A DNA stretch of 64,000 nt from Subtercola boreus. GTDB lineage: Bacteria; Actinomycetota; Actinomycetes; Actinomycetales; Microbacteriaceae. The stretch covers positions 682,001 through 746,000 of the forward strand of contig NZ_VFOO01000001.1 of assembly GCF_006716115.1 (NCBI RefSeq). Reading direction: 5' to 3'. Shown here piece by piece: positions 1-64,000 of this stretch (positions within the stretch are counted from its first letter, which is position 1; each line of letters opens with the position of its first letter). Position numbers and translations under genes: made by a program. The notes beneath the pieces were generated by a model. The model was not told where the DNA came from and did not search any database. It saw only the letters and a list, made by a program, of their open reading frames with translations.

Positions 1-459
1 GGGCTCGTGGCGCACGAGTGCATCCTCGACCTCCGGCCCTTGAAGGATGCCACGGGCGTGACGGTCGACGATGTGGCCAAGCGGCTCGTCGACTACGGCT
101 TCCACTCGCCGACGATGAGCTTCCCGGTCGCGGGCACCCTCATGGTCGAACCGACCGAGAGCGAGGACCTGGCCGAGATCGACCGGTTCATCGACGCGAT
201 GATCGCCATCAAGGCCGAAGCTGACGCCGTGCAGGCGGGGGAGTGGCCCGCAGGCGACAACCCGCTGGTGAACGCCCCGCACACCGCCCAGTCGATCGCT
301 GTGGGCTCGTGGGAGCATCCGTACGACAGGGAGCGTGCCGTGTTCCCCGTGCAGTCGCTGATCTCGCACAAGTATTGGCCGCCGGTTCGCCGCATCGACC
401 AGGCCTACGGCGACCGCAATCTGTTCTGCGCCTGCCCCCCGCCGGAGGCTTTCGAGTAG
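1..459 (+). CDS. gcvP: Glycine dehydrogenase (decarboxylating), C-terminal part
   Basis: The frame is open from the first base, so this is the last 152 codons of the P-protein of the glycine cleavage system. That PLP enzyme decarboxylates glycine and passes the aminomethyl group to lipoylated GcvH. The piece carries the P-protein C-terminal signatures [25 protein letters not shown] and the closing motif [19 protein letters not shown]. The PLP lysine and most of the enzyme lie off the left edge. The stop overlaps the hairpin that follows, so this is probably the last gene of its operon. Confidence 0.96.
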
Positions 460-479
460 GGCTGAGTCTTTCTCAGCCC
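459..479 (+). terminator. Hairpin terminator after gcvP
   Basis: GGGCTGAG and CTCAGCCC form a perfect 8-bp stem around TCTTT, starting on the last base of the gcvP stop codon. No U-run follows, which is common for actinobacterial terminators. It separates gcvP from the promoter of the next gene, which begins only two bases later. Confidence 0.6.
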
Positions 480-480
480 G

Positions 481-486
481 TACTAT
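481..486 (+). promoter_or_regulatory. -10 element, probable leaderless start for 494
   Basis: TACTAT (TANNNT) lies seven bases before ATG 494 and overlaps the alternative ATG at 485. Transcription would therefore begin at or next to the A of ATG 494. No convincing -35 is visible. Confidence 0.5.
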
Positions 487-493
487 GGTCACG

Positions 494-1330
494 ATGCTTT
501 CGAAACGTTTGCTCCCACGGATGATGGCCACCCTCGTACTGGCGGGGGCGCTGGCGGCCGGTGCTGTCGCCGGTGCCGCGCCCGCCTCCGCCAACCCTGA
601 CGGTGCCAACCCTGATGGTGCTGGGGCGGCGGTGGCTCTCGCCGCCCCGGCGTACTCGTCCGACGGCTGCGACATCAACCGCGCGGTCGACGGGCCGGTG
701 GCGGGCGGGAGCCAGTGCGCGGGGGCAGACCTCAGCGGCGCGAAGCTAGCCCAGTCGGCCTTCCAGGGCGCCGACCTGTCGGGGGCCAGCCTCGCGCGGG
801 CCGACGTGCAGGACTCGAACTTCCAGGGCGCGAACCTCACCGGCGCCGACTTCAGTGCCACACGCATCGTGAGCGCGGACTTCACCGGGGCGGGCATCCT
901 GCCGGCGACCCTCGACGTGACCGCAGACTCGGCTGACGGCGCGCCCGTCACCCTCACGCCCACCCTGCCGACGGGGTTGACCATGACGGGCTGCACCATC
1001 GCCGGTGAGCCCGTCGAATCGGGTGCGGTCTTCCCGCTCGGCCAGTCGGGAGTCGTCTGCTCGTTCGCGTCGTCGCGCGCGAACGAGACGGCGACCGCGC
1101 TCGTGGTGATCAGCGTCACGACTCCGGTGACGACGGCCACGGCGCCGCCTGTTCCGGTGTTCACGGAGACGCCCGCCGCCCAGGGCTCCGGAGGCGGAGC
1201 CTCGCAGGGCCTGCCGCCCGGCACCATGAACATCCTGCTGTTCGGCGGCGGCGGGGTGCTGCTGCTCGGCATCGTCGCGCTGGTGGTGCGTGGCGCTCGC
1301 GGTTCCGCCCGAGGCCGCGGCCGGCCTTAG
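494..1330 (+). CDS. Secreted, membrane-anchored pentapeptide-repeat protein
   Basis: 278 residues. An N-terminal signal peptide (hydrophobic run from about residue 8, ending near APASA) is followed by a linker with two NPDGA units. A short pentapeptide-repeat block comes next (ADLSGAKLAQSAFQGADLSG and on to ADFTGAGI). A Thr/Pro/Gly-rich stretch and one C-terminal helix (ILLFGGGGVLLLGIVALVV) with a basic tail complete it. It should be exported and anchored with the right-handed beta-helix outside. Partner and function are unknown. The start was placed at ATG 494 because the best -10 hexamer overlaps the ATG at 485. If 485 is used the protein gains three residues. Confidence 0.8.
   Translation: MLSKRLLPRMMATLVLAGALAAGAVAGAAPASANPDGANPDGAGAAVALAAPAYSSDGCDINRAVDGPVAGGSQCAGADLSGAKLAQSAFQGADLSGASLARADVQDSNFQGANLTGADFSATRIVSADFTGAGILPATLDVTADSADGAPVTLTPTLPTGLTMTGCTIAGEPVESGAVFPLGQSGVVCSFASSRANETATALVVISVTTPVTTATAPPVPVFTETPAAQGSGGGASQGLPPGTMNILLFGGGGVLLLGIVALVVRGARGSARGRGRP
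593..622 (+). repeat. In-frame 15-bp tandem repeat (x2)
   Basis: AACCCTGACGGTGCC is repeated with two substitutions, encoding NPDGA twice just after the signal peptide of the pentapeptide-repeat protein. Confidence 0.85.
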
Positions 1331-1341
1331 AAGTCTGCTGT

Positions 1342-2112
1342 TCAGAAGAACTGCGGGAACGTCGCCAGCGCCCACGCGTACCCGACGAATGACGCGATGT
1401 CGATGACCCAGTGCGCGATGACCAGTGGCACCACGCGCCCCCAGCGGAGGTAGAGCCAGCCGAAGACCACACCCATCACCACGTTGCCGATGAACGGGCC
1501 GATGCCCTGGTACAGGTGGTAGCTGCCCCGCAGCACCGCTGTGCTCAGGATGATCGTCCATCTGCCCCAGCCGAGCCGGGCCAGTCGCTCGTAGAGGTAA
1601 CCCACGACGATCAGCTCCTCGGTGAGCGCCGCGCGGAGCGCTGAGAGGATGAGCACCGGCACCGTCCACCAGTACGAGTCGAGCGGGGCGGGCACGACGT
1701 TCACGGTGATGCCGAGCGCCCGGCCGACGAAGTAGAGGGCGATGCCCGGCACGCCGATGACGAGCACGAGGAAGAGTCCGCGCGACATGTCGAACACCGG
1801 GCGGCGGGCATCGAAGCCGAGCCTCCGGAACGGGTCCACGCCCGAGAGCGCAAGCAGGTAGAAGGCGAGCACGACCGGCAGCAGGGCGAAGAAGATGGCG
1901 AGCAGCTGGTAGATCAGGTCGAACGTCGGGCGGTCGCTGAGGCTGCCGTTGATCGTCGCCGTCTGCGACCCGAGGGGGGTCGTCAGCGTCAGGTTCGCGA
2001 CGAGCCTGACGACGGAATACACCGCCGAAGCGCCGAGCGAGAGACCCAGTACGACGAGCACTTCGAGACCGAGCATCCGGCGGCTGCGAGGGGCAAACTG
2101 AGAAGAGGTCAT
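1342..2112 (-). CDS. CPBP family intramembrane metalloprotease
   Basis: 256 residues, multi-pass membrane protein of the CAAX-protease/bacteriocin-processing (Abi) family. Three family motifs are visible: paired glutamates in LTEELIVVGYLYERL near residue 165, the YHLYQG histidine, and HWVID near the C-terminus. Together they form the metal site of this glutamic/metallo-protease fold. The substrate cannot be inferred. The start was placed at ATG 2112 rather than 2151 because a -35/-10 pair (TTGCAC, 16 bp, TACGCT on the minus strand) covers the longer N-terminal extension. It converges on the pentapeptide-repeat gene with an 11-bp gap. Confidence 0.85.
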   Translation of the reverse strand: MTSSQFAPRSRRMLGLEVLVVLGLSLGASAVYSVVRLVANLTLTTPLGSQTATINGSLSDRPTFDLIYQLLAIFFALLPVVLAFYLLALSGVDPFRRLGFDARRPVFDMSRGLFLVLVIGVPGIALYFVGRALGITVNVVPAPLDSYWWTVPVLILSALRAALTEELIVVGYLYERLARLGWGRWTIILSTAVLRGSYHLYQGIGPFIGNVVMGVVFGWLYLRWGRVVPLVIAHWVIDIASFVGYAWALATFPQFF

Positions 2113-2133
2113 CCCGCGGCTTTCTTGCGTTGA

Positions 2134-2161
2134 AGCGTATGAATACACCAAGAATGTGCAA
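2134..2161 (-). promoter_or_regulatory. Promoter of the CPBP protease gene
   Basis: On the minus strand TTGCAC (2156-2161) and TACGCT (2134-2139) are separated by 16 bp. Transcription would begin about 15 bases before ATG 2112. Confidence 0.5.
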
Positions 2162-2217
2162 AGAGCACAACAAAACGGTGATTTTAGTTTCTAGTATGTA
2201 ACTTTTTTCACACGCAT

Positions 2218-2246
2218 TTGGTTATGTGCGCGCCCCCTTTTAGGGT
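2218..2246 (+). promoter_or_regulatory. Candidate promoter of the peptide ABC operon
   Basis: TTGGTT (2218-2223) and TAGGGT (2241-2246) are separated by 17 bp, in the AT-rich divergent region before the binding-protein gene. The leader would be about 65 nt. Confidence 0.45.
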
Positions 2247-2318
2247 ACTCGGTAGTCATCGCGCACGAGTTTCGGCTCGAGCGCGGCCTCGACTTGCCCA
2301 AGTTGCACAGGAGGAACA

Positions 2319-3935
2319 TTGAGAATCAAACGTTACGGAGTGGGCTTCGCGGCTCTGGCTGTCGCCAGTGCGCTCGTGCTCACGGGTTGCTCGGGTGGCG
2401 GTGCCAGCACACCGACCACGAGCGCGAACACGACCGCGATCATCAGCACCAACGGCTCCGAGCCGCAGAACCCGCTGATCCCGACCAACACCAACGAAAC
2501 CGGTGGCGGAAAGATCACGGACAACATCTTCGCCGGCCTCGTCTACTACGACGAGAAGGGTGCTCCCCAGAACGACATGGCCGAGTCGATCGAGACGACC
2601 GACTCCACCACGTTCACGATCAAGATCAAGCCGGACGAGAAGTTCACGAACGGCGAAGCGGTCACCGCCGACTCGTTCATCAATGCCTGGCAGTACGGTG
2701 CCCTGCTCAGCAACGCCCAGCTGAACAGCTACTTCTTCGAGGACATCGAAGGCTTCAGCTACGACGCCGACTCACCCCTCACCGGGCTGAAGAAGGTCGA
2801 CGACCTGACGTTCACCGTCACGCTGACCGCCCCGCACTCCGACTTCCCGCTGCGCCTCGGCTACACGGCCTTCATGCCGCTGCCCTCGGTCGCGCTGACC
2901 GACGTCGCCGCCTTCGGTGAGAACCCGATCGGAAACGGCCCGTACAAGCTGGCCGCGACCGGTGCCTGGCAGCACAACGTCAAGATCGACCTCGTCGCGA
3001 ACCCCGACTACACCGGCGGACGCAAAGCGCAGAACGGTGGCCTGACCATCAAGTTCTACGCCAGCGCCGATGCGGCCTACGCCGACCTGCAGTCGAATGC
3101 CGTCGACGTGATCGACGAGATCCCCGACAGCGCGTACCAGACCTACACCACCGACCTCGGTGACCGTGCGGTCAACCAGCCTGCCGCGATCTTCCAGTCG
3201 TTCACCATCCCCGAGCGCCTCGCACACTTCAGTGGCGAAGAGGGCCAGCTGCGTCGCCAGGCGATCTCCGAGGCCATCGACCGCGACACGATCACCAAGG
3301 TGATCTTCGAGGGAACCCGCACCCCCGCCGCCGACTTCACCTCCCCGGTGATCGACGGCTGGTCCGACTCCATCGATGGTTCCGATGTGCTGAAGTACAA
3401 CGCCGACGACGCGAAGGCACTGTGGGCCAAGGCCGACGCCATCTCGCCGTGGAGCGGTACCTTCCAGATCGCGTACAACGCTGACGGCGGCCACCAGGGC
3501 TGGGTCGACGCTGTGGCCAACAACCTGAAGAACAACCTCGGTATCGACGCTTCTGGCGCCCCGTCACCGACGTTCGCCCAGGTGCGCACCGCGATCACCG
3601 ACCGTACGATCCAGACCGCCTTCCGCACCGGATGGCAGGCTGACTACCCGGGCCTGTTCAACTTCCTCGGCCCGTTGTACGCGACGAACGCAGGATCGAA
3701 CGACGGCGACTACTCGAACCCCGACTTCGACGCTCTTCTCAGCAAGGGCTCGAGCGAGACCGACAGCGCGGCTGCGAACAAGGACTACCAGGACGCCCAG
3801 GCCATCCTGTTCAAGGACCTGCCCGCGATCCCGCTCTGGTACTCGAACGTGACCGGTGGCTACGGAACATCCGTCTCCAACGTGCACTTCGGCTGGAACT
3901 CGGTACCGCTGTACTACGAGATCACCAAGGGCTGA
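2319..3935 (+). CDS. Peptide ABC transporter substrate-binding lipoprotein
   Basis: 538 residues, solute-binding protein family 5 (DppA/OppA type), which captures oligopeptides outside the membrane for the permease pair encoded downstream. A signal sequence ends in the lipobox LVLTGC, so the mature protein is lipid-anchored. The body shows family features such as the early ITDNIFAGLVYYD segment and GPYKL. The start is TTG 2319, set by a strong AGGAGG at 2309-2314. ATG is absent nearby. A strong hairpin follows the stop, so this gene may be expressed above the permease genes, as is usual for binding proteins. A specific peptide substrate cannot be assigned. Confidence 0.93.
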   Translation: MRIKRYGVGFAALAVASALVLTGCSGGGASTPTTSANTTAIISTNGSEPQNPLIPTNTNETGGGKITDNIFAGLVYYDEKGAPQNDMAESIETTDSTTFTIKIKPDEKFTNGEAVTADSFINAWQYGALLSNAQLNSYFFEDIEGFSYDADSPLTGLKKVDDLTFTVTLTAPHSDFPLRLGYTAFMPLPSVALTDVAAFGENPIGNGPYKLAATGAWQHNVKIDLVANPDYTGGRKAQNGGLTIKFYASADAAYADLQSNAVDVIDEIPDSAYQTYTTDLGDRAVNQPAAIFQSFTIPERLAHFSGEEGQLRRQAISEAIDRDTITKVIFEGTRTPAADFTSPVIDGWSDSIDGSDVLKYNADDAKALWAKADAISPWSGTFQIAYNADGGHQGWVDAVANNLKNNLGIDASGAPSPTFAQVRTAITDRTIQTAFRTGWQADYPGLFNFLGPLYATNAGSNDGDYSNPDFDALLSKGSSETDSAAANKDYQDAQAILFKDLPAIPLWYSNVTGGYGTSVSNVHFGWNSVPLYYEITKG

Positions 3936-3954
3936 CCCCAGTCCCCACCCTCTG

Positions 3955-3986
3955 CAGGGGCGACAGCATCCACGCTGTCGCCCCTG
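3955..3986 (+). terminator. Strong hairpin between binding protein and permeases
   Basis: A perfect 13-bp stem (CAGGGGCGACAGC with GCTGTCGCCCCTG) around ATCCAC is followed by TAGTTT. It sits inside the transporter operon and could act as a partial terminator or as a 3' stabiliser of the binding-protein mRNA. Confidence 0.75.
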
Positions 3987-4068
3987 TAGTTTGATCCCGT
4001 ACGCTTCACAGTGAGGTCGAAACGCCCGTATGTGCACCACGCAACCCGAAAACCGAGGCTGAGCTTCT

Positions 4069-4998
4069 ATGGCCGGATACATCCTCAGGCGCCTGCTCCA
4101 GGCGATTCCTGTCTTCATCGGAACAACGTTCCTCATCTACTTCATGGTCTTCGCCCTCCCGGGAGACCCGATCATCGCCCTGTTCGGTGACAAGACCCCG
4201 AACCCGGCCGTCGTCGCGCAACTCCGGGAGCAGTACCACCTCGACCAGCCGTTCATCGTCCAATACCTGATCTACATGGGCGGCATCTTCCGCGGCGACT
4301 TCGGCATCTCGTTCTCCGGCCAGCCGGTCACGGAGATCCTGGCGCGCACGTTCCCTGTCACGATCCGCCTGGCGATCATCGCCCTGCTCATCGAGACCAT
4401 CGCGGGCATCCTCGTCGGCATGGTCGCCGGCCTCCGGAAGGGCAAGCTCTTCGATGGCACGACGCTCGCCGTCAGCCTCATCCTGATCTCGCTGCCCGTG
4501 TTCGTGATCGCGTTCGTCGCGCAGTTCGTCTTCGGTGTGCAACTGGGCTGGGCCCGCACGACCGTCGGTGACGGAGCCCCCATCCAGGACCTGATACTGC
4601 CGGCGATCGTGCTGGCGAGCATCAGTTTCGCGCAGATCGTCAGGCTCACCCGGTCATCGGTGATCGAGACCTCGAGCCTCGACTTCGTGCGCACGGCCTA
4701 CAGCAAGGGCCTCGGTCGCCGCCGCATCATCCCTGTGCACATCCTCCGCAACTCGCTGATCCCCGTTGTCACCTACCTCGCGACCGACTTCGGTGTGCTG
4801 CTGGTCGGAGCGACGGTCACAGAGGGCATCTTCAACGTGCCCGGTGTCGGCAACACGCTCTACCAGGCGATCATCCGGGGTGAGGGGCCGACGGTCGTCT
4901 CCTTCGTCACGGTGATGGTTCTGATCTATCTCCTCGTGAACCTCGCCGTTGACCTGCTCTACGGCCTGCTCGACCCAAGGATCCGCTATGTCAAATGA
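4069..4998 (+). CDS. Peptide ABC transporter permease (DppB/OppB type)
   Basis: 309 residues, six predicted membrane helices. The N-terminus is typical of the DppB family (YILRRLLQAIPVFIGTTFLI). The cytoplasmic coupling loop is ARTAYSKGLGRRRIIPVHIL-like, with the EAA-type sequence around residues 210-235. It pairs with the next permease to form the channel that the double ATPase drives. ATG 4069 is preceded by a purine-rich GAGG element. Its stop overlaps the next start by 11 bp, which indicates translational coupling. Confidence 0.93.
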   Translation: MAGYILRRLLQAIPVFIGTTFLIYFMVFALPGDPIIALFGDKTPNPAVVAQLREQYHLDQPFIVQYLIYMGGIFRGDFGISFSGQPVTEILARTFPVTIRLAIIALLIETIAGILVGMVAGLRKGKLFDGTTLAVSLILISLPVFVIAFVAQFVFGVQLGWARTTVGDGAPIQDLILPAIVLASISFAQIVRLTRSSVIETSSLDFVRTAYSKGLGRRRIIPVHILRNSLIPVVTYLATDFGVLLVGATVTEGIFNVPGVGNTLYQAIIRGEGPTVVSFVTVMVLIYLLVNLAVDLLYGLLDPRIRYVK

Positions 4999-5968
4999 CG
5001 TCAACGAGTCGCCGGTGACCGGCATTCCGGCCCGCTCAGCCAACCATTTCGTCGCCCCGCTCGAAGAGACCCCGCTTGTCGCCATCGACGTCGTGAAAGT
5101 CGCCGAGAAGCCCTCGAACCTCTGGATCGACGCCTGGCGCGACGCCCGCAGCCGCCCCATCTTCTGGATCTCGGGCGTGCTCATCCTGCTTGTCCTCGTG
5201 GTGGCGATCTTCCCCGGTCTCTTCACCTCCGTGGCGCCGAACAACGACTGCCAGCTCGCCCTCTCGAACGGCGGACCGACGGACGGGCATCCACTCGGCT
5301 TCACGAAGCAGGGCTGCGACGTATACTCGCGCATCATCAACGGCACGTCGACGTCGCTGACGGTCGGCATCATCGTGATCCTGCTCACCACCGTGCTGGG
5401 CGTCGTCTTCGGTGCCTTCGCCGGTTTCTACGGCGGATGGCTCGACTCGTTCCTCTCCCGCATCGGCGACATCTTCTTCTCGATCCCCTACATCCTGGCC
5501 GCCGTGGTCATCATGTCGGTGCTGTCGCAGTACCGGAGCGTGTGGACGATCTCGCTCGCCATCGGCATCTTCGCGTGGCCCTCGACGGCCCGCGTGCTGA
5601 GGGCGGAGATCCTGAGCGTCAAGCAGTCGGACTACGTGATGGCCTCCGAGGCGCTCGGCGTCTCGAAGCTCCGCATCCTGTTCCGGCACGTTCTGCCGAA
5701 CTCGATCGCCCCGGTCATCGCGATCACGACGATTTCGCTCGCCGCCGCGATCGTCGCAGAGGCGACCCTGTCGTTCCTCGGCGTCGGCCTCGGCAGCGAC
5801 ATCATGTCGTGGGGCAACGAGATCAACCAGGCCCAGCGCGACATCCGCACCCACCCGCAGACGCTGATCTACCCGTCGATCGCTCTCTCGATCACCGTGT
5901 TCGCCTTCATCCTGATGGGTGAAGTCATTCGAGAAGCACTCGACCCGAAAGCGAGGGCACTCCGTTGA
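4988..5968 (+). CDS. Peptide ABC transporter permease (DppC/OppC type)
   Basis: 326 residues. A soluble N-terminal segment of about 55 residues, with the [15 protein letters not shown] element common in DppC proteins, leads into six helices. The coupling loop [19 protein letters not shown] carries the EAA motif. ATG 4988 was chosen because it overlaps the preceding stop. The upstream ATG at 4949 would add residues read from inside the previous gene. Its own stop overlaps the TTG start of the ATPase gene (TTGA). Confidence 0.93.
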
Positions 5969-7704
5969 GTTCCACCACCCCCAGGCAGACCGTCTCCGGT
6001 GCGCCGCTGCTCGAGATCAAAAACCTGCAGGTCGGCTTCCAGACCCAGAACGGCATGGTCCAGGCCGTGCGCGGTGCCTCACTGACCCTCCGCGCGGGCG
6101 AGACCCTCGCGATCGTCGGGGAATCCGGATCGGGTAAATCGACCACCGCCCACGCCGTGATCAACCTGCTCCCGGGCTCCGGCCAGGTCACCGGCGGCGA
6201 GATCCTCTTCGAGGGCCGCGACCTCACCAAGCTCTCCCAGAAGGAGATGGAGGAGGTGCGCGGCAAGCTGATCGGTTTCGTGCCGCAAGACCCGATGTCG
6301 AACCTCAACCCGGTGTGGAGCATCGGCTTCCAGGTCGAGGAGGCCATCAAGGCCAACGGCATCGCCACCGGCAGGAAGGACATCAAGCGGCACGCCATCG
6401 CCGTGCTGAAGGAGGCAGGGCTCGGGGATGCTGAGAAGCGCCTCCGCCAGTTCCCGCACCAGTTCTCCGGCGGAATGCGCCAGCGTGTGCTGATCGGCAT
6501 GGGACTCTCGTCGCGGCCGAAGCTGCTCATCGCCGACGAGCCGACCTCGGCCCTCGACGTGACCGTGCAGCGCACCATCCTCGACAACCTCGAGAAGCTC
6601 ACCCGCGAAATCGGCACCGCCCTGCTGTTCATCACCCACGACCTCGGCCTCGCCGCCGAGCGTGCGGAGAACCTCGTCGTCATGTACAAGGGCCAGGTCG
6701 TCGAATCCGGGCCGTCGAAGGAGATCCTCCAGAACCCGCTGCACCCCTACACGCAGCGGCTGGTGGCCGCGGCGCCGAGCCTCGCTTCGCGCCGCATCCA
6801 GTCGAGCTCGAAGTCGCTCGTCGACCTCGACTACTCGGCCCCGAAGACGGCCGAGGGCCTCGACCTGATCAAGGCAGCAGAGGATCGCGCCGAACTCCAG
6901 GCCGCCGCTCCGAAGCGCGAAGCGTCGATTGTGCTGCAGAACCTCACCAAGGTCTACAAGATCCGGGGCAGCAAAGACGACTTCAAAGCCGTCGACAACG
7001 TCTCGTTCGAGATCGAGCGCGGCACCACCACGGCACTCGTGGGGGAGTCAGGCTCCGGCAAGTCGACCGTCGCGAAGATGCTGCTGAGGCTCGAAGACGC
7101 CACAGAGGGCAAGATCCTGATCAACGGCACCGACACGGCACCGTTGAAGGGCAAGGCGCTGCTCGACCTCCGTCGCCGCATGCAGCCGGTCTTCCAGGAC
7201 CCGTACGGTTCGCTCGACCCGCTCCGCAACATCGGCAACACCATCGGGGAGCCGCTCGCCACGCACAACATCGGTGACAAGGCGTCCCGCCGGGCCCGGG
7301 TGCTCGAGCTGCTCGACCAGGTCTCGCTGCCGGCGACGCTCGCGACGCGGTACCCGAACGAGCTCTCGGGCGGCCAGCGTCAGCGTGTGGCGATCGCGCG
7401 GGCGCTCGCGCTGAAGCCCGACATCGTCATCCTCGACGAAGCCGTCTCGGCGCTCGACGTGCTGGTGCAGGCGCAGATCCTGCAGTTGCTCACCGACCTG
7501 CAGGGCGAACTGGGCCTCACGTACCTCTTCATCACACACGACCTCGCGGTGGTGCGGGTGATCGCCGACAACGTGTGTGTGATGCAGCGCGGAAAGATCG
7601 TCGAGAAGGCCACAACGAACGAGGTCTTCGACAACCCGCAGATGGAATATACTAAAGAGTTGCTGAACGCGATCCCCGGGGCCGGAATCGCCCTCGGAGT
7701 TTAA
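5965..7704 (+). CDS. Double-domain peptide ABC transporter ATPase (DppD-DppF type)
   Basis: 579 residues carrying two complete nucleotide-binding domains in one chain. The first has Walker [10 protein letters not shown] near residue 52, signature FSGGMRQRV and Walker [13 protein letters not shown]. The second has Walker [10 protein letters not shown] near residue 355, signature LSGGQRQRV and Walker [13 protein letters not shown]. The oligopeptide-transporter C-terminal segment ([16 protein letters not shown]) follows the first domain. It powers the permease pair encoded just upstream. The start is TTG 5965, overlapping the preceding stop. In domain 2 the residue after the Walker B glutamate is Ala (DEAVS) rather than the usual Pro, a common variant. 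Confidence 0.94.
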
Positions 7705-7726
7705 CGCCGCGTTCACAACCTGCGTG

Positions 7727-7732
7727 TATTCT
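7727..7732 (+). promoter_or_regulatory. Candidate -10 for typA
   Basis: TATTCT fits TANNNT. Transcription would start near 7739, at the left arm of the leader inverted repeat. No clear -35 is seen. Confidence 0.4.
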
Positions 7733-7738
7733 CCTGCT

Positions 7739-7809
7739 GGGCGAGCCCCGGCGAAGAACACATTCCTGAGGGCGTCGCTGCCCCAACCCGTTTATTCGTC
7801 GGGCTCGCC
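7739..7809 (+). promoter_or_regulatory. Inverted repeat in the typA leader
   Basis: GGCGAGCCCCGGCGAA (7740-7755) pairs with TTCGTCGGGCTCGCC (7795-7809) with one bulge and one wobble, enclosing about 39 nt. It lies in the untranslated region between the transporter operon and typA and could be a structured 5' leader or an operon terminator. Confidence 0.45.
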
Positions 7810-7847
7810 ACCAGTTTGAGTCCGCATTACATTGAGGACGATCATCC

Positions 7848-9761
7848 ATGGCGTCAGCCACCCGCGATGACCTACGTAACGTAGCCATTGTTGCCCACGT
7901 CGACCACGGCAAGACCACGCTCGTCGACGCGATGCTCAAGCAGACCAACTCCTTCGACGCCCACTTCGAGGGCGAAGACCGCATGATGGACTCGAATGAC
8001 CTCGAGCGCGAAAAGGGCATCACCATCCTGGCCAAGAACACCTCGGTGCTCTACAGCGGCAAGCACGCGAATGGCAAGAACATTGTCATCAACGTCATCG
8101 ACACCCCGGGCCACGCCGACTTCGGTGGTGAGGTCGAGCGCGGCCTCTCCATGGTCGACGGCGTCGTGCTGCTGGTGGATGCCTCGGAGGGTCCGCTGCC
8201 GCAGACCCGCTTCGTGCTCCGCAAGGCGCTCGAGGCCAACCTCCCGGTCATCCTGCTCGTCAACAAGACCGACCGCCCCGACGCCCGCATCGACGAGGTC
8301 ATCGCCGAGAGCCAGGACCTTCTGCTCGGCCTCGCCTCCGACATGTCGGATGACCACCCCGACCTCGACCTCGACGCTGTGCTCGACGTCCCGATCGTCT
8401 ACGCCTCCGGGCGCAACGGTGCTGCGTCGAACAACAAGCCCGAGAACGGCACGCTGCCCGACAACGACGACCTCGAACCGCTGTTCGAGGCCATCCTGAA
8501 GCACGTTCCGGCTCCGGTCTACGACGACGAGCACCCGCTGCAGGCGCACGTGACGAACCTCGACGCTTCGCCGTTCCTCGGCCGTCTTGCCCTGCTCCGT
8601 ATCTTCAACGGCCACATCAAGAAGGGCCAGCAGGTCGCCTGGGTGCGCCACGACGGTTCCGTCCAGAACGTCAAGCTCACCGAGCTGCTGATCACGAAGG
8701 CGCTCACCCGCTTCCCGACCGAGACGGCCGGCCCCGGCGACATCGTCGCCATCGCCGGTATCGAAGAGATCACCATCGGTGACACGATCAGCGACCCCGA
8801 TGATGTCCGGCCGCTGCCGATCATCACGGTCGACGATCCCGCCATCTCGATGACCATCGGCACGAACACGTCGCCGATGATCGGGCGCACCAAGGGCTCG
8901 AAGGTCACCGCCCGCATGGTGAAGGATCGCCTCGACCGTGAGCTCGTCGGTAACGTCTCACTGAAGGTCGTCGACATCGGCCGCCCCGACGCGTGGGAGG
9001 TGCAGGGCCGTGGAGAACTGGCTCTCGCCATCCTCGTCGAGCAGATGCGACGCGAGGGATTCGAGCTCACCGTGGGCAAGCCCCAGGTGGTCACCAAGCA
9101 GGTCAACGGCAAGACGCACGAGCCGTTCGAGCACCTGACGGTGGATGCGCCCGAGGAGTTCCTCGGCGCGATCACCCAGCTGCTCGCGTCTCGCAAGGGC
9201 ATGATGACGACCATGCAGAACCACGGCACCGGCTGGGTCCGCATGGAGTTCATCGTTCCGTCGCGCGGGCTCATCGGGTTCCGCACGGAGTTCCTCACGA
9301 CCACACGCGGCACCGGTATCGCCAACGCGATCGCGCACGGCTACGACGCGTGGGCCGGCCCCATCGTCACCCGCAACAACGGCTCCATCGTGGCCGACCG
9401 TTCGGGCGTCGTCACGCCGTTCGCCATCGTCAACCTGCAGGAGCGCATGTCGTTCTTCGTCGAGCCGACGCAGGAGGTGTACGAGGGCATGGTCATCGGC
9501 GAGAACTCGCGCGCCGACGACATGGACGTGAACATCACCAAGGAGAAGCAGCTCACCAACATGCGCCAGTCGACGTCCGACACGTTCGAGCGCATGACGC
9601 CGTCCCGCAAGCTGACCCTCGAGGAGTCGCTCGAGTTCGCCCGCGAAGACGAGTGCGTCGAGGTGACGCCCGAGTGGGTGCGCATCCGCAAGGTGGAGCT
9701 CTCGGCGCAGGCGCGCCAGCGCAGCGCCTCGCGCGTCAAGAGCCAGAACGCGAACGCCTAA
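7848..9761 (+). CDS. typA: Translational GTPase TypA/BipA
   Basis: 637 residues, full length for the family. BipA is a ribosome-associated GTPase of the EF-G superfamily that helps 50S assembly and growth under cold or other stress. Visible motifs are G1 AHVDHGKTT (residues 16-24), G2 in [14 protein letters not shown]3 [14 protein letters not shown] and G4 NKTD. The BipA-specific C-terminal domain includes the [17 protein letters not shown] region and [15 protein letters not shown] 7848 is the only start that fits the conserved N-terminus. It is flanked by a structured leader and a 10-bp terminator hairpin. Confidence 0.97.
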
Positions 9762-9770
9762 GCGAGCGCA

Positions 9771-9795
9771 GGAGAGGCCCTGAACGGGCCTCTCC
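9771..9795 (+). terminator. Terminator of typA
   Basis: GGAGAGGCCC and GGGCCTCTCC form a perfect 10-bp stem with loop TGAAC, followed by TT. It is also the first unit of the tandem hairpin array. Confidence 0.7.
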
Positions 9796-9911
9796 TTGGA
9801 GCGCGGCGCGTCTCGCGCGGTCGAGGCCCTGACGGGCCTCTCCCCAGGGCGCGGCGCGTCTCGCGCGGTCGAGGCCCTGAACGGGTCTCTCCCCGGAGCG
9901 CGGCGCGTCAG
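9774..9911 (+). repeat. Tandem hairpin array, three units of 48-49 bp
   Basis: Units begin at 9774, 9823 and 9871. Each contains GAGGCCC-TGA(A)C-GGG(C/T)CTC, a short stem-loop, followed by GCGCGGCGCG. Read on the minus strand the unit is GCCGCGCT...GGCC-GTTCA-GGCC...GCCGCGCT. That matches the arrays near 17369-17511 and 33398-33454. There are no unique spacers, so it is not CRISPR. Confidence 0.8.
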
Positions 9912-9927
9912 CACTCGTTCCCTCCCC

Positions 9928-9969
9928 GAAGCCCCCGTGGCCGAGTCTCGACTCAGCCACGGGGGCTTC
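9928..9969. terminator. Long palindrome, likely bidirectional terminator
   Basis: GAAGCCCCCGTGGC (9928-9941) and GCCACGGGGGCTTC (9956-9969) are perfectly complementary. The 14-nt loop contains GAGTC/GACTC. It lies between convergent typA and the polymerase gene. Confidence 0.65.
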
Positions 9970-10292
9970 GTCGTTCGTTCGGGCACTGCTTCGGGCATCC
10001 GGACCGCTCTGAGCCGGGCGAGGAGTACGGACGGGCGAACCTGGGTCAGCACGAGGCCGTATGCGGGGGCATGGTGGCTGAGGTTCGTCCATCCGTGCGC
10101 CCGGCGGGCTCCCGGATGCCCGTGGCCGCGTTTTCGGCCAACTCCATGCCCGCCGGGAGGAGATGGGCGCGTCCGGGGCCGTGGAGACGGCGGATCGCCT
10201 CACCTCCTCCCGAGCGGCAGGACCTCCGGCCCGGCTGGCGCGGTAGGTGCGGTCGGGCGCGGGCGCGTCGGCGCGCGAGCGCGCGGAGCGGG
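9970..10292. other. 323-bp stretch without a recognisable gene
   Basis: This is GC-rich sequence between the palindrome and the stop of the minus-strand polymerase gene. Short open frames cross it on both strands, but none has a ribosome-binding site or a protein sequence I recognise. The last 45 bases are rich in GCGC palindromes (GGCGCGCGAGCGCGCGGAG). It may hold the 3' untranslated region of the polymerase gene. Confidence 0.5.
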
Positions 10293-12734
10293 TCAGTCGG
10301 CGTCGGCGTAGGAGTCGACGACGGAGATGTCGAGCGGCACGTCGAGCGGGAACCGGCCGAAGAGCAGGCGTGTGGCGGCGGCGGCGGACGCGCGGATTGC
10401 CTCCGCGACCTCCTCGGCCAGTGCTGCCGGCGCGTGCACGATGACCTCGTCGTGCAGGAAGAACACCAGGTGCGGCGCGCGCCGGAACGGCGGCTTCGCC
10501 CTGCTGGGAGCGATGGTCGCGGACGCAGTGGTGGCAGCGGGGCCGGTCGGAGCGGCGACGGCCGTCGGGGCGCGGGCCGGGTCGGCGGCGGGCGAAGCCG
10601 GGGGACGACCGGTGGCGGCGGGATCACGGTCGGATGTGGTCGTTCGAGGGCGCGCGGTGGCGGCGGGATCACGGTCGGATGTGGTCGTTTGAGGCCGGGC
10701 GGAGGCTGGCGCGGTCGCGTGAGGACGCGCTGTGTCTGGCGCGGTGCCGGGCAGCCGTGAGGTGCCGGTGCCCGGCGTCGTGACGGTCGCCGGGCGGGCT
10801 ACGCCGGTGGCAGGGGACGGCGAGGTGGGCGGGCGCACGCTTCGGCCGGCCGACTGCAGTTCGGCGAGGCGAGCGGCAATGGCGGCGACGGGGTCGGCTG
10901 CTTTGAAGGGGGAGTCGGCGGCCTTGCGGCGCTCGCGCTCCGCGATCTCGGCTTCGATCGCGGCGATGCGTGCGGCCTCGCGGTCGGCTGGGGAGAGGTC
11001 GCCGACATCCGCGGCGGCGGTGCCGGTGGCAGATGCGGGGAAGGTGGAGTCGGGGTCGGTGGCTGAAGCCGGGAGGGGTTGTGCAGTGGTGCGCGCGTCG
11101 ACCGGGTCAGAGTCGGCGGGGGTGTCGGCGAGGTCTGTGTCGGCGGGGGCGAGGGCCGCCAGGCGGCGGCGGAGGTCGGCCAGCCAGCAGAGCGCCCAGT
11201 CGGCCGCGCTCGCCTGCACCACGAAGTTGCGGGTGAAGCGACCCCAGTCGCGGGCCTCGCGGCGCGCCTGCTGCTGCGCAGCCTCGTTGGGGGAGCCTTC
11301 GCGGGCGAGCGCCTGCGCCTCCCACCAGGCTTCGCCGGGCCGCGGGGCGCTCCGGCCGAGGCGGGACGTGACGACCTCGCCCCGCTCCCCGGCGCGCGCG
11401 GCATTCTCGACGTAGGCGAGCGCCGTCGGGAAGGCCCGGCCGAGCCGGGGGAGCAGTCGCCCGCTCTCCCCGGTCGTGGCACCGTACATCGCCCCGAGCA
11501 TGGCCACCTTCGCCTCGGCACGGGTCTGCACGGCCCCGCTCTCGACGATGCCGGCGTAGAGGTCCCTGCCCCGGCCCGCGGCCGCCATGGCTTCGTCGGT
11601 CGAGATCCCGGCGAGGATGCGCGGTTCGAGCTGGGCGGCATCCGCGACGACGAGGGTCCAGCCGTCGTCTGCCGTCACCGCGCGCCGCACCTGTTTGGGC
11701 AGCTGCAGCGCCCCGCCGCCGCGGGTGGCCCAACGCCCTGAGACGACCCCGCCGGGCAGGTAGTCGGGGAAGAAGCGGCCCTCGCTGACCCAGGACTGCA
11801 TCCACGACCATCCATTGGCTGTGAGCAGGCGCGACAGCTTCTTGTACTCGAGCAGGGGCGGCACGACCGGATGATCGATGCCCTTCAACTCCCAGGAGCG
11901 GGTGCTCGTCACGGCGAGGCCGGCCGCGCGGAGGGTGCGGAGGAGGTCTTGCGGGGAGTCGGGGTTCAGCTGCGGGGCACCGAGTGCCTGTCGCACGGCC
12001 TGCGCGAGGGCTTCGAGCCGGGCCGGCCGCTGGCCCGCGGCGACCTGGGGCCCGAGCAGTTCGGTGAGCAGTTCGTTGTGGAGGTCTTCGCGCCAGGGCA
12101 GTCCGGCGTGCGACATCTCCGCGGCGACGAGGGCGCCGGCGGACTCGGCCGCGACGAGCAGCCGCAGTCGGTTGGGTTCCGTGGCGGTGCGGATCGTGTC
12201 GAGCTGCAACGCCAGCTCGGCCACCGTGCGCTCCGCGAGATCCTCGTCGTCGGAGTTCCCCGGCGCTGTCCCGGGAGTGGCGTCGCCACCCTCGAAGTCG
12301 AGCGTCACGGGTGCTGCGGTCGCCTCACCCGAGGCGGCGGAGGACGCGCCGCCACCGGCGGGCGAGGCCAGCGACGCGAGCGGTGCCGGCCCGTCGAACT
12401 CCCCGCGGCCCGAGGAGGCCAGCGCCGATCCGGCTGAGAGAGTGGATGCCCGCAGGATCGCCCGCGTCAGCCGGAGGTCGTGGCACCGGTCGACGCGCAT
12501 CCCGTGGGCCAGCAGCCAGCCGTAGCGCGGCGCGGTGTCGGCCCAGACCCAGCGGGGATTCTCGAGCTCGAGGGCCTCGACGGCCTCGACGAGGTCGTCG
12601 CCCTCGAGGGTGGTCGCCGGTTCGTCCGGGTCGGCGTTCCCGGTGTCGTCGAGCGAGGTGAGGGTGGCGGAGCTTCGACGGGTTCCGGAGATGACGACGT
12701 ACACGTCATCCATTGTTGCCGGTGCCGCGGACAT
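10293..12734 (-). CDS. Bifunctional 3'-5' exonuclease/DNA polymerase (PolA-like) with large insert
   Basis: 813 residues, family A polymerase of the short actinobacterial type (usually about 550-600 residues). The N-terminal exonuclease-like domain shows WVWADTAPRYGWLLAHGM and HDLRLTRAIL. Polymerase motif A is VVADAAQLEPR, motif B is EAKVAMLGAMYG and motif C is FFLHDEV near residue 762. Between about residues 528 and 750 lies a Pro/Ala/Thr-rich insert. It includes a charged, probably helical stretch (SPADREAARIAAIEAEIAER) and a repeated TTTSDRDPAAT unit, and it separates motifs B and C. The first exonuclease motif looks degenerate, so proofreading is doubtful. ATG 12734 has a GGGG element four bases upstream. 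Confidence 0.85.
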   Translation of the reverse strand: MSAAPATMDDVYVVISGTRRSSATLTSLDDTGNADPDEPATTLEGDDLVEAVEALELENPRWVWADTAPRYGWLLAHGMRVDRCHDLRLTRAILRASTLSAGSALASSGRGEFDGPAPLASLASPAGGGASSAASGEATAAPVTLDFEGGDATPGTAPGNSDDEDLAERTVAELALQLDTIRTATEPNRLRLLVAAESAGALVAAEMSHAGLPWREDLHNELLTELLGPQVAAGQRPARLEALAQAVRQALGAPQLNPDSPQDLLRTLRAAGLAVTSTRSWELKGIDHPVVPPLLEYKKLSRLLTANGWSWMQSWVSEGRFFPDYLPGGVVSGRWATRGGGALQLPKQVRRAVTADDGWTLVVADAAQLEPRILAGISTDEAMAAAGRGRDLYAGIVESGAVQTRAEAKVAMLGAMYGATTGESGRLLPRLGRAFPTALAYVENAARAGERGEVVTSRLGRSAPRPGEAWWEAQALAREGSPNEAAQQQARREARDWGRFTRNFVVQASAADWALCWLADLRRRLAALAPADTDLADTPADSDPVDARTTAQPLPASATDPDSTFPASATGTAAADVGDLSPADREAARIAAIEAEIAERERRKAADSPFKAADPVAAIAARLAELQSAGRSVRPPTSPSPATGVARPATVTTPGTGTSRLPGTAPDTARPHATAPASARPQTTTSDRDPAATARPRTTTSDRDPAATGRPPASPAADPARAPTAVAAPTGPAATTASATIAPSRAKPPFRRAPHLVFFLHDEVIVHAPAALAEEVAEAIRASAAAATRLLFGRFPLDVPLDISVVDSYADAD
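10611..10700 (-). repeat. In-frame 45-bp tandem repeat (x2) in the polymerase insert
   Basis: Two units (10611-10655 and 10656-10700) are identical over their first 34 bases. They encode two copies of a 15-residue element containing TTTSDRDPAAT. They look like a recent duplication inside the polymerase coding sequence. Confidence 0.85.
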
Positions 12735-12769
12735 CCCCGGTTGCCCCGCCGAGAAAGTCAGTGCAGCCC

Positions 12770-12775
12770 ACCCTA
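12770..12775 (-). promoter_or_regulatory. Candidate -10 of the polymerase gene
   Basis: TAGGGT on the minus strand, 36 bp upstream of ATG 12734. Its -35 region coincides with the DtxR-like box, so the divergent iron operon and this gene may share control. Confidence 0.35.
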
Positions 12776-12777
12776 AC

Positions 12778-12796
12778 TAAGTGTAGGCTTACCTTC
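12778..12796 (+). promoter_or_regulatory. DtxR/IdeR-like iron box before efeU
   Basis: The 19-mer TAAGTGTAGGCTTACCTTC matches the DtxR/IdeR consensus TTAGGTTAGSCTAACCTWA at 12 or 13 of 19 positions, including the core TAGGCT.ACCT. A -10-like TAGGCT (12784-12789) lies inside it, so a bound repressor would block transcription of the iron operon when iron is plentiful. Confidence 0.65.
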
Positions 12797-12870
12797 GTTC
12801 CGCTACCCGGCGAGAACCCCACTCTGTGCGCCCCGTCACGCTGCGCGCCTGTTGCAGGAGCCTGACCCCG

Positions 12871-14700
12871 TTGCTTGCTACTTTTGTGATCGGCCTCCGT
12901 GAGGGTCTCGAAGCCGCTTTGATCGTCGGCATCATCGCCGCATTCCTGAAGCGCAACGGGCACTCGCTGAAGTCGATGTGGGTGGGTGTGATCGCCGCTA
13001 TCGTGCTGAGCGTCGGGGTCGGCGTGGTGCTCGAGGTCATCTCCGTGGGGCTCCCGCAGGCCCAGCAGGAGGGCATGGAGTCGGTCATCGGTGCCGTCGC
13101 CGTCGTGATGGTGACCATCATGATCGTGTGGATGTCGAAGCACGCCCGCTACATGCGCTCCGAACTCGAGGAGGTTGCCGGCGACGCACTGGCCCGCGGC
13201 TCTGTGGCGGCCCTGGCCGTGATGGCGTTCCTGGCCGTCCTCCGCGAGGGTTTCGAGACGAGCGTGTTCCTGCTGGCCGCGTTCCAGTCGTCGGTGAGCC
13301 CGCTGGTGGCCGGCGCCGGCGCTGTTCTCGGCCTGCTCCTGGCTGTGGTGATCGGCTACCTGATCTACCGCGGCGGCATCCGGCTGAACCTCGGCAAGTT
13401 CTTCACCGTCACCGGCGTCTTCCTCGTCTTCGTCGCGGCGGGCCTCGTGATGAGCGCTCTCCGCACGGCGCACGAGGCCGGCTGGATCGTCATCGGCCAG
13501 GCGGCGACCCTCGACCTCTCCTGGCTCGCGCCCAACGGTTCCGTGCAGGCCGCCCTGGTCACCGGTGTGCTCGGCATCCCCGCGGATCCGAAGGTCATCG
13601 AAGTGCTCGGCTGGCTGCTCTACCTCGTGCCGGTGCTGCTGTTCGTGCTCTGGCCGCACGCGCTCCGGCCGGGCATCCGCGCCTACCGCGTGCAGTTCGG
13701 CATCGCCGCTGTCGCAGCGGTCGCGGCCGTCGTGCTGTTCATCGCGGTGCCGGCGTCCGGCGGGGCCGCCCTTCCCTCAGCTCCGCTCGCAATCACCTCG
13801 GCCGACGGCCAGCAGGTCGGCACAGCCCAACTCGCGACGACCGCCGACGGGTACGAACTCACCTCGACCGTGCAGGGGGTCGCGGCGTCGATCGCACTCG
13901 CAGTAGGTGCCTCCACGCCCGAGACGCGGCTGGGCCAGGATGCCCGCACCTGGGCCGTGACGACGCAGACCGTTCCGACGGGCGTGCCGTCGACCGTCAC
14001 GCTCGACGAGCTCAGCGCGCTGAACGGCGGCCGCACCCCGGTCGGCGTCAACCGCGCCCAGAACCCGGGGCCGTTCACCGTCGCCTGGCAGGTGACCCTC
14101 AACGAGCGCGTCTGGGTCGTCGGCGACACGCTGCTCGACGCCACGAGCGATGCGGTCACGACGCTGAGCCTCTCGGACGGAGGCCTCACGGCGCCGCGCA
14201 CGGTCACGGTGAGCTCGGCGACAGGGGCCGCCACCGGCAGTGCCGCCACGACCAGCGGGGGTACCGCGGCCCCCGAGTCGATCTCGTGGACCGTGGATGC
14301 CCAGCAGGCCGACCTCGTATCCGCAGCGCTCTCAGACCGGGCCGCCGCCGCCGACGAGGCCGCCCTGTTCAAGTTCTACCTGCCGCTCGTGCTCGCCGTG
14401 GCAGCGATCGTTTTCGCCCTGTTCGGTGCACGCGGGCTCCGCGCTGTGAAGCGCAGCGGCGCGGCGCCGGGCCAACCCGCGGCCGGCCCCGACCCAGACC
14501 ACGCCGATGGCACCGGACCTGCGAATGCCGGCACGGCCGGCCCCGCTGCCGGCACCCCCGTTGCCGGCACCCCCGTTGCCGGCACCCCCGTTGCCGGCAC
14601 CCCTGGCCCCGACCACCCCGTTGCAGACGCAGCCGGCCCGGGCGAGGGTCCGAGCATCCAGAACCCCGGCGAACGCACCACCGTCTCTGCCCACAGCTGA
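12871..14700 (+). CDS. efeU: EfeU-type ferrous iron permease with C-terminal extracytoplasmic domain
   Basis: 609 residues. The first 280 or so form the FTR1/EfeU membrane permease with both iron-binding motifs: REGLEAALIVG (E11, E14) and REGFETSVFL (around residue 125). A region of about 200 residues rich in Thr/Ala/Ser follows, then one more membrane helix (FYLPLVLAVAAIVFALFG) and a Pro-rich tail with VAGTP repeats. Plain EfeU proteins are about 280 residues, so the second half is an extra fused module. The start was set at TTG 12871 because homologues begin M-L-A-T-F-V-I-G-L-R-E-G. AGGAG lies at 12856-12860. The upstream GTG 12826 would add an odd Cys/Arg-rich leader. It is the first gene of the efeUOB operon. 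Confidence 0.92.
   Translation: MLATFVIGLREGLEAALIVGIIAAFLKRNGHSLKSMWVGVIAAIVLSVGVGVVLEVISVGLPQAQQEGMESVIGAVAVVMVTIMIVWMSKHARYMRSELEEVAGDALARGSVAALAVMAFLAVLREGFETSVFLLAAFQSSVSPLVAGAGAVLGLLLAVVIGYLIYRGGIRLNLGKFFTVTGVFLVFVAAGLVMSALRTAHEAGWIVIGQAATLDLSWLAPNGSVQAALVTGVLGIPADPKVIEVLGWLLYLVPVLLFVLWPHALRPGIRAYRVQFGIAAVAAVAAVVLFIAVPASGGAALPSAPLAITSADGQQVGTAQLATTADGYELTSTVQGVAASIALAVGASTPETRLGQDARTWAVTTQTVPTGVPSTVTLDELSALNGGRTPVGVNRAQNPGPFTVAWQVTLNERVWVVGDTLLDATSDAVTTLSLSDGGLTAPRTVTVSSATGAATGSAATTSGGTAAPESISWTVDAQQADLVSAALSDRAAAADEAALFKFYLPLVLAVAAIVFALFGARGLRAVKRSGAAPGQPAAGPDPDHADGTGPANAGTAGPAAGTPVAGTPVAGTPVAGTPGPDHPVADAAGPGEGPSIQNPGERTTVSAHS
14548..14607 (+). repeat. 15-bp in-frame tandem repeat (x4) in efeU
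   Basis: GCCGGCACCCCCGTT occurs three times exactly and once in degenerate form, giving VAGTP repeats in the C-terminal tail of EfeU. Confidence 0.9.
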
Positions 14701-14719
14701 CCCGAAGAGGAACACCATC

Positions 14720-15937
14720 GTGACCCACAGAACCCTGCCCGCCCGCCGCGCCGCGAAGTATGTCGTGCTGACCGGACTGGTCGCCGGGAGCATGCTGCTC
14801 GCGGGCTGCGCCGGCACCGCATCGACCGGCACGAGCAGTGACAGCGGCACCAGCGCCGCCGCCGGATCCGCCCCCGTGTCGAATGGTGCGGCCCAGGTGA
14901 AAGTCACGCTCAGCGGCAACGACTGCGCGATGGACTTCGCCAGTGCCCCGGCCGGTCCCGTCACGTTCGAGATCACGAACTCCGATGCCGCCGGCCTCAG
15001 CGAGGTGGAGCTGATGAACGACAAGCGCATCCTCGGCGAACGGGAGAACATCGTCGCCGGCCTCAAGGCCTCCTCGTTCACGGTGACCCTGACCGGCGGC
15101 ACGTACCAGCTCAACTGCCCGGGGGCGACCACCGAGAACACCGACTTCACCGTGATCGGTGACGCCACCTCGGCTCCGAGCGACGTGCAGGGCCTGCTCG
15201 CCGAGGGCACCGTCGGCTACGGCCAGTACGTCGAGGGCCAGGCCGCCAGCCTGGTCGACGCCGTCGCGACTCTCAACACCGCCATCCAGGCCGGCGATGT
15301 GGAGGCGGCCAAGACCGCCTACGCCGCGGCCCGCCCGTTCTACGAGCGCATCGAGCCGGTCGCCGAGAGCTTCGCCGACCTCGACCCGCAGGTCGACGCC
15401 CGCGTCGCCGACGTCGAACCCGGCACCGAGTGGACCGGCTTCCACCCGATCGAGAAGGACCTCTTCGAGACCGGCGCGATCACCGACGCGACGAAGGCGC
15501 TCGGCACGAAGCTCGTCACCGACATCGGCCAGCTGCAGACCCTCACGACGGGCCTCACATACAAGCCGGAGGAACTCGCCAACGGCGCATCCGGCCTGCT
15601 CGAAGAGGTGCAGTCCTCGAAGATCACGGGTGAAGAGGAGGCCTACAGCCACATCGACCTCGTCGACTTCGTCGCCAACGTGGAAGGCTCCGAGCAGGCG
15701 TTCGAATACCTGAAGCCGGCACTCACCACGATCGACCCTGACCTGACCTCGTCGATCAGCGCCCAGTTCGCCTCGGTCGATGCCCTGCTCGCAACCTACA
15801 AGGACGCATCCGCCCCCGGTGGGTACAAGCTGTACGACGAGGCGCTCCGCACCTCGGACGCCCCGAAATTCACGCAGGCCATCCAGGCCCTGCAGGCGCC
15901 TCTCGCCCAGATCAGTGAAAAGGTGGCGACTGCCTAA
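14720..15937 (+). CDS. efeO: Iron-uptake lipoprotein EfeO (cupredoxin + M75)
   Basis: 405 residues. A signal sequence ends in lipobox LLAGC. An N-terminal cupredoxin-like domain follows (VKVTLSGNDCAMDFASAPAG to TYQLNCPG). An imelysin/M75 alpha-helical domain with the metal-binding HxxE element FHPIEKDLF near residue 243 completes the protein. EfeO is the extracytoplasmic iron-binding partner of the EfeU permease and the EfeB peroxidase. The start is GTG 14720, with AGAGGA eight bases upstream. Open frame upstream of it overlaps efeU and lacks homology. It is tightly packed, 19 bp after efeU and directly abutting efeB. Confidence 0.94.
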   Translation: MTHRTLPARRAAKYVVLTGLVAGSMLLAGCAGTASTGTSSDSGTSAAAGSAPVSNGAAQVKVTLSGNDCAMDFASAPAGPVTFEITNSDAAGLSEVELMNDKRILGERENIVAGLKASSFTVTLTGGTYQLNCPGATTENTDFTVIGDATSAPSDVQGLLAEGTVGYGQYVEGQAASLVDAVATLNTAIQAGDVEAAKTAYAAARPFYERIEPVAESFADLDPQVDARVADVEPGTEWTGFHPIEKDLFETGAITDATKALGTKLVTDIGQLQTLTTGLTYKPEELANGASGLLEEVQSSKITGEEEAYSHIDLVDFVANVEGSEQAFEYLKPALTTIDPDLTSSISAQFASVDALLATYKDASAPGGYKLYDEALRTSDAPKFTQAIQALQAPLAQISEKVATA

Positions 15938-17353
15938 GTGGCCCGCAGAAAGTCGAAGCACGACGGCTCTTCCGACGGCGACGCCCGGTTCCAGAAACCG
16001 GCCGGCGCCGCGGGAGGGCCTTCCGGCGTTGCCGGTGAGGCTCCGGATGACCGGGGCGACGCCCCCGCAGAGGCAGGGGTGAGCGGCCCGAAGCCGGGCT
16101 TCTCACGCCGGGCCTTCTTCGGCGGCGCCGTCGCCAGCGCGGCCGCGGGCGCTGCGATCGGTGTGACGGCCACGGGACTCTCCGAGCAGGCGGCGAACGC
16201 GCAGGCGGGCGGCCAGGGCTCTGCCGCCGGCACGTCGACGGCAGCCGGGGAGACATACCCCTTCTACGGTGAGCACCAGGCGGGCATCCAGACTCCTCCT
16301 CAGGACCACCTCGTCTTCATGGTGTTCGACGTCACGACGACCTCCGCCACCGAGCTGCAAGTGATGCTGGCGAAGTGGTCGGCGGCGATCGCGCAGTACA
16401 CCCAGGGGCTCGCCGTCGGCACCGTCGAGCCCGAGCGGGAGCTTGCTGTGCCCGGCGACACGGGCGAGGCCGCGGGCATGGGTGCGAACCAGTTGACCGT
16501 GACCGTCGGTTTCGCGCCGTCGATGTTCGACGGCCGGTTCGGCTGGGCGAAGTACAAGCCGGCCGTGCTGAACGACCTGCCCGCCTTCGCGAGCGACGCG
16601 CTCACGCCCGAGTTCACGGGCGGCGACATCTGCGTGCAGGCCTGCGCGAGCGATCCGCAGGTCGCCTACCACGCGATCCGCAACCTCGCGCGGATGGCCC
16701 GCACTACCGCGACCACCCGGTGGACCGTGCAGGGCTTCGGCCGGGCATCCAGAAGCGCCGACCAGGCGACGCCCCGCAACCTGATGGGCTTCAAGGACGG
16801 CACGCGCAACATCGTGGGCGACGACGAATTCGCCCAGCAGGTCTGGGTCGGCGCCGACAGCGACCAGCAGTGGATGACCGGCGGCACCTACCTCGTCGCG
16901 CGCAAGATCCACATGCTGATCGAGACCTGGGACACCGACTACATCGGCGACCAGCACGCGGTCTTCGGGCGCACCAAGATGGAGGGCGCCCCGCTCAGCG
17001 GCGCGGCCGAGTTCGACACCCCCGACTTCGCCGCGACCGGCGCGGACGGGAAGTCGGTCATCCCGGCGAACTCCCATGTCGCCCTGGCGGCGCACGAGAA
17101 CAACGGCGGCACGAAGATCCTGCGGCGCGGGTACAACTTCACCGACGGCATCGACAGCGTCGGGCGTCTGGATGCCGGACTGATGTTCATCTCGTTCCAG
17201 CACGACCCCGCGCAGTTCATCGCGCTGCAGCAGAAGCTCGGCTCGATGGACCGGCTCAACGAGTACATCCGGCACGTCGGATCCGGTGTCTTCGCGGTGC
17301 CGCCCGGCCTCGCCGCCGCCGGCGACTACTACGGCAAGGCCCTGTTCGCGTAG
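15938..17353 (+). CDS. efeB: Deferrochelatase/Dyp-type peroxidase EfeB
   Basis: 471 residues, haem peroxidase of the DyP family exported by the Tat pathway. The twin-arginine motif SRRAFFGGAV begins only at residue 56, after a long polar N-terminal extension. Family motifs are GFKDGTRN (about residue 285), HAVFGRTKMEGAPL, and the proximal haem histidine in SHVALAAHENN (about residue 378) followed by ILRRGYNF. It completes the EfeUOB system and probably oxidises iron for EfeO/EfeU or handles haem. GTG 15938 directly follows the efeO stop, so translation is probably coupled. Confidence 0.94.
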   Translation: MARRKSKHDGSSDGDARFQKPAGAAGGPSGVAGEAPDDRGDAPAEAGVSGPKPGFSRRAFFGGAVASAAAGAAIGVTATGLSEQAANAQAGGQGSAAGTSTAAGETYPFYGEHQAGIQTPPQDHLVFMVFDVTTTSATELQVMLAKWSAAIAQYTQGLAVGTVEPERELAVPGDTGEAAGMGANQLTVTVGFAPSMFDGRFGWAKYKPAVLNDLPAFASDALTPEFTGGDICVQACASDPQVAYHAIRNLARMARTTATTRWTVQGFGRASRSADQATPRNLMGFKDGTRNIVGDDEFAQQVWVGADSDQQWMTGGTYLVARKIHMLIETWDTDYIGDQHAVFGRTKMEGAPLSGAAEFDTPDFAATGADGKSVIPANSHVALAAHENNGGTKILRRGYNFTDGIDSVGRLDAGLMFISFQHDPAQFIALQQKLGSMDRLNEYIRHVGSGVFAVPPGLAAAGDYYGKALFA

Positions 17354-17368
17354 CAGCGCGTCGCGCCG

Positions 17369-17511
17369 CGCCGCGCTGTGGGGTGGCGGCCGTCCAGGCC
17401 GTCAGCCGCGCTCGATGCGCCGCGCTGTGGGGTGGCGGCCGTCCAGGCCGTCAGCCGCGCTCGATGCGCCGCGCTGTAGGCGGGCGGCCGTTCAGGCCGC
17501 GGGCCGCGCTC
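17369..17511 (+). repeat. Tandem hairpin array, three units of 49 bp
   Basis: Units begin at 17369, 17418 and 17467, each opening with CGCCGCGCTG. Units 1 and 2 are identical and contain GGCC-GTCCA-GGCC. Unit 3 contains GCGGCC-GTTCA-GGCCGC with an outer GTAGGCG/CGCCTAC pairing. The period and layout are those of the array after typA on the opposite strand. It fills the convergent gap between efeB and the next gene. The remaining bases to 17638 show nothing else. Confidence 0.85.
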
Positions 17512-17638
17512 GCCTACGGGAATGTTCGCGGGGCTGTGGAAGTTGAGGGCCGCCCGTTGCGCGAAGCGAGGGAGCGAACCCCTGTCCGACGGGCCGCTCG
17601 CCGAGAGGCCGATCGAAAGTTCGGCGGGGTGGCGTGGC

Positions 17639-18601
17639 TCAGCTCGCGAGTGTTCCCGGCACTTGGCCGAGCGACGAGGTGAGGTCGGCCACCGCCGACT
17701 GCAGCGTCTGCCTCTGCTCTTCGCTGAGCGTGTCGTAACCGGGGAAGGAGATTCCTGTCCGCAGCCCGTTCAGCTCACCCTCGGCCGCTTCGAACCGGTG
17801 GTCGAGCGTGGTGGCGAGGGCTGCGTTCTGCGTGACGAGGATCGGCCGGAGCCCGGAGAACACCTCACGCGCACCGTCGATGTAGGCCTGCAGGTCGGAG
17901 AGGTCGGAGTGCGAGTGCGGCTCCGCCAGCCCGGCGGCTGCGGCGGTGGCGCGGCCGTTCATCAGCGCCGCGACGCCCGCCGCCTGTTCCTCGACGCTCG
18001 GACGCAGCCCGGCGACAGCGCTCGAGAGTGCCTTCGTGTCGGTCAGCAGTTGGTCTCCGCGGGTCTTCCGCGTGTCGGATGTCGCGGCCGCAGCCGCGCC
18101 TTCCGGTGCGGGATCCGAGCCGCCGAACAGGTCAGCCTCCACGGCGTGCCATCCCGGGTACACCCCGGGGCAGTCGCAGGTCGCCAGCTGCGAGTCGAGC
18201 GACGCATCGAGCTCGGGGAACGCGGCCGCACCGCCGAGCATCCGGTTGTAGAAGACGCGCGTCGGCGCGTACAGGGAGCGCGCCAGTTCGTCGTCACCGG
18301 ACTCGTACGCCGCAACGAACTCGGCGGTTCCGGCCTCGAGGGTGAAGGCCTGCCGCCGGAGGTACTCACCGAAGTCGACGCTCGAGAGGCTCAGCTGCCT
18401 CGTGATGAAAGCCTGCTGGCTGAGCGGTTTCGCAGCGGCCGCTGCCGCCGCCTCGCCGGGAGAGGAGGCGGTGCATCCCGTCAGCGCGAGAAGGAGAGCG
18501 GCACCCGCGGCGAACACAGCGAGCCCGGCCGTCTGGCGGGAGGGAGAGTGAGGCACGAACGGGCTCCGTCGGTGGTGGAGGACAGCGGGGTGGAACGACA
18601 T
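17639..18601 (-). CDS. EfeO-like imelysin (M75) lipoprotein without cupredoxin domain
   Basis: 320 residues. A long signal segment ends in lipobox LALTGC, then a single M75/imelysin-type helical domain. It has GWHAVEADLF near residue 150, which matches the metal-binding HxxE region of EfeO, and a closing Leu-rich helix pair. The cupredoxin domain present in EfeO is missing, as in EfeM-type proteins. It faces efeB tail to tail, so it is probably a second extracytoplasmic iron- or metal-binding component with its own promoter. ATG 18601 is preceded by GAGGA five bases upstream. An isolated AGGTTA half-site at 18617-18622 is too weak to call an iron box. Confidence 0.85.
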   Translation of the reverse strand: MSFHPAVLHHRRSPFVPHSPSRQTAGLAVFAAGAALLLALTGCTASSPGEAAAAAAAKPLSQQAFITRQLSLSSVDFGEYLRRQAFTLEAGTAEFVAAYESGDDELARSLYAPTRVFYNRMLGGAAAFPELDASLDSQLATCDCPGVYPGWHAVEADLFGGSDPAPEGAAAAATSDTRKTRGDQLLTDTKALSSAVAGLRPSVEEQAAGVAALMNGRATAAAAGLAEPHSHSDLSDLQAYIDGAREVFSGLRPILVTQNAALATTLDHRFEAAEGELNGLRTGISFPGYDTLSEEQRQTLQSAVADLTSSLGQVPGTLAS

Positions 18602-18674
18602 CGTTGTCCTCAGGCAAGGTTACAAGTGTTCAGGATGCCCCGGTACATTGGTGCGACAACGAAAGGCGATTGTG

Positions 18675-19208
18675 ATGTCAGACGTGCACGCCCCGGCGGC
18701 CCCTGCAGCCCGGGAGCCCGCGGCAGACCAGCCGGCGCCAGACCAGCCGGCGGCAGACCAGCCCGTGGGGGAGTCCGTCGTCGTGCGGATCGCGAGCTGG
18801 GTCATCGGCCTGCTGCTCGGTGTCGTCTTCGGCATGCTGGGAACCGTCGTGCACCAGTCCACGATCAGCTTCTTCGGCCTGTTCGACCTGCCGATCGGGC
18901 TCATCCTGGCGATCGCGGCTGTCATCTGCCTGCTCGTGGGGCTCCGCCTCATCCTGCCGTCGAGGCTCATCGCGTTCCTCGCCGCTCTGGGGCTGGTGGG
19001 CATCGTGGCCGTACTGACGCTGCCGAGCCCCGGCGGGTCGATCCTCGTGCCCGCCGACGAGCACGGCTACGGCTACACGTGGACTTTCGCCCCCACCGTG
19101 ATCGCCCTCGTGGTGCTGGCCTGGCCGCGGCTGGCGCGGAGGCAGCGGTCCGGGCATCCGGAACCCGTGCCCAGCAGCCAGGCAGTTCCCCCCTCCGACG
19201 CCGCATAG
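18675..19208 (+). CDS. Small membrane protein, possibly DUF6113-like
   Basis: 177 residues. A polar Ala/Pro/Asp/Gln-rich N-terminus with three ADQPA-type repeats is followed by about four membrane helices (SWVIGLLLGVVFGMLGTVV, LPIGLILAIAAVICLLVGL, LIAFLAALGLVGIVAVLTL, TVIALVVLAWPRLA) and a short tail. I do not recognise it with certainty. The position before a ferredoxin and dapC resembles DUF6113-type genes. ATG 18675 has AAAGG eight bases upstream. A possible -10 TACATT lies at 18644-18649. Confidence 0.75.
   Translation: MSDVHAPAAPAAREPAADQPAPDQPAADQPVGESVVVRIASWVIGLLLGVVFGMLGTVVHQSTISFFGLFDLPIGLILAIAAVICLLVGLRLILPSRLIAFLAALGLVGIVAVLTLPSPGGSILVPADEHGYGYTWTFAPTVIALVVLAWPRLARRQRSGHPEPVPSSQAVPPSDAA
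18720..18764 (+). repeat. 15-bp in-frame tandem repeat (x3)
   Basis: GCGGCAGACCAGCCG recurs three times with single changes, encoding ADQPA-like pentapeptides in the N-terminal tail of the small membrane protein. Confidence 0.9.
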
Positions 19209-19211
19209 ACT
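19206..19211 (+). promoter_or_regulatory. Candidate -10 of the fdxA-dapC unit
   Basis: TAGACT overlaps the preceding stop codon. The leader would be about 30 nt and contains GGAAGGAT (19228-19235) as ribosome-binding site. Confidence 0.4.
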
Positions 19212-19244
19212 GGAAGCTGCTCGTTTCGGAAGGATCTCACCACC

Positions 19245-19571
19245 GTGACCTATGTCATCGCCCTGCCGTGTGTCGACGTCAAAGACCGCGCATGTATCGA
19301 CGAATGCCCCGTCGACTGCATCTACGAGGGTGAACGTTCGCTCTACATCCACCCCGACGAATGCGTCGACTGCGGTGCCTGCGAACCGGTCTGCCCCGTC
19401 GAGGCGATCTACTACGAAGACGACCTGCCCGAAGAATGGGCCGACTACTACAAGGCCAACGTCGAGTTCTTCACCGACATCGGCTCGCCCGGTGGGGCTG
19501 CGAAGGTCGGTGTGATCGCGAAGGACCACCCGGTCATCTCGGCGCTCCCGCCGCAAGAGAGCCACGTCTAG
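19245..19571 (+). CDS. fdxA: Ferredoxin (7Fe/8Fe type) FdxA
   Basis: 108 residues. Cysteines at 9, 17, 21, 25 and at 40, 43, 46, 50 (CVDCGACEPVC) bind one [4Fe-4S] cluster and one [3Fe-4S] or [4Fe-4S] cluster, as in actinobacterial FdxA/FdxC. The C-terminal extension with EEWADYYKANVEFF is characteristic. It is a soluble cytoplasmic electron carrier. GTG 19245 is set by GGAAGGAT upstream. Three bases separate its stop from dapC, so the two are co-transcribed, an arrangement common in actinobacteria. Confidence 0.96.
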   Translation: MTYVIALPCVDVKDRACIDECPVDCIYEGERSLYIHPDECVDCGACEPVCPVEAIYYEDDLPEEWADYYKANVEFFTDIGSPGGAAKVGVIAKDHPVISALPPQESHV

Positions 19572-19574
19572 AAG

Positions 19575-20708
19575 GTGGCGCTCGGCTCCCTGCCCGACTA
19601 CCCGTGGGACGCGATGACCCCGTTCGCCGCGAAGGCGAGAGCCCACCCGCGCGGGATCGTCGACCTGTCGATCGGTTCACCCGTCGATCCGACGCCCGAC
19701 GTCGTTCGTGCGGCGCTTGCGGCGGCGACGGATGCCCACTCCTATCCGGCGACCGCGGGGAGCCCTGAGCTCCGGCACGCGATCGTGGCGTGGTTCGAGA
19801 GGCGCCGCGGCGTCACGGGGCTCACTGACACGCAGGTGCTGCCGACCATCGGCTCGAAGGAGCTCGTGGCCTGGCTGCCGTTCATGCTGGGGCTCGGTGA
19901 GGGCGACGTGGTCGTGCATCCCCGGGCCGCCTACCCGACGTACGAGATCGGCGCGACCATCGCGGGGGCCCGCTCGTTCGCCTCCGACGATCCGTCAGAG
20001 TGGCCCGCCGCGACGAAGCTCGTCTGGCTCAACTCGCCCGGCAACCCCGACGGCGCGGTTCTGGATGCCGCGCACCTCCGCCTGGCGGTGGAACGCGCCC
20101 GCGCGCTCGGAGCCACGATCGCGAACGACGAGTGCTACGCCGAGCTCGGCTGGGACGGGGAGTGGGCGGCATCCCCGGTGCCGAGCATCCTCGACCCGGC
20201 TGTCGTGACGGGGGAGGACGGCGTGGTCGACCTGACGGGCGTGCTCGCGGTGTACTCGCTCAGCAAGCAGTCGAACCTCGCCGGCTACCGCGCCGCGTTC
20301 GTGGCGGGCGACGAGGTGCTCGTGGAGCGTCTGCTGACGGTGCGGAAGCACGCTGGCATGATCCCGCCGGCACCCGTGCAGACGGCGATGATCGCCGCCC
20401 TCGGCGACGACGGGCACGTGGCACACCAGAAGGAGCTCTACCGGGCTCGCCGCGACATCCTGAAGCCCGCGCTCGAGGCAGTGGGCTTCAGGATCGACCG
20501 GAGCGAAGCGGGACTCTACCTCTGGGCGACCGAGGAACGGGACGCCTGGCAGAGCATCGAACGGCTCGCCGCTCTCGGCATCCTGGCCGGGCCCGGGCCG
20601 TTCTACGGCGACCACTTCCCCCAGCACGTGCGGTTCTCACTCACCGCGACCGACGAACGGATCAGAGAGGCCGCCGAACGGCTGGCTTCGCCCAGTGCTT
20701 TAGGCTGA
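19575..20708 (+). CDS. dapC: Succinyldiaminopimelate transaminase DapC
   Basis: 377 residues, class I/II PLP aminotransferase. The opening LPDYPWDAMTPFAAKA and LSIGSPVDPTP are typical of the actinobacterial DapC family. The substrate-binding NSPGNPDG, DECYAEL and the PLP lysine in YSLSKQSNLAGYR (about residue 231) are all present. It makes N-succinyl-LL-diaminopimelate in lysine and peptidoglycan synthesis. The dapD and dapE genes for the flanking steps lie 1.4-4.5 kb downstream. Start GTG 19575. Confidence 0.92.
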   Translation: MALGSLPDYPWDAMTPFAAKARAHPRGIVDLSIGSPVDPTPDVVRAALAAATDAHSYPATAGSPELRHAIVAWFERRRGVTGLTDTQVLPTIGSKELVAWLPFMLGLGEGDVVVHPRAAYPTYEIGATIAGARSFASDDPSEWPAATKLVWLNSPGNPDGAVLDAAHLRLAVERARALGATIANDECYAELGWDGEWAASPVPSILDPAVVTGEDGVVDLTGVLAVYSLSKQSNLAGYRAAFVAGDEVLVERLLTVRKHAGMIPPAPVQTAMIAALGDDGHVAHQKELYRARRDILKPALEAVGFRIDRSEAGLYLWATEERDAWQSIERLAALGILAGPGPFYGDHFPQHVRFSLTATDERIREAAERLASPSALG

Positions 20709-20739
20709 GTGTGCACATCACGAATCTCAAGGAGGCGCC

Positions 20740-22092
20740 GTGGGCGACACCGACCAGGCTGCAGGCGCTGAGCAGAAGGCTCCCGCGCAGAACGCTCCCG
20801 AGCAGGAAACCCCCGCACAGAAGGCGACGCTGACGTTCCCCGGCGGCACGGCGGAGTTCCCGATCCTCACGAGCGCCGATGGTGCGTCATCCGTCGACAT
20901 CTCGACGTTCACGAAGCAGACCGGGCTCACCACCCTCGACTACGGATTCGTCAACACCTCCGCCACCCGCTCGACCATCACCTACATCGACGGCGACAAG
21001 GGCATCCTGCGGTACCGCGGCTATCCGATCGACCAGATCGCCGAGAACTCGACCTACCTCGAGACGGCCTGGCTGCTCATCTACGGCGAGCTGCCGACCG
21101 CTTCGCAGCTGGAGAAGTTCGACAGCGAGATCCGTCACCACACGCTGCTGCACGAAGACCTGAAGCGCTTCTTCGACGCGCTGCCGCACAACGCGCACCC
21201 GATGTCGGTGCTGTCGGCCGGCATCTCGGCGCTGTCGACCTACTACCAGGACTCGCTCGACCCGCGGAACCCCGAGCACGTCGAGATCTCGACCATCCGC
21301 CTGCTGGCGAAACTGCCGGTGATGGCGGCCTACGCGCACAAGAAGAGCCTCGGGCAGGCGTTCCTCTACCCCGACAACAGCCTGAGCTTCATCGACAACT
21401 TCCTGCGCCTGAACTTCGGCACGATGGCCGAGCCGTACGTGGCGAACCCGGTGCTGTCGAAGGCGCTCGAGCGCCTGCTGATCCTGCATGAAGACCACGA
21501 GCAGAACGCCTCCACGTCGACCGTGCGCCTGGTCGGTTCGACAGAGGCCAACATGTTCGCGTCGATCTCGGCCGGCATCAACGCGCTGTACGGTCCGCTG
21601 CACGGCGGGGCGAACGAGGCCGTGCTCACGATGCTGGCGCAGATCCGCGACTCCGGCGAGGGTGTGGAGAAATTCGTCGAGCGGGTCAAGAACAAGGAGG
21701 CGGGCATCCGCCTCATGGGCTTCGGCCACCGCGTCTACAAGAACTACGACCCGCGGGCGAAGCTCGTGAAGGAGGCGGCCGACGAGGTGCTGGCCGCCCT
21801 CGGCGTGAAAGACGACCTGCTCGACATCGCCAAGGAGCTCGAGGCGATTGCGCTGGCCGACGACTACTTCATCTCCCGGCGCCTGTACCCGAACGTCGAC
21901 TTCTACACCGGCGTGATCTACAAGGCGATGGGCTTCCCGACGCGCATGTTCACCGTGCTCTTCGCGATCGGGCGCCTGCCCGGCTGGATCGCGCACTGGC
22001 GTGAGATGCAGACCGACCCGGCCACGAAGATCGGCCGCCCGCAGCAGCTCTACCTGGGCAGCCCCGAGCGCGCCTGGCCGACCGACCGCTAG
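20740..22092 (+). CDS. gltA: Citrate synthase (type II)
   Basis: 450 residues. Citrate synthase condenses acetyl-CoA and oxaloacetate at the entry of the TCA cycle. The catalytic His in LHGGANEAV (about residue 288), the His in MGFGHRVYKNYDPR (about 330) and the Asp in VDFYTGVIYKAMG (about 387) are all present. About 25 Ala/Gln/Glu-rich residues precede the usual start of the fold (ATLTFPGGTAEFPIL). GTG 20740 is fixed by AAGGAGG at 20729-20735. It converges on dapD, sharing a hairpin in a 16-bp gap. Confidence 0.96.
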   Translation: MGDTDQAAGAEQKAPAQNAPEQETPAQKATLTFPGGTAEFPILTSADGASSVDISTFTKQTGLTTLDYGFVNTSATRSTITYIDGDKGILRYRGYPIDQIAENSTYLETAWLLIYGELPTASQLEKFDSEIRHHTLLHEDLKRFFDALPHNAHPMSVLSAGISALSTYYQDSLDPRNPEHVEISTIRLLAKLPVMAAYAHKKSLGQAFLYPDNSLSFIDNFLRLNFGTMAEPYVANPVLSKALERLLILHEDHEQNASTSTVRLVGSTEANMFASISAGINALYGPLHGGANEAVLTMLAQIRDSGEGVEKFVERVKNKEAGIRLMGFGHRVYKNYDPRAKLVKEAADEVLAALGVKDDLLDIAKELEAIALADDYFISRRLYPNVDFYTGVIYKAMGFPTRMFTVLFAIGRLPGWIAHWREMQTDPATKIGRPQQLYLGSPERAWPTDR

Positions 22093-22107
22093 CGCACCGC
22101 GCGCTAG
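22089..22107. terminator. Shared hairpin between gltA and dapD
   Basis: CTAGCGC (22089-22095) pairs with GCGCTAG (22101-22107) around ACCGC. The gltA stop codon is in the left arm and the dapD stop follows the right arm, so one stem could serve both convergent genes. Confidence 0.5.
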
Positions 22108-22108
22108 G

Positions 22109-23077
22109 TCAGGCGTGCAGGGTCTCGTTGAGGGTCACGCCGGCACCGGTGCGGTTCAGCACCTCGACGGCGCCCGTGAGCGAGTTGCGGCGGAAGAGCA
22201 GGTTCGCCCGGCCCGAGAGTTCGACGGCCTTGACGCTCGGCGTCGAGCCGTCGGGGCGGGGTGCGGCACCGACGAGGCGCACCTTCGTTCCGGCCGTCAC
22301 GTAGAGCCCGGCCTCGACGACCGAGTCGTCGCCGATCGAGATGCCGATACCCGAATTCGCCCCGAGCAGGGCGCGTTCGCCGATCGAGACGCGCTGTGTT
22401 CCGCCGCCCGAGAGGGTGCCCATGATGGATGCCCCGCCCCCGACATCCGACCCGTCGCCGACGACGACGCCTTGCGAGATGCGGCCCTCCACCATCGAGG
22501 TGCCGAGGGTTCCGGCGTTGAAGTTCACGAAGCCCTCGTGCATCACCGTGGTGCCGGGGGCGAGGTGCGCGCCGAGGCGCACGCGCGAGGCATCCGCGAT
22601 GCGCACGCGGTCGGGGCTGACGTAGTCGGTGAGGCGCGGGAACTTGTCGATGCTGTGCGCGGCGATGCCGTGCCGCTGGAGCGACGGGCGCAGGCGGTCG
22701 AAGTCGGCGGGGAGCACGGGGCCGGCGTTCGTCCAGACCACGATCGGCAGGTGCCCGAAGAGACCGTCGAGGTTGATCGTGTTGGGGGCGACGAGCAGGT
22801 GGGACAGCAGATGCAGACGGAGGTACGCGTCGGGCGTCGACGCGGGCGGGTCGGCGAGGGTGATCTTCGTCGTCACGACCTCGACGGCGACGTTCCGGCG
22901 GGCATCCGGTGTCGCCTGCTCCGCGAGCCCACGGGGAAAGGATGCCGCCGCATCGGCGTCGCCCACGGTGCCGAGGCGGGGCGACGGGTACCAGGTGTCG
23001 AGTACTGTGCCGTCACCTGCGGTTGTGGCGAGGCCGTGGCCCCAGGCCAGCGTCGGCCGTGTGTCGTTCGAAGTCAT
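22109..23077 (-). CDS. dapD: Tetrahydrodipicolinate N-succinyltransferase DapD
   Basis: 322 residues, actinobacterial type DapD. It transfers succinate from succinyl-CoA to tetrahydrodipicolinate in the lysine/diaminopimelate pathway. The left-handed beta-helix hexapeptide region is clear ([54 protein letters not shown] read in segments), and so is the N-terminal [23 protein letters not shown] 23077 is preceded by TACCCT six bases upstream on its strand, suggesting a leaderless transcript. It is divergent from dapE. Confidence 0.95.
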
Positions 23078-23083
23078 GGCTCA

Positions 23084-23089
23084 AGGGTA
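23084..23089 (-). promoter_or_regulatory. -10 element, probable leaderless start of dapD
   Basis: TACCCT on the minus strand with a six-base gap (TGAGCC) to ATG 23077. No ribosome-binding site fits in the gap. Confidence 0.5.
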
Positions 23090-23137
23090 GCGGCGGTGGG
23101 CAGACGCGCACTCACAGCGGATGCGCGGGTGCTCCCA

Positions 23138-23143
23138 TAAACT
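23138..23143 (+). promoter_or_regulatory. -10 element close to the dapE start
   Basis: TAAACT with a seven-base gap to ATG 23151. The gap is GGGGGGC, which could also serve as a weak ribosome-binding site if transcription starts further upstream. Confidence 0.45.
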
Positions 23144-23150
23144 GGGGGGC

Positions 23151-24248
23151 ATGCCGGAGACCCCCACCACGATCATCCCGCTCGACCTGGCGGCCACCTC
23201 CGTCGACATCACCCGCCAGCTCGTCGACATCCACTCGGTCTCGGGTGACGAGGGGCCGCTCGCCGACGCGATCGTGGCCAGTCTCGCGGATGCCCAGCAC
23301 CTGGAGATCATCCGCGACGGTGACACGGTCGTCGCCCGCACGAACTTCGGGCGGGCCCAGCGCGTCGTCATCGCCGGCCACATCGACGTGGTTCCCGAGA
23401 ACGACAACGTGCCGAGCCGGTACGAGACGATCGACGGCGACGAGTACCTCTGGGGCCGCGGCACGGTCGACATGAAGGCCGGCGTCGCCGTGCAGCTGAA
23501 GCTCGCCGCCGAGCTCACCGACCCCCGCGTCGACATCACGTGGATGTGGTACGACCACGAGGAGGTCTCGGCGGCCCTCAACGGGCTCGGCCGGCTCGCC
23601 GCGAACCGGCCCGACCTGTTCGTGGGTGACTTCTCGATCCTCGGGGAACCGTCGAACAGCCAGATCGAGGGTGGCTGCAACGGCAACCTCCGCATCGAGG
23701 TGCGGGCCTTCGGCAAGCGTTCCCACTCCGCCCGGGGGTGGGTGGGGTCGAACGCGATCCACAAACTCGCACCGGTGCTCGACACGCTCGCCGCCTACGA
23801 AGCGCGCGAGGTGGAGGTCGACGGGCTCGTCTACCGCGAGGGCCTGAACGCCGTGGGCATCAGCGGGGGAGTTGCGGGCAACGTGATCCCGGATGAAGCG
23901 ATGGTGCACATCAACTACCGGTTCGCCCCGAACCGTTCGGGCGAGGAGGCCATCGCGCACATGCACGATCTCTTCGGCGACTACGAGATCACCGTGGTCG
24001 ACCTCGCGGAGGGCGCCCGTCCGGGGCTCGACGCCCCGCTGGCGCAGGAGTTCCTGGCGGCCGTCGGCGGCGAGGCGAAGCCCAAGTACGGCTGGACCGA
24101 CGTCGCCCGGTTCTCGGCCCTCGGCATCCCGTCGGTGAACTTCGGCCCCGGCGACCCGATGAAGGCCCACGCCGACGACGAACGGGTGCTCACCAGCCAG
24201 ATCACGTCATGCGAGCAGGCCCTGCGGGTCTGGCTCTCGAAGTCGTGA
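23151..24248 (+). CDS. dapE: Succinyl-diaminopimelate desuccinylase DapE
   Basis: 365 residues, M20 family zinc hydrolase that releases succinate from N-succinyl-LL-diaminopimelate. Metal-site elements are AGHIDVVPEND (His about residue 77), GRGTVDMKAGVAV (Asp) and WYDHEEVSA (catalytic and metal Glu). The dimerisation domain lies between about residues 170 and 280 (KRSHSARGW). ATG 23151 was chosen over 23121 because a -10 sequence lies between them and homologues start near this point. It completes the dapC-dapD-dapE set of the region. Confidence 0.94.
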   Translation: MPETPTTIIPLDLAATSVDITRQLVDIHSVSGDEGPLADAIVASLADAQHLEIIRDGDTVVARTNFGRAQRVVIAGHIDVVPENDNVPSRYETIDGDEYLWGRGTVDMKAGVAVQLKLAAELTDPRVDITWMWYDHEEVSAALNGLGRLAANRPDLFVGDFSILGEPSNSQIEGGCNGNLRIEVRAFGKRSHSARGWVGSNAIHKLAPVLDTLAAYEAREVEVDGLVYREGLNAVGISGGVAGNVIPDEAMVHINYRFAPNRSGEEAIAHMHDLFGDYEITVVDLAEGARPGLDAPLAQEFLAAVGGEAKPKYGWTDVARFSALGIPSVNFGPGDPMKAHADDERVLTSQITSCEQALRVWLSKS

Positions 24249-24261
24249 TCGACGGGCTCGC

Positions 24262-25548
24262 ATGATCGACCAGACGGGTGTGACCGGGCAGCCCGGCGCG
24301 AAGGGCTCGAGCGAAGCGGGCAGAGCGGGCGCCGTCGCCGAGAAGAGCGGACGGGCATCCTCACCGGCCGCCCCGAGGCTCGCCCGGTGGTGGGGCTCCT
24401 GGTGGATGACCGTGCTGCTCATCTACGTCGCGGCCCGAGCGGCAACCACCATCATGCTGCTCGTGCTCGCGAGCGTGCAGGGCAAGAACCCCTGGACGGC
24501 CGCCCAGCCCTCCTACTGGGACTACGCCTCCATCTGGGACGGCACCTGGTACAAGATCATCGCGTACTGGGGCTATCCGTCCACCTTGCCCATCGGCACC
24601 TCGGGGCACGTCGAGCAGAACGCCTGGGCGTTCCTCCCGGGGTACCCGTTCCTGATCCGCGGTCTCACCACGGTCACCGGGGTGCCGTGGGAGTACATGA
24701 CGGTGTTCGTGTCGCTGGTCTGCGGCGCCGGCGCGGCCCTCGTGTTCTACAAACTGATGCGGCTCACCCTGCCGCAGGGCACGTCGATGTTCGCCGTGCT
24801 GCTGTTCTGCATCGCACCCGTGTCTCCGATGTTCCAGGTCGCGTACGCCGAATCGATGTACCTGTTCCTGCTGATGGTGGCCCTCTACCTGCTGGTGCGG
24901 CGGAAGTACGTGTGGCTCTTCCCCGTCGTGCTCGTGATGTCGTTCACCCGGCCGAGCGGTCTCGCGTTCGCGCTCGCGCTGGGCTTCCACATCGTGCACC
25001 GGTGGTGGATCCGGGAACGGGAGCCGTTCCCTCTCCGGGAGCGCGTGCTCTCGATCGCCGTCACGGTCTTCAGCATCGTGGTCGGCCTGCTCTGGACCGT
25101 CATCGCCTGGGCCGCGACCGGCTACTCCCAGGCTTACACCGAGACGGAACTCGCCTGGCGGGCCGCCTACATCGGCTACAGCCACCTGGTGCCCTTCGCC
25201 TCCTGGATCCAGGGCGGCAACTGGTGGCTCGGCGTGCCGACCGGCGCGGTGGTGGTCGTACTGCTCGTGCTCGCCTTCGGCCTGTTCATGGCCACCCGCG
25301 GGGTGCGACGCATCGCCCTCGACCTGAGGCTGTGGGTGATCGCGTACGCCCTCTACCTGCTCGCCGTCTTCTTCCCGCAGTCGAGCATCTTCCGCCTGCT
25401 GATGCCGCTCTTCCCGCTGCTCGGGGTGGTGGCGCTACCGAAATCGCGCATCTACCGCACGATCATCGTGATCGTTTTCCTGGCGGCCCAGTGGGGCTGG
25501 CTGCTGATCTGCTGGGGCGTCGACGGATCCGACTGGACCCCGCCGTGA
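24262..25548 (+). CDS. PIG-V-like GT-C glycosyltransferase (membrane)
   Basis: 428 residues with about nine membrane helices after a 45-residue cytoplasmic N-terminus. The motifs IWDGTWYKIIAYWGYP and WAFLPGYPFLIR in the first large outer loop match the PIG-V/mannosyltransferase-2 family, which uses lipid-linked sugar donors. VLVMSFTRPSGL and a Trp-rich loop follow. It probably adds a sugar, perhaps mannose, to a surface glycolipid or glycoprotein. The acceptor cannot be told. It begins 13 bp after dapE and is likely co-transcribed. Confidence 0.82.
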   Translation: MIDQTGVTGQPGAKGSSEAGRAGAVAEKSGRASSPAAPRLARWWGSWWMTVLLIYVAARAATTIMLLVLASVQGKNPWTAAQPSYWDYASIWDGTWYKIIAYWGYPSTLPIGTSGHVEQNAWAFLPGYPFLIRGLTTVTGVPWEYMTVFVSLVCGAGAALVFYKLMRLTLPQGTSMFAVLLFCIAPVSPMFQVAYAESMYLFLLMVALYLLVRRKYVWLFPVVLVMSFTRPSGLAFALALGFHIVHRWWIREREPFPLRERVLSIAVTVFSIVVGLLWTVIAWAATGYSQAYTETELAWRAAYIGYSHLVPFASWIQGGNWWLGVPTGAVVVVLLVLAFGLFMATRGVRRIALDLRLWVIAYALYLLAVFFPQSSIFRLLMPLFPLLGVVALPKSRIYRTIIVIVFLAAQWGWLLICWGVDGSDWTPP

Positions 25549-25604
25549 CCCGCTTCCGGAGCAGTCGCCGAGCAGCCTCCGGGCAGCCGCTGGGCGGCCG
25601 TTGG

Positions 25605-25634
25605 TTCAAGACACTGCTGTGAATGAACGATAAT
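25605..25634 (+). promoter_or_regulatory. Promoter of the DUF3117 gene
   Basis: GATAAT (25629-25634) is the best -10 match in the region. TTCAAG (25605-25610) lies 18 bp upstream as a weak -35. Confidence 0.5.
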
Positions 25635-25664
25635 AGAGATACGACACCACGGAAGGGGAGCCGC

Positions 25665-25838
25665 ATGGCCGCCATGAAACCCAGAACCGGCGACGGACCG
25701 ATGGAGGCTGTCAAAGAAGGACGCCTCATCATTGTCCGCGTGCCACTCGAAGGAGGCGGCAGGCTTGTGGTCTCCGTCAACGACGCAGAGGCCCGGGAGC
25801 TTCACGACGCGCTAGCCGGAGTTGTGGCACCCGCCTGA
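25665..25838 (+). CDS. DUF3117 domain-containing small protein
   Basis: 57 residues, essentially only the DUF3117 domain (MAAMKPRTGDGPMEAVKEGR, then VRVPLEGGGRLVVSV and EARELHDAL). The family is nearly universal in Actinobacteria and its role is unknown. A longer reading from 25623 is possible, but ATG 25665 fits the family start and follows a strong GGAAGGGGAG at 25651-25660. It has its own promoter and terminator, so it is a single-gene unit. Confidence 0.92.
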   Translation: MAAMKPRTGDGPMEAVKEGRLIIVRVPLEGGGRLVVSVNDAEARELHDALAGVVAPA

Positions 25839-25848
25839 CGCACACCGA

Positions 25849-25886
25849 ACGAAGCCCCCGCTGCTCCTGTCTTCCAGGAGCGACGG
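25849..25886. terminator. Terminator between DUF3117 and the methyltransferase
   Basis: AACGAAGCCCCCG and CGGGGGCTTTGTT, with inner CTCCTG/CAGGAG around TCTTC, form a long stem with one two-base mismatch, ending in TTTGTTCGTT. It lies between convergent genes and could work both ways. Confidence 0.8.
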
Positions 25887-25930
25887 GGGCTTTGTTCGTT
25901 GGGCCGTTCAGCCTGATCGACGTCGGATGC

Positions 25931-26560
25931 TCAGCCGAGCACCTTCGTGATCTGGAGCAGTCCGTCGCCGATCGGCGACAGGGCGGTGATGACCGCGCTC
26001 GACTGCGAGAGTTCGCTGAGCAGGGACCGGAAGTCGGCGACGGTGTCGTCGCGCTGCACCGGATCCGCCACCCTGTCGCGCCAGAGCGCATGCGGCACAG
26101 CTACGGTGCCGCCCACCCGCACGAGACGGAGCCCGTGCTCGACGTACTCGATCACGGATTCCGGGTCGGCGTCGACGAGCACCAGGTCGTAGGAGCCCTC
26201 GTTCATGCGCGGCAGCACGTCTTTCGCCCGACCGGTGATGAGCCGGATGCGGTTGGCCGCGACGCCCGAGGCTGTGAACGCTGCGCGGGCGGACTGCTGC
26301 CGGTCGACCTCGGTGTCGATCGACGTGAGGGTGGCCGCGGGGGCTCCCGCGAGCATCCAGAGCCCGGAGACGCCGAGGCCGGTGCCGATCTCGACGATAG
26401 AGCGGGCGGCAGCCGCACCAGCGAGCACAGCGAGCTGCGCGCCGATGCCGGGGCTCACCGATTCGACGCCGAGTTCACCCGCGTGGGCGCGGGCCTCGAC
26501 GATCACCGCCGGCTCCGTCACGATGTCTTCGGCGTACTTCCAGTTGGTCTCTTTCGACAC
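25931..26560 (-). CDS. SAM-dependent O-methyltransferase
   Basis: 209 residues, class I methyltransferase of the caffeoyl-CoA/catechol O-methyltransferase family. The SAM site is VEIGTGLGVSGLWML (about residues 54-68), with an acidic end of beta-2 (LTSIDTEVDRQQSA) and LVLVDADPESV as metal/catalytic strand. The substrate is unknown. The position next to tatB matches the Rv1220c-type gene of M. tuberculosis. GTG 26560 has GGAGG about nine bases upstream. Confidence 0.9.
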   Translation of the reverse strand: MSKETNWKYAEDIVTEPAVIVEARAHAGELGVESVSPGIGAQLAVLAGAAAARSIVEIGTGLGVSGLWMLAGAPAATLTSIDTEVDRQQSARAAFTASGVAANRIRLITGRAKDVLPRMNEGSYDLVLVDADPESVIEYVEHGLRLVRVGGTVAVPHALWRDRVADPVQRDDTVADFRSLLSELSQSSAVITALSPIGDGLLQITKVLG

Positions 26561-26653
26561 AGGTAATGACCTCCGCGTTCAGCTTAGGGGCCGCGCCGCG
26601 ACCAGCCCTGCTGCCCCACGACGGCATTTCGCGATTCGGAGCATTTCGTCAAG

Positions 26654-26659
26654 TAGGGT
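26654..26659 (+). promoter_or_regulatory. -10 element, probable leaderless start of tatB
   Basis: TAGGGT, then six bases (GTACAC), then ATG 26666. No ribosome-binding site is present. Confidence 0.5.
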
Positions 26660-26665
26660 GTACAC

Positions 26666-27274
26666 ATGTTCGGGTTGACGTTCGAGAAGCTCATCATCAT
26701 CGGGGTTGTTGCCGCGTTCGTGATCGGTCCTGAGCGCCTGCCGCACTACGCCTCCGTGCTGGCGAAGTTCGTGCGCCAGCTCCGCGACTTCACCAACGGT
26801 GCGAAGAACCGGATGAAGGAGGAGATGGGGCCCGACTTCGACGAGGTCGAGTGGAAGAAGCTCGACCCGCGCCAGTACGATCCCCGCCGGATCATCCGCG
26901 ACGCTCTGCTCGACGATCCGGCCGAGCCGGCGACGGCGCCCGTCAAACCGTCGGCGCCGATGGCTGCTTCGGTGAAGGCCGCGCAGGCTCCGGGCGGCGC
27001 CGCTGCAATGGCCGCGGGTGCCGCCGGTGCTGCGGGCTCGGTGAGCCTCGACAAAGACGCTCCGGTCGACGCCCTCGCCCTGTCGCTCGCCGAAGACGCC
27101 GCGTTCGACGACGGACCCGGTGTGTCGCTGTCTGTGCCGGTGAGTGACGTGCCGTCGGGCGACGCGCTCTCCGGCGACGCCAGCCCCGACTACCTCTCGG
27201 GCCGCAAGTCGGAGGCGCGTCTCGCCGCTGCCCAGCCGGCCATGGCCGCCCCGTTCGACACCGAGGCGACCTGA
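26666..27274 (+). CDS. tatB: Sec-independent protein translocase TatB
   Basis: 202 residues. An N-terminal membrane helix (FEKLIIIGVVAAFVI) is followed by the conserved GPERLPHYASVLAKFVRQLRDF hinge and amphipathic helix (read as GPERLP, then VLAKFVRQLRDF). A long acidic/Ala-rich tail to residue 202 is typical of TatB rather than TatA. TatB works with TatC in recognising twin-arginine substrates such as EfeB. It faces the aldo/keto reductase gene tail to tail, 16 bp apart. Confidence 0.88.
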   Translation: MFGLTFEKLIIIGVVAAFVIGPERLPHYASVLAKFVRQLRDFTNGAKNRMKEEMGPDFDEVEWKKLDPRQYDPRRIIRDALLDDPAEPATAPVKPSAPMAASVKAAQAPGGAAAMAAGAAGAAGSVSLDKDAPVDALALSLAEDAAFDDGPGVSLSVPVSDVPSGDALSGDASPDYLSGRKSEARLAAAQPAMAAPFDTEAT

Positions 27275-27290
27275 CCGCAGGCGTCAGCCG

Positions 27291-28280
<990 letters not shown>

Positions 28281-28289
28281 CGCTCGCCG

Positions 28290-28350
28290 CCCGCCCCCCT
28301 CCTCCTACTCCCTCCTACTCCCTCCTCCTTCCTTCCCTCCCTCCCTCCGC
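28290..28350. repeat. Homopyrimidine C/T tract
   Basis: About 60 bases almost free of purines, with CCTCCTACTC twice and CCTT/CCTC runs. It sits just outside the left palindrome of the DUF559 cassette. A purine tract occupies the equivalent place on the right side. Confidence 0.85.
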
Positions 28351-28351
28351 C

Positions 28352-28408
28352 CCGAAGGGTCCCATATCGCGCCAACGGTGACCGCGCACCGCGATATGGG
28401 ACCCTTCG
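28352..28408. repeat. Left palindrome/inverted terminal copy of the DUF559 cassette
   Basis: A perfect 19-bp inverted repeat (28353-28371 with 28390-28408) has core GGGTCCCATATCGCG around an 18-nt loop. Its first 30 bases (28352-28381) match the reverse complement of 29483-29512 at 27 of 30 positions. The arm differences (TCC here, ACG there) are compensated in the opposite arm. Confidence 0.9.
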
Positions 28409-28417
28409 AGTGCGGTG

Positions 28418-29395
28418 TCAGTGCGCACGGCCTCGGGAGACGGCCGAAGCGACGCGGCGGCGCAGAATCTCCGAAATGTGTTCGGTGGTCCGGCGGGGGA
28501 AGTCGAAGAGCCCCTCCTTCCGCACGCGGATGACATGCCAGTCGTCGAGGTGGAACCGCTCCAGTCGCGTCGCATCCTTCTCGTATTGCCTGTCATTCGT
28601 GCGGTGCTGCTGGCCGTCGTATTCGACGATGACCCTGGCCTCCCGGAAGACGAGATCTGCCCGGCCGATCCTTCTGCCGGTCGAATCACAGAGTTCCGGA
28701 TTCACCTCGGGTTTTGGCAACCCGGCCCTGTGGAGGAGGAGACGCAGCAGGCTCTCCGGGCGCGATTCCGCCCTACCATTCATCAGCGCCAGGGCCACTC
28801 TCGCTCGGTTCACGCTGGGGCCGCGGGCACTTCTGGCATGCGCTTCGAGTTCCGCGAGCGTGACGTAGGGGCGACGGTCTCCTCGAACCGGGTGGACCGG
28901 ACGGTGGATCAGGTGGTCGCCGAGCGCCACGAGCTCGTCGAGGGAGAGGAGCTGAGCCGCTCCGAACCAGGTGGTTGTCGGGTCGGTGACGGGGAGCCCA
29001 CGTCGGATGACCATCGGTGATGGTGGGAGCGTGTGGCCGACGGTGCCGCGAGCTCGGCGAGCCCTGGCGGGGTCGGGGACGGCGACATGCAACGGTGCGG
29101 TGGTGAAGCTTCTGGGCAGCGCGGCTCCCCAGAGCAGGGCGGCGGTGGTGTGGGAGAAGCGTTCGCCGGGCCTGAGCACGGTGGCGAAGGCGTGGCACCG
29201 CGCGACTGCTTCGCGGACGAGTCGGTCTTCATCGCCGGGCTGGCGGCCGGCTCCTGCGGAGGTGTGCACCCCGTGGAACGGCGCGCGGAGGTCTGCGCTC
29301 CGGAGGCGTCCAGCTCCGACGCCGAGTCTGTGTGCGGTCCGGTTCGTGAAGGGGATGCCCGTCAGCGCGGCGGGCAGGGGCTTGAGTTCTGGCAT
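28418..29395 (-). CDS. DUF559 domain protein (Vsr-like nuclease fold)
   Basis: 325 residues. The C-terminal third is a DUF559 domain, related to very-short-patch-repair endonucleases: GRADLVFREARVIVEYDGQQ with acidic residues near 247-258, then RLERFHLDDWHVIRV. The first 200 residues resemble the N-terminal part of AbiEi-type or other DUF559 proteins of actinobacteria (RFSHTTAALLWGAALP, VTDPTTTWFGAAQLLSLDEL), with no helix I can assign a function to. ATG 29395 has AGGGTG six bases upstream. The gene is bracketed by inverted palindromes and skewed tracts. That suggests an accessory unit, although no transposase is present. DNA nicking or cleavage is inferred from the family only. Confidence 0.8.
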   Translation of the reverse strand: MPELKPLPAALTGIPFTNRTAHRLGVGAGRLRSADLRAPFHGVHTSAGAGRQPGDEDRLVREAVARCHAFATVLRPGERFSHTTAALLWGAALPRSFTTAPLHVAVPDPARARRARGTVGHTLPPSPMVIRRGLPVTDPTTTWFGAAQLLSLDELVALGDHLIHRPVHPVRGDRRPYVTLAELEAHARSARGPSVNRARVALALMNGRAESRPESLLRLLLHRAGLPKPEVNPELCDSTGRRIGRADLVFREARVIVEYDGQQHRTNDRQYEKDATRLERFHLDDWHVIRVRKEGLFDFPRRTTEHISEILRRRVASAVSRGRAH

Positions 29396-29460
29396 GCGAA
29401 CACCCTGCCGGGCTTCCAGAGGCGTCGTGCACCGTTTTCCACAGGGTGAACGTCAGCGAG

Positions 29461-29512
29461 GGGACGCATATCGCGCCACCCCTCCCCGTTGGCGCGATAT
29501 GCGTCCCTTCGG
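29461..29512. repeat. Right palindrome/inverted terminal copy of the DUF559 cassette
   Basis: An 18-bp perfect inverted repeat (29461-29478 with 29490-29507) has core GGGACGCATATCGCGCCA around an 11-nt loop. In reverse orientation it is homologous to the left element and ends in CCCTTCGG next to the purine tract. Confidence 0.9.
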
Positions 29513-29613
29513 AGGGGCGCGGAAGGAGGGGAGGAGGGGCGCGGGGGGAGGGGCGCGGGAGGAGGGGCGGAGGGGTGCGGGAGGAGGGCAGGCGGAGAGA
29601 GGGGAGGGCCGGG
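29512..29613. repeat. G-rich purine tract
   Basis: About 100 bases dominated by GGAGGGG and GCGCGGG units. GGAGGGGCGCGG-type units recur at least three times. It contains many runs of three or more G and could form G-quadruplexes. It separates the right palindrome from the mrp stop codon. Confidence 0.8.
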
Positions 29614-30768
29614 TCAGGCGGGGGTGACGCCGAGGCGGCGGCCGGCCAGGCCGCGGCCGCGCGACGCGAGCTTCGCCGCGATGGCGAGGATGGCGGCGGC
29701 CGCGGGGTCCGCCGGGTCTGAGAGCACGATCGGCACACCCGTGTCGCCGCCGGTGCGGAGCCCCACGCTGAGCGGGATCGATGCCAGCAGTTCGACCGCG
29801 GCATCCGGAGCCTGCCCCACCGAGAGCCGCCGCGCCACCTCGGCCCCGCCGCCCGACCCGAACACGTCGAGCACCGAGCCGTCGGGTTGCGGAAGCCCGG
29901 CCATGTTCTCGATGACGCCGACGATGCGCTGCCCGGTCTGGCGGGCGACGACGCCGGAGCGTTCGGCGACGTCGGCGGCCGCCGGCTGCGGCGTCGTCAC
30001 CACGAGAACCTCAGCGTGCGGGAGCAGCTGCCCGACCGAGATCGCGACGTCACCGGTGCCGGGCGGCAGGTCGAGCAGCAGGATGTCGAGGTCGCCGAAG
30101 TACACGTCGGTCAAAAACTGCTGGATCGTGCGGTGCAGCATCGGCCCGCGCCAGGCGACGGCGGCGTTGTCGTCGACGAACATGCCGATCGAGATGACCT
30201 TCACCCCGTAGCCGACCGGCGGCAGGATCATCTCGCCGACCCGCGTCGGCTTCTGTGCGACCCCGCCTTCGGTCAGCCCCAGGATGCCCGGGATCGAGAA
30301 CCCGTAGACATCGGCGTCCACGATGCCCACGCGCAGCCCGCTGGCCGCCAACGCCACGGCGAGGTTCGCGGTCAGCGTCGACTTGCCCACCCCGCCCTTG
30401 CCGCTCGTCACGGCGATCACGCGGGTGAGGGAGTCCGGCCCGAAGGGCATCGCGCGCGCGCCGCCCGGTCCGCGGAGCCTCTCGGTGAGGGCGTTCCGCT
30501 GCTCGCGGGTCATCACACTGATCTGGATGTCGGCACCCGACACGCCCGCCACGCCGAGTGTGGCTGCCCTGACGTCCCGTTCGATCGTGTCGGCTGCCGG
30601 GCATCCGACGATCGTCAACTTCACAGCGACCGATGCCCGCCCGTCGACGTCGACCGTCACGTCGCCGACCATGTCGAGTTCGGTGATGGGTTTCCGGATC
30701 TCCGGATCCAGTACCCGCCCGAGCGCCCGTCGAACGTCGTCGGCGAGCGTGGGGGAGTGCTCAGGCAC
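29614..30768 (-). CDS. mrp: Mrp/NBP35-family iron-sulfur cluster carrier ATPase
   Basis: 384 residues. An N-terminal MIP18/DUF59 domain (VLDPEIRKPITELDMV, GCPAADTIERDV) is followed by a P-loop ATPase. The deviant Walker A is TSGKGGVGKSTLTANLAVAL (about residue 115). IVDADVYGFSIPGILGL and LLLDLPPGTGDVAISVGQLL follow. Mrp proteins hold and deliver Fe-S clusters. The cluster-binding CxxC seen in many relatives is not evident here. GTG 30768 was chosen because it overlaps the end of the upstream DUF1003 gene by eight bases. ATG 30807 is an alternative. Confidence 0.88.
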   Translation of the reverse strand: MPEHSPTLADDVRRALGRVLDPEIRKPITELDMVGDVTVDVDGRASVAVKLTIVGCPAADTIERDVRAATLGVAGVSGADIQISVMTREQRNALTERLRGPGGARAMPFGPDSLTRVIAVTSGKGGVGKSTLTANLAVALAASGLRVGIVDADVYGFSIPGILGLTEGGVAQKPTRVGEMILPPVGYGVKVISIGMFVDDNAAVAWRGPMLHRTIQQFLTDVYFGDLDILLLDLPPGTGDVAISVGQLLPHAEVLVVTTPQPAAADVAERSGVVARQTGQRIVGVIENMAGLPQPDGSVLDVFGSGGGAEVARRLSVGQAPDAAVELLASIPLSVGLRTGGDTGVPIVLSDPADPAAAAILAIAAKLASRGRGLAGRRLGVTPA

Positions 30769-31315
30769 CAGCGGTCGCCTGGCCGGTCGTGGACTGCTCC
30801 GCGTCATCCGCGGTCAGCTCCTCGAGCAGGGCGCGGAGCTCCGCGCGGATGAAGTCCTTGCTCGCCATGTCCTGCATCGCGAGCCGCAACGCGACGACCT
30901 CGCGGGCGAGGTATTCGGTATCGGCGAGGTTCCGCTCGGCGCGCTGCCGGTCCTGCTCGATCTGTACACGGTCGCGGTCGTCCTGCCGGTTCTGCGCGAG
31001 CAGGATGAGGGGCGCCGCGTAGGAGGCCTGCAGGCTCAGGATGAGCGTGAGGGCCGTGAAGCCGATGGCGGCGGAGTCGAACCGGAGGTCGGCCGGACCG
31101 TACGTGTTGAACCCGATCCAGATGAGCACGAAGACCGTGAGGATGACGAGGAACCACGGGGTGCCCATTCCCCGCGCAATGGCTTCGGTGCTGCGGCCGA
31201 ACCGGTCCCGGCTGGCGCGACCGGGACGATTGCGGGTGGGCAGTACTCCGCTCCGGAGGCCTTTGGGCGCGTCGAGCCGGGTGTTGGATGCACGGGTGGG
31301 CGAGTTACGAGCCAT
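30761..31315 (-). CDS. DUF1003 membrane protein
   Basis: 184 residues. A basic N-terminus of about 50 residues is followed by two membrane helices (TPWFLVILTVFVLIWIGFNT and TALTLILSLQASYAAPLILL). A cytoplasmic, probably coiled-coil region (QNRQDDRDRVQIEQDRQRAE onward) follows. This is the DUF1003 layout, as in Rv1231c of M. tuberculosis. The function is unknown. It overlaps the MgtE-N/CBS gene upstream by 11 bp and mrp downstream by 8 bp, so the three form one operon. Confidence 0.88.
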   Translation of the reverse strand: MARNSPTRASNTRLDAPKGLRSGVLPTRNRPGRASRDRFGRSTEAIARGMGTPWFLVILTVFVLIWIGFNTYGPADLRFDSAAIGFTALTLILSLQASYAAPLILLAQNRQDDRDRVQIEQDRQRAERNLADTEYLAREVVALRLAMQDMASKDFIRAELRALLEELTADDAEQSTTGQATAGA

Positions 31316-32690
31316 TGCCGATTCTCCTCTCGTGGGCCGTTCCGGGCCTCAGTTGGCCGGTTCCGGCCGAAGGTACCTTGATCTGGCCGCCCGCCGGGCT
31401 GCCGGTAAGGGGTCTCGCCTGCAGGGAGGGCGCCGTTCGCCTCGCGAGCCGGTCGTCGCCCTCGTGACTTCGCCAGTCGTCGGGCAGCAGGTAGTCGAGA
31501 ACATCGTCAATTGTCACCACCCCGACAAGTCGGTGGTTCTCATCGACCACGGGAACAGACACGAGATTGTAACTCGCGAGGATGCGGGAGACCTCCGCGG
31601 CGCTGGTCTCGGCGGTGACCGCCTCGAGACCGTCGTCGACGAGGGAACCCAGCCGTTCGTGAGGCGGGTAGCGGAGCATCCGCTGGAAGTGCACCATGCC
31701 GAGGAAACGCCCGGTCGGCGGCTCGTAGGGGGGCAGCGTGACGCAGATCGCGGCGCCGAGCGCGGGCGCGAGTTCGTGACGACGGATGAGGGCGAGCCCC
31801 TCCGCCACGGTGGCGTCCGCCGAGACGATGATCGGTTCGGTGGTCATCAGTCCACCTGCCGTGTCGGGGGCGTAGGCGAGCAGCATGCGCACATCGTCGG
31901 CCTCTTCGGGCTGCATGAGCTTCAGGAGCTCCTCGCCGCGCGCCTCGGAGAGCTGCGCGATGAGGTCGGCCGCGTCATCCGGCTGCATCTGGTCGAGAAC
32001 GTCGGCCGCGCGGGTGTCGTCGAGCTGGTTCATGATCTCGACCTGCTCGCTCTCGGGCATCTCCTCGAGAACGTCGGCGAGCCGGGCGTCGGGCAGCTCA
32101 CCGGCCACTTCGAGCATCCGGAGCTGCGGCAGGTCCATCAGCGTGTTCGCGAGGTCGGCGGGCTTCATGTCGGCGTAGGTCGCGATGAGCTGCTCTGCCG
32201 ACTGGGACTCGCCGGTCTGGCCGAGCTCCAGCACCTCGTTCCAGGCCGCGAAGACCGTCGGGCCCTTGGCGAACGGGCTGGCCCCCGTCTTCGGGCGGCG
32301 GAGGAAGACCTGCGACACGCTCCACTCGCCGGGCCCCGACTGTTCGATGGCGACATCCTCGATCGTCGCCTGCCCGGAGCCGTCGGTGAACCGCACGCGG
32401 CGCCCGAGGATCTCGGCGATCACCCGCACCTCACCGCCGCGCTGCTCGAAGCGGCGCACGTTCATCAGCCCGGTCGTGATGATCTGCCCGCTGCCGACGC
32501 TCGTGACGCGGCCGATGCTCACGAAGACGCGGCGCTTGCCGGGGATCTCGACGATCAGCCCGACGAGCCGCGGCGACAGGCCGTTGCGGTACACCACGAG
32601 CACGTCGCGCACCTTGCCGAGGCGGTCGCCGGCAGGGTCGAAGACGGTGCACCCGGCCAGTCGGGCGACGAAGACTCTGGTGGCACTCAC
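31305..32690 (-). CDS. MgtE N-terminal/CBS domain protein without channel
   Basis: 461 residues. An N-terminal PRC-barrel-like part (about 1-110: DRLGKVRDVLVVYRNG) precedes an MgtE intracellular helical domain (about 150-260, repeated DLPQ/LEEMPE/LDQMQP elements). A CBS pair follows (about 265-400, with LMTTEPIIVSADATVAEGLA and VSVPVVDENHRLVGVVTIDD). Full MgtE magnesium channels carry a membrane domain after CBS, but this protein stops there. It may be a Mg2+ or nucleotide sensor acting with the adjacent DUF1003 membrane protein. GTG 32690 lies six bases after TAAGTT, so the operon is probably leaderless. Confidence 0.88.
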   Translation of the reverse strand: MSATRVFVARLAGCTVFDPAGDRLGKVRDVLVVYRNGLSPRLVGLIVEIPGKRRVFVSIGRVTSVGSGQIITTGLMNVRRFEQRGGEVRVIAEILGRRVRFTDGSGQATIEDVAIEQSGPGEWSVSQVFLRRPKTGASPFAKGPTVFAAWNEVLELGQTGESQSAEQLIATYADMKPADLANTLMDLPQLRMLEVAGELPDARLADVLEEMPESEQVEIMNQLDDTRAADVLDQMQPDDAADLIAQLSEARGEELLKLMQPEEADDVRMLLAYAPDTAGGLMTTEPIIVSADATVAEGLALIRRHELAPALGAAICVTLPPYEPPTGRFLGMVHFQRMLRYPPHERLGSLVDDGLEAVTAETSAAEVSRILASYNLVSVPVVDENHRLVGVVTIDDVLDYLLPDDWRSHEGDDRLARRTAPSLQARPLTGSPAGGQIKVPSAGTGQLRPGTAHERRIGNGS

Positions 32691-32696
32691 GGTACT

Positions 32697-32702
32697 AACT
32701 TA
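32697..32702 (-). promoter_or_regulatory. -10 element, probable leaderless start of the MgtE-N/CBS operon
   Basis: TAAGTT on the minus strand, then six bases (AGTACC), then GTG 32690. Confidence 0.5.
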
Positions 32703-32774
32703 GACCGTCAGGCTGGGCGGGGAGCAGCCGGGCGCACAGGCGCTCCGAGGGGTGGGCGTGGGAGAATGGATGCT

Positions 32775-33386
32775 GTGACCAACCCACTCTCACGGCCCGG
32801 CCGATCGAACCCCCTGTCACCGCGCATCCCGCGGGGTGACGTCGTCGCGACATATGAGACCTACGAGGAAGCGCAGCAGGCGGTGGACCTCCTCGCCCGC
32901 GAGGACTTTCCGGTCGCGCAGCTCTCGATCGTCGGCAGCGAGCTGAAGAGCGTCGAGAACGTCACGGGCAAGCTGAGCTACGGGCGCGCCGCCGCGGCGG
33001 GCGCGGTCAGCGGGGCCTGGCTCGGGCTCTTCCTCGGGCTGCTGCTCATCATCTTCCAGCCGGCGGCCTCGTCGCTCCCGTTCCTCGGCGCAGCGGTGCT
33101 GATCGGGGCGGGTTTCGGCATGCTGTTCCGCATCGTGTCGTACACGCTGACCCGCCGCCGACGCGACTACACGTCGACGATGCAGGTCATCGCCTCCAGG
33201 TACGACGTGGTGGCCGACACGGAGGTCGCGAACCGGGCCCGCAACATCGTCAGCCCCGGCCAGGGCTGGGGCCAGGCGGCGTTCACCTCGCCGCCCGCCG
33301 CTGCGCACCCGTCGGACCCGCCGCCCGCCGCGGCAGAGCCGACGCCCGCTCCCGGCCAGCCTGCCCCGGAGCAGCCGACCGCCTAG
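32775..33386 (+). CDS. General stress protein 17M-like membrane protein
   Basis: 203 residues. The N-terminal YflT/GSP17M-type domain reads VVATYETYEEAQQAVDLLAR, then FPVAQLSIVGSELKSVE. A pair of membrane helices (AAAGAVSGAWLGLFLGLLLI and LPFLGAAVLIGAGFGML) lies in the middle and a Pro/Ala-rich tail at the end. It corresponds to Rv1234-type genes in this syntenic block. The start is uncertain: GTG 32775 has GGAG ten bases upstream, whereas ATG 32766 would leave only one base after it. Confidence 0.85.
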   Translation: MTNPLSRPGRSNPLSPRIPRGDVVATYETYEEAQQAVDLLAREDFPVAQLSIVGSELKSVENVTGKLSYGRAAAAGAVSGAWLGLFLGLLLIIFQPAASSLPFLGAAVLIGAGFGMLFRIVSYTLTRRRRDYTSTMQVIASRYDVVADTEVANRARNIVSPGQGWGQAAFTSPPAAAHPSDPPPAAAEPTPAPGQPAPEQPTA

Positions 33387-33397
33387 CCGGCTGCTCC

Positions 33398-33454
33398 CGC
33401 CGCGCTCATCGTGCCGCGCTGGGGGCGAGCGCCGTTCAGGCGCCCGCCGCGCTC
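33398..33454 (+). repeat. Single copy of the GTTCA-loop hairpin repeat
   Basis: GCCGCGCTC, five bases, GCCGCGCTG, a G-rich stretch, then GCGCC-GTTCA-GGCGC and GCCGCGCTC. This is the same layout as the array at 17369-17511. The stop codon of the M24 peptidase (TGA on the minus strand, 33436-33438) lies in the hairpin loop. Confidence 0.75.
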
Positions 33455-34896
33455 ACCCAAGCCTCGACCTCGTCGGCGGTGCGGGGGATGGCCGCCGAGA
33501 GGTTCTCCGCGCCGGTGGCCGTGACGAGGATGTCGTCTTCGATGCGCACGCCGATGCCCCGGAAGGACTCCGGCACCGTCAGGTCGTCGGGCTGGAAGTA
33601 GAGCCCCGGCTCGATCGTGAACACCATGCCCGCCTCGAGCACTCCGTCGAGGTACATCTCGCGCCGGGCCTTGGCGCAGTCGTGCACGTCGAGCCCCAGG
33701 TGGTGGCTCGTGCCGTGCACCATGTAGCGGCGGTGCTGCTGGTTCTCGGGCTCGATCGCCTCTTCGGCCGTCACCGGCAGCAGGCCCCACTCGGCCGTCT
33801 TCCGTGCGATCACACCCATCGCCGTGGCGTGGATCTCTCGGAACCGGATGCCCGGCCGCACGATGGCGAACGCGGCGTCTGCGGCCTCCCGAACGGCTTC
33901 GTAGATCATCCGCTGCTCGTCGCTGAACCGGCCGCTGACCGGCAGCGTGCGTGTGATGTCGGCGGTGTAGTAGCTGTCGAGCTCCACGCCGGCGTCGACG
34001 AGGATCAGGTCGCCCGGGACGACAGGGCCGTCGTTCCGCGTCCAGTGCAGGATGCATGCGTGCGGGCCTGAAGCCGCAATCGTGTCGTAGCCGACCGCGG
34101 CGCCGTCGGCCCGGGCGCGACCGTTGAAGACGCCTTCGACGAGGCGTTCGCCGCGCTCGTGTTCGGTGATGCGCGGCAGGTCGGCGATGATGTCGCCGAA
34201 GCCGCGGGCGGTCGCCGCGATCGCGAGGCGCATCTGCCCGATCTCGTACTCATCTTTCACGAGGCGCAGTTCGGAGAGCTTCTGTTCGAACTCGGCGGAG
34301 TCCGTCTCGCCCAGCAGGGCGGTCAGGTCGGGGTCGGCGTCGCGCACGGCAAGCGTGTTCGCGCTGCCGGTGGAGACCACAGCGGCGACCACGGCGTCGA
34401 GTTCGGCGATGCCCTGCGTCGCCAGAGCGAGGTCGCTCGCGACCTGCGCGAGGGATGGGCGCGGCCCGATCCAGAACTCCCCGATCTCGGGGTTCGCGTA
34501 GAACTCGTCGGAGTCGCGCCCGGCCCGCTCGCGGAAGTAGAGGGTCGCCTCGTGTCCACCGCCCGCATCGGGCTCCAGCACGAGCACCGAACCCGGCTCG
34601 GAGTCGCTGCCCCATCCGGTGAGGTAGGTGAAGGCCGTGTGGGCCCGGAACGGGTAGTCCGTGTCGTTGGAACGCTGCTTGAGCCGGCCGGCCGGGATGA
34701 CCAGCCGTTTGCCGGGGTAGTCCGCCGAGAGCCGCGCGCGCCGGTCGGCCGCGAACGAGGCCTCCTCGCGGGCCGGGGGGAGCACGTCCGTGCGTTCGGC
34801 CCACTGGCTGCCGATGTACTGCTTGAAGGTGTCGGAACCCGGCGTGGTCGAGCGGTTCGAGGTGGCGCGGGGGGCGGTGTCTGTCTGTTCAGCCAT
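33436..34896 (-). CDS. Aminopeptidase P family (M24B, Xaa-Pro) metallopeptidase
   Basis: 486 residues. An N-terminal aminopeptidase-P domain (RLVIPAGRLKQRSNDTDYPF, TYLTGW) is followed by the pita-bread catalytic domain. All five metal ligands are visible: Asp in LILVDAGVELDSYYTADITR (two), His in HGTSHHLGLDVHD, Glu in FTIEPGLYF and Glu in GVRIEDDILV. It should cleave N-terminal residues preceding proline in the cytoplasm. ATG 34896 lies four bases after the stop of the upstream EEP gene. A longer reading from 34986 would overlap that gene and is not supported. Confidence 0.93.
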   Translation of the reverse strand: MAEQTDTAPRATSNRSTTPGSDTFKQYIGSQWAERTDVLPPAREEASFAADRRARLSADYPGKRLVIPAGRLKQRSNDTDYPFRAHTAFTYLTGWGSDSEPGSVLVLEPDAGGGHEATLYFRERAGRDSDEFYANPEIGEFWIGPRPSLAQVASDLALATQGIAELDAVVAAVVSTGSANTLAVRDADPDLTALLGETDSAEFEQKLSELRLVKDEYEIGQMRLAIAATARGFGDIIADLPRITEHERGERLVEGVFNGRARADGAAVGYDTIAASGPHACILHWTRNDGPVVPGDLILVDAGVELDSYYTADITRTLPVSGRFSDEQRMIYEAVREAADAAFAIVRPGIRFREIHATAMGVIARKTAEWGLLPVTAEEAIEPENQQHRRYMVHGTSHHLGLDVHDCAKARREMYLDGVLEAGMVFTIEPGLYFQPDDLTVPESFRGIGVRIEDDILVTATGAENLSAAIPRTADEVEAWVSAAGA

Positions 34897-34900
34897 ACCC

Positions 34901-35899
34901 TCATTCTCTCGCAAGAGTCGCCGTGATGGGCCGGTGATCGCTGCCGGCCTCGTCTTCGCCCTGGATGACTTCGGCTGAGACGACACGCCAGCCGGTGGTG
35001 CTCACGACGTGGTCGATGGGCGCCCCGGCCAGGGCGGGCAGCCAGGTCGGCCAGGTTCCGAGCGCGGCGGTGCCGGCGGCGAGGGCCGCGTCCTTACAGT
35101 CGCCGAGGCCGGTCAGATGGTCGAGCGTCGCGTTGAAGTCGCCCGCGGCGATCAGGTCGGGCGTGGCGCAGAGCTTCGTGACCCAGTCGAGGTCGGACTT
35201 CCAGTCGTCGAGGTCGTCAGGCACGGGGGCGACCGGATGCACGGCTGCCAGTGTCGGCCCATTCCCGTTCACGGGGGAGACGACCACGCTCGGCAGCACC
35301 CCCGTGTCGCCGAACGAGCCGTTCACCGCATACTCGCCGAGCGCCGTGGCGACGAGGATCGACGTCGACAGTCCGGCGTAGTCGCCGTGACGGGCCGTGT
35401 ACGCCGACACGGGCGTACCACCGGCCTCCATCAGCGACGCGATCTCGGTGGCGGTGCTCTCCGGTGTCTCCGGGAGCGTCACGACGTCGGCGCCGAGACG
35501 GAGGGCGAGCCCGGCGACGGTTGCGGCATCCGCCTCGCCGCCGAGCGTGTTCCAGGAGAGCACGACGATGTCGTCGTCGGCGACGGCCTCCGCGCTGCCG
35601 GCGTGGCCCACGCCCGGCACCCAGCCGCGGGAGGCGAGGATGCCCGCCTGGCCACCCGCGAACAGGAGGAGCAGCACGGAGAGGAATCCGAACAGCGCGC
35701 GCGTGCGGCGGGCCACGAGCATCCCGGCCAGCAGCAGCACGGCAAGCACGACGGCGACGACGGCGAGGATCGGGCGGAAGGCGATGGCCTCTGCGATGCC
35801 GATCGTGTGTTCCAGCCGGAACGCCTGCGGCCAGGTGAGCACAGCGAGCACCGCCAGTGCCACGACCCCGACGATTCCGAACACGATCCGAACGATCAT
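34901..35899 (-). CDS. Endonuclease/exonuclease/phosphatase family membrane protein
   Basis: 332 residues. Three N-terminal membrane helices (first about 95 residues) are followed by an outward-facing EEP domain. The catalytic motifs are VLSWNTLGG (Asn), TLPETPES (Glu), AAGDFNATLDH (Asp/Asn) and GSDHRPITATL (Asp-His). Such proteins cleave phosphodiester bonds in nucleic acids or lipids outside the cell. The substrate is unknown. ATG 35899 was chosen because GGGAG lies about eight bases upstream. It is co-transcribed with the M24 peptidase gene. Confidence 0.88.
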   Translation of the reverse strand: MIVRIVFGIVGVVALAVLAVLTWPQAFRLEHTIGIAEAIAFRPILAVVAVVLAVLLLAGMLVARRTRALFGFLSVLLLLFAGGQAGILASRGWVPGVGHAGSAEAVADDDIVVLSWNTLGGEADAATVAGLALRLGADVVTLPETPESTATEIASLMEAGGTPVSAYTARHGDYAGLSTSILVATALGEYAVNGSFGDTGVLPSVVVSPVNGNGPTLAAVHPVAPVPDDLDDWKSDLDWVTKLCATPDLIAAGDFNATLDHLTGLGDCKDAALAAGTAALGTWPTWLPALAGAPIDHVVSTTGWRVVSAEVIQGEDEAGSDHRPITATLARE

Positions 35900-35955
35900 C
35901 CACTCACTCCCGGCACAGTCCACAAGGGGGGGACGGCACCCTCGCCCCGCAAGCC

Positions 35956-35961
35956 TACGAT
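35956..35961 (+). promoter_or_regulatory. -10 element, probable leaderless start of the PHP gene
   Basis: TACGAT, six bases (GGGCTT), then ATG 35968. Confidence 0.5.
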
Positions 35962-35967
35962 GGGCTT

Positions 35968-36858
35968 ATGTCCGAAGTCGCTCCCGTGTTCCGCAGTCCC
36001 ATCGATCTGCACACGCATTCGAGCGCTTCCGACGGCACGGAGACCCCCTACAACGTGGTGCGTTCCGCGAGCGAGGCCGGGCTCGGCACGCTGGCCCTGA
36101 CCGACCACGATTCGACGGCAGGCTGGCCGTCGGCCTCCGAAGCGGCACGCGACCACGAACTCACGCTGATTCCCGGGATGGAGCTCAGCACCCGGCTCGA
36201 CCACGTGAGCGTGCACCTGCTCTCCTATCTCTTCGACCCCGTGAACCCCGCCCTCCTCGCGGAGACCGAGACGATCCGGGAGGCCCGGCTGGCCCGCGCG
36301 CACGCCATCGTCGACCGCATCGCCGCCGACTACGACCTGACCTGGGACGACGTTCTCGCCGAGACGCAACCGGGTGCAACGGTCGGTCGCCCGCACATCG
36401 CCGACGCCCTCGTGAAGAAGGGGCTGGCGCCGACGAGGAGCGATGCGTTCCAGGGCATCCTGCACTGGCGGGCCGGCTACTTCCAGCCGCACTACGCGCC
36501 GACCCCCCTCCGCGGCGTCGAGCTCGTCGTCGCAGCCGGGGGAGTGCCGGTGCTCGCACACCCGGGAACGGGGCCGCGGGAACGCGTCATCCCGGAACGC
36601 CGGCTCGCCGAACTCGTCGACGCCGGCCTGTTCGGCCTGGAGATCGAACACCGGCAGAACTCGCCGGAGGGCAAGGAACGCCTGTACGAGCTCGCGGCGA
36701 AGTTCGGGCTGGCCATCACCGGTTCGAGCGACTACCACGGGGCCGGCAAGCCCAACCGTCTCGGCGAGAACACGACGAGCCCCGAGGTGCTGTCAGAGCT
36801 CATCGATCGCGCGACCGGCTGGTCGCCGGTGTACGGGGCTGTCACGCGCTCGCTCTGA
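35968..36858 (+). CDS. PHP domain phosphoesterase (RNase AM/YciV-like)
   Basis: 296 residues. PHP metal-site motifs are present in order: DLHTHSSASDG (residues 13-23), LALTDHDSTAGW, GMELST and VLAHPG, then SSDYHGAGKPNRLG near the C-terminus. The family hydrolyses 3',5'-nucleoside bisphosphates or trims RNA 5' ends. Full length for the family. It is divergent from the EEP gene. ATG 35968 lies six bases after a -10 sequence. Confidence 0.92.
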   Translation: MSEVAPVFRSPIDLHTHSSASDGTETPYNVVRSASEAGLGTLALTDHDSTAGWPSASEAARDHELTLIPGMELSTRLDHVSVHLLSYLFDPVNPALLAETETIREARLARAHAIVDRIAADYDLTWDDVLAETQPGATVGRPHIADALVKKGLAPTRSDAFQGILHWRAGYFQPHYAPTPLRGVELVVAAGGVPVLAHPGTGPRERVIPERRLAELVDAGLFGLEIEHRQNSPEGKERLYELAAKFGLAITGSSDYHGAGKPNRLGENTTSPEVLSELIDRATGWSPVYGAVTRSL

Positions 36859-36881
36859 ACGTCCCGTGCACACCGTCCGAC

Positions 36882-36887
36882 TAGGAT
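36882..36887 (+). promoter_or_regulatory. -10 element close to the SGNH gene start
   Basis: TAGGAT, seven bases (GCACGAC), then ATG 36895. The AGGA inside it could instead be read as a ribosome-binding site. Confidence 0.4.
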
Positions 36888-36894
36888 GCACGAC

Positions 36895-38187
36895 ATGAAG
36901 AGACCCGCAGCCACCCTGCTGATCATCGGATCGACCGTGTTCATGCTCGTGACCGGGCTCGCGGTGGCCCTCGTCGTGATGGTGGCTGTGCAGAGCATCA
37001 ACCCGGTGCTCCCGAACTACTCGGGCACCCCGCCGCCGGTGGCTTCGGGCAGCCCGGCGGCACCGGCCGGCGAGCGTCACGGCGACTACACCTTCGGGCA
37101 CACGGCAGCGGCCATCTCTCCCGGCGGCGACAGTGTCCCGATCAACATCACCGAGCGCATGCCGTTCACCCTCGATGCCGACGTCACGAGCATGCGACTG
37201 CACGTGCGCAACTGGAACTACATCACCGACACGGCCCTGCCCGGAACGGTGAACCTCAGCGGTATCGCGATCGGCAAGGCGGCGTCGGGGCAGATCCCGG
37301 GCGACTCGAGCGCCTTCTCCGCAACACCGGCGGTCTTCAGCGGAGCCACCTCGCTCACCGACGGTGAGGAGTTCGTCAGCGACTGGGTCAGCGCCGACAC
37401 CGTCGGGTTCGAGAAGAGCACTCCGTTCTTCCTCTCCGTCGGGATGTCGGCCGCCCCCGGTACCAAGATCGGCGTGTCGACGAGCGTGTCGTGGTTCGCG
37501 ACCGACTCGCAGCCGAGCGCGGTCACGACCCAGGATTCGGTCGGGGACTTCATCCAGGTCGGCCCGTTCCTGGACATGTGGATGGACTACACCTACTCGG
37601 GCGATGAACCCCTGATCGTCGTTGCCGGCCACTCCCTGAACTCGGGCGCGAACAACAGCGAAGGAAAAGTGCCGCACACCGGTGAGAACAGTTCGTGGCA
37701 CCAGGTCTGGGCCGACGCGAACGGCGCGGTCGCCGCATCCCTCTCGACGCCGGGTTCGCTGACGACCCAGTTCGCCCCCGACTCGCCGAAGTGGAACATC
37801 TACACGGATCTGGATCCCGATGCCTTCGTGCTCTGGTCGGCATCCAACGACATCGCCAACGGCGTGCCGTTCGACGAACTGAAGACGGCCTGGCTGGCAA
37901 CTCTCGGCAAGGCGAAGGAGCTCTGGCCGAATGCCCGGGTGTTCGTCATGACGGAACCCGGCCGGGGCCTCGCGGAACAGCGTGAAGGCCTCCGGGTGGC
38001 GTGGAACGACTGGTTGAAGAGCGACACCTCGGGCGACTTCACGGTGGTCGATGCGGATGCTGCACTGAGCGATCCCGCCCAGCCCGACCAACTCGACCCG
38101 GCGATCAACGGTGACGGCATCCATCCGTCTCCAGCCGGTTTCGCCCGCGTGGCGGACGCCTTCGAGACGGCGTACGCCGCGGGTTGA
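36895..38187 (+). CDS. Membrane-anchored SGNH-like hydrolase with variant block I
   Basis: 430 residues. A single N-terminal helix (LLIIGSTVFMLVTGLAVALV) anchors an extracytoplasmic protein. The first half resembles a beta-rich accessory domain. The second half has the SGNH layout: VVAGHSLNSG (block I, about residue 244, with His in place of the usual Asp of GDS), LWSASNDIANG (block III-like) and DGIHPSPAGFARVA (Asp-x-x-His, about residue 406). Together with the acyltransferase gene downstream it suggests addition or removal of acyl groups on a surface polymer. ATG 36895 was preferred to 36886, which lies inside the -10/AGGA element. Confidence 0.78.
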   Translation: MKRPAATLLIIGSTVFMLVTGLAVALVVMVAVQSINPVLPNYSGTPPPVASGSPAAPAGERHGDYTFGHTAAAISPGGDSVPINITERMPFTLDADVTSMRLHVRNWNYITDTALPGTVNLSGIAIGKAASGQIPGDSSAFSATPAVFSGATSLTDGEEFVSDWVSADTVGFEKSTPFFLSVGMSAAPGTKIGVSTSVSWFATDSQPSAVTTQDSVGDFIQVGPFLDMWMDYTYSGDEPLIVVAGHSLNSGANNSEGKVPHTGENSSWHQVWADANGAVAASLSTPGSLTTQFAPDSPKWNIYTDLDPDAFVLWSASNDIANGVPFDELKTAWLATLGKAKELWPNARVFVMTEPGRGLAEQREGLRVAWNDWLKSDTSGDFTVVDADAALSDPAQPDQLDPAINGDGIHPSPAGFARVADAFETAYAAG

Positions 38188-38188
38188 G

Positions 38189-38236
38189 GTGTCCCCTGAA
38201 GGAGTCGCCACTGTTCGGGTGAGGCGATCGGGACAC
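38189..38236 (+). other. Structured leader before the acyltransferase gene
   Basis: GTGTCCC (38189-38195) pairs with GGGACAC (38230-38236), enclosing an inner TCGCC/GGCGA stem. It lies in the 118-bp gap before ATG 38306 and could be a terminator for the SGNH gene or a leader structure. A GATTTTTGAGGGGGGG stretch follows. Confidence 0.4.
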
Positions 38237-38305
38237 AGAAGCGAGTCACGTAGATTTTTGAGGGGGGGAGTCGGCAAGAACACCCTGCCCGAAAAAGAGG
38301 ACGAG

Positions 38306-40525
38306 ATGAGCGCGCCACAGAGAGTCTCCTCCTTCCGCGGGGACCTGGAGGGGATCCGGGGCATCGCCCTCGTCATCATCCTCTTCACCCACCTGATCGA
38401 ATGGCCGACCGGTGGATTCGTCGCCCTCGACGTCTTCTTCGTGCTCTCCGGGTATCTCATCACCGGGCTGCTGCTGCGGGAGTACCGGCTCACCGGCACG
38501 ATCTCGCTGAACGGGTTCTACCGTCGACGCATCCGCCGCCTCATGCCGAGCTCGATGCTCGTGCTGGTGGTGACCGCCCTGGCGGGTCTCTACATCTTCA
38601 TCTTCTCCCGGGCCGTCTCGACGCTCTGGGATGCCCTCTGGTCGGTGCTGCTCGTCAGCAACTGGAACTTCGCGCTGAACGGCACCGACTACTTCGCCAC
38701 GTCGCTCCCGCAGAGCCCGCTCCTGCATTTCTGGTCGCTGAGCGTCGAGGAGCAGTTCTACCTCTTCTGGCCGGCGATCGTGCTCGCTCTCCTCGTGCTG
38801 GGGGCCGGTGTGCGGCACGCCCGGAGGAGGTCGGCGGGTGGCCCTCAGAGCATCCGCCCGGTGGTCGTCGGGATCGCCGTCATCGGTCTGCTCTCCTTCG
38901 GCTGGAACCTCTTCCAGTCCGACCTGAACCCGCAGGTGTCGTACCTGTCGACCCTCACCCGGATCTGGGAGCTCGCCGTCGGTGCGCTCCTCTGCTTCGT
39001 CACTCCGCTGGCCCAGAAGATCCCCGCGGCACTCCGGCCGGTGCTCGCCTGGGCGGGGTTCGCGGCGCTCCTCGTCGTCGCCTTCCTCTACACCCCAGCG
39101 CTCCACTATCCCGGGTACTGGTGCCTCGTTCCCGTCGCCGCCACGGTGCTGATCATCGTCGCCGGGATCGGTGGTCCGAGCCATCTCGTCATCACCACGA
39201 ATCCCGTCTCCCGGTATCTCGGCAAGATCTCCTACACCAGCTACCTCTGGCACTGGCCCATCTTCATCTTCGCCGGGGTGCTGTTCGGCAAGGAATCGCC
39301 GATCTACCTGTTCGCCTCGATCCCGGTCTCGCTGGCCGTCGCTGCGCTCACGACCCGCTTCATCGAGGATCCCATCCGGCACTCGAACTGGCTCGAGCCG
39401 CAGAAGCGGAGCCGGGGCCACCGCCACCACCACCGCCACCGCCACCACAAGGCGAACCGCCAACACGGCCAGCGTGTGAAGGTCTCCCTGATCACCGCGG
39501 GAGCCACCCTCGCGGTCGCGCTCATCGCCGTGATCGGGATCGCACCGCAGATGCAGAAGTCGAGCATCCCGGTCGCCTCGGCGGTCGGTTCGGGGGTCTC
39601 GCCGACCTCCACGGCCGCGCCCGGTACGGACACGATCGCGACTGAGGAGTCCCGCCTGTCCGCGGCCGTCAGTGCCGGCCTGAACACAGCCGACTGGCCG
39701 GACGACCTCACCCCTGCCCTCGACAAGGCGATCGACTCCCGTGCTCCGCAGTGGGTCGACGACAACTGTCTCGACACCTCGGAGGACAACTACGCGACCT
39801 GCATCTACGGTGACGCGTCACTGACCAAGACGGCCGTGCTGCTCGGCGACTCGACCGCCATCAGTTACATGCCGGGCCTGGTGCCCGCATTGAACTCCCT
39901 CGGCTACCGCGTGCGGACCCTCACGCACGGGCAGTGCCCCTTCGCGAACGTGCAGGTTCTCGGGCAGGCAGAGAACGGCCAGGCGGCCCCCGGATTCCCC
40001 GGGTTCTGTGATGATGGTCGCGCCTGGTCGATCCAGAAGACCCTGGAGATCAAGCCCGACCTCGTGGTGATCACCGACGGGGAAGACCAGACCGGTGCCA
40101 TGGTCGTGCAGGGTGACGACGCGAGGCTCAGAGCGATGCAGGCCGGCATGGAGGACTCGCTCACACAGCTGTCGTCGCTCACAGCCCAGTTCAGCATCCT
40201 CGCCAGCCCACCGCACGCAGAGAACGTCGCCGAGTGCGCCACCCGCATCAACCACCCGAGCGACTGCACGTCGACCATCGACGACAACTGGTTCAAGCTG
40301 CTGAAGGTGACGAAGGATGCCGCGGCCTCTGTCGCAGCGGCCCAGAACCGCACGGTGCCCGTGATCGACAGCAGCCTCTGGGTCTGCTCAGAGCGGTCGG
40401 CCTGCCCGGCCATCGCCGGCAAGACGATCATCCGCGCCGACCGCACCCATCTGACCCGGCAGTTCGCCGCAGGACTCCAGGACATCCTGAAGCTGGAGTA
40501 CCAGAGGATTCTCGGGGTCTCCTAG
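38306..40525 (+). CDS. OafA-type acyltransferase with C-terminal SGNH domain
   Basis: 739 residues. An acyltransferase-3 domain of about ten membrane helices comes first, with the family motifs RGIALVIILFTHL, DVFFVLSGYLITGLLLRE, YRRRIRRLMPSS and SVEEQFYLFWPAIVL. A cytoplasmic His/Arg-rich linker (about residues 370-385) and another helix follow. The C-terminal extracytoplasmic SGNH domain has VLLGDSTAISYMP (about residue 513) and DRTHLT (about residue 711). It should transfer acyl groups, often acetyl, from the cytoplasm to a surface glycan. ATG 38306 has AAAGAGGA upstream. Open frame before it has no homology. Confidence 0.92.
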   Translation: MSAPQRVSSFRGDLEGIRGIALVIILFTHLIEWPTGGFVALDVFFVLSGYLITGLLLREYRLTGTISLNGFYRRRIRRLMPSSMLVLVVTALAGLYIFIFSRAVSTLWDALWSVLLVSNWNFALNGTDYFATSLPQSPLLHFWSLSVEEQFYLFWPAIVLALLVLGAGVRHARRRSAGGPQSIRPVVVGIAVIGLLSFGWNLFQSDLNPQVSYLSTLTRIWELAVGALLCFVTPLAQKIPAALRPVLAWAGFAALLVVAFLYTPALHYPGYWCLVPVAATVLIIVAGIGGPSHLVITTNPVSRYLGKISYTSYLWHWPIFIFAGVLFGKESPIYLFASIPVSLAVAALTTRFIEDPIRHSNWLEPQKRSRGHRHHHRHRHHKANRQHGQRVKVSLITAGATLAVALIAVIGIAPQMQKSSIPVASAVGSGVSPTSTAAPGTDTIATEESRLSAAVSAGLNTADWPDDLTPALDKAIDSRAPQWVDDNCLDTSEDNYATCIYGDASLTKTAVLLGDSTAISYMPGLVPALNSLGYRVRTLTHGQCPFANVQVLGQAENGQAAPGFPGFCDDGRAWSIQKTLEIKPDLVVITDGEDQTGAMVVQGDDARLRAMQAGMEDSLTQLSSLTAQFSILASPPHAENVAECATRINHPSDCTSTIDDNWFKLLKVTKDAAASVAAAQNRTVPVIDSSLWVCSERSACPAIAGKTIIRADRTHLTRQFAAGLQDILKLEYQRILGVS

Positions 40526-40529
40526 CGGC

Positions 40530-40582
40530 CCTGAGTCGACCGGCGCCCCTGGGTCAGCCGGCGGAGCCTGAGTCAGCTGGCG
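40530..40582. repeat. Three copies of a 16-bp direct repeat
   Basis: CCTGAGTCGACCGGCG, CCTGGGTCAGCCGGCG and CCTGAGTCAGCTGGCG start at 40530, 40548 and 40567. The third contains the stop codon and last codons of the minus-strand DUF445 gene. Confidence 0.8.
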
Positions 40583-41787
40583 AGCGAGACGAGCGCCTGC
40601 GCGACCGTGAAGATCGCCACGCCCGCAAGGGAACCCACGACGGTGCCGTTGATCCGGATGAACTGCAGGTCCTTCCCGACCTGGAGCTCGATCTTCAGGC
40701 TGGTCTCCTCGCCGTCCCAGCCCTGAACCGTCTCGGAGATCACCGCGGCGATGTCGTGCCGGTAGCTCGCGACGAGGTGGGTGGCCGCGCCCTCGACCCA
40801 GGTGTCGACCTTCTGCGCCAGCGCCACGTCGGTGGTGAGCCGCTCGCCGGCGTCGACGATCGTCTGCTCGATGGTCTGCCGGAGCCCGGAATCGGGGTCG
40901 GCGAGAGCCGCGAGGAGCGCATCCTTGATGGACTGCCAGGCGGTCGCCGCGAGTTCCCGGATGCGCGGATCGTCGAGCAGCTGCTCCTTCACACCCTCGA
41001 CGCGGGCGCGCATAACCGGATCGTGCTGCAGTTCGCCCGCGAGCTTCCGCAGGTAGTCATCGAGCGCGAGCCGGAGGCGGTGGTTCGGATCGGCCTGCAC
41101 GGCCTGAACGAACTTCAGCGCTTCACGGGAGACCCGGTCATCCACCACCCGGTCGACGAACGACGGGAGCCAGGTGGGCAGGCGCTTCGAGACCGCATCG
41201 CCGAACGAGTCGGGATTGGCGAGCATCCACTCCTCGGCCTTGTCGAGCAGCAGGTCGACAGCCTGGTGGTGCTGGCCGGATTCGACGATCTTCGAGGTGA
41301 GCACACCGAGCTGCGGTGACCAGTCCCGGCCGACCAGGTGGGTGCGGGCGAGCCCTTCGATGACACCGCGGATGTCGTCGTCGCTGAGGAACGCCATGGC
41401 ACCGGTCAGCCCGGCGGAGAGTTCGTTCGTCAGGCGCCGGGCGTTGCCGGGTTTCGTGAGCCAGTTTCCGACGACCCGTGAGACTCCGACCGAGGCGAGC
41501 TTGTCGCGCACCACCGTCTCGGAGAGGAAGTTCTGCTCGACGAAGTCGCCGAGGCTCTCGCCGATCTCGTTCTTGCGGGTCGGGATGATCGCCGTGTGCG
41601 GCACCTTCAGTCCGAGCGGATGCCGGAACAGCGCGGTCACGGCGAACCAGTCCGCCAGCGCGCCGACCATGCCGCCCTCGCTCGCCGCCCGCACATACTC
41701 GAGCCAGGGGTAGCGGCCCTGCAGGGCGAACGACACAGCGAAGATCGCGGCCATGATCACCAGGAGGCCGGTCGCCAGGAGCTTCAT
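40573..41787 (-). CDS. DUF445 family membrane-anchored protein
   Basis: 404 residues from ATG 41787. An N-terminal helix (LLATGLLVIMAAIFAVSFAL) is followed by the DUF445 hallmark WLEYVRAASEGGMVGALADW, then FAVTALFRHPLG and IPTRKNEIGESLGDFV. A long helical region and a C-terminal helix complete it. The function is unknown; related proteins have been proposed to span the envelope. The family usually carries an extra N-terminal segment ending in LRRMK. Here codons for LTEADALKLRALRRMK do precede the ATG in frame, but no ATG, GTG or TTG exists between them and the TAG stop of the helicase gene. The true start may be a CTG (for example 41874). Confidence 0.87.
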   Translation of the reverse strand: MKLLATGLLVIMAAIFAVSFALQGRYPWLEYVRAASEGGMVGALADWFAVTALFRHPLGLKVPHTAIIPTRKNEIGESLGDFVEQNFLSETVVRDKLASVGVSRVVGNWLTKPGNARRLTNELSAGLTGAMAFLSDDDIRGVIEGLARTHLVGRDWSPQLGVLTSKIVESGQHHQAVDLLLDKAEEWMLANPDSFGDAVSKRLPTWLPSFVDRVVDDRVSREALKFVQAVQADPNHRLRLALDDYLRKLAGELQHDPVMRARVEGVKEQLLDDPRIRELAATAWQSIKDALLAALADPDSGLRQTIEQTIVDAGERLTTDVALAQKVDTWVEGAATHLVASYRHDIAAVISETVQGWDGEETSLKIELQVGKDLQFIRINGTVVGSLAGVAIFTVAQALVSLAS

Positions 41788-41886
41788 GCGCCGGAGCGCA
41801 CGGAGCTTCAGGGCGTCGGCCTCCGTCAGGCTGACCAGGGTCGCCCGGCGCGCACGCCGGGCACTGGCGCTCAGCGAACGGCCGCT

Positions 41887-43860
41887 CTACTCGGCGCGGG
41901 GCGCGCGGCCCCGCGAACGGCTGCGGCGGCGGGGTGCGCTGTTGCCATCGTGGTGCTCGTGGCCGGCCGATCCACCGTGGCCGGCTGCGCCACCGGATGC
42001 TGCACCGTCGGTCTCGCCCGTGCCGGTGAAGCTCACCGCGGTGGTCTCACCGAGCATCCCGCTCGAGACGGCCTCGCTCGACACGCCACCGGACGTGGTG
42101 GCGTTGCCGCCGGAGCGGGAGGAGCCGGCCGAGCCGGAGGAGCCGGCCGAGCGGTTGCGGCTGCGGCTGCGGTTCCGTGCCGGGCGATCGCCGCCCTCGG
42201 AAGGCGCTTCGGCCTCGCGGGGGATCCGCGGCGGACGCTGGGCCCCCTCGAGGGCGGTGGTCGGTTCGGCGGAGAGGCCGACCCCGACGCGGGTGGTGTC
42301 GCGGGTGCCGCGACCGGTGCCCTGGGCACCACGGTTCGACGCCTCCGTCGACGTGCCGGTCGAGGCCTCAGTGGTGGAGCCTGCCGATGCACTGCCCACG
42401 GAGCGGTTGTCGCTGCGGGTGTCGTTGCGGCCGTCGCTGCGGTTCTCGCTACGCCCGCCCGAGCGCGGCTCGCGGCCACCCTCACGCGGGCCGCGCGAAC
42501 CGGATCCGCCTTCGCGGGGCGGACGGCTCGCCGCACCCTCCGGGCCCTTCGCGGCAGGGGTCGGCTTCAGGCGCCCCTTCACTCCCGCGGGGATGTTGAG
42601 GTCGGTGAAGAGGTGCGGAGAGGAGGAGTAGGTCTCGACGGGCTCGGGCTGTCCCATGTCTAGCGCACGGTTGATGAGCGCCCATTTGTGCAGGTCGTCC
42701 CAGTCGACGAACGTGACGGCGATACCGGTCTTGCCGGCGCGGCCCGTGCGGCCGGCGCGGTGCAGGTAGGTCTTCTCGTCTTCGGGGATGGTGTGGTTGA
42801 TCACGTGCGTCACGTCGTTCACATCGATGCCGCGGGCTGCGACATCCGTGGCGATCAGAACGTCGCGCTTGCCGGCCTTGAAGGCGGCCATGGCTCGCTC
42901 GCGCTGTTCCTGGTTGAGGTCGCCGTGCACGGCGGCGGCGTTGAAGCCGCGGTCGCCGAGCTCCTCGACGAGGCGGGCGGCGGCGCGCTTGGTGCGGGTG
43001 AAGATGACCGTCTTGCCGCGGCCCTCGGCCTGCAGGATGCGCGCGATGACCTCGTCTTTGTCGAGGTTGTGGGCGCGGTAGACGACGTGCTTGATGTTCG
43101 CCTGGGTGAGACCCTCGTCGGGGTCGGTGGCACGGATGTGGATCGGCCGGTTCATGAACCGGCGGGCGAGGGCCACGACCGGGCCGGGCATGGTCGCTGA
43201 GAACAGCATCGTGTGGCGGCCGGCCGGCGTCTGGGCAAACAGCTTCTCGACGTCGGCGAGGAAGCCGAGGTCGAGCATCTTGTCGGCCTCGTCGAGCACC
43301 ATCACCTTGACGTTCGCGAGCGAGAGCAGGCGCTGCCCGGCGAGGTCGAGCAGGCGGCCGGGGGTTCCGACGACGACCTGCGCGCCGGCCTTCAGCTGCT
43401 CGATCTGGCCCTCGTACGACTTGCCGCCGTAGATGGCGATGACGGTGGTCGGGCGGAGGGAGGCTGCCAGCTGGAGGTCTTCGGTGACCTGCACCGCGAG
43501 CTCGCGGGTCGGCACGACGACGAGCGCCTGCACACCGGGCTCCGGGTTCGCGCCGAGGCGCTGCAGCAGCGGGAGCCCGAAGCCGAAGGTCTTGCCGGTA
43601 CCCGTCTTGGCCTGGCCGATGATGTCCTGGCCCTCGAGGCCGAGCGGAATGGTCTGCGTCTGGATCGGGAAGGGGTGCAGGATGCCCTTCGACGCCAGCG
43701 CGTCGACCAGGTCCTGCTCGATCTTCAGATCGGAGAAGGTGGTGTCGGTGAGGAAAGCGTCACCCACGAGCGGATCGGGCGCGACGACCTCGATCACCTC
43801 GACGGGTGCGTTCAGGTCTTCGGGGAGGGATGATGAAGAAGAAGGTTCGGTCGAAGTCAC
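41887..43860 (-). CDS. DEAD-box ATP-dependent RNA helicase with long basic tail
   Basis: 657 residues. The helicase core (about 40-440) shows the Q motif (FSDLKI...PFPIQTQTIP), AKTGTGKT, PTRELAVQ, GTPGRLLD, VLDEADKM, FSATMP, ARGIDVNDVTHV and HRAGRTGR. A tail of about 200 residues is rich in Arg, Ser, Gly and Thr (RSENRSDGRNDTRSDNRS and similar) and probably binds RNA. It remodels structured RNA, for example in ribosome assembly or at low temperature (RhlE/CsdA-like). GTG 43860. It is divergent from the ferritin-like gene, as in the Rv3210c-Rv3211 pair of M. tuberculosis. Confidence 0.94.
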   Translation of the reverse strand: MTSTEPSSSSSLPEDLNAPVEVIEVVAPDPLVGDAFLTDTTFSDLKIEQDLVDALASKGILHPFPIQTQTIPLGLEGQDIIGQAKTGTGKTFGFGLPLLQRLGANPEPGVQALVVVPTRELAVQVTEDLQLAASLRPTTVIAIYGGKSYEGQIEQLKAGAQVVVGTPGRLLDLAGQRLLSLANVKVMVLDEADKMLDLGFLADVEKLFAQTPAGRHTMLFSATMPGPVVALARRFMNRPIHIRATDPDEGLTQANIKHVVYRAHNLDKDEVIARILQAEGRGKTVIFTRTKRAAARLVEELGDRGFNAAAVHGDLNQEQRERAMAAFKAGKRDVLIATDVAARGIDVNDVTHVINHTIPEDEKTYLHRAGRTGRAGKTGIAVTFVDWDDLHKWALINRALDMGQPEPVETYSSSPHLFTDLNIPAGVKGRLKPTPAAKGPEGAASRPPREGGSGSRGPREGGREPRSGGRSENRSDGRNDTRSDNRSVGSASAGSTTEASTGTSTEASNRGAQGTGRGTRDTTRVGVGLSAEPTTALEGAQRPPRIPREAEAPSEGGDRPARNRSRSRNRSAGSSGSAGSSRSGGNATTSGGVSSEAVSSGMLGETTAVSFTGTGETDGAASGGAAGHGGSAGHEHHDGNSAPRRRSRSRGRAPRAE

Positions 43861-44052
43861 AGTGTGTGGGCCCTGTCAGTCAATGGGTACGCCGCGGATC
43901 GTCAGTGCGCTGCTCACCCGGAGTGCTGGAGCAGGGGGAGAGCGGACTGTCGTTCATGTCGGCCGGCGATGGCGCCTGGCGGCGGCGTAGAGGCCCCGAT
44001 TCGTGTCAGGGTCCCCTCCAGTTTAGCGCCAGGGCGGGCTGTGCCCCTCCGC

Positions 44053-44058
44053 TAGAGT
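44053..44058 (+). promoter_or_regulatory. -10 element, probable leaderless start at 44065
   Basis: TAGAGT, six bases (GGGCGA), then GTG 44065. Confidence 0.5.
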
Positions 44059-44064
44059 GGGCGA

Positions 44065-44781
44065 GTGTTTGAATTCTTCAGGCGCCCGACGGTGCGCATC
44101 GATGTTCCGCGCCTCCGGCCGCGCCGCACATCGGGTGCACTGCCCAAGGTGAACCTGGCTGAACTCACACCAGAAGTGCTTCCCTACCTCGGCCAGGCGG
44201 CGTACATCCAGCTCGCCATCTTCGAGGCGATCGCCCGTGCCGTGATGCTCTCGCCGACGGTGCGTGCCAAGGAGGCCCTGGGGCCGGCGGCGGGTGAGGC
44301 GCTCGGAAAGCACGAGAAGCTCGTCGGCGAGCTCCGGCGCCGGGTGGATGATCCGTCCTCCGTGATGGCAGCGTTCGCCCCGGCGATCGACAACTACGCA
44401 GCCGTCATCCGCGGCAGCGACTGGTACGAGTCGCTCGCGAGCATCTACCTCACCGCGGGCATCCTCGACGACTTCTTCGTCTTGCTCGCAACCGGTCTCG
44501 AGGGCGACATCGGACCGCGCGCCGCGCAGCTCATCAGCGTGGAGACGGGTCGTGCCGCGATCGTGGTTCTGCTGAACGACGCGATCGCCGAAGACCCGTC
44601 GCTCGGTTCGCGCCTCGCGCTCTGGGGTCGGCGACTCGTCGGCGACACGCTGCTCGTGGCACGGTCGGCCATCCACCACACCGAGAACGCGCGAACCGAC
44701 GAGGAGCGCATCGAGCCCGTCTTCACCGAGCTCATCGCAAAGCACAGCCGCCGCATGGACGGCCTCGGCCTGACGGCCTGA
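44065..44781 (+). CDS. Ferritin-like fold protein (MiaE_2-like)
   Basis: 238 residues, all-helical. It matches the ferritin-like/MiaE_2 family found beside DEAD helicases in Actinobacteria: helix A AAYIQLAIFEAIARAVML, the Glu/His pair in EALGKHEKLVGELRRR, AGILDDFFVLLA and the late RTDEERIEPVFTELI. A di-metal site is possible from these Glu/Asp/His residues. The reaction is unknown, although tRNA hydroxylation has been suggested for relatives. Confidence 0.8.
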   Translation: MFEFFRRPTVRIDVPRLRPRRTSGALPKVNLAELTPEVLPYLGQAAYIQLAIFEAIARAVMLSPTVRAKEALGPAAGEALGKHEKLVGELRRRVDDPSSVMAAFAPAIDNYAAVIRGSDWYESLASIYLTAGILDDFFVLLATGLEGDIGPRAAQLISVETGRAAIVVLLNDAIAEDPSLGSRLALWGRRLVGDTLLVARSAIHHTENARTDEERIEPVFTELIAKHSRRMDGLGLTA

Positions 44782-44796
44782 CCTCCCCTCCTGCAG

Positions 44797-44854
44797 TCGA
44801 GTGGGCGATTCGGGCCCTAAAACTCCGTTTTATGGGCCCAAATCGCCCACTCGA
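44797..44854. terminator. 58-bp near-perfect palindrome between convergent genes
   Basis: The left arm (44797-44823, TCGAGTGGGCGATT then GGGCCC and TAAAAC) pairs with 44827-44854 over 26 bp, with one mismatch, one bulge and a three-base loop TCC. It lies between the ferritin-like gene and kynU and probably terminates both. Its size and symmetry recall the palindromes of the DUF559 cassette. Confidence 0.65.
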
Positions 44855-44868
44855 TTGATGCCTGGGGG

Positions 44869-46176
44869 TTAGGGGGCAGGGTCCAGAGCCTCGCGGATGG
44901 CGGCCAGTCCGAGGACCAGCTCGCGGTAGGTGGTGGTGAGGGGGGAGAGGCCGACGCGGAGGCCTTCGGGTGCGCGGAAGTCCGGCACCACGCCGGTCTG
45001 CCAGAGGGCGGCGACGACCTCGCGGAACCGGGGATGGTCGAGGGTGACGTGGCTGCCGCGCTCAGCGCTCTGCCGGGGTGACGCCACCACGACTCCGAGA
45101 GGTTCGAGCCAGGCGTCGGCCAGTTCGATCGTCAGCTCGGTGAGCGCGATCGACTTCGCCCGCACGGCCGGGATGCCCGCTTCACCGATGAGGGCGATCA
45201 TGTCCCGCATCGCGAGCATCCCGATCACCGGGGGAGTACCGCTCTGAAAGCTCCGGATGCCCGGGGCGCTGTTGTAGCCCGGCCCCATGGCGAACGGTTC
45301 GGCGTGGCCGAGCCAGCCCCAGATCGGCTGCCGGAGCTCCGACTGCAGCTCGCTCCGCACGTAGACGAACGCGGGAGAGCCCGGACCGCCGTTGAGGTAC
45401 TTGTAGGTGCAGCCGACCGCGATGTCGACCTGCCACTCGTCGAGCAGCACCGGCACGCTGCCGGCCGAGTGGCAGAGGTCCCAGACGACGAGGGCCCCCG
45501 CGTCGTGGGTGATGCGGGTCAGCGTCTCGACGTCGGCGAGGTACCCCGAGCGGTACGCGACCTGGCTGGCGACGACGACTGCTGTGCGTTCGCCGACGGC
45601 CTCCGCGAGCAGTTCGGCCGTGAGCCCGAGGGTGCGCGAGGTCTGGACCCAGCGCACGGTGAGGCCGCGCTCGGCGGCGATGCCCTCCACCACGTAGCGG
45701 TCGGTGGGGAAGTTGTCGCTGTCCACCACGATCTCCGTGCGGCCGGGGCGGGCGGCGACGGCTGCTCGCACGGCCTTGTAGAGCAGCACGGTGGTCGAAT
45801 CGCCGATCATCGTCTGCCCCGGGGCCGCGCCGAGGGCGGCTGCGCCGAGTTCGTCGCCGATCACGGTGGGGAGCTGCATCCACCCCTCGTCCCAGCCGCG
45901 GATGAGGCGCGACCCCCAGGAGTCCCGCACGAAGGCGGCGAGGGTGTCTGCGGTGGAGAGCAGCGGCCGGCCGAGGGAGTTGCCGTCGAGGTAGGCGACG
46001 ACGGCGTCGTCCGAGGCGGCAGCGTCAGCCGACTCTGTGACGCCCGGCGCGGCGGCGTGAGCGGACTCGGGGACGCCCGGCGCCACGAACAGGTCGCGGT
46101 ACCCGCCGAGCGTATCCGCGCGGTCGAGAGCATCGGCGCGCGTGAGGGCTTCGCCGAGGGTGAGGGGTGCGGGCAT
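44869..46176 (-). CDS. kynU: Kynureninase
   Basis: 435 residues, PLP enzyme that cleaves kynurenine to anthranilate and alanine. The motifs are YLDGNSLGRPL, WGSRLIRGWDEGWMQLP, the PLP phosphate site MIGDSTTVLLYKA, VDSDNFPTDRYV, and the PLP lysine in VGCTYKYLNGGPGSPAF. No other tryptophan-catabolism gene is nearby. Between about residues 32 and 53 the chain carries a duplicated PGV.ES element from a 33-bp tandem repeat. Confidence 0.94.
   Translation of the reverse strand: MPAPLTLGEALTRADALDRADTLGGYRDLFVAPGVPESAHAAAPGVTESADAAASDDAVVAYLDGNSLGRPLLSTADTLAAFVRDSWGSRLIRGWDEGWMQLPTVIGDELGAAALGAAPGQTMIGDSTTVLLYKAVRAAVAARPGRTEIVVDSDNFPTDRYVVEGIAAERGLTVRWVQTSRTLGLTAELLAEAVGERTAVVVASQVAYRSGYLADVETLTRITHDAGALVVWDLCHSAGSVPVLLDEWQVDIAVGCTYKYLNGGPGSPAFVYVRSELQSELRQPIWGWLGHAEPFAMGPGYNSAPGIRSFQSGTPPVIGMLAMRDMIALIGEAGIPAVRAKSIALTELTIELADAWLEPLGVVVASPRQSAERGSHVTLDHPRFREVVAALWQTGVVPDFRAPEGLRVGLSPLTTTYRELVLGLAAIREALDPAP
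46016..46081 (-). repeat. In-frame 33-bp tandem repeat (x2) in kynU
   Basis: Units 46016-46048 and 46049-46081 match at about 28 of 33 positions, encoding two copies of an 11-residue element near the N-terminus of kynureninase. Confidence 0.8.
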
Positions 46177-46221
46177 CCGGAACCGGCCTGTGTCGTGACG
46201 GGGTGCGAGGAACGGACGCGG

Positions 46222-46527
46222 CTAGATCGTGCGCGCCTTGGGGCTCAGCAGGGCGCTGAGCTCGGCGCGGTCACGATTGCGCCTGGCGCGACCGAGGGCC
46301 GGGGTGACGAGGGCGACGATCACGGCCGTGCCGACGAGGGCGATGACCCAGATCCAGCCGCCGTCATAGGGCAGGCCGAGCCAGGTCAGCACCTCCCACA
46401 GGATCGCGGCAGAGGCCGCGCCGAGCGCCGGCACCAGAAGCACGCCGTGCGTCTCCCGGAGCGGGAACAGGTAGCGCCCGAGCAGGCCGATGATGATGCC
46501 GCCGAGTACGACGAAGAGCAGTTCCAT
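46222..46527 (-). CDS. Small hypothetical membrane protein
   Basis: 101 residues with three predicted helices (LLFVVLGGIIIGLLGRYLF, VLLVPALGAASAAILWEVL, WIWVIALVGTAVIVALVTP) and a basic C-terminal tail with SPKARTI. I do not recognise the family. It lies between kynU and the DUF3107 gene on the same strand, 17 bp after the latter, and is probably co-transcribed with it. Confidence 0.78.
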   Translation of the reverse strand: MELLFVVLGGIIIGLLGRYLFPLRETHGVLLVPALGAASAAILWEVLTWLGLPYDGGWIWVIALVGTAVIVALVTPALGRARRNRDRAELSALLSPKARTI

Positions 46528-46544
46528 GACGGATGCGCCCGGCG

Positions 46545-46769
46545 CTAGCCGACGAAACCGATACGGCGGGACTCCTCGGTGCCGATCTCGACATAGCTGA
46601 GGCCGACAACGGGGATGAGGTACAGCTTGCCCTTGCTGTCTTTCAGCGAGAGGTGACCGGTTCCGCTGGTCAGGGCGGCAGAGACGGTCTGCTCGATCTC
46701 ATCGGGAGACTGGTGCGTCTCGAAGCTCAGTTCGCGGGGAGAGTGTGCAATGCCGATACGAATTTCCAC
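46545..46769 (-). CDS. DUF3107 domain-containing protein
   Basis: 74 residues, only the DUF3107 domain (VEIRIGIAHSPRELSFET, then KLYLIPVVGLSYVEIG and RRIGFV at the end), as in Rv3208A/TB9.4 of mycobacteria. The family is actinobacterial and its role is unknown. GTG 46769 has AAAGG eight bases upstream. The longer reading to 46931 overlaps the promoter of adnA and has no homology. Confidence 0.9.
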   Translation of the reverse strand: MEIRIGIAHSPRELSFETHQSPDEIEQTVSAALTSGTGHLSLKDSKGKLYLIPVVGLSYVEIGTEESRRIGFVG

Positions 46770-46909
46770 CAGGTGCGCCTTTCGAGAGTTGCGTGGACTG
46801 TGACCAGAACCACGTGCCCAGATTACGGCAGAACGGATGCCCGCCCCGCCGGTTGGGCCGCGCTCCGCACTCGCCGAGAGCGAACACCGGCGATGTCGGG
46901 GGTGGCCGT

Positions 46910-46915
46910 TAGCGT
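46910..46915 (+). promoter_or_regulatory. -10 element, probable leaderless start of adnA
   Basis: TAGCGT, six bases (GGAGAC), then GTG 46922. Confidence 0.45.
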
Positions 46916-46921
46916 GGAGAC

Positions 46922-49900
46922 GTGTCCACATCCCAGCTCCGCAGCGCCTTCCGCGCTGCCCTCGCCCTCGACGATTCGCAGGTCGAGGTGCTGGCGACCG
47001 GCGACGGTGTCAGCCGCGCGATCATCGGCGCCCCGGGCTCGGGAAAGACCACGACCCTCGTCGAGACCGTCGCAGAGCGGGTGCTCGGTCGCGGCTACCT
47101 GCCCTCCGAGGTGCTGGCGCTCACGCCCACGCGGCAGAGCGCGACCGTGCTCCGCGACCGGCTGGCGCTCCGCCTCGGCCTGCCGACGAACGGCCCGCTC
47201 GCGCGCACGGTGAACTCGCTCGCCTTCCAGATCGTGCAGAGCGCCCGGGCGGCGACCGGCGCGCTGCCGCCGACCCTCCTCACCGGAGCCGAGCAGGACC
47301 GCATCATCGCCGACCTGCTGGCGGGCCAGGCCGAGGAGGGCTTCGGTCCCGAGTGGCCCGATCCGTTGACCGGAGACGTGAGGGCACTCCGCGGCTTCCG
47401 CACGGAGCTCCGCGAACTGATGATGCGCGCCACCGAGTCCGGGGTCTCGCCGCGCCAGCTGGCGGAGCTCGGGGCGCAGCACGGCATCCCGGAATGGGTG
47501 GCCGTCGGCCGGTTCGCCGACGAGTACCAGAGCGTCGTCGGCAGCTTCCGCGACGCCTCCCTCGACTCGGCCGAGCTCATCGCCGAGGCGCGCCTGCAGG
47601 TCGTCACCGCCGATGCGGGGGTGCAGGGCGGATCGTTGGTCAACGGCGGGCCGCACGTCCTGGCCGGGGTTCGGATGATCGTGGTCGACGACCTCCAGGA
47701 GCTCAGCAGTGGCGCCGTCAGCTTCATCGCGACCCTCGCCCGGCGGGGGGTGACGGTGCTCGCGTTCGGAGACCCCGATGCGGCGACGACATCGTTCCGG
47801 GGCGGACAGAAGGATGCGCTCGGGCGGCTCGGCACGGTGTTGGGTGAGCGGGTTGCCACGGCCGCCCCGGTGTACCTGCAGGCGGTCTATCGGCATGGGC
47901 CGGGCATCCGGAGCCTCGTCGACCGGTCGACCTCCCGCATCGGCGCTTCGGCCGCGGGGCGGCAGCGGGCGGCGCGCGCGACCGCTTCAGCTCAGGAGGT
48001 CGAGGCCGCCCTCGAGGTGTCGGGGGTACCGGCCGTCCGCCGCATCGAGGCGGTCTCGCCGGCGGGGGAGCTCGCGGCGATCGTGCACCTGCTGCGGGAG
48101 CACCACCTGCTCCGCGGGGTGCCATGGAACCGCATGGCCGTGGTGGTGCGCTCCGGCGCGCTGATCAGTTCGCTCGTGCGCGGGCTCGGCGTGGCGGAGG
48201 TGCCCGCGACCACGCAGACGGGCGGCCGGGCGCTCCGCGACGACTACGCGGCCCGGCACCTCGCACGGGCGGTCGCCGCGGCGATCGGGGTGGAGCCGCT
48301 CAGCGACGAGCTCGCCACAGAGCTGCTGCTCGGCCCGTTCGGCGGTCTCGACGCGGTCGGCCTCCGCCGACTCCGGCTCGCGCTCCGGCAGGAGGAGCTG
48401 GCGGGCGGCGGCAACCGGGGCGCCGATGCCCTCGTCACCGAGAGCCTCAGCGGGCCGGGCCGGCTCGCGACCCTCGACGCGGCCCCCGCGCGGCGGGCGC
48501 GGCGTCTCGCCGATGCGCTGGCGGCCGTGCGACAGCGGAACGACGCCGGCGCGAGCATCGAAGAGCTGCTCTGGGAGCTCTGGAGCCGCAGCGGCCTCGC
48601 CCCGGCGTGGCAGAAGGCGTCGGCAGGTCCTGGCATCCTCGGCGACGAGGCGAACCGCAACCTCGACGGCATCGTGGGAGTGTTCAGTTCGGCCAAACGG
48701 TTCGTGGAACGGTACCCCAACCGGCCGGCCGCCGACTTCCTGGTCGACCTGTTGCAGTCCGAAGTACCGGAGGACTCGCTGTCGCCGCGCTCGGCCTCCG
48801 ACGCGGTGGTCGTCTCGACGCCGAACGGGGTGATCGGCACCGAATTCGACGTGGTCGTGGTCGCGGGCCTCCAGGATTCGGTCTGGCCGAACCTCCGCCT
48901 CCGCGGCTCGCTGCTCCACCCCGACCGGCTGGCCGAACTCGTCGACGGTGCCCCTTCGTCCAACGTGGATGAACGGGCCGAGGTACTCGGCGACGAGCTC
49001 CGGATGTTTGTGCTCGCCGTCTCGCGGGCGACGACGCAGGTCGTGCTGACGAGCGTGGCGAACGACGACGAGCAGCCGTCGCCGTTCGTGCGGCTCATGC
49101 CGGAGGGGCCCGCAGGGCCAGCGGCCGCCGCTTCGGGGGAGCCGGGCGCGGCTACGGTGGCGGTGGCTCCCGCGCCGTCCACCTCGCCGTTCCAGCGATC
49201 GGCGGTCGAGCATCCACTGTCCCTGCGTGCGCTCACCGGGAGCCTCCGCCGCCGGCTCGTCGAAACCGGCGACCCCGCGGCCGCCGAGGCGCTCGCCCGG
49301 CTCGCCGCGGAGGGTGTGCCCGGGGCAGACCCGCTCAGCTGGTACGGGGTGCTCGAACCCTCGACCACCGAACCCCTGGTCGACCTCGACGACCCCGAGA
49401 ACAGGGTCGACGTCTCTCCGTCGAAGCTCGAGACGTTCGAGAAGTCACCGTTGGCGTGGTTCATCGACCGGGTCTCGGGGTCCACGTTCGGGCTCTCCGC
49501 CGGCATCGGCACGCTGCTGCACTCGGTGATGGAGGAGGTCACCGCCGAACCCGCCGCGGATGCCGGGACCGACAGCCTGAGTGCGGATGCCCTGTGGCAA
49601 CGCCTCGACGAACGCTGGAACGAACTGCAGTTCGAGTCCCCGTGGCTCGCCGAACGCGAACGCCAGAAGACCCGGGGCAAGGTGGAGGGTCTCTCCGAGT
49701 ACCTCCGCGGCTTCGAACGGGAGGGCGGAAAGCTGCTCGGCGGCGAGGCTGCCTTCGCGCTCGACGTCGGCCGGGCGCGCCTCCGCGGAACCGTCGACCG
49801 CATCGAGCAGCGCTCCGACGGCCAGGTCACCGTCGTCGACCTGAAGACGGGCGGCACGGCACCGTCGTCTGCCGCAGTCTCGGCGCACGCGCAGCTCGGC

Positions 49901-50242
49901 AGCTACCAGCTCGCACTTCAGGCCGGCGCGCTCGACCAGGGGGAGCCGACGGGCGAGCCGGCAGAGCCTGGCATCACGCAGCCCGGAACAGCAGAGAGCG
50001 GGGGCGCCATGCTGCTCTACGTCGCCCTCACCTCTGGCGCCGGCGCGAACAGGGTCCTCTACAAACTGCTCGGCCAGCAACCTCTCGACGACGAGGCGAT
50101 CGAAGTGTTCCGCGCACGCATCGAGCAGGCGGCGACCGGGATGGCCGGCAGCACCTTCCCGGGCCGGGACGATCTGCCGGAACGGGATCCGCACGGTGCC
50201 TGGGAGTACCGCATCCACCTCGTGAGGGCGGTGTCCTCGTGA
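46922..50242 (+). CDS. adnA: AdnA-like helicase-nuclease subunit
   Basis: 1106 residues. UvrD-like motor: Walker A IIGAPGSGKTTT (residues 34-45), motif Ia LALTPTRQSATVL, motif II IVVDDLQELSSG and motif VI AVSRATTQVVL. A C-terminal RecB-type PD-(D/E)XK nuclease has VTVVDLKTGG near residue 970. Compared with AdnB the motor motifs are degenerate (DDLQE for DExQD), as known for mycobacterial AdnA. With the product of the next gene it forms the AdnAB heterodimer that resects double-strand breaks in actinobacteria lacking RecBCD. GTG 46922. Confidence 0.92.
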   Translation: MSTSQLRSAFRAALALDDSQVEVLATGDGVSRAIIGAPGSGKTTTLVETVAERVLGRGYLPSEVLALTPTRQSATVLRDRLALRLGLPTNGPLARTVNSLAFQIVQSARAATGALPPTLLTGAEQDRIIADLLAGQAEEGFGPEWPDPLTGDVRALRGFRTELRELMMRATESGVSPRQLAELGAQHGIPEWVAVGRFADEYQSVVGSFRDASLDSAELIAEARLQVVTADAGVQGGSLVNGGPHVLAGVRMIVVDDLQELSSGAVSFIATLARRGVTVLAFGDPDAATTSFRGGQKDALGRLGTVLGERVATAAPVYLQAVYRHGPGIRSLVDRSTSRIGASAAGRQRAARATASAQEVEAALEVSGVPAVRRIEAVSPAGELAAIVHLLREHHLLRGVPWNRMAVVVRSGALISSLVRGLGVAEVPATTQTGGRALRDDYAARHLARAVAAAIGVEPLSDELATELLLGPFGGLDAVGLRRLRLALRQEELAGGGNRGADALVTESLSGPGRLATLDAAPARRARRLADALAAVRQRNDAGASIEELLWELWSRSGLAPAWQKASAGPGILGDEANRNLDGIVGVFSSAKRFVERYPNRPAADFLVDLLQSEVPEDSLSPRSASDAVVVSTPNGVIGTEFDVVVVAGLQDSVWPNLRLRGSLLHPDRLAELVDGAPSSNVDERAEVLGDELRMFVLAVSRATTQVVLTSVANDDEQPSPFVRLMPEGPAGPAAAASGEPGAATVAVAPAPSTSPFQRSAVEHPLSLRALTGSLRRRLVETGDPAAAEALARLAAEGVPGADPLSWYGVLEPSTTEPLVDLDDPENRVDVSPSKLETFEKSPLAWFIDRVSGSTFGLSAGIGTLLHSVMEEVTAEPAADAGTDSLSADALWQRLDERWNELQFESPWLAERERQKTRGKVEGLSEYLRGFEREGGKLLGGEAAFALDVGRARLRGTVDRIEQRSDGQVTVVDLKTGGTAPSSAAVSAHAQLGSYQLALQAGALDQGEPTGEPAEPGITQPGTAESGGAMLLYVALTSGAGANRVLYKLLGQQPLDDEAIEVFRARIEQAATGMAGSTFPGRDDLPERDPHGAWEYRIHLVRAVSS

Positions 50243-50255
50243 GGGCGGTGACGTC
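50222..50255 (+). repeat. 17-bp tandem duplication at the adnA/adnB junction
   Basis: GTGAGGGCGGTGTCCTC and GTGAGGGCGGTGACGTC lie head to tail and end exactly before the GTG start of adnB. The adnA stop is formed in the second copy. Confidence 0.8.
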
Positions 50256-53200
50256 GTGATCTCGAGCCTCGAGATCGCCGACGCCCTGCACCTGCCGCCG
50301 CCCACCCCGCAGCAGCAGGCCGTCATCGAGTCGCCGCTCGCCCCGAGCATCGTGATCGCCGGGGCCGGCAGCGGCAAGACCGAGACGATGGCGAACCGCG
50401 TGGTCTGGCTACTGGCGAACGACCTCGTCTCGGTCTCCGGGATCCTCGGCCTGACGTTCACCCGCAAGGCCGCCGGTGAGCTCGCCCAGCGCATCCGATC
50501 GCGCATCGACCAGCTCCAGGCGGCCCGGCTCACCACGACGGAGTTCGACCCGTTCGACTCGGCCACCGTGGCCACCTACAACTCGTTCGCGAACAGCATC
50601 TTCCGTGACAATGCCCTGCTCGTCGGGCGGGAGGGCGATTCGAGCATCCTGAGCGAGGCTTCGGCGTGGCAGATCGCGCGGCGCCTGGTCGCGAACAGTG
50701 TGGACGACCGGCTGGTCGGTCTCGACAAGTCCATCGACTCGATCACCGAGGCCGTGATCTCGCTCAGCCGCGCGATGAGCGAGAACGTCGTGACGTCGAA
50801 CGATGTCGTGCGGATGGCCGGCCAGTTCACCGGGCTCGCCGAGCTTCCCACGGGTTCGAAGCGGGTGCCGACCCTGAACGCCGAGCTCCGCACAGCGCTG
50901 CAGGCCGTCAGCGCCCTCCCTGTGCTGGTCGACCTCGCCGACCGGTTCGCTGAGGAGAAGATCCGGCGCGGGTTCGTCGAGTACTCCGACCAGGTCGCCC
51001 TCGCCCTCTCGATCGCCGAGCGGGTGCCGCGGGTGGTCGCCGACTACCGGGAGCGCTTCCGCGTCGTGCTGCTCGACGAGTACCAGGACACCAGCGTCGT
51101 GCAGACGCGCCTGCTCTCCACCCTCTTCGCCGGCCGGCCGGTGATGGCCGTCGGCGACCCGCACCAGTCGATCTACGGCTGGCGCGGTGCGAGCGCGGCG
51201 AACCTCGGCACGTTCGCGGTCGACTTCACCGGCGATCGGTCCGGCGCTCTCGCCTTCCCGCTCTCGACGAGCTGGCGGAACCCCGTGCGGGTGCTGGAGG
51301 CTGCGAACCGCCTGGTGGCTCCGCTCACCGCCGCGTCGACGGTGCCGGTCTCGCGGCTCGAGCCCCGGCCGGCTGCGGGCCAGGGCGGACTCGACGTGTT
51401 CTTCGGCGAGACCATCGACGACGAGGCCCGGGCGATCGCGAACTGGTTCGCCACACAGCTCGAGCGCCCCGCACCGAAGGGCGGTGTGCGCTCCGCCGCC
51501 CTGCTCTGCCGCTCCATCAAGAAGATCGGCGCGTTCACCACGGCTCTCACCGAGCGAGGGGTGCGCTTCCACGTCCTCGGCCTCGGTGGCCTGCTCGAGG
51601 AGCCGGCGGTGGCCGATCTGGTGTCGGCGCTCCGCGTGATCTACCATCCCACGGCCGAGTCCGAACTGGTGCGGCTGCTCACCGGCGCACGGTGGCAGGT
51701 GGGGCTCCGCGACATCGCCGGGCTCAGCAGCGTCGCAGCCTGGCTGGCCGACCGTGACCACCACCACGCGCGGCTCGATCCGGCCCTCAAACAACGCATC
51801 CGCGACTCGGTGGTCATCGATGAGGGGCGTTCGCTCGTCGATGCCCTCGACTTCGTGGCCGGGGCACCCGCCGGGCACCGGATGCTCGAGAACTTCAGCC
51901 CCGCCGGAGAGGGCCGCCTGCGCGCCGCCGGCCGACAGCTCGCGTTCCTCCGCACCCGCACCGGCCTCGACCTGCTCGACCTCGTCAATCTCGTCACGCA
52001 GGAGCTCCTGCTCGACGTCGAGGTCGCCGCCAACGAGAGTTCCCACCTCGGCCGGGCGAGCCTCGACGCGTTCTCCGAACAGATCGCCGGCTTTGTCGCG
52101 GCCGATCCGTCCGCCGGGCTCGGTGCCTTCCTCTCCTGGCTCCGCGAGGCGGAGAAACGCGACCGGCTGAGCCCGCGCTCCGACGAGCCGGAGCCCGGCA
52201 CCGTGCAGATCCTCACCATCCACGGGTCGAAGGGGCTCGAGTGGGACATCGTCGGTGTGCCGCGCATGGTCGAAGACGAACTGCCCGGCAAGCCGCAGAG
52301 CAAGCAGGGCTGGCTCGCGTTCGGGGAACTGCCTTTCGAGTTCCGGGGGGACTCGAGAGAACTGCCCGTGCTGGCCTGGCGGTCGGCGGCGACGCAGGCG
52401 GAGTTCGTGTCGGCGAAAGCGAGCTTCACCGAGCAGATCGTCGACCGCTATGCGGAGGAACAGCGTCGCCTGGTCTACGTCGCGGTGACGCGTGCACGCG
52501 AGAGCCTGCTGCTCAGCGGGTCGTTCTGGGTGGCCACGACGAAACCCCGTGGGCCGGGGCTGTTCCTCCGTGAACTGGCCGAAGCGGGGCTGGTCGCCAC
52601 GGACGCGCTGCCGGAGGTCCCGCAGAGCGATGTGAATCCGCTCGCGGAGTCGACCATGCTCATCCCGTGGCCGCTTGCGCCGCTCGGCAACCGCAGGGCG
52701 CGGGTCACCGCGGCGGCTGAGGCTGTCGCGGTCGCCGACGCGAGTGCTGAAACACCGTGGTCGCACGACATCGACCTGCTGCTGGCGGAGCGGGCCGCAG
52801 CCCTCGACGGTGAACTGCTCGTCGTGCCCACCCGCGTTGCGGCCTCGCGCTTCAAGGACTACGTTACAGAACCCGACGCGGTGCTCCGCCAGCTCCGCCG
52901 CCCGATGCCGGAGCGACCCTACCGCCAGACCAGGCTCGGCACCCGGTTCCACTCCTGGGTCGAGAACCGGTACGGGCTCGTCGGCGGTTCCGAGCAGCTG
53001 GATGCCGCACAGGGCGAACTCGATCTCGACATCGATCCCGGGTCAGGCCCCGACTTCGACCTCGACCTTCTCGACCCTCTCGACATCGACGGCGGCACGG
53101 CAGAAGAGCAGGAACTCGAACGGCTCCAGGCCACCTTCGAGGCCTCGCCGTGGGGCGGCCGGAGCCCGGAGGAGGTGGAGATCGAGATCCACCTGGTGCT

Positions 53201-53492
53201 CGGTTCGAACATCGTGGTCTGCAAGATCGACGCCGTCTTCCGTGACGGCGATCGGTACCAGATCGTCGACTGGAAGACCGGTCGCGCCCCGTCGGACGCC
53301 GCGGACCTCGAGGTCAAGCAACTGCAGCTCGCCCTGTACCGTCTCGCCTATTCGCAGTACCGGGGCATCGATCCGGGCGACATCGATGCGGTCTTCTTCT
53401 TCGTGTCGGTCGACGAGATCGTCACTCCCGACCGGATGTACTCCGAACCCGAACTCCTGGAACTCTGGGAGAGCGTCAGTCGTCGTCGCTGA
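50256..53492 (+). CDS. adnB: AdnB-like helicase-nuclease subunit
   Basis: 1078 residues. It is an intact UvrD-family motor with IAGAGSGKTETMANRVVWL (about residues 35-52), LGLTFTRKAAGELA, VVLLDEYQDTSVVQ (about 272), GDPHQSIYGWRGA, TIHGSKGLEWD and YVAVTRARESLLLSG. A C-terminal nuclease domain has YQIVDWKTGRAP near residue 1005. The opening PPPTPQQQAVI is typical of AdnB. It should be the main translocating motor of AdnAB. GTG 50256 lies 13 bp after adnA. The 3' end overlaps the convergent APH-like gene by 17 bp. Confidence 0.94.
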   Translation: MISSLEIADALHLPPPTPQQQAVIESPLAPSIVIAGAGSGKTETMANRVVWLLANDLVSVSGILGLTFTRKAAGELAQRIRSRIDQLQAARLTTTEFDPFDSATVATYNSFANSIFRDNALLVGREGDSSILSEASAWQIARRLVANSVDDRLVGLDKSIDSITEAVISLSRAMSENVVTSNDVVRMAGQFTGLAELPTGSKRVPTLNAELRTALQAVSALPVLVDLADRFAEEKIRRGFVEYSDQVALALSIAERVPRVVADYRERFRVVLLDEYQDTSVVQTRLLSTLFAGRPVMAVGDPHQSIYGWRGASAANLGTFAVDFTGDRSGALAFPLSTSWRNPVRVLEAANRLVAPLTAASTVPVSRLEPRPAAGQGGLDVFFGETIDDEARAIANWFATQLERPAPKGGVRSAALLCRSIKKIGAFTTALTERGVRFHVLGLGGLLEEPAVADLVSALRVIYHPTAESELVRLLTGARWQVGLRDIAGLSSVAAWLADRDHHHARLDPALKQRIRDSVVIDEGRSLVDALDFVAGAPAGHRMLENFSPAGEGRLRAAGRQLAFLRTRTGLDLLDLVNLVTQELLLDVEVAANESSHLGRASLDAFSEQIAGFVAADPSAGLGAFLSWLREAEKRDRLSPRSDEPEPGTVQILTIHGSKGLEWDIVGVPRMVEDELPGKPQSKQGWLAFGELPFEFRGDSRELPVLAWRSAATQAEFVSAKASFTEQIVDRYAEEQRRLVYVAVTRARESLLLSGSFWVATTKPRGPGLFLRELAEAGLVATDALPEVPQSDVNPLAESTMLIPWPLAPLGNRRARVTAAAEAVAVADASAETPWSHDIDLLLAERAAALDGELLVVPTRVAASRFKDYVTEPDAVLRQLRRPMPERPYRQTRLGTRFHSWVENRYGLVGGSEQLDAAQGELDLDIDPGSGPDFDLDLLDPLDIDGGTAEEQELERLQATFEASPWGGRSPEEVEIEIHLVLGSNIVVCKIDAVFRDGDRYQIVDWKTGRAPSDAADLEVKQLQLALYRLAYSQYRGIDPGDIDAVFFFVSVDEIVTPDRMYSEPELLELWESVSRRR

Positions 53493-54528
53493 TCCGCGCG
53501 GCGTTGACGTGGTCCCGCGCGGGCAGCGGCTGGCTCCGCGGCGTCTTGCTGAGCATCGCCTCGACCTCGTCGACAGCCAGCACGCGCCCCGTGTCGGTCG
53601 ACAGCGGGTTCACGAGGTCGGCCTGCGAACTGGTGGCCAGCCCGTTCAGCATCACGACAGCATCTTCGACGATCGAGGGATCCCGGAGGTCGGATCCGTG
53701 GACCAGCCACTTCGCGATCTCGAGTTCGGCGTAGAGCCGCGCCCGCTTCCGGAGCTGCCGGTCGACGGGCCCCGAGCGGCTCACGTTGTAACCGGAGAAC
53801 ACGCTGGTCGCCGATTCCTCGCGGGTGACCGAACTCAGCCAGAAGAGATCGGCCGCGGGGTCGCCCACCTTGAGGTTCGACCAGTCGAGCACACCCGTCA
53901 CCCGCTCGCCGGAGACGAGGAACGACTCGGGGCCCAGGGAACCGTGGATGACCGCGGGCTGGAACTGCCAGAGCGCGCTGTCCTCGAGGGCGAGCGACCA
54001 GCGGGTCAGCAGTTCGACGGGAACCTTGCCGGTCGCGGCGGCGCGGTCCTTGACCACCGTGGCCACACGCGCGGCCTCGACGGCGCTCAGAACGGGCAGT
54101 CCGGCATCCGTGATGACCGACGTGGGGAGGGAGTGGATGGCCGCGATCGCGCGCCCGAAGGCCTCGGCCAGTTCCACACTGTGGTCGAGACTGTCGAGGG
54201 CGGCGGGTGAACCCGGGATGAAGTCGTAGACGACACCGCGGGTCTGCCCGACCGGGGCCTGGCCACGGAACTCGGGGGCACGGAAGGGCAGGCGTTTCCG
54301 CGAGCCGGTGGTCAGCGCACGCAGGGCCACGAGGTCGCCGGACTGCTCCGTCTCCGTCTCCTGGGAGGTGGGGACGCGGATGATCAGCTGGTCGCCGCCC
54401 CGCACCGTGAGGAGCGCTGAGTCGAAGCGACCGGTCAGACCGGTCGAGATCGGGGTCGTGGAGACGACGTCGAGCCCAGCGACGGCAGCGGTGGCGAGCG
54501 CGGCTAGAGTGAGAGAGGATCTGGCCAT
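53476..54528 (-). CDS. APH-fold phosphotransferase-like protein with degenerate active site
   Basis: 350 residues, aminoglycoside/macrolide phosphotransferase (kinase) fold: the N-lobe has LIIRVPTSQETETEQ and VVYDFIPGSP, and the C-lobe follows. The catalytic loop, normally HGDxxxxN, reads IHGSLGPESFLV (about residue 194), so both the catalytic Asp and the metal-binding Asn are Ser. The later VLDWSNLKVGDPAADLFWL keeps its Asp. It is therefore probably a pseudokinase or has a changed chemistry. Related genes sit beside adnAB in other actinobacteria. ATG 54528 lies six bases after TACCCT, so the transcript may be leaderless. Confidence 0.8.
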   Translation of the reverse strand: MARSSLTLAALATAAVAGLDVVSTTPISTGLTGRFDSALLTVRGGDQLIIRVPTSQETETEQSGDLVALRALTTGSRKRLPFRAPEFRGQAPVGQTRGVVYDFIPGSPAALDSLDHSVELAEAFGRAIAAIHSLPTSVITDAGLPVLSAVEAARVATVVKDRAAATGKVPVELLTRWSLALEDSALWQFQPAVIHGSLGPESFLVSGERVTGVLDWSNLKVGDPAADLFWLSSVTREESATSVFSGYNVSRSGPVDRQLRKRARLYAELEIAKWLVHGSDLRDPSIVEDAVVMLNGLATSSQADLVNPLSTDTGRVLAVDEVEAMLSKTPRSQPLPARDHVNAARISDDD

Positions 54529-54534
54529 ACCTTC

Positions 54535-54540
54535 AGGGTA
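54535..54540 (-). promoter_or_regulatory. -10 element, probable leaderless start of the APH-like gene
   Basis: TACCCT on the minus strand, six bases (GAAGGT), then ATG 54528. Confidence 0.45.
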
Positions 54541-54574
54541 GGGCGGCTTCCCCGCTCGCAGGCTTTCGCCACGC

Positions 54575-55561
54575 ATGATTGGTCAACCCGTGCACAAGAC
54601 TTTGCTTCCCTCCCTGCCCCTCTCGCGTTTCGAGATCGACCGTGACCACCTCTTCAGGGACACCCCCGACCTCTTCGGCACGCTCTGGGCCGACGGCGAA
54701 ACCCGGGTGCTGCCGATCTGGAAGCAGCAGGCACTGCTCGCTCCTGGCACAGGTGTGGGTGAAGGCTCCGGGAAGCCGTCGCTCGCGCTTCTCCCCGCAG
54801 CCGCGGTGCCGGATGTCGCGCTGCCCGTGTACCTCGGTCGTTCCCTGGCGACCGATCGAGCCGAACCGGTCGGAACGCGGATCGTCGCCGCCACCCTCTC
54901 CGACGAGGCGGCCGCCGCCCTCGAACCCGACGAGAGCCGCTGGGTGAACCTCCGCCTGGTCGCGGCGGATCTCGACGACCTCGACGCTGGGGCATTCACG
55001 GAGGCGCTCGGCATCCTCAACTGGCACCATTCGCACACCCACTGCCCGCGCTGCGGTGCGGAGACGGTGCCCGAGAAGGGCGGCTGGGTGAGACGCTGTC
55101 CCGTGCAGGACATCGAGATCTTCCCGCGCACCGACCCGGCCGTGATCGTCGGGATCGTGGATGCCGACGACAGGATCCTGCTCGGTTCGAACGCCCTCTG
55201 GGAGCAGAACCGGTACTCGTTGCTTGCCGGTTTCGTCGAGCCGGGGGAGTCTCTCGAAGCTGCGACCATCCGCGAGGTCTTCGAGGAGTCGGGCGTCTCG
55301 ATCCTCGAACCGCAGTACCTCGGCTCCCAGCCGTGGCCGTTCCCGGCCTCGCTGATGTGCGGGTTCCTGGCGCACGTCGACCCCGACACCGCCGCCGACC
55401 CGCTGCTGCCCGACGGCGAGGAGATCCTCGACGTGCGGTGGTTCAGCCGCGCCGACCTCGAAGACCCGGACGCGACGGTGCTGCTGCCCGGCTCGTCGTC
55501 GATCGCCCGCGCCATCATCGAGCACTGGTACGGCGGGCCGCTTCCGCGGCCGACATGGTGA
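54575..55561 (+). CDS. nudC: NAD+ diphosphatase NudC
   Basis: 328 residues. A zinc ribbon (HCPRCG about residue 157, then RRCP) is followed by a Nudix domain with box GFVEPGESLEAATIREVFEE plus SGV (about 219-241). The NudC signature SQPWPFPASLM comes right after. It splits NADH/NAD+ into NMN and AMP and can remove NAD caps from RNA. One of the usual four zinc cysteines is not obvious. ATG 54575; GTG 54590 is possible. It overlaps the uvrD2 start by seven bases. Confidence 0.95.
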   Translation: MIGQPVHKTLLPSLPLSRFEIDRDHLFRDTPDLFGTLWADGETRVLPIWKQQALLAPGTGVGEGSGKPSLALLPAAAVPDVALPVYLGRSLATDRAEPVGTRIVAATLSDEAAAALEPDESRWVNLRLVAADLDDLDAGAFTEALGILNWHHSHTHCPRCGAETVPEKGGWVRRCPVQDIEIFPRTDPAVIVGIVDADDRILLGSNALWEQNRYSLLAGFVEPGESLEAATIREVFEESGVSILEPQYLGSQPWPFPASLMCGFLAHVDPDTAADPLLPDGEEILDVRWFSRADLEDPDATVLLPGSSSIARAIIEHWYGGPLPRPTW

Positions 55562-57312
55562 GCGGCGACCTCGAGGAGCGTTCGCTCCCGGCGACAGGGG
55601 TGGATGCCCTGCTCTCCGGCCTCGACGACGAGCAGCGGGTCGTGGCGAAGACCCTGCTCGGCCCGGTGGTGGTGCTCGCGGGGGCCGGAACCGGCAAGAC
55701 CCGCGCCATCACGCACCGCATCGCCTACGGGGTCGCGACGGGTGTCTTCCCGCCGGGAAAGGTGATGGCGCTCACGTTCACCAGCCGTTCCGCCGCTGAG
55801 CTCCGCTCCCGCCTCCGGCCGCTCGGCGCCGGCGGGGTGTCGGCGCGCACCTTCCACTCTGCAGCTCTCGCCCAGCTGAACTTCTTCTGGCCCCAGGTCG
55901 TCGGTGGAGACGTGCCCCGGGTGCTGGAAGGCAAGGCGCGACTGCTCGGGCAGGTCGCCGAGTCGCTGAAGCTCAAGGTCGACACCGCTTCGCTCCGGGA
56001 CCTCGCGGCCGAGATCGAGTGGCGGAAGATCTCGGACCTCTCACTCGATGCCTACGTCACCGCGGCGCACAGCAGCCGCACGATGCCCGGTTCGCTGAGT
56101 ATCGACCAGGTCGTCGACCTGCAGCAGGGCTACGAGCGGATCAAGGACGAGCGGCGCCAGCTCGACTTCGAAGACGTGCTGCTCGCCACCGCCGGCATGA
56201 TCGAGACGGAACCCTCCGTGGCGATGCAGGTGCGGGAGCAGTACCGCTTCTTCGTCGTCGACGAATACCAGGACGTCTCTCCCTTGCAGCATCACCTGCT
56301 CTCGCTCTGGGTCGGCGACCGCCGCGATCTCTGCGTCGTGGGTGACGCGAGCCAGACCATCTATTCGTTCGCCGGGGCCCAGTCCGCGTTCCTGCTCTCG
56401 TTCGCCTCGGCCTACGAGAATTCGACCGTGGTGCGGTTGGAACAGAACTACCGCTCCACACCCGCTGTCGTCGACACCGCGAACCGGCTGATGCGCGGTC
56501 GCACCGGCGCGCTGACCCTCCGGGCGGCAGGGGATGAGCCGTCGCGGGGAGCCGAACCGGTGGTCACCGGCTACCCCTCCGAATCGACGGAAGCGCGCGG
56601 GGTCGCCGCCTCCGTCGCCCGGCTCATCGCCGACGGCACCCGGCCCGAGGACATCGCGGTGCTGTACCGGATCAACGCCCAGGCGGCAGCGCTCGAAGGG
56701 GCGCTCGCCGAGGCGGGCGTCACCTACCAGATCCGCGGATCCCAGCGCTTCTTCGACCTGCCTGAGGTGAAGCAGGCCATCATGTCGCTCCGCGCCGCCT
56801 CGGTCTCGATCAGCGGTGAACCCCTCTTCAAGTCGGTCAGCGATGTGCTCCGCTCGCTCGGCTGGTCGCAGAGCCCCCCGGAGGGCCGCGGCGCTGTGCG
56901 GGACCGCTGGGAGTCGCTGAATGCGATCATGGGCCTCGCCGAGCAGTTGCCGCCCCGCACCACCTTCCGCGCGTTCACCGACGAACTGCTCGAACGGCAG
57001 GCCGGCCAGCACGAGCCGACGATCTCGGCGGTCACCCTCGCCACCCTGCACTCGGCGAAGGGTCTGGAATGGCCGACGGTCTTCCTGATCGGCCTGAGCG
57101 AAGGGCTGATGCCGATCAGCTACGCCACCACGCTCGACCTGGTCGACGAGGAGCGCCGGCTGCTCTACGTCGGTGTCACCCGGGCCCGCCAGCGGCTGAT
57201 GCTCTCGTGGGCGGAGACCGGGGCGAGTCGCTCCCAGGTGCGCGCCCCGTCGAGGTTCCTGGCAGAGCTCGGCACGCGCACTCCGGATGCACGCCCTGAC
57301 GGGTCTCGCTGA
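55555..57312 (+). CDS. uvrD2: UvrD2-like superfamily I DNA helicase, short form
   Basis: 585 residues. The motifs are VLAGAGTGKTRAITHRIAYG (about 41-60), ALTFTSRSAAELRSRL, FVVDEYQDVSPLQ (about 233), GDASQTIYSFAGA, LEQNYRST, LHSAKGLEWP (about 497) and YVGVTRARQRLMLSW. Mycobacterial UvrD2 is about 700 residues with an HRDC domain and a C-terminal four-Cys segment. This protein ends soon after motif VI and lacks both. ATG 55555 overlaps the nudC stop (ATGGTGA). The last 137 bp are antisense to the convergent TOMM-type gene. Confidence 0.9.
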   Translation: MVSGDLEERSLPATGVDALLSGLDDEQRVVAKTLLGPVVVLAGAGTGKTRAITHRIAYGVATGVFPPGKVMALTFTSRSAAELRSRLRPLGAGGVSARTFHSAALAQLNFFWPQVVGGDVPRVLEGKARLLGQVAESLKLKVDTASLRDLAAEIEWRKISDLSLDAYVTAAHSSRTMPGSLSIDQVVDLQQGYERIKDERRQLDFEDVLLATAGMIETEPSVAMQVREQYRFFVVDEYQDVSPLQHHLLSLWVGDRRDLCVVGDASQTIYSFAGAQSAFLLSFASAYENSTVVRLEQNYRSTPAVVDTANRLMRGRTGALTLRAAGDEPSRGAEPVVTGYPSESTEARGVAASVARLIADGTRPEDIAVLYRINAQAAALEGALAEAGVTYQIRGSQRFFDLPEVKQAIMSLRAASVSISGEPLFKSVSDVLRSLGWSQSPPEGRGAVRDRWESLNAIMGLAEQLPPRTTFRAFTDELLERQAGQHEPTISAVTLATLHSAKGLEWPTVFLIGLSEGLMPISYATTLDLVDEERRLLYVGVTRARQRLMLSWAETGASRSQVRAPSRFLAELGTRTPDARPDGSR

Positions 57313-58120
57313 CCGCACCCGTCAGCGCATCGAGGTGCAGCACCCGGCTCCCGGCGAGGGGTCCGGCCGGGCTCTCCCGCTCCTCGAGACAGAATGACGC
57401 CAACAGCGGGACAGCCCGCGCGATGGTCAGCGGCACCTCTGTGGGCGCCGACCTGCCGAGAAGCTGCCCGGCGATGGCAGGCCAGCTCCCGTCGGAGTCG
57501 ATGCGGTACCGCTCCCTGCAGTGCAGGCACGCACCGGTGCCGGGCGTGACGAACGGACCGATCGTCACCTCCGCGTCGCTGAAGACCACGTCGACGTGCG
57601 GAACGTCGTCGCGGAGCCACGCCGCTGCCTCGGCCGGCGGCGTGAACCACGACGAGACGATGACGGCGAGGTCGATCCGCGGCTCCCCGGCAGGCTGCTC
57701 GCCGGCAGACTGTTCCCCGGCAGACCGTTGTTCGCCGGGCACGACCTCCGCCCCCAGCGCACCGAACAACTGCGCGATCGGCGCGGCGGCGGGCGAGTCC
57801 GCGGAGAGGGAGACAACGAGTCCGGCCATTCGGCCCGGGGCTCCGGATGCACTCCCCAGCAGTGCCGGGGCGACGCGGTCGAGCAGGCGCGCCACAGCTC
57901 TTCCGCCTCCGCGTGAGCGGGCCCCGATCATCCGGAGCCCGTCAGCGGTGACACCGCGCGCCAGGGCGTGGAGCATCCGCTCCTCAGCGGGACTGACCGC
58001 GGGAAAGAGGGCGCGCGGCCGGTCGACCCCGATCTGCAGGCAGGTGGGTGAGCGCCAGACCACCGGGAAACGGGGGTCGAGCCGGAGGGTGCCTGTGCCT
58101 GTGCCTGTGTCAGTTCGCAT
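57176..58120 (-). CDS. TOMM leader-peptide-binding/cyclodehydratase-like protein, orphan
   Basis: 314 residues. The opening LRLDPRFPVVWRSPTCLQIG, then LFPAVSPAEERMLHALARG, resembles the RiPP-recognition part of actinobacterial proteins annotated as TOMM precursor leader peptide-binding (ThiF-like, without an ATP site). GTGACLHCRERYRIDSDGSW and HPECACR supply two Cys pairs that could bind zinc. There is no YcaO, dehydrogenase or precursor gene nearby. Rv3196-like genes occupy the same place in mycobacteria. ATG 58120 was chosen; GTG 58135 is an alternative. The last 37 residues are read opposite the end of uvrD2. Confidence 0.72.
   Translation of the reverse strand: MRTDTGTGTGTLRLDPRFPVVWRSPTCLQIGVDRPRALFPAVSPAEERMLHALARGVTADGLRMIGARSRGGGRAVARLLDRVAPALLGSASGAPGRMAGLVVSLSADSPAAAPIAQLFGALGAEVVPGEQRSAGEQSAGEQPAGEPRIDLAVIVSSWFTPPAEAAAWLRDDVPHVDVVFSDAEVTIGPFVTPGTGACLHCRERYRIDSDGSWPAIAGQLLGRSAPTEVPLTIARAVPLLASFCLEERESPAGPLAGSRVLHLDALTGAVSETRQGVHPECACRALPGTSTGRAPGSDSPRSPPTRASAAGGPG
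57296..57325. terminator. Hairpin over the uvrD2 stop codon
   Basis: CTGACGGGT (57296-57304) pairs with ACCCGTCAG (57317-57325) around 12 bases that include the uvrD2 stop. GCCCTGACGGGTCTC here also resembles the core of the hairpin repeat after typA. Confidence 0.4.
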
Positions 58121-58217
58121 GCGCACAGCCTGCACCTGTTCCGCGACCGGCGTCAGAAGTTATCCACAGGCCGGGACCGGAACCCCTGCCGCAACAGCCG
58201 CCGGGACGGGCGCGGGA

Positions 58218-59612
58218 TCAGACGACGGGCGGTGCGTCCGGGTCCCGGTCGCTCTGCGCGGCCTCGGCCGCCCCGTCGGGACCGGTCTCACCCGTACCCG
58301 CCTCCTCCTCCCGGAAGAAGTCCTCGAGCGCCAGGTCCATCTCGTCGGGCTCCGGAGTACCGGCGAGCAGCCGGGCGACCAGCGCCTCGGGGTTGTCGAT
58401 GTCCTCCGAGGTCGGCACGACGTCGGGGTGCGACCACAGCGCGTCACGTGCCTCGGGGCCGACGGCATCCGTCACGGCCTGCCACATCGCGGCAGACTCG
58501 CGGAGCCTCCGCGGTCGGAGCTCGAGGCCGACCAGAGTCGAGAACGCCGATTCGGCGGGCCCCCCGGTCGCGCGTCGGCGCCGAACGGTCTCGGCGACGG
58601 CGTCGCGCTTCGGCAGTCTCACGGTCGCGGCGGCGGTGACGACATCCACCCAGCCCTCGACGAGCGCGAGAGTCGTCTCGAGGCGGGCGAGCGCCTGCAA
58701 CTGCGACTCGGACTTCGGCGGGATGAGCGCGCCGCTCACCATCGCCTGCCGCAGTTCTTCGGGGTTGGCCGGGTCGAAGCTCGTGGCGAGGTCTTCGAGG
58801 CGTTCGGTGTCGATCGTGATGCCGCGGGCGAACTCGGTGATCGAGGAGATCTCGTGCAGCCGCAGCCACTTCGCGTGGCGGAACAGCCGGGCGTGGGCGA
58901 TCTCCCGCACCGAGAGGTAGAGCTGCACCTGGTCGGCGGGGATGTCGAGGCCCTCGCCGAAGTCTTCGAGGTTCTGGGGCACGAGCGCCGCCTGCTGGTC
59001 GCCCATCAGCGGGATTCCGACGTCGCCGCCGGAGACGACCTCGGTCGAGAGCTGCCCGACGACCTGGCCGAGCTGCATTGCGAAGAGCGCCCCGCCGATG
59101 TTCCGCATCAGCTGGCTGGCGCTGGCCATCATGCCGGAGAGCTCCTCGGGTGCCTGGTCCTTCAGAACGCGGGTGAGGGCGTCGGCGATGCTGAGGGCGA
59201 CGGGTTCAGCAACCTGGCTCCAGACCGGCATCGTCGCCGTCGTCCACTCCTTGCGCGTCAGCAGGCGCGGGGGAGCGGCGAGTTCGCTGACGAAGGTCAC
59301 CTCGTCGAGCCAGAGCTCGGCCACGTGCAGGGCCTGTTCGAGCGCGGAACGCTGCCCGGGAGTGATCGCGACGGCGCCTGTGGAGGAGATCTGCTGGGCG
59401 GCATCGAGTGCGACCTTCCAGTCGACCCCGTCGCCGGAGTTCTGCATCGCGTTCTGCAGCTGCTGCATGAGGGCGGCGACAGCCGCTGGATCCGACGGCA
59501 GACCAGCAGCGCTGGCGAGCTTCGACGGATCGAGTTCGGAGTTGCCCGACAGGAATTGGCGCAGCATGTCGGTGAACTCGTCTTCGGGGTTCTTGTCTGG
59601 CTCGTCAGTCAC
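58218..59612 (-). CDS. Zinc-dependent metalloprotease-like protein (DUF2342)
   Basis: 464 residues, DUF2342 family of Actinobacteria (Rv3195 type). The protein is largely helical. GGALFAMQLGQVVGQLSTEV, PADQVQLYLSVREIAHARLF and RHAKWL (about residue 240) contain the conserved histidines of the family. A helical region and an acidic low-complexity C-terminus follow. Annotation pipelines call the family a metalloprotease, but the classic HExxH is modified. Activity is inferred only. GTG 59612 has AGAAGGG eight bases upstream. It is divergent from the PDZ protease gene. Confidence 0.88.
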   Translation of the reverse strand: MTDEPDKNPEDEFTDMLRQFLSGNSELDPSKLASAAGLPSDPAAVAALMQQLQNAMQNSGDGVDWKVALDAAQQISSTGAVAITPGQRSALEQALHVAELWLDEVTFVSELAAPPRLLTRKEWTTATMPVWSQVAEPVALSIADALTRVLKDQAPEELSGMMASASQLMRNIGGALFAMQLGQVVGQLSTEVVSGGDVGIPLMGDQQAALVPQNLEDFGEGLDIPADQVQLYLSVREIAHARLFRHAKWLRLHEISSITEFARGITIDTERLEDLATSFDPANPEELRQAMVSGALIPPKSESQLQALARLETTLALVEGWVDVVTAAATVRLPKRDAVAETVRRRRATGGPAESAFSTLVGLELRPRRLRESAAMWQAVTDAVGPEARDALWSHPDVVPTSEDIDNPEALVARLLAGTPEPDEMDLALEDFFREEEAGTGETGPDGAAEAAQSDRDPDAPPVV

Positions 59613-59766
59613 GGTCTTACCCTTCTTCTGCGTCGAGCCGGCTCTGTGCGGCCTTTCAGCGTTGGCTTCTACGCTAGCCGGTGGCCTCTTCGCCAAGCTG
59701 GGATTTCTCATAAGCTGGGACGCTGGCCGTGCGCCTGTGGCGAACACCCCCCCTCGAAAGGAATCC

Positions 59767-60900
59767 GTGAGCATCTTCGACGACCAGGAGGCTGCCGCGC
59801 CCGCAAAGCCCCGCTCCCGTCGCCGCACGATCGGCTGGGTCAGCCTGATCGTCGCTCTCGTCCTGGCGCTCGGGATGAGCTTCATCCCGGTGCCGTATGT
59901 GATCGAGCAGCCCGGGCCGGTGTTCAACACCCTCGGCACGAGCGACCACGACGGATCGGCCGTGCCGCTCATCTCGATCTCAGGAGTCACCACGTACCCC
60001 ACAGCGGGTTCACTCGACATGCTCACCGTCTCGGTCGCCGGCACGCCGACGTCGAGGCCGAGCTGGGCCGAGATCGTCGGGGCCTGGTTCGACAGCAGCC
60101 GCGCGGTCGTGCCGATCGACGCGATCTATCCGCCGTCGGTCACCGTCGACCAGCAGAACGCCGAGAACGCGGCCCAGATGGTCGACTCCCAGCAGGAGGC
60201 CATCGCGGCCGCGCTGACCGACCTCGCCATCCCGTTCACGTCGAGCCAGAAGGTCGGCGTCGCACAGGTCACGGCGGATTCGGCGGCCACGGGCATCCTC
60301 GAAGCCGGAGACCTCATCGACTCAGTGAACGGAACCGCCGTGAGCACGATCGACCAGTTGAAGGCCGCTATCACGGCGAACGGGGATGCCGCACCGGCCT
60401 CGCTCGTCATCACGCGCTCGGGCGCCGAACAGACCGTCGAGGTCACGCCGAAGAAGGCGGCGGACGGCAGCATCCTCCTCGGTATCGCTGCCGCGTCGGC
60501 CGACTCGTTCGAGTTCCCATTCACCGTCGACATCCAGCTCGACAATGTCGGCGGGCCGAGCGCCGGCATGATGTTCGCCCTCGGCATCATCGACCAGCTG
60601 ACGCCGGGTGAACTGAACGGCGGCGCCCAGGTCGCCGGCACCGGCACCATCACCGCAGACGGAACGGTGGGCCCGATCGGTGGGATCCGCCAGAAGCTCT
60701 ACGGGGCCGCAGAGAGCGGGGCCACGGTCTTCCTCGCGCCCGCCTCCAACTGCGACGAAGTCGTCGGCCACGTGCCCGACGGCCTGAAAGTCTTCGCGGT
60801 GCAGAAGCTCAGCGACTCGCTCACGGTGCTGAATGATCTCGCCTCGGGCGCGAGCACGGACTCGTTGCCCACCTGTGACACGGTTCAGGCCGCCGGCTGA
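59767..60900 (+). CDS. PDZ/Lon-like serine protease (YlbL family)
   Basis: 377 residues. A short cytoplasmic N-terminus and one membrane helix (IGWVSLIVALVLALGMSFI) lead to an outer part with YVIEQPGPVFNTLG. A PDZ domain (about 155-245: ATGILEAGDLIDSVNGTAV) follows. The S16 Lon-type proteolytic domain has the catalytic Ser in GGPSAGMMFALGI (about residue 263) and Lys in GGIRQKLYGA (about 308). It is an extracytoplasmic quality-control protease like Rv3194c. GTG 59767 follows AAAGGAA. Confidence 0.94.
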   Translation: MSIFDDQEAAAPAKPRSRRRTIGWVSLIVALVLALGMSFIPVPYVIEQPGPVFNTLGTSDHDGSAVPLISISGVTTYPTAGSLDMLTVSVAGTPTSRPSWAEIVGAWFDSSRAVVPIDAIYPPSVTVDQQNAENAAQMVDSQQEAIAAALTDLAIPFTSSQKVGVAQVTADSAATGILEAGDLIDSVNGTAVSTIDQLKAAITANGDAAPASLVITRSGAEQTVEVTPKKAADGSILLGIAAASADSFEFPFTVDIQLDNVGGPSAGMMFALGIIDQLTPGELNGGAQVAGTGTITADGTVGPIGGIRQKLYGAAESGATVFLAPASNCDEVVGHVPDGLKVFAVQKLSDSLTVLNDLASGASTDSLPTCDTVQAAG

Positions 60901-60932
60901 TTCGGAGGGGCCGCTTCCCAGCAATGGTTGTC

Positions 60933-60938
60933 TAGGAT
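60933..60938 (+). promoter_or_regulatory. Candidate -10 of the UPF0182 gene
   Basis: TAGGAT lies 36 bases before GTG 60975. The leader contains AAGAGG (60963-60968) as ribosome-binding site. No clear -35 is seen. Confidence 0.4.
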
Positions 60939-60974
60939 GGGCGGACACCCCACAGCAACCACAAGAGGCTATTC

Positions 60975-63860
60975 GTGACTTCCTCCACAGCCCAGAAGCC
61001 CGCCCGACGATCGCGCACCGTGATCGCGGTGGCCATCGCGGTGATCGCCGTTGTCGCGATCCTGTTCTTCGTCTTCACCAACCTCTACACCGAAGTCCTC
61101 TGGTACAACCAGCTCGGTTTCCTGAGCGTGCTGACCACGCAGTGGTTCGCCGGCGCGGCCATGTTCGGCATCGGTTTCTTCGCGATGGCGATCCCCGTCT
61201 TCATCAGCATCGAGATCGCTTTCCGCTTCCGGCCGGTCTACGCGAAGCTGAATTCGCAGCTCGACCGGTACCAGCAGGTCGTCGAGCCGCTCCGTCGCGT
61301 CGCAGCCTTCGGAATCCCCGCGGTGCTCGGCCTCTTCGCCGGGGTCTCGTCCGCTTCGCGCTGGCAGGTCACGCTGCAGTACCTGAACCGCACGCCGTTC
61401 GGCACGACCGATCCGCAGTTCAACATGGACATCTCGTTCTATGTCTACGACCTGCCGTTCTGGCAGGGCGTGGTCGGCTTCGCCTCGGCCGTGGTTCTGA
61501 TCGCCGGCATCGCCGCCATCGCGACGAGCTACCTCTACGGCGCCATCCGGTTCGGCCAGCGCGAAGTGCGCATCTCGAAGACCGCCCGCATCCAGGTCGC
61601 GATCACCGCCGGCGTGTACCTGCTCCTGCAGGCCGTCAGCATCTGGCTCGACCAGTTCGCCACGCTCTCGAACACGGGCGGGCTGATCACCGGTGCCTCG
61701 TACTCCGACGTGAACGCAACGATCCCCGGCCTCCAGATCCTCGCCGGCATCGCCGTCATCGTCGCCGTGCTGTTCCTCCTCGCCGCCTTCATCGGGCGCT
61801 GGCGGCTGCCGGTCATCGGTACCGTTCTGCTCATCGTGAGCGGCCTCATCCTCGGCTCGCTCTACCCGTGGGTCGTGCAGCGCTTCCAGGTCCTGCCCTC
61901 CGAGCGGAGCCTCGAACAGCCGTACCTGCAGGACAACATCGATCTCACCCGCGACGCCTACGACGTGAGCGATGTCGACACGATTCCCTACGACGCGACG
62001 ACGACCGCGGCGCCGGGACAGCTCCGGGCTGACGCGGCCACCACCTCGAGCATCCGGATCCTCGACCCGGCCCTGGTGAGCAGCACCTTCGCCGCGCTGC
62101 AGCAGTTCCGCCAGTACTACCAGTTCCCGACCGACCTGAACGTCGACCGGTACACGATCGACGGCAAGACGCAGGACGTCGTGTCGTCAGTCCGCGACCT
62201 CAACCTGGCTCAGCTTGGCACGTCTGCCAGCTGGTACAACCAGACGGTGGTCTACACGCACGGCTACGGGATCGTCGCGGCGTATGGCAACCAGCGCGCG
62301 GTCGATGGCCAGCCGGTCTTCGCCGAGCAGGGCATCCCGAGCACCGGTGCCCTCGGTGACTACGAACAGCGCATCTACTTCGGCGAGAACTCGCCCGACT
62401 ACTCCATCGTCGGAGCACCCGAGGGATCGCCGCAGATCGAACTCGACTATCCGTCGGGTACGAACGGCGCCTCGCAGACCTACACGACGTTCACCGGAGA
62501 CGGTGGACCGAAGCTCGACAATGTCTTCAACAAGCTGGCGTACGCGCTGAAGTTCTCTTCGCAGGAGATCTTCCTCTCGGAGGCCGTCAACAACGATTCG
62601 CAGATCCTCTACGACCGCGACCCTGCCACGCGGGTGTCGAAAGTCGCGCCCTACCTGACGATCGACTCGGCGCCGTACGCCTCAGTTGTCGACGGGAAGG
62701 TCGTCTGGATCGTCGACGGGTACACGACGACATCCGAGTACCCGTACTCCCGCACCGAGGGGCTGAGCGCGGCGATCGCCGACACCTACACCCCGAAGCC
62801 CGGGTACGCCCCCGACAACAACATCAACTACATCCGCAACTCGGTGAAGGCGACAGTCGACGCGTATGACGGCAAGGTCACGCTCTACGCGTGGGACGAG
62901 ACGGATCCGCTGCTGCAGACCTGGCAGAAGATCTTCCCGTCGACGCTCAAGCCGATGAGCGACATGAGCGCGCAGCTGATGAGCCACGTGCGGTACCCCG
63001 CCGACCTCTTCAAGGTGCAGCGGGCCATTCTCGGGCAGTACCACGTCACCGACGCCGGATCGTTCTACTCCCGTGAAGACGCGTGGACGACTCCGAACGA
63101 CCCGACCTCGCCCGCCTCCAACCCGACGACGCAGCCGCCCTACTATCTGACGCTGCAGGTGCCGACTCAGGACGCCCCCTCGTACTCGATCTACTCCACG
63201 TTCATACCGCTCACCGGGCAGGACACGTCGAAGAGCCTCAACGGGTACCTCGCCGTCGACTCGAATGCCGGATCGACAGCCGGGGAGAAGTCCGCCGACT
63301 ACGGCAAGATGCGCCTGCTGACGCTACCGAAGGACGCGACCGTCCCGGGCCCCGGCCAGGTGCAGAACAAGTTCAACTCGGATCCGACGGTCTCGCAGGC
63401 CCTCAACCTGCTGAAACAGGGCTCGACCGAGGTGCTGAGCGGTAACCTGCTCACCCTGCCGGTCGGTGGCGGACTGCTCTACGTGCAACCGGTCTACGTG
63501 CGGTCACGCGGTGAGACGAGCTACCCACTGCTGCAGAAGATCCTGGTCGGTTTCGGCGACAAGATCGCCTTCGAAGACACTCTGGATGCTGCACTCGACG
63601 ACCTCTTCGGGGGCAACTCGGGGGCAACCGCCGGCGATGGAGGCATCACGACGCCCGCCACGGGCTCGGGATCGGGTACGGGCACACCGGCGGGCACGGG
63701 AGACAATGCTGCCCTCACAAAGGCCCTGAGCGACGCGGAGGCCGCCCTGACGGCGCGCACGGCCGCGCTCCAGGCAGCGGACTGGACGGCGTACGGCGTC
63801 GCCGACCAGCAGCTGAAGGACGCGGTGGCTGCGGCCATCGCCGCCTCCGGCGCCCAGTAG
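60975..63860 (+). CDS. UPF0182 family large membrane protein
   Basis: 961 residues, full length for the family. Seven membrane helices occupy the first 310 residues or so, with the characteristic YTEVLWYNQLGFLSVL and QFNMDISFYVYDLPFW. A very large extracytoplasmic domain follows (LDDNIxLTRDAY-like QDNIDLTRDAYDV, AYGNQRAVDGQPVF, YFGENSPDYSIVG, RHVRYPxDLF-like SHVRYPADLFKVQ). The end is a Gly/Thr/Ser-rich linker and an Ala-rich helix. The function is unknown. GTG 60975. It corresponds to Rv3193c. Confidence 0.95.
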   Translation: MTSSTAQKPARRSRTVIAVAIAVIAVVAILFFVFTNLYTEVLWYNQLGFLSVLTTQWFAGAAMFGIGFFAMAIPVFISIEIAFRFRPVYAKLNSQLDRYQQVVEPLRRVAAFGIPAVLGLFAGVSSASRWQVTLQYLNRTPFGTTDPQFNMDISFYVYDLPFWQGVVGFASAVVLIAGIAAIATSYLYGAIRFGQREVRISKTARIQVAITAGVYLLLQAVSIWLDQFATLSNTGGLITGASYSDVNATIPGLQILAGIAVIVAVLFLLAAFIGRWRLPVIGTVLLIVSGLILGSLYPWVVQRFQVLPSERSLEQPYLQDNIDLTRDAYDVSDVDTIPYDATTTAAPGQLRADAATTSSIRILDPALVSSTFAALQQFRQYYQFPTDLNVDRYTIDGKTQDVVSSVRDLNLAQLGTSASWYNQTVVYTHGYGIVAAYGNQRAVDGQPVFAEQGIPSTGALGDYEQRIYFGENSPDYSIVGAPEGSPQIELDYPSGTNGASQTYTTFTGDGGPKLDNVFNKLAYALKFSSQEIFLSEAVNNDSQILYDRDPATRVSKVAPYLTIDSAPYASVVDGKVVWIVDGYTTTSEYPYSRTEGLSAAIADTYTPKPGYAPDNNINYIRNSVKATVDAYDGKVTLYAWDETDPLLQTWQKIFPSTLKPMSDMSAQLMSHVRYPADLFKVQRAILGQYHVTDAGSFYSREDAWTTPNDPTSPASNPTTQPPYYLTLQVPTQDAPSYSIYSTFIPLTGQDTSKSLNGYLAVDSNAGSTAGEKSADYGKMRLLTLPKDATVPGPGQVQNKFNSDPTVSQALNLLKQGSTEVLSGNLLTLPVGGGLLYVQPVYVRSRGETSYPLLQKILVGFGDKIAFEDTLDAALDDLFGGNSGATAGDGGITTPATGSGSGTGTPAGTGDNAALTKALSDAEAALTARTAALQAADWTAYGVADQQLKDAVAAAIAASGAQ

Positions 63861-63868
63861 TCGCCTGC

Positions 63869-63896
63869 GCCGCCGCGGTCTTCGGGCCGCGGCGGC
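63869..63896 (+). terminator. Terminator hairpin after the UPF0182 gene
   Basis: GCCGCCGCGG pairs with CCGCGGCGGC over 10 bp around TCTTCGGG, nine bases after the stop. No U-run follows; three TGGCCGC-like units come next. Confidence 0.65.
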
Positions 63897-63983
63897 TGGC
63901 CGCTGGCCGCTTCCGGCTGGCCGCCCCGTGGTCGTCCCACGGTCACGAGCTGCCGAACGCTGTGGTAGTGTTACATCTTGTGC

Positions 63984-64000
63984 CGCGGGGTGGAGCAGTT
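63984..64000 (+). tRNA. Initiator tRNA-Met (5' part only)
   Basis: The last 17 bases, CGCGGGGTGGAGCAGTT, match the acceptor stem and D-arm start of bacterial initiator tRNA-fMet, including the unpaired C at position 1. The anticodon lies beyond the window. A -10-like TAGTGT lies at 63966-63971. Confidence 0.8.

Follow-up and report, generated by a model that had tools for sequence, protein, structure and literature searches.

A gene for a predicted Vsr-like nuclease in the genome of Subtercola boreus is enclosed by two inverted copies of a long palindrome, further copies of which are dispersed in the same genome (G000 in this study; other G numbers denote comparison genomes and L numbers loci). 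With a probability of about two in three, we regard the gene and its palindromes as one of many actinobacterial nuclease–palindrome pairs that work like REP sequences and their RAYT proteins, with an unrelated enzyme. Somewhat less securely, it is probable that the REP/RAYT principle was invented here a second time and independently: each of several Vsr-like DUF559 nucleases in a genome would build and maintain a dispersed family of its own palindrome, clearly so in Microbacteriaceae and in some families of the same order, and perhaps in the wider Actinomycetota. A preliminary description of the window, which is the whole stretch of 64,000 nucleotides that was analysed, had proposed the REP/RAYT analogy. 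The analogy gained strength from the matching palindromes on both sides of many DUF559 genes, from their specificity for the individual gene, and from three families that are dispersed chiefly in gene-bearing genomes. Among the matches listed in open PubMed Central, as judged from titles and the beginnings of abstracts, none connects palindromes of this kind with DUF559 or Vsr-like nucleases.

If the main reading is correct, it supplies a protein and a testable origin for many long intergenic palindromes of these high-GC Gram-positive bacteria, and a role for a large set of functionally uncharacterised DUF559 genes. Domesticated nuclease–repeat partnerships would then have arisen twice, from unrelated enzymes, and the natural nuclease–site pairs, one per paralogue, could serve for reading out the recognition rule.

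Window gene and its predicted nuclease domain

The gene, an open reading frame at positions 28,418–29,395 of the window on the minus strand, encodes a protein of 325 residues and has a syntenic ortholog in the congener G008, with 85% protein identity. The Vsr-type nuclease that the preliminary description placed between the palindromes is borne out by a match to the Pfam family DUF559 of 26.5 bits (cut-off 20.6); the match to REase_MTES_1575, a Vsr-type nuclease family, stays below its cut-off (18.8 bits, cut-off 38.2). The protein has no match in NCBIfam. The Vsr-like nuclease domain is C-terminal (residues 247–311, window positions 28,463–28,657, minus strand), as placed by Pfam, Foldseek and a profile match, and the N-terminal region appears to be winged-helix-like. 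The AlphaFold2 model of the protein has a mean pLDDT of 94.9. A Foldseek search of the PDB with this model gave no match at an E-value of 0.001; the first two ranks by E-value are chains of the Toxoplasma mitoribosome with low TM-scores, followed by the catalytic domain of I-Bth0305I (PDB: 3r3p), with a TM-score by target of 0.74–0.79 and an E-value of 0.02. The sequence profile matches 3hrl (8.8e-6) and 3r3p (3.9e-4). The gene is thus predicted to encode a Vsr-like (EDxHD-type) nuclease with a homing-endonuclease-type fold.

Across 57 proteins, Glu213, Gly260, His263 and Asp273 are invariant, and Asp246 and Glu257 are conserved in at least 90% (numbering of the model, which lacks the first methionine and is one lower than in the 325-residue protein). 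At E ≤0.01, 49 of these proteins match MTES_1575 and 41 match DUF559; one weakly matches AbiEi_4, an antitoxin winged-helix family (E 0.0085).

The window gene is located between mrp and a gene for an aldo-keto reductase (akr). Its dN/dS ratio is 0.21, and the ratios in eight orthologous DUF559 pairs range from 0.13 to 0.28. In 22 of 24 comparisons, drawn from 12 syntenic, overlapping pairs that share genes and species, the neighbours are better conserved than the DUF559 protein. Judged from these sequence comparisons, DUF559 genes evolve faster than their neighbours while remaining under purifying selection. DUF559 genes do decay, since copies with internal stops exist (G007_L017 and G014:C1:2208331-2209508).

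Palindromes in the window

The two palindromes that enclose the gene belong to family A, as identified by a covariance model. Directly 3' of the gene is a 56-bp dyad with perfect 19-bp arms (28,353–28,408), and 61–116 bp upstream of the gene start is a 55-bp dyad in which 21 of 22 arm positions are complementary (29,457–29,511). Positions 28,352–28,381 and the reverse complement of 29,483–29,512 are alike at 27 of 30 bases; both the inverted arrangement and the near-perfect palindromes are as the preliminary description had given them. The window contains four palindromes with a score of at least 16, versus none in ten first-order Markov copies of it. At 44,797–44,854 there is a solo copy of a second family, D, which scores 35.5 against the flank of the paralogue L069 of G000 (G000:C1:3634240-3635181). 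A strong 44-bp palindrome with a 2-base loop at 9,927–9,970 has a best score of 9 against DUF559 flanks; it is perhaps an ordinary terminator or belongs to a palindrome family without gene assignment.

The differences between the two copies had been taken as matching changes that conserve the stem. The changes in the arms are present, but arm-to-arm covariation is weak across 25 aligned dyads: the score of family A is reached by 23 of 500 shuffles when 22 pairs are counted, and by 7 of 500 when the count is restricted to the outer 16. The arms of family D have 20.40 of 22 letters alike, versus 19.90 with shuffled partners (0 of 5,000); the analysis of arms and spacing covers 96 of the 103 half-sites of G000, and four without a partner were left out. 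With a weak signal in both families, a stem kept by strong compensatory change was rejected. Because the arms within a dyad are barely more alike than arms from different dyads, recognition of conserved half-sites at near-fixed spacing explains more than stem pairing. The spacing is 38 bp in 44 of 48 family D dyads, with pairs sought at 37–39 bp only.

The preliminary description also reported mirrored tracts outside the palindromes, C/T on the left and G/A on the right. The tracts are present at the window gene, but are not a regular part of the 35 dispersed family A sites in the genome: within 50-bp flanks, a pyrimidine content of 80% or more occurs on the left at three sites and a purine content of 80% or more on the right at none, the background frequency being 0.2% of windows. 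The enrichment at the dispersed sites is therefore on one side and is not mirrored. The flank match of the paralogue L067 of G000 extends into an outer C/T-rich tract, and the mirrored tracts are thus not unique to the window gene.

Matching palindromes at the flanks of DUF559 genes

To score flank pairing, the 400 bases upstream of each gene were compared with the 400 bases downstream, and a score of at least 19 was counted as a pass. The first set comprised the 72 of 74 DUF559 loci with flanks of sufficient length. The test is passed by 33 of these genes (Fisher p 8.9e-17); among the controls, 1.1% of mismatched pairs pass, as do 3 of 461 windows and 1 of 131 open reading frames, the last drawn from the window and from 100 kb of each of four congeners. 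Both flanks are palindromic in 23 of the 33 positives and at least one flank in 28, by a strict count that misses palindromes overlapping the stop codon (as at L067 and L170). A second set contained 27 of 30 loci, from genomes whose DUF559 flanks were new to the study; three loci from already tested genomes were excluded. Here 14 of 27 genes pass versus 1 of 702 mismatched pairs (p 2.4e-21), and the positives are palindromic on both sides in 4 of 14 cases and on at least one side in 11, so that most of them are without a clear palindrome on one side. In a third set, which had no controls of its own, 20 loci yielded 22 open reading frames; 21 of these could be scored, with 6 passes. The test is failed by 39 of 72 genes in the first set and by 13 of 27 in the second.

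The pairing is specific to the individual paralogue. The paralogues L067, L068 and L069 of G000 have three other palindromes, each located on both sides of its gene, whereas a further, weaker DUF559-type gene of this genome, L070, has a palindrome on one side and another, L259, has none. Flanking by two repeat copies, as in RAYT genes, is found for the window gene, its ortholog in G008 and the three paralogues of G000. Flank pairing is firmly established in Microbacteriaceae, is found at individual genes from further families of the order (G028, G029, G032 and G316), and is unproven beyond the order. Outside the class, the gene in G094 has a palindrome on each side; the matching flanks of the positives in G287, G229 and G235 are not both palindromic and look like repeats of another kind. 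The confidence in the main explanation rests on Microbacteriaceae, and the claim of breadth is kept narrow, as only part of the flank matches is palindromic on both sides.

Protein identity and palindrome similarity are correlated among 47 genes (Mantel test, 0 of 2,000). Much of this correlation reflects shared descent, because 13 of the 14 between-species gene pairs whose palindromes are similar are syntenic orthologues. With this caveat, the Mantel test and the concerted change of one letter in family D (see below) correspond to the coevolution of gene and repeat in RAYT systems.

The relationship was also followed from palindrome to gene. The window and four 100-kb samples contain 16 long palindromes when the window pair is set aside, for six of which a DUF559 flank in the same genome scores 23 or more. 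Two further palindromes, in G009 and G007, match flanks of DUF559 genes that were fetched later. The palindrome at L149:3240 pairs with the gene in L258 (38.5) and that at L143:9283 with the gene in L266 (24.5 and 29.5), versus scores of at most 10.5–13 for 89 other flank palindromes. Eight of the 16 long palindromes are without a DUF559 partner, which counts against the main explanation. The motif CGAG, chosen post hoc, occurs in the outer 7 bases of the arm in 15 of 59 families, versus 2 of 59 in the next 7 bases; the signal is weak, and CGAG could be a cutting motif shared by the palindrome families. REP sequences carry a neighbouring GTAG or CGTC tag instead.

Distribution of palindrome families and their genes in the genus

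The covariance model of family A was built from 25 dyads, 23 of them from G000, and finds 37 places in this genome at E <0.001, including these 23; the copies are 55–57 bp long, mostly 56 bp. Among the 12 genomes of the genus, the gene is present in G000 and in G008, which has about 47 copies or more. There are about 17 copies in G011, about five in G007 and about four in G010, and none were found in the seven other congeners. The congeners were scanned with stricter filters for at most 94 candidates per genome, so that the number for G008 is a minimum and weak copies may have escaped detection. Weaker matches occur in eight genomes outside the genus, most of them in G014 (15 matches, best 6.7e-7) and G021 (five matches, best 3.1e-7). 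A single stringent family A pattern, searched against 84,980 public species genomes, matches 13 stretches, all of them from Subtercola.

Family D amounts to about 50 copies in G000. Its half-sites number 103 in G000, 26 in G008 and 87 in G010, all of which carry the gene, 14 in G011, one in G007 and none in the seven other congeners. Family C has 18 half-sites in the gene-bearing G000, one in G008, four in G011 and none in nine others. The three palindrome families follow their genes across the congeners, which parallels the correlation of RAYT gene presence with cognate repeat copies; gene absence is stated per genome from the DUF559 matches found and from those fetched, which are a part of the matches. 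The exception is G011, which carries copies of the families without a detected gene. Its assembly consists of 170 contigs, two of which begin no more than 70 bases from a family A dyad, so that a short gene between two palindromes could be absent from the assembly.

The half-sites of family D change in concert with the gene flanks. In G000, 52 of 59 exact half-sites have T as letter 16; in G010, 21 of the 23 exact ones listed among its 87 half-sites have C. The letter mostly agrees with the gene flanks of the same genome. On contig C1 of G000, 27 of 37 family A sites are in the outer half (p 0.008), and 26 of 46 family D places show no skew; clustering near the origin was dropped as an interpretation, with family D unskewed and the origin not located.

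Placement and age of the dispersed copies

Based on codon-usage gene calls made in this analysis, the 35 dispersed family A sites occupy 13 convergent, 13 tandem and two divergent gaps, and seven are inside a called open reading frame. Divergent gaps are rarer than among comparison gaps (2 of 28 versus 9 of 26, p 0.018). By itself, this placement at gene ends favours plain gene-end hairpins. The preliminary description had named equal occurrence at many unrelated gene ends, as expected of plain terminators, as an argument against a nuclease–palindrome system; the palindromes do adjoin many unrelated gene ends, which is also true of REPs, but their paralogue-specific pairing is unlike that of terminators.

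For comparison across species, 12 family A sites were tried, nine inspected and seven compared in full. At all seven, the dyad is at the same place in G008, and the family A copies are therefore old. At the same sites in G010, which has no gene at the family A place and no close orthologue, the dyad is absent from five, decayed at one, and palindromic with a changed core at one. Of the five sites without the dyad, one carries a different palindrome and two were anchored by the left flank alone. At L097, an eighth site, G008, G010 and G011 all have the dyad.

The block with the window gene is at the same place in G008; G010, G007 and G004 lack it in the gap from mrp to akr, where a different palindrome or none was seen. 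The gene and the dyads come and go between species. The preliminary description had suggested searching relatives for a clean empty site; none with a target duplication, and no clean insertion, was found at the compared family A sites or in the mrp–akr gap. Read by eye, the gene-less gaps of G010 and G007 (L115 and L117) hold a palindrome of a different family, and a comparable replacement is found at L097 in G009 and at L099 in G010.

Alternative explanations

The placement of the copies could be explained by bidirectional terminators that DUF559 genes merely happen to have on both sides. This is improbable as a full account, although 26 of 35 family A gaps are convergent or tandem and only two divergent, and two dyads kept their symmetry in G010 despite a changed core. 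Plain terminators do not account for the pairing with the flanks of a particular nuclease paralogue: they would not differ by paralogue or be nearly lost from congeners without one gene, and they would not share a 20-bp half-site at the near-fixed spacing of families A and D. Seven of the 35 sites are, moreover, within a called open reading frame. The near-fixed spacing of half-sites resembles sites of dimeric proteins, and the protein may instead regulate genes or organise the chromosome as a sequence-specific DNA-binding protein that has a nuclease-like domain; the dyads would then be its operators, the flanking pair would autoregulate the gene, and nothing would be mobile. The retention of dyads at orthologous places and the weak AbiEi_4 match of a single protein agree with such a role. 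We consider it unlikely, since turnover of the families between congeners and fast evolution of the gene are unlike an essential organiser, and the conserved nuclease residues suggest cutting.

Homing is a highly doubtful explanation. The nuclease would cut gene-less solo dyads, and repair would copy the cassette of palindrome, gene and palindrome into them. The nearest solved nuclease fold is indeed that of a homing endonuclease, and the gene-less mrp–akr gaps of G010 and G007 contain a palindrome; however, that palindrome belongs to a non-cognate family. In G000 there is a single gene for each of families A, C and D, the orthologues are syntenic, and no DUF559 match is located within 10 kb of the 35 dispersed family A sites. 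The preliminary description had also offered a defence cassette, namely a restriction-like nuclease with palindromes as self-marks or regulatory sites. Related Vsr-type domains are part of predicted conflict systems (PMC3710099). PADLOC gives no match for the window protein and its three paralogues in G000, the neighbours are mrp and the aldo-keto reductase gene, and carriers are few among mobile elements, with matches in 3 of 72,556 plasmid records and 1 of 50,697 phage records; a defence role has only a very slight chance of being correct.

Proposed mechanism and relation to known systems

In the nuclease–palindrome partnership that we favour, the N-terminal part of the protein would bind the two half-sites of its own dyad, and the nuclease would nick or cut there. 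Host repair or strand transfer may then copy the dyad to new intergenic sites, mostly 3' of genes, and keep the copies alike. We infer the enzyme to be the agent of this spread. The gene would later be inherited vertically, and the dyads would persist as non-autonomous repeats that are perhaps tolerated, or used as gene-end hairpins.

The hallmarks of RAYTs given in PMC2817692 are flanking repeats, correlation with cognate repeats, coevolution, and syntenic orthologues that outpace their neighbours. These four are found here with an unrelated enzyme, with the exceptions of G011, of the genes failing the flank test and of the share of shared descent. The likeness to REP/RAYT systems (REPtron, REPIN) thus consists of a nuclease gene between two cognate palindromes, dispersed extragenic copies, a gene–repeat correlation, and syntenic orthologues that evolve faster than neighbouring genes. 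RAYT genes are said always to be flanked by a repeat. Their flanking palindromes change yet stay palindromic (PMC2817692). The enzymes differ, a DUF559 Vsr-like nuclease here and an HUH (Y1) tyrosine transposase in RAYT. Membership of the RAYT group was rejected on this ground, as the protein is a DUF559 protein without an HUH transposase; Y1_Tnp, and with it any RAYT, was not found in the 12 genomes of the genus, and Y1_Tnp occurs in 2 of the 40 genomes searched. The dyads here are about 45–85 bp long and occur in tens of copies, unlike REPs, which are given as 20–40 bp (PMC3733652) and usually over 100 copies (PMC2817692).

The catalytic domain has its nearest solved fold in I-Bth0305I, which we take to be an intron-associated member of the EDxHD group. 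The gene described here differs from it in being free-standing between palindromes, with dispersed cognate repeats. A likeness to the Vsr/REase_MTES_1575 group is evident from the 49 proteins that match this family. The passages of PMC3710099 on MTES_1575 describe it as a domain of giant HEPN-helicase proteins and mention no palindromes.

The possible winged-helix N terminus resembles AbiEi antitoxins of type IV toxin–antitoxin systems, AbiEi being the name for such winged-helix antitoxin proteins; here it is fused to a nuclease. The adjacent AbiEii toxin that characterises a type IV system was not found, the two neighbours being mrp and the aldo-keto reductase gene.

Family D dyads of G000 are in places clustered about 100–150 bp apart, at G000:C1:1777686-1778004, 1439604-1439777 and 1345324-1345481, in a BIME-like arrangement. 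At L248 of G008, two family A dyads are in tandem, and the sequence flanking them is duplicated as well.
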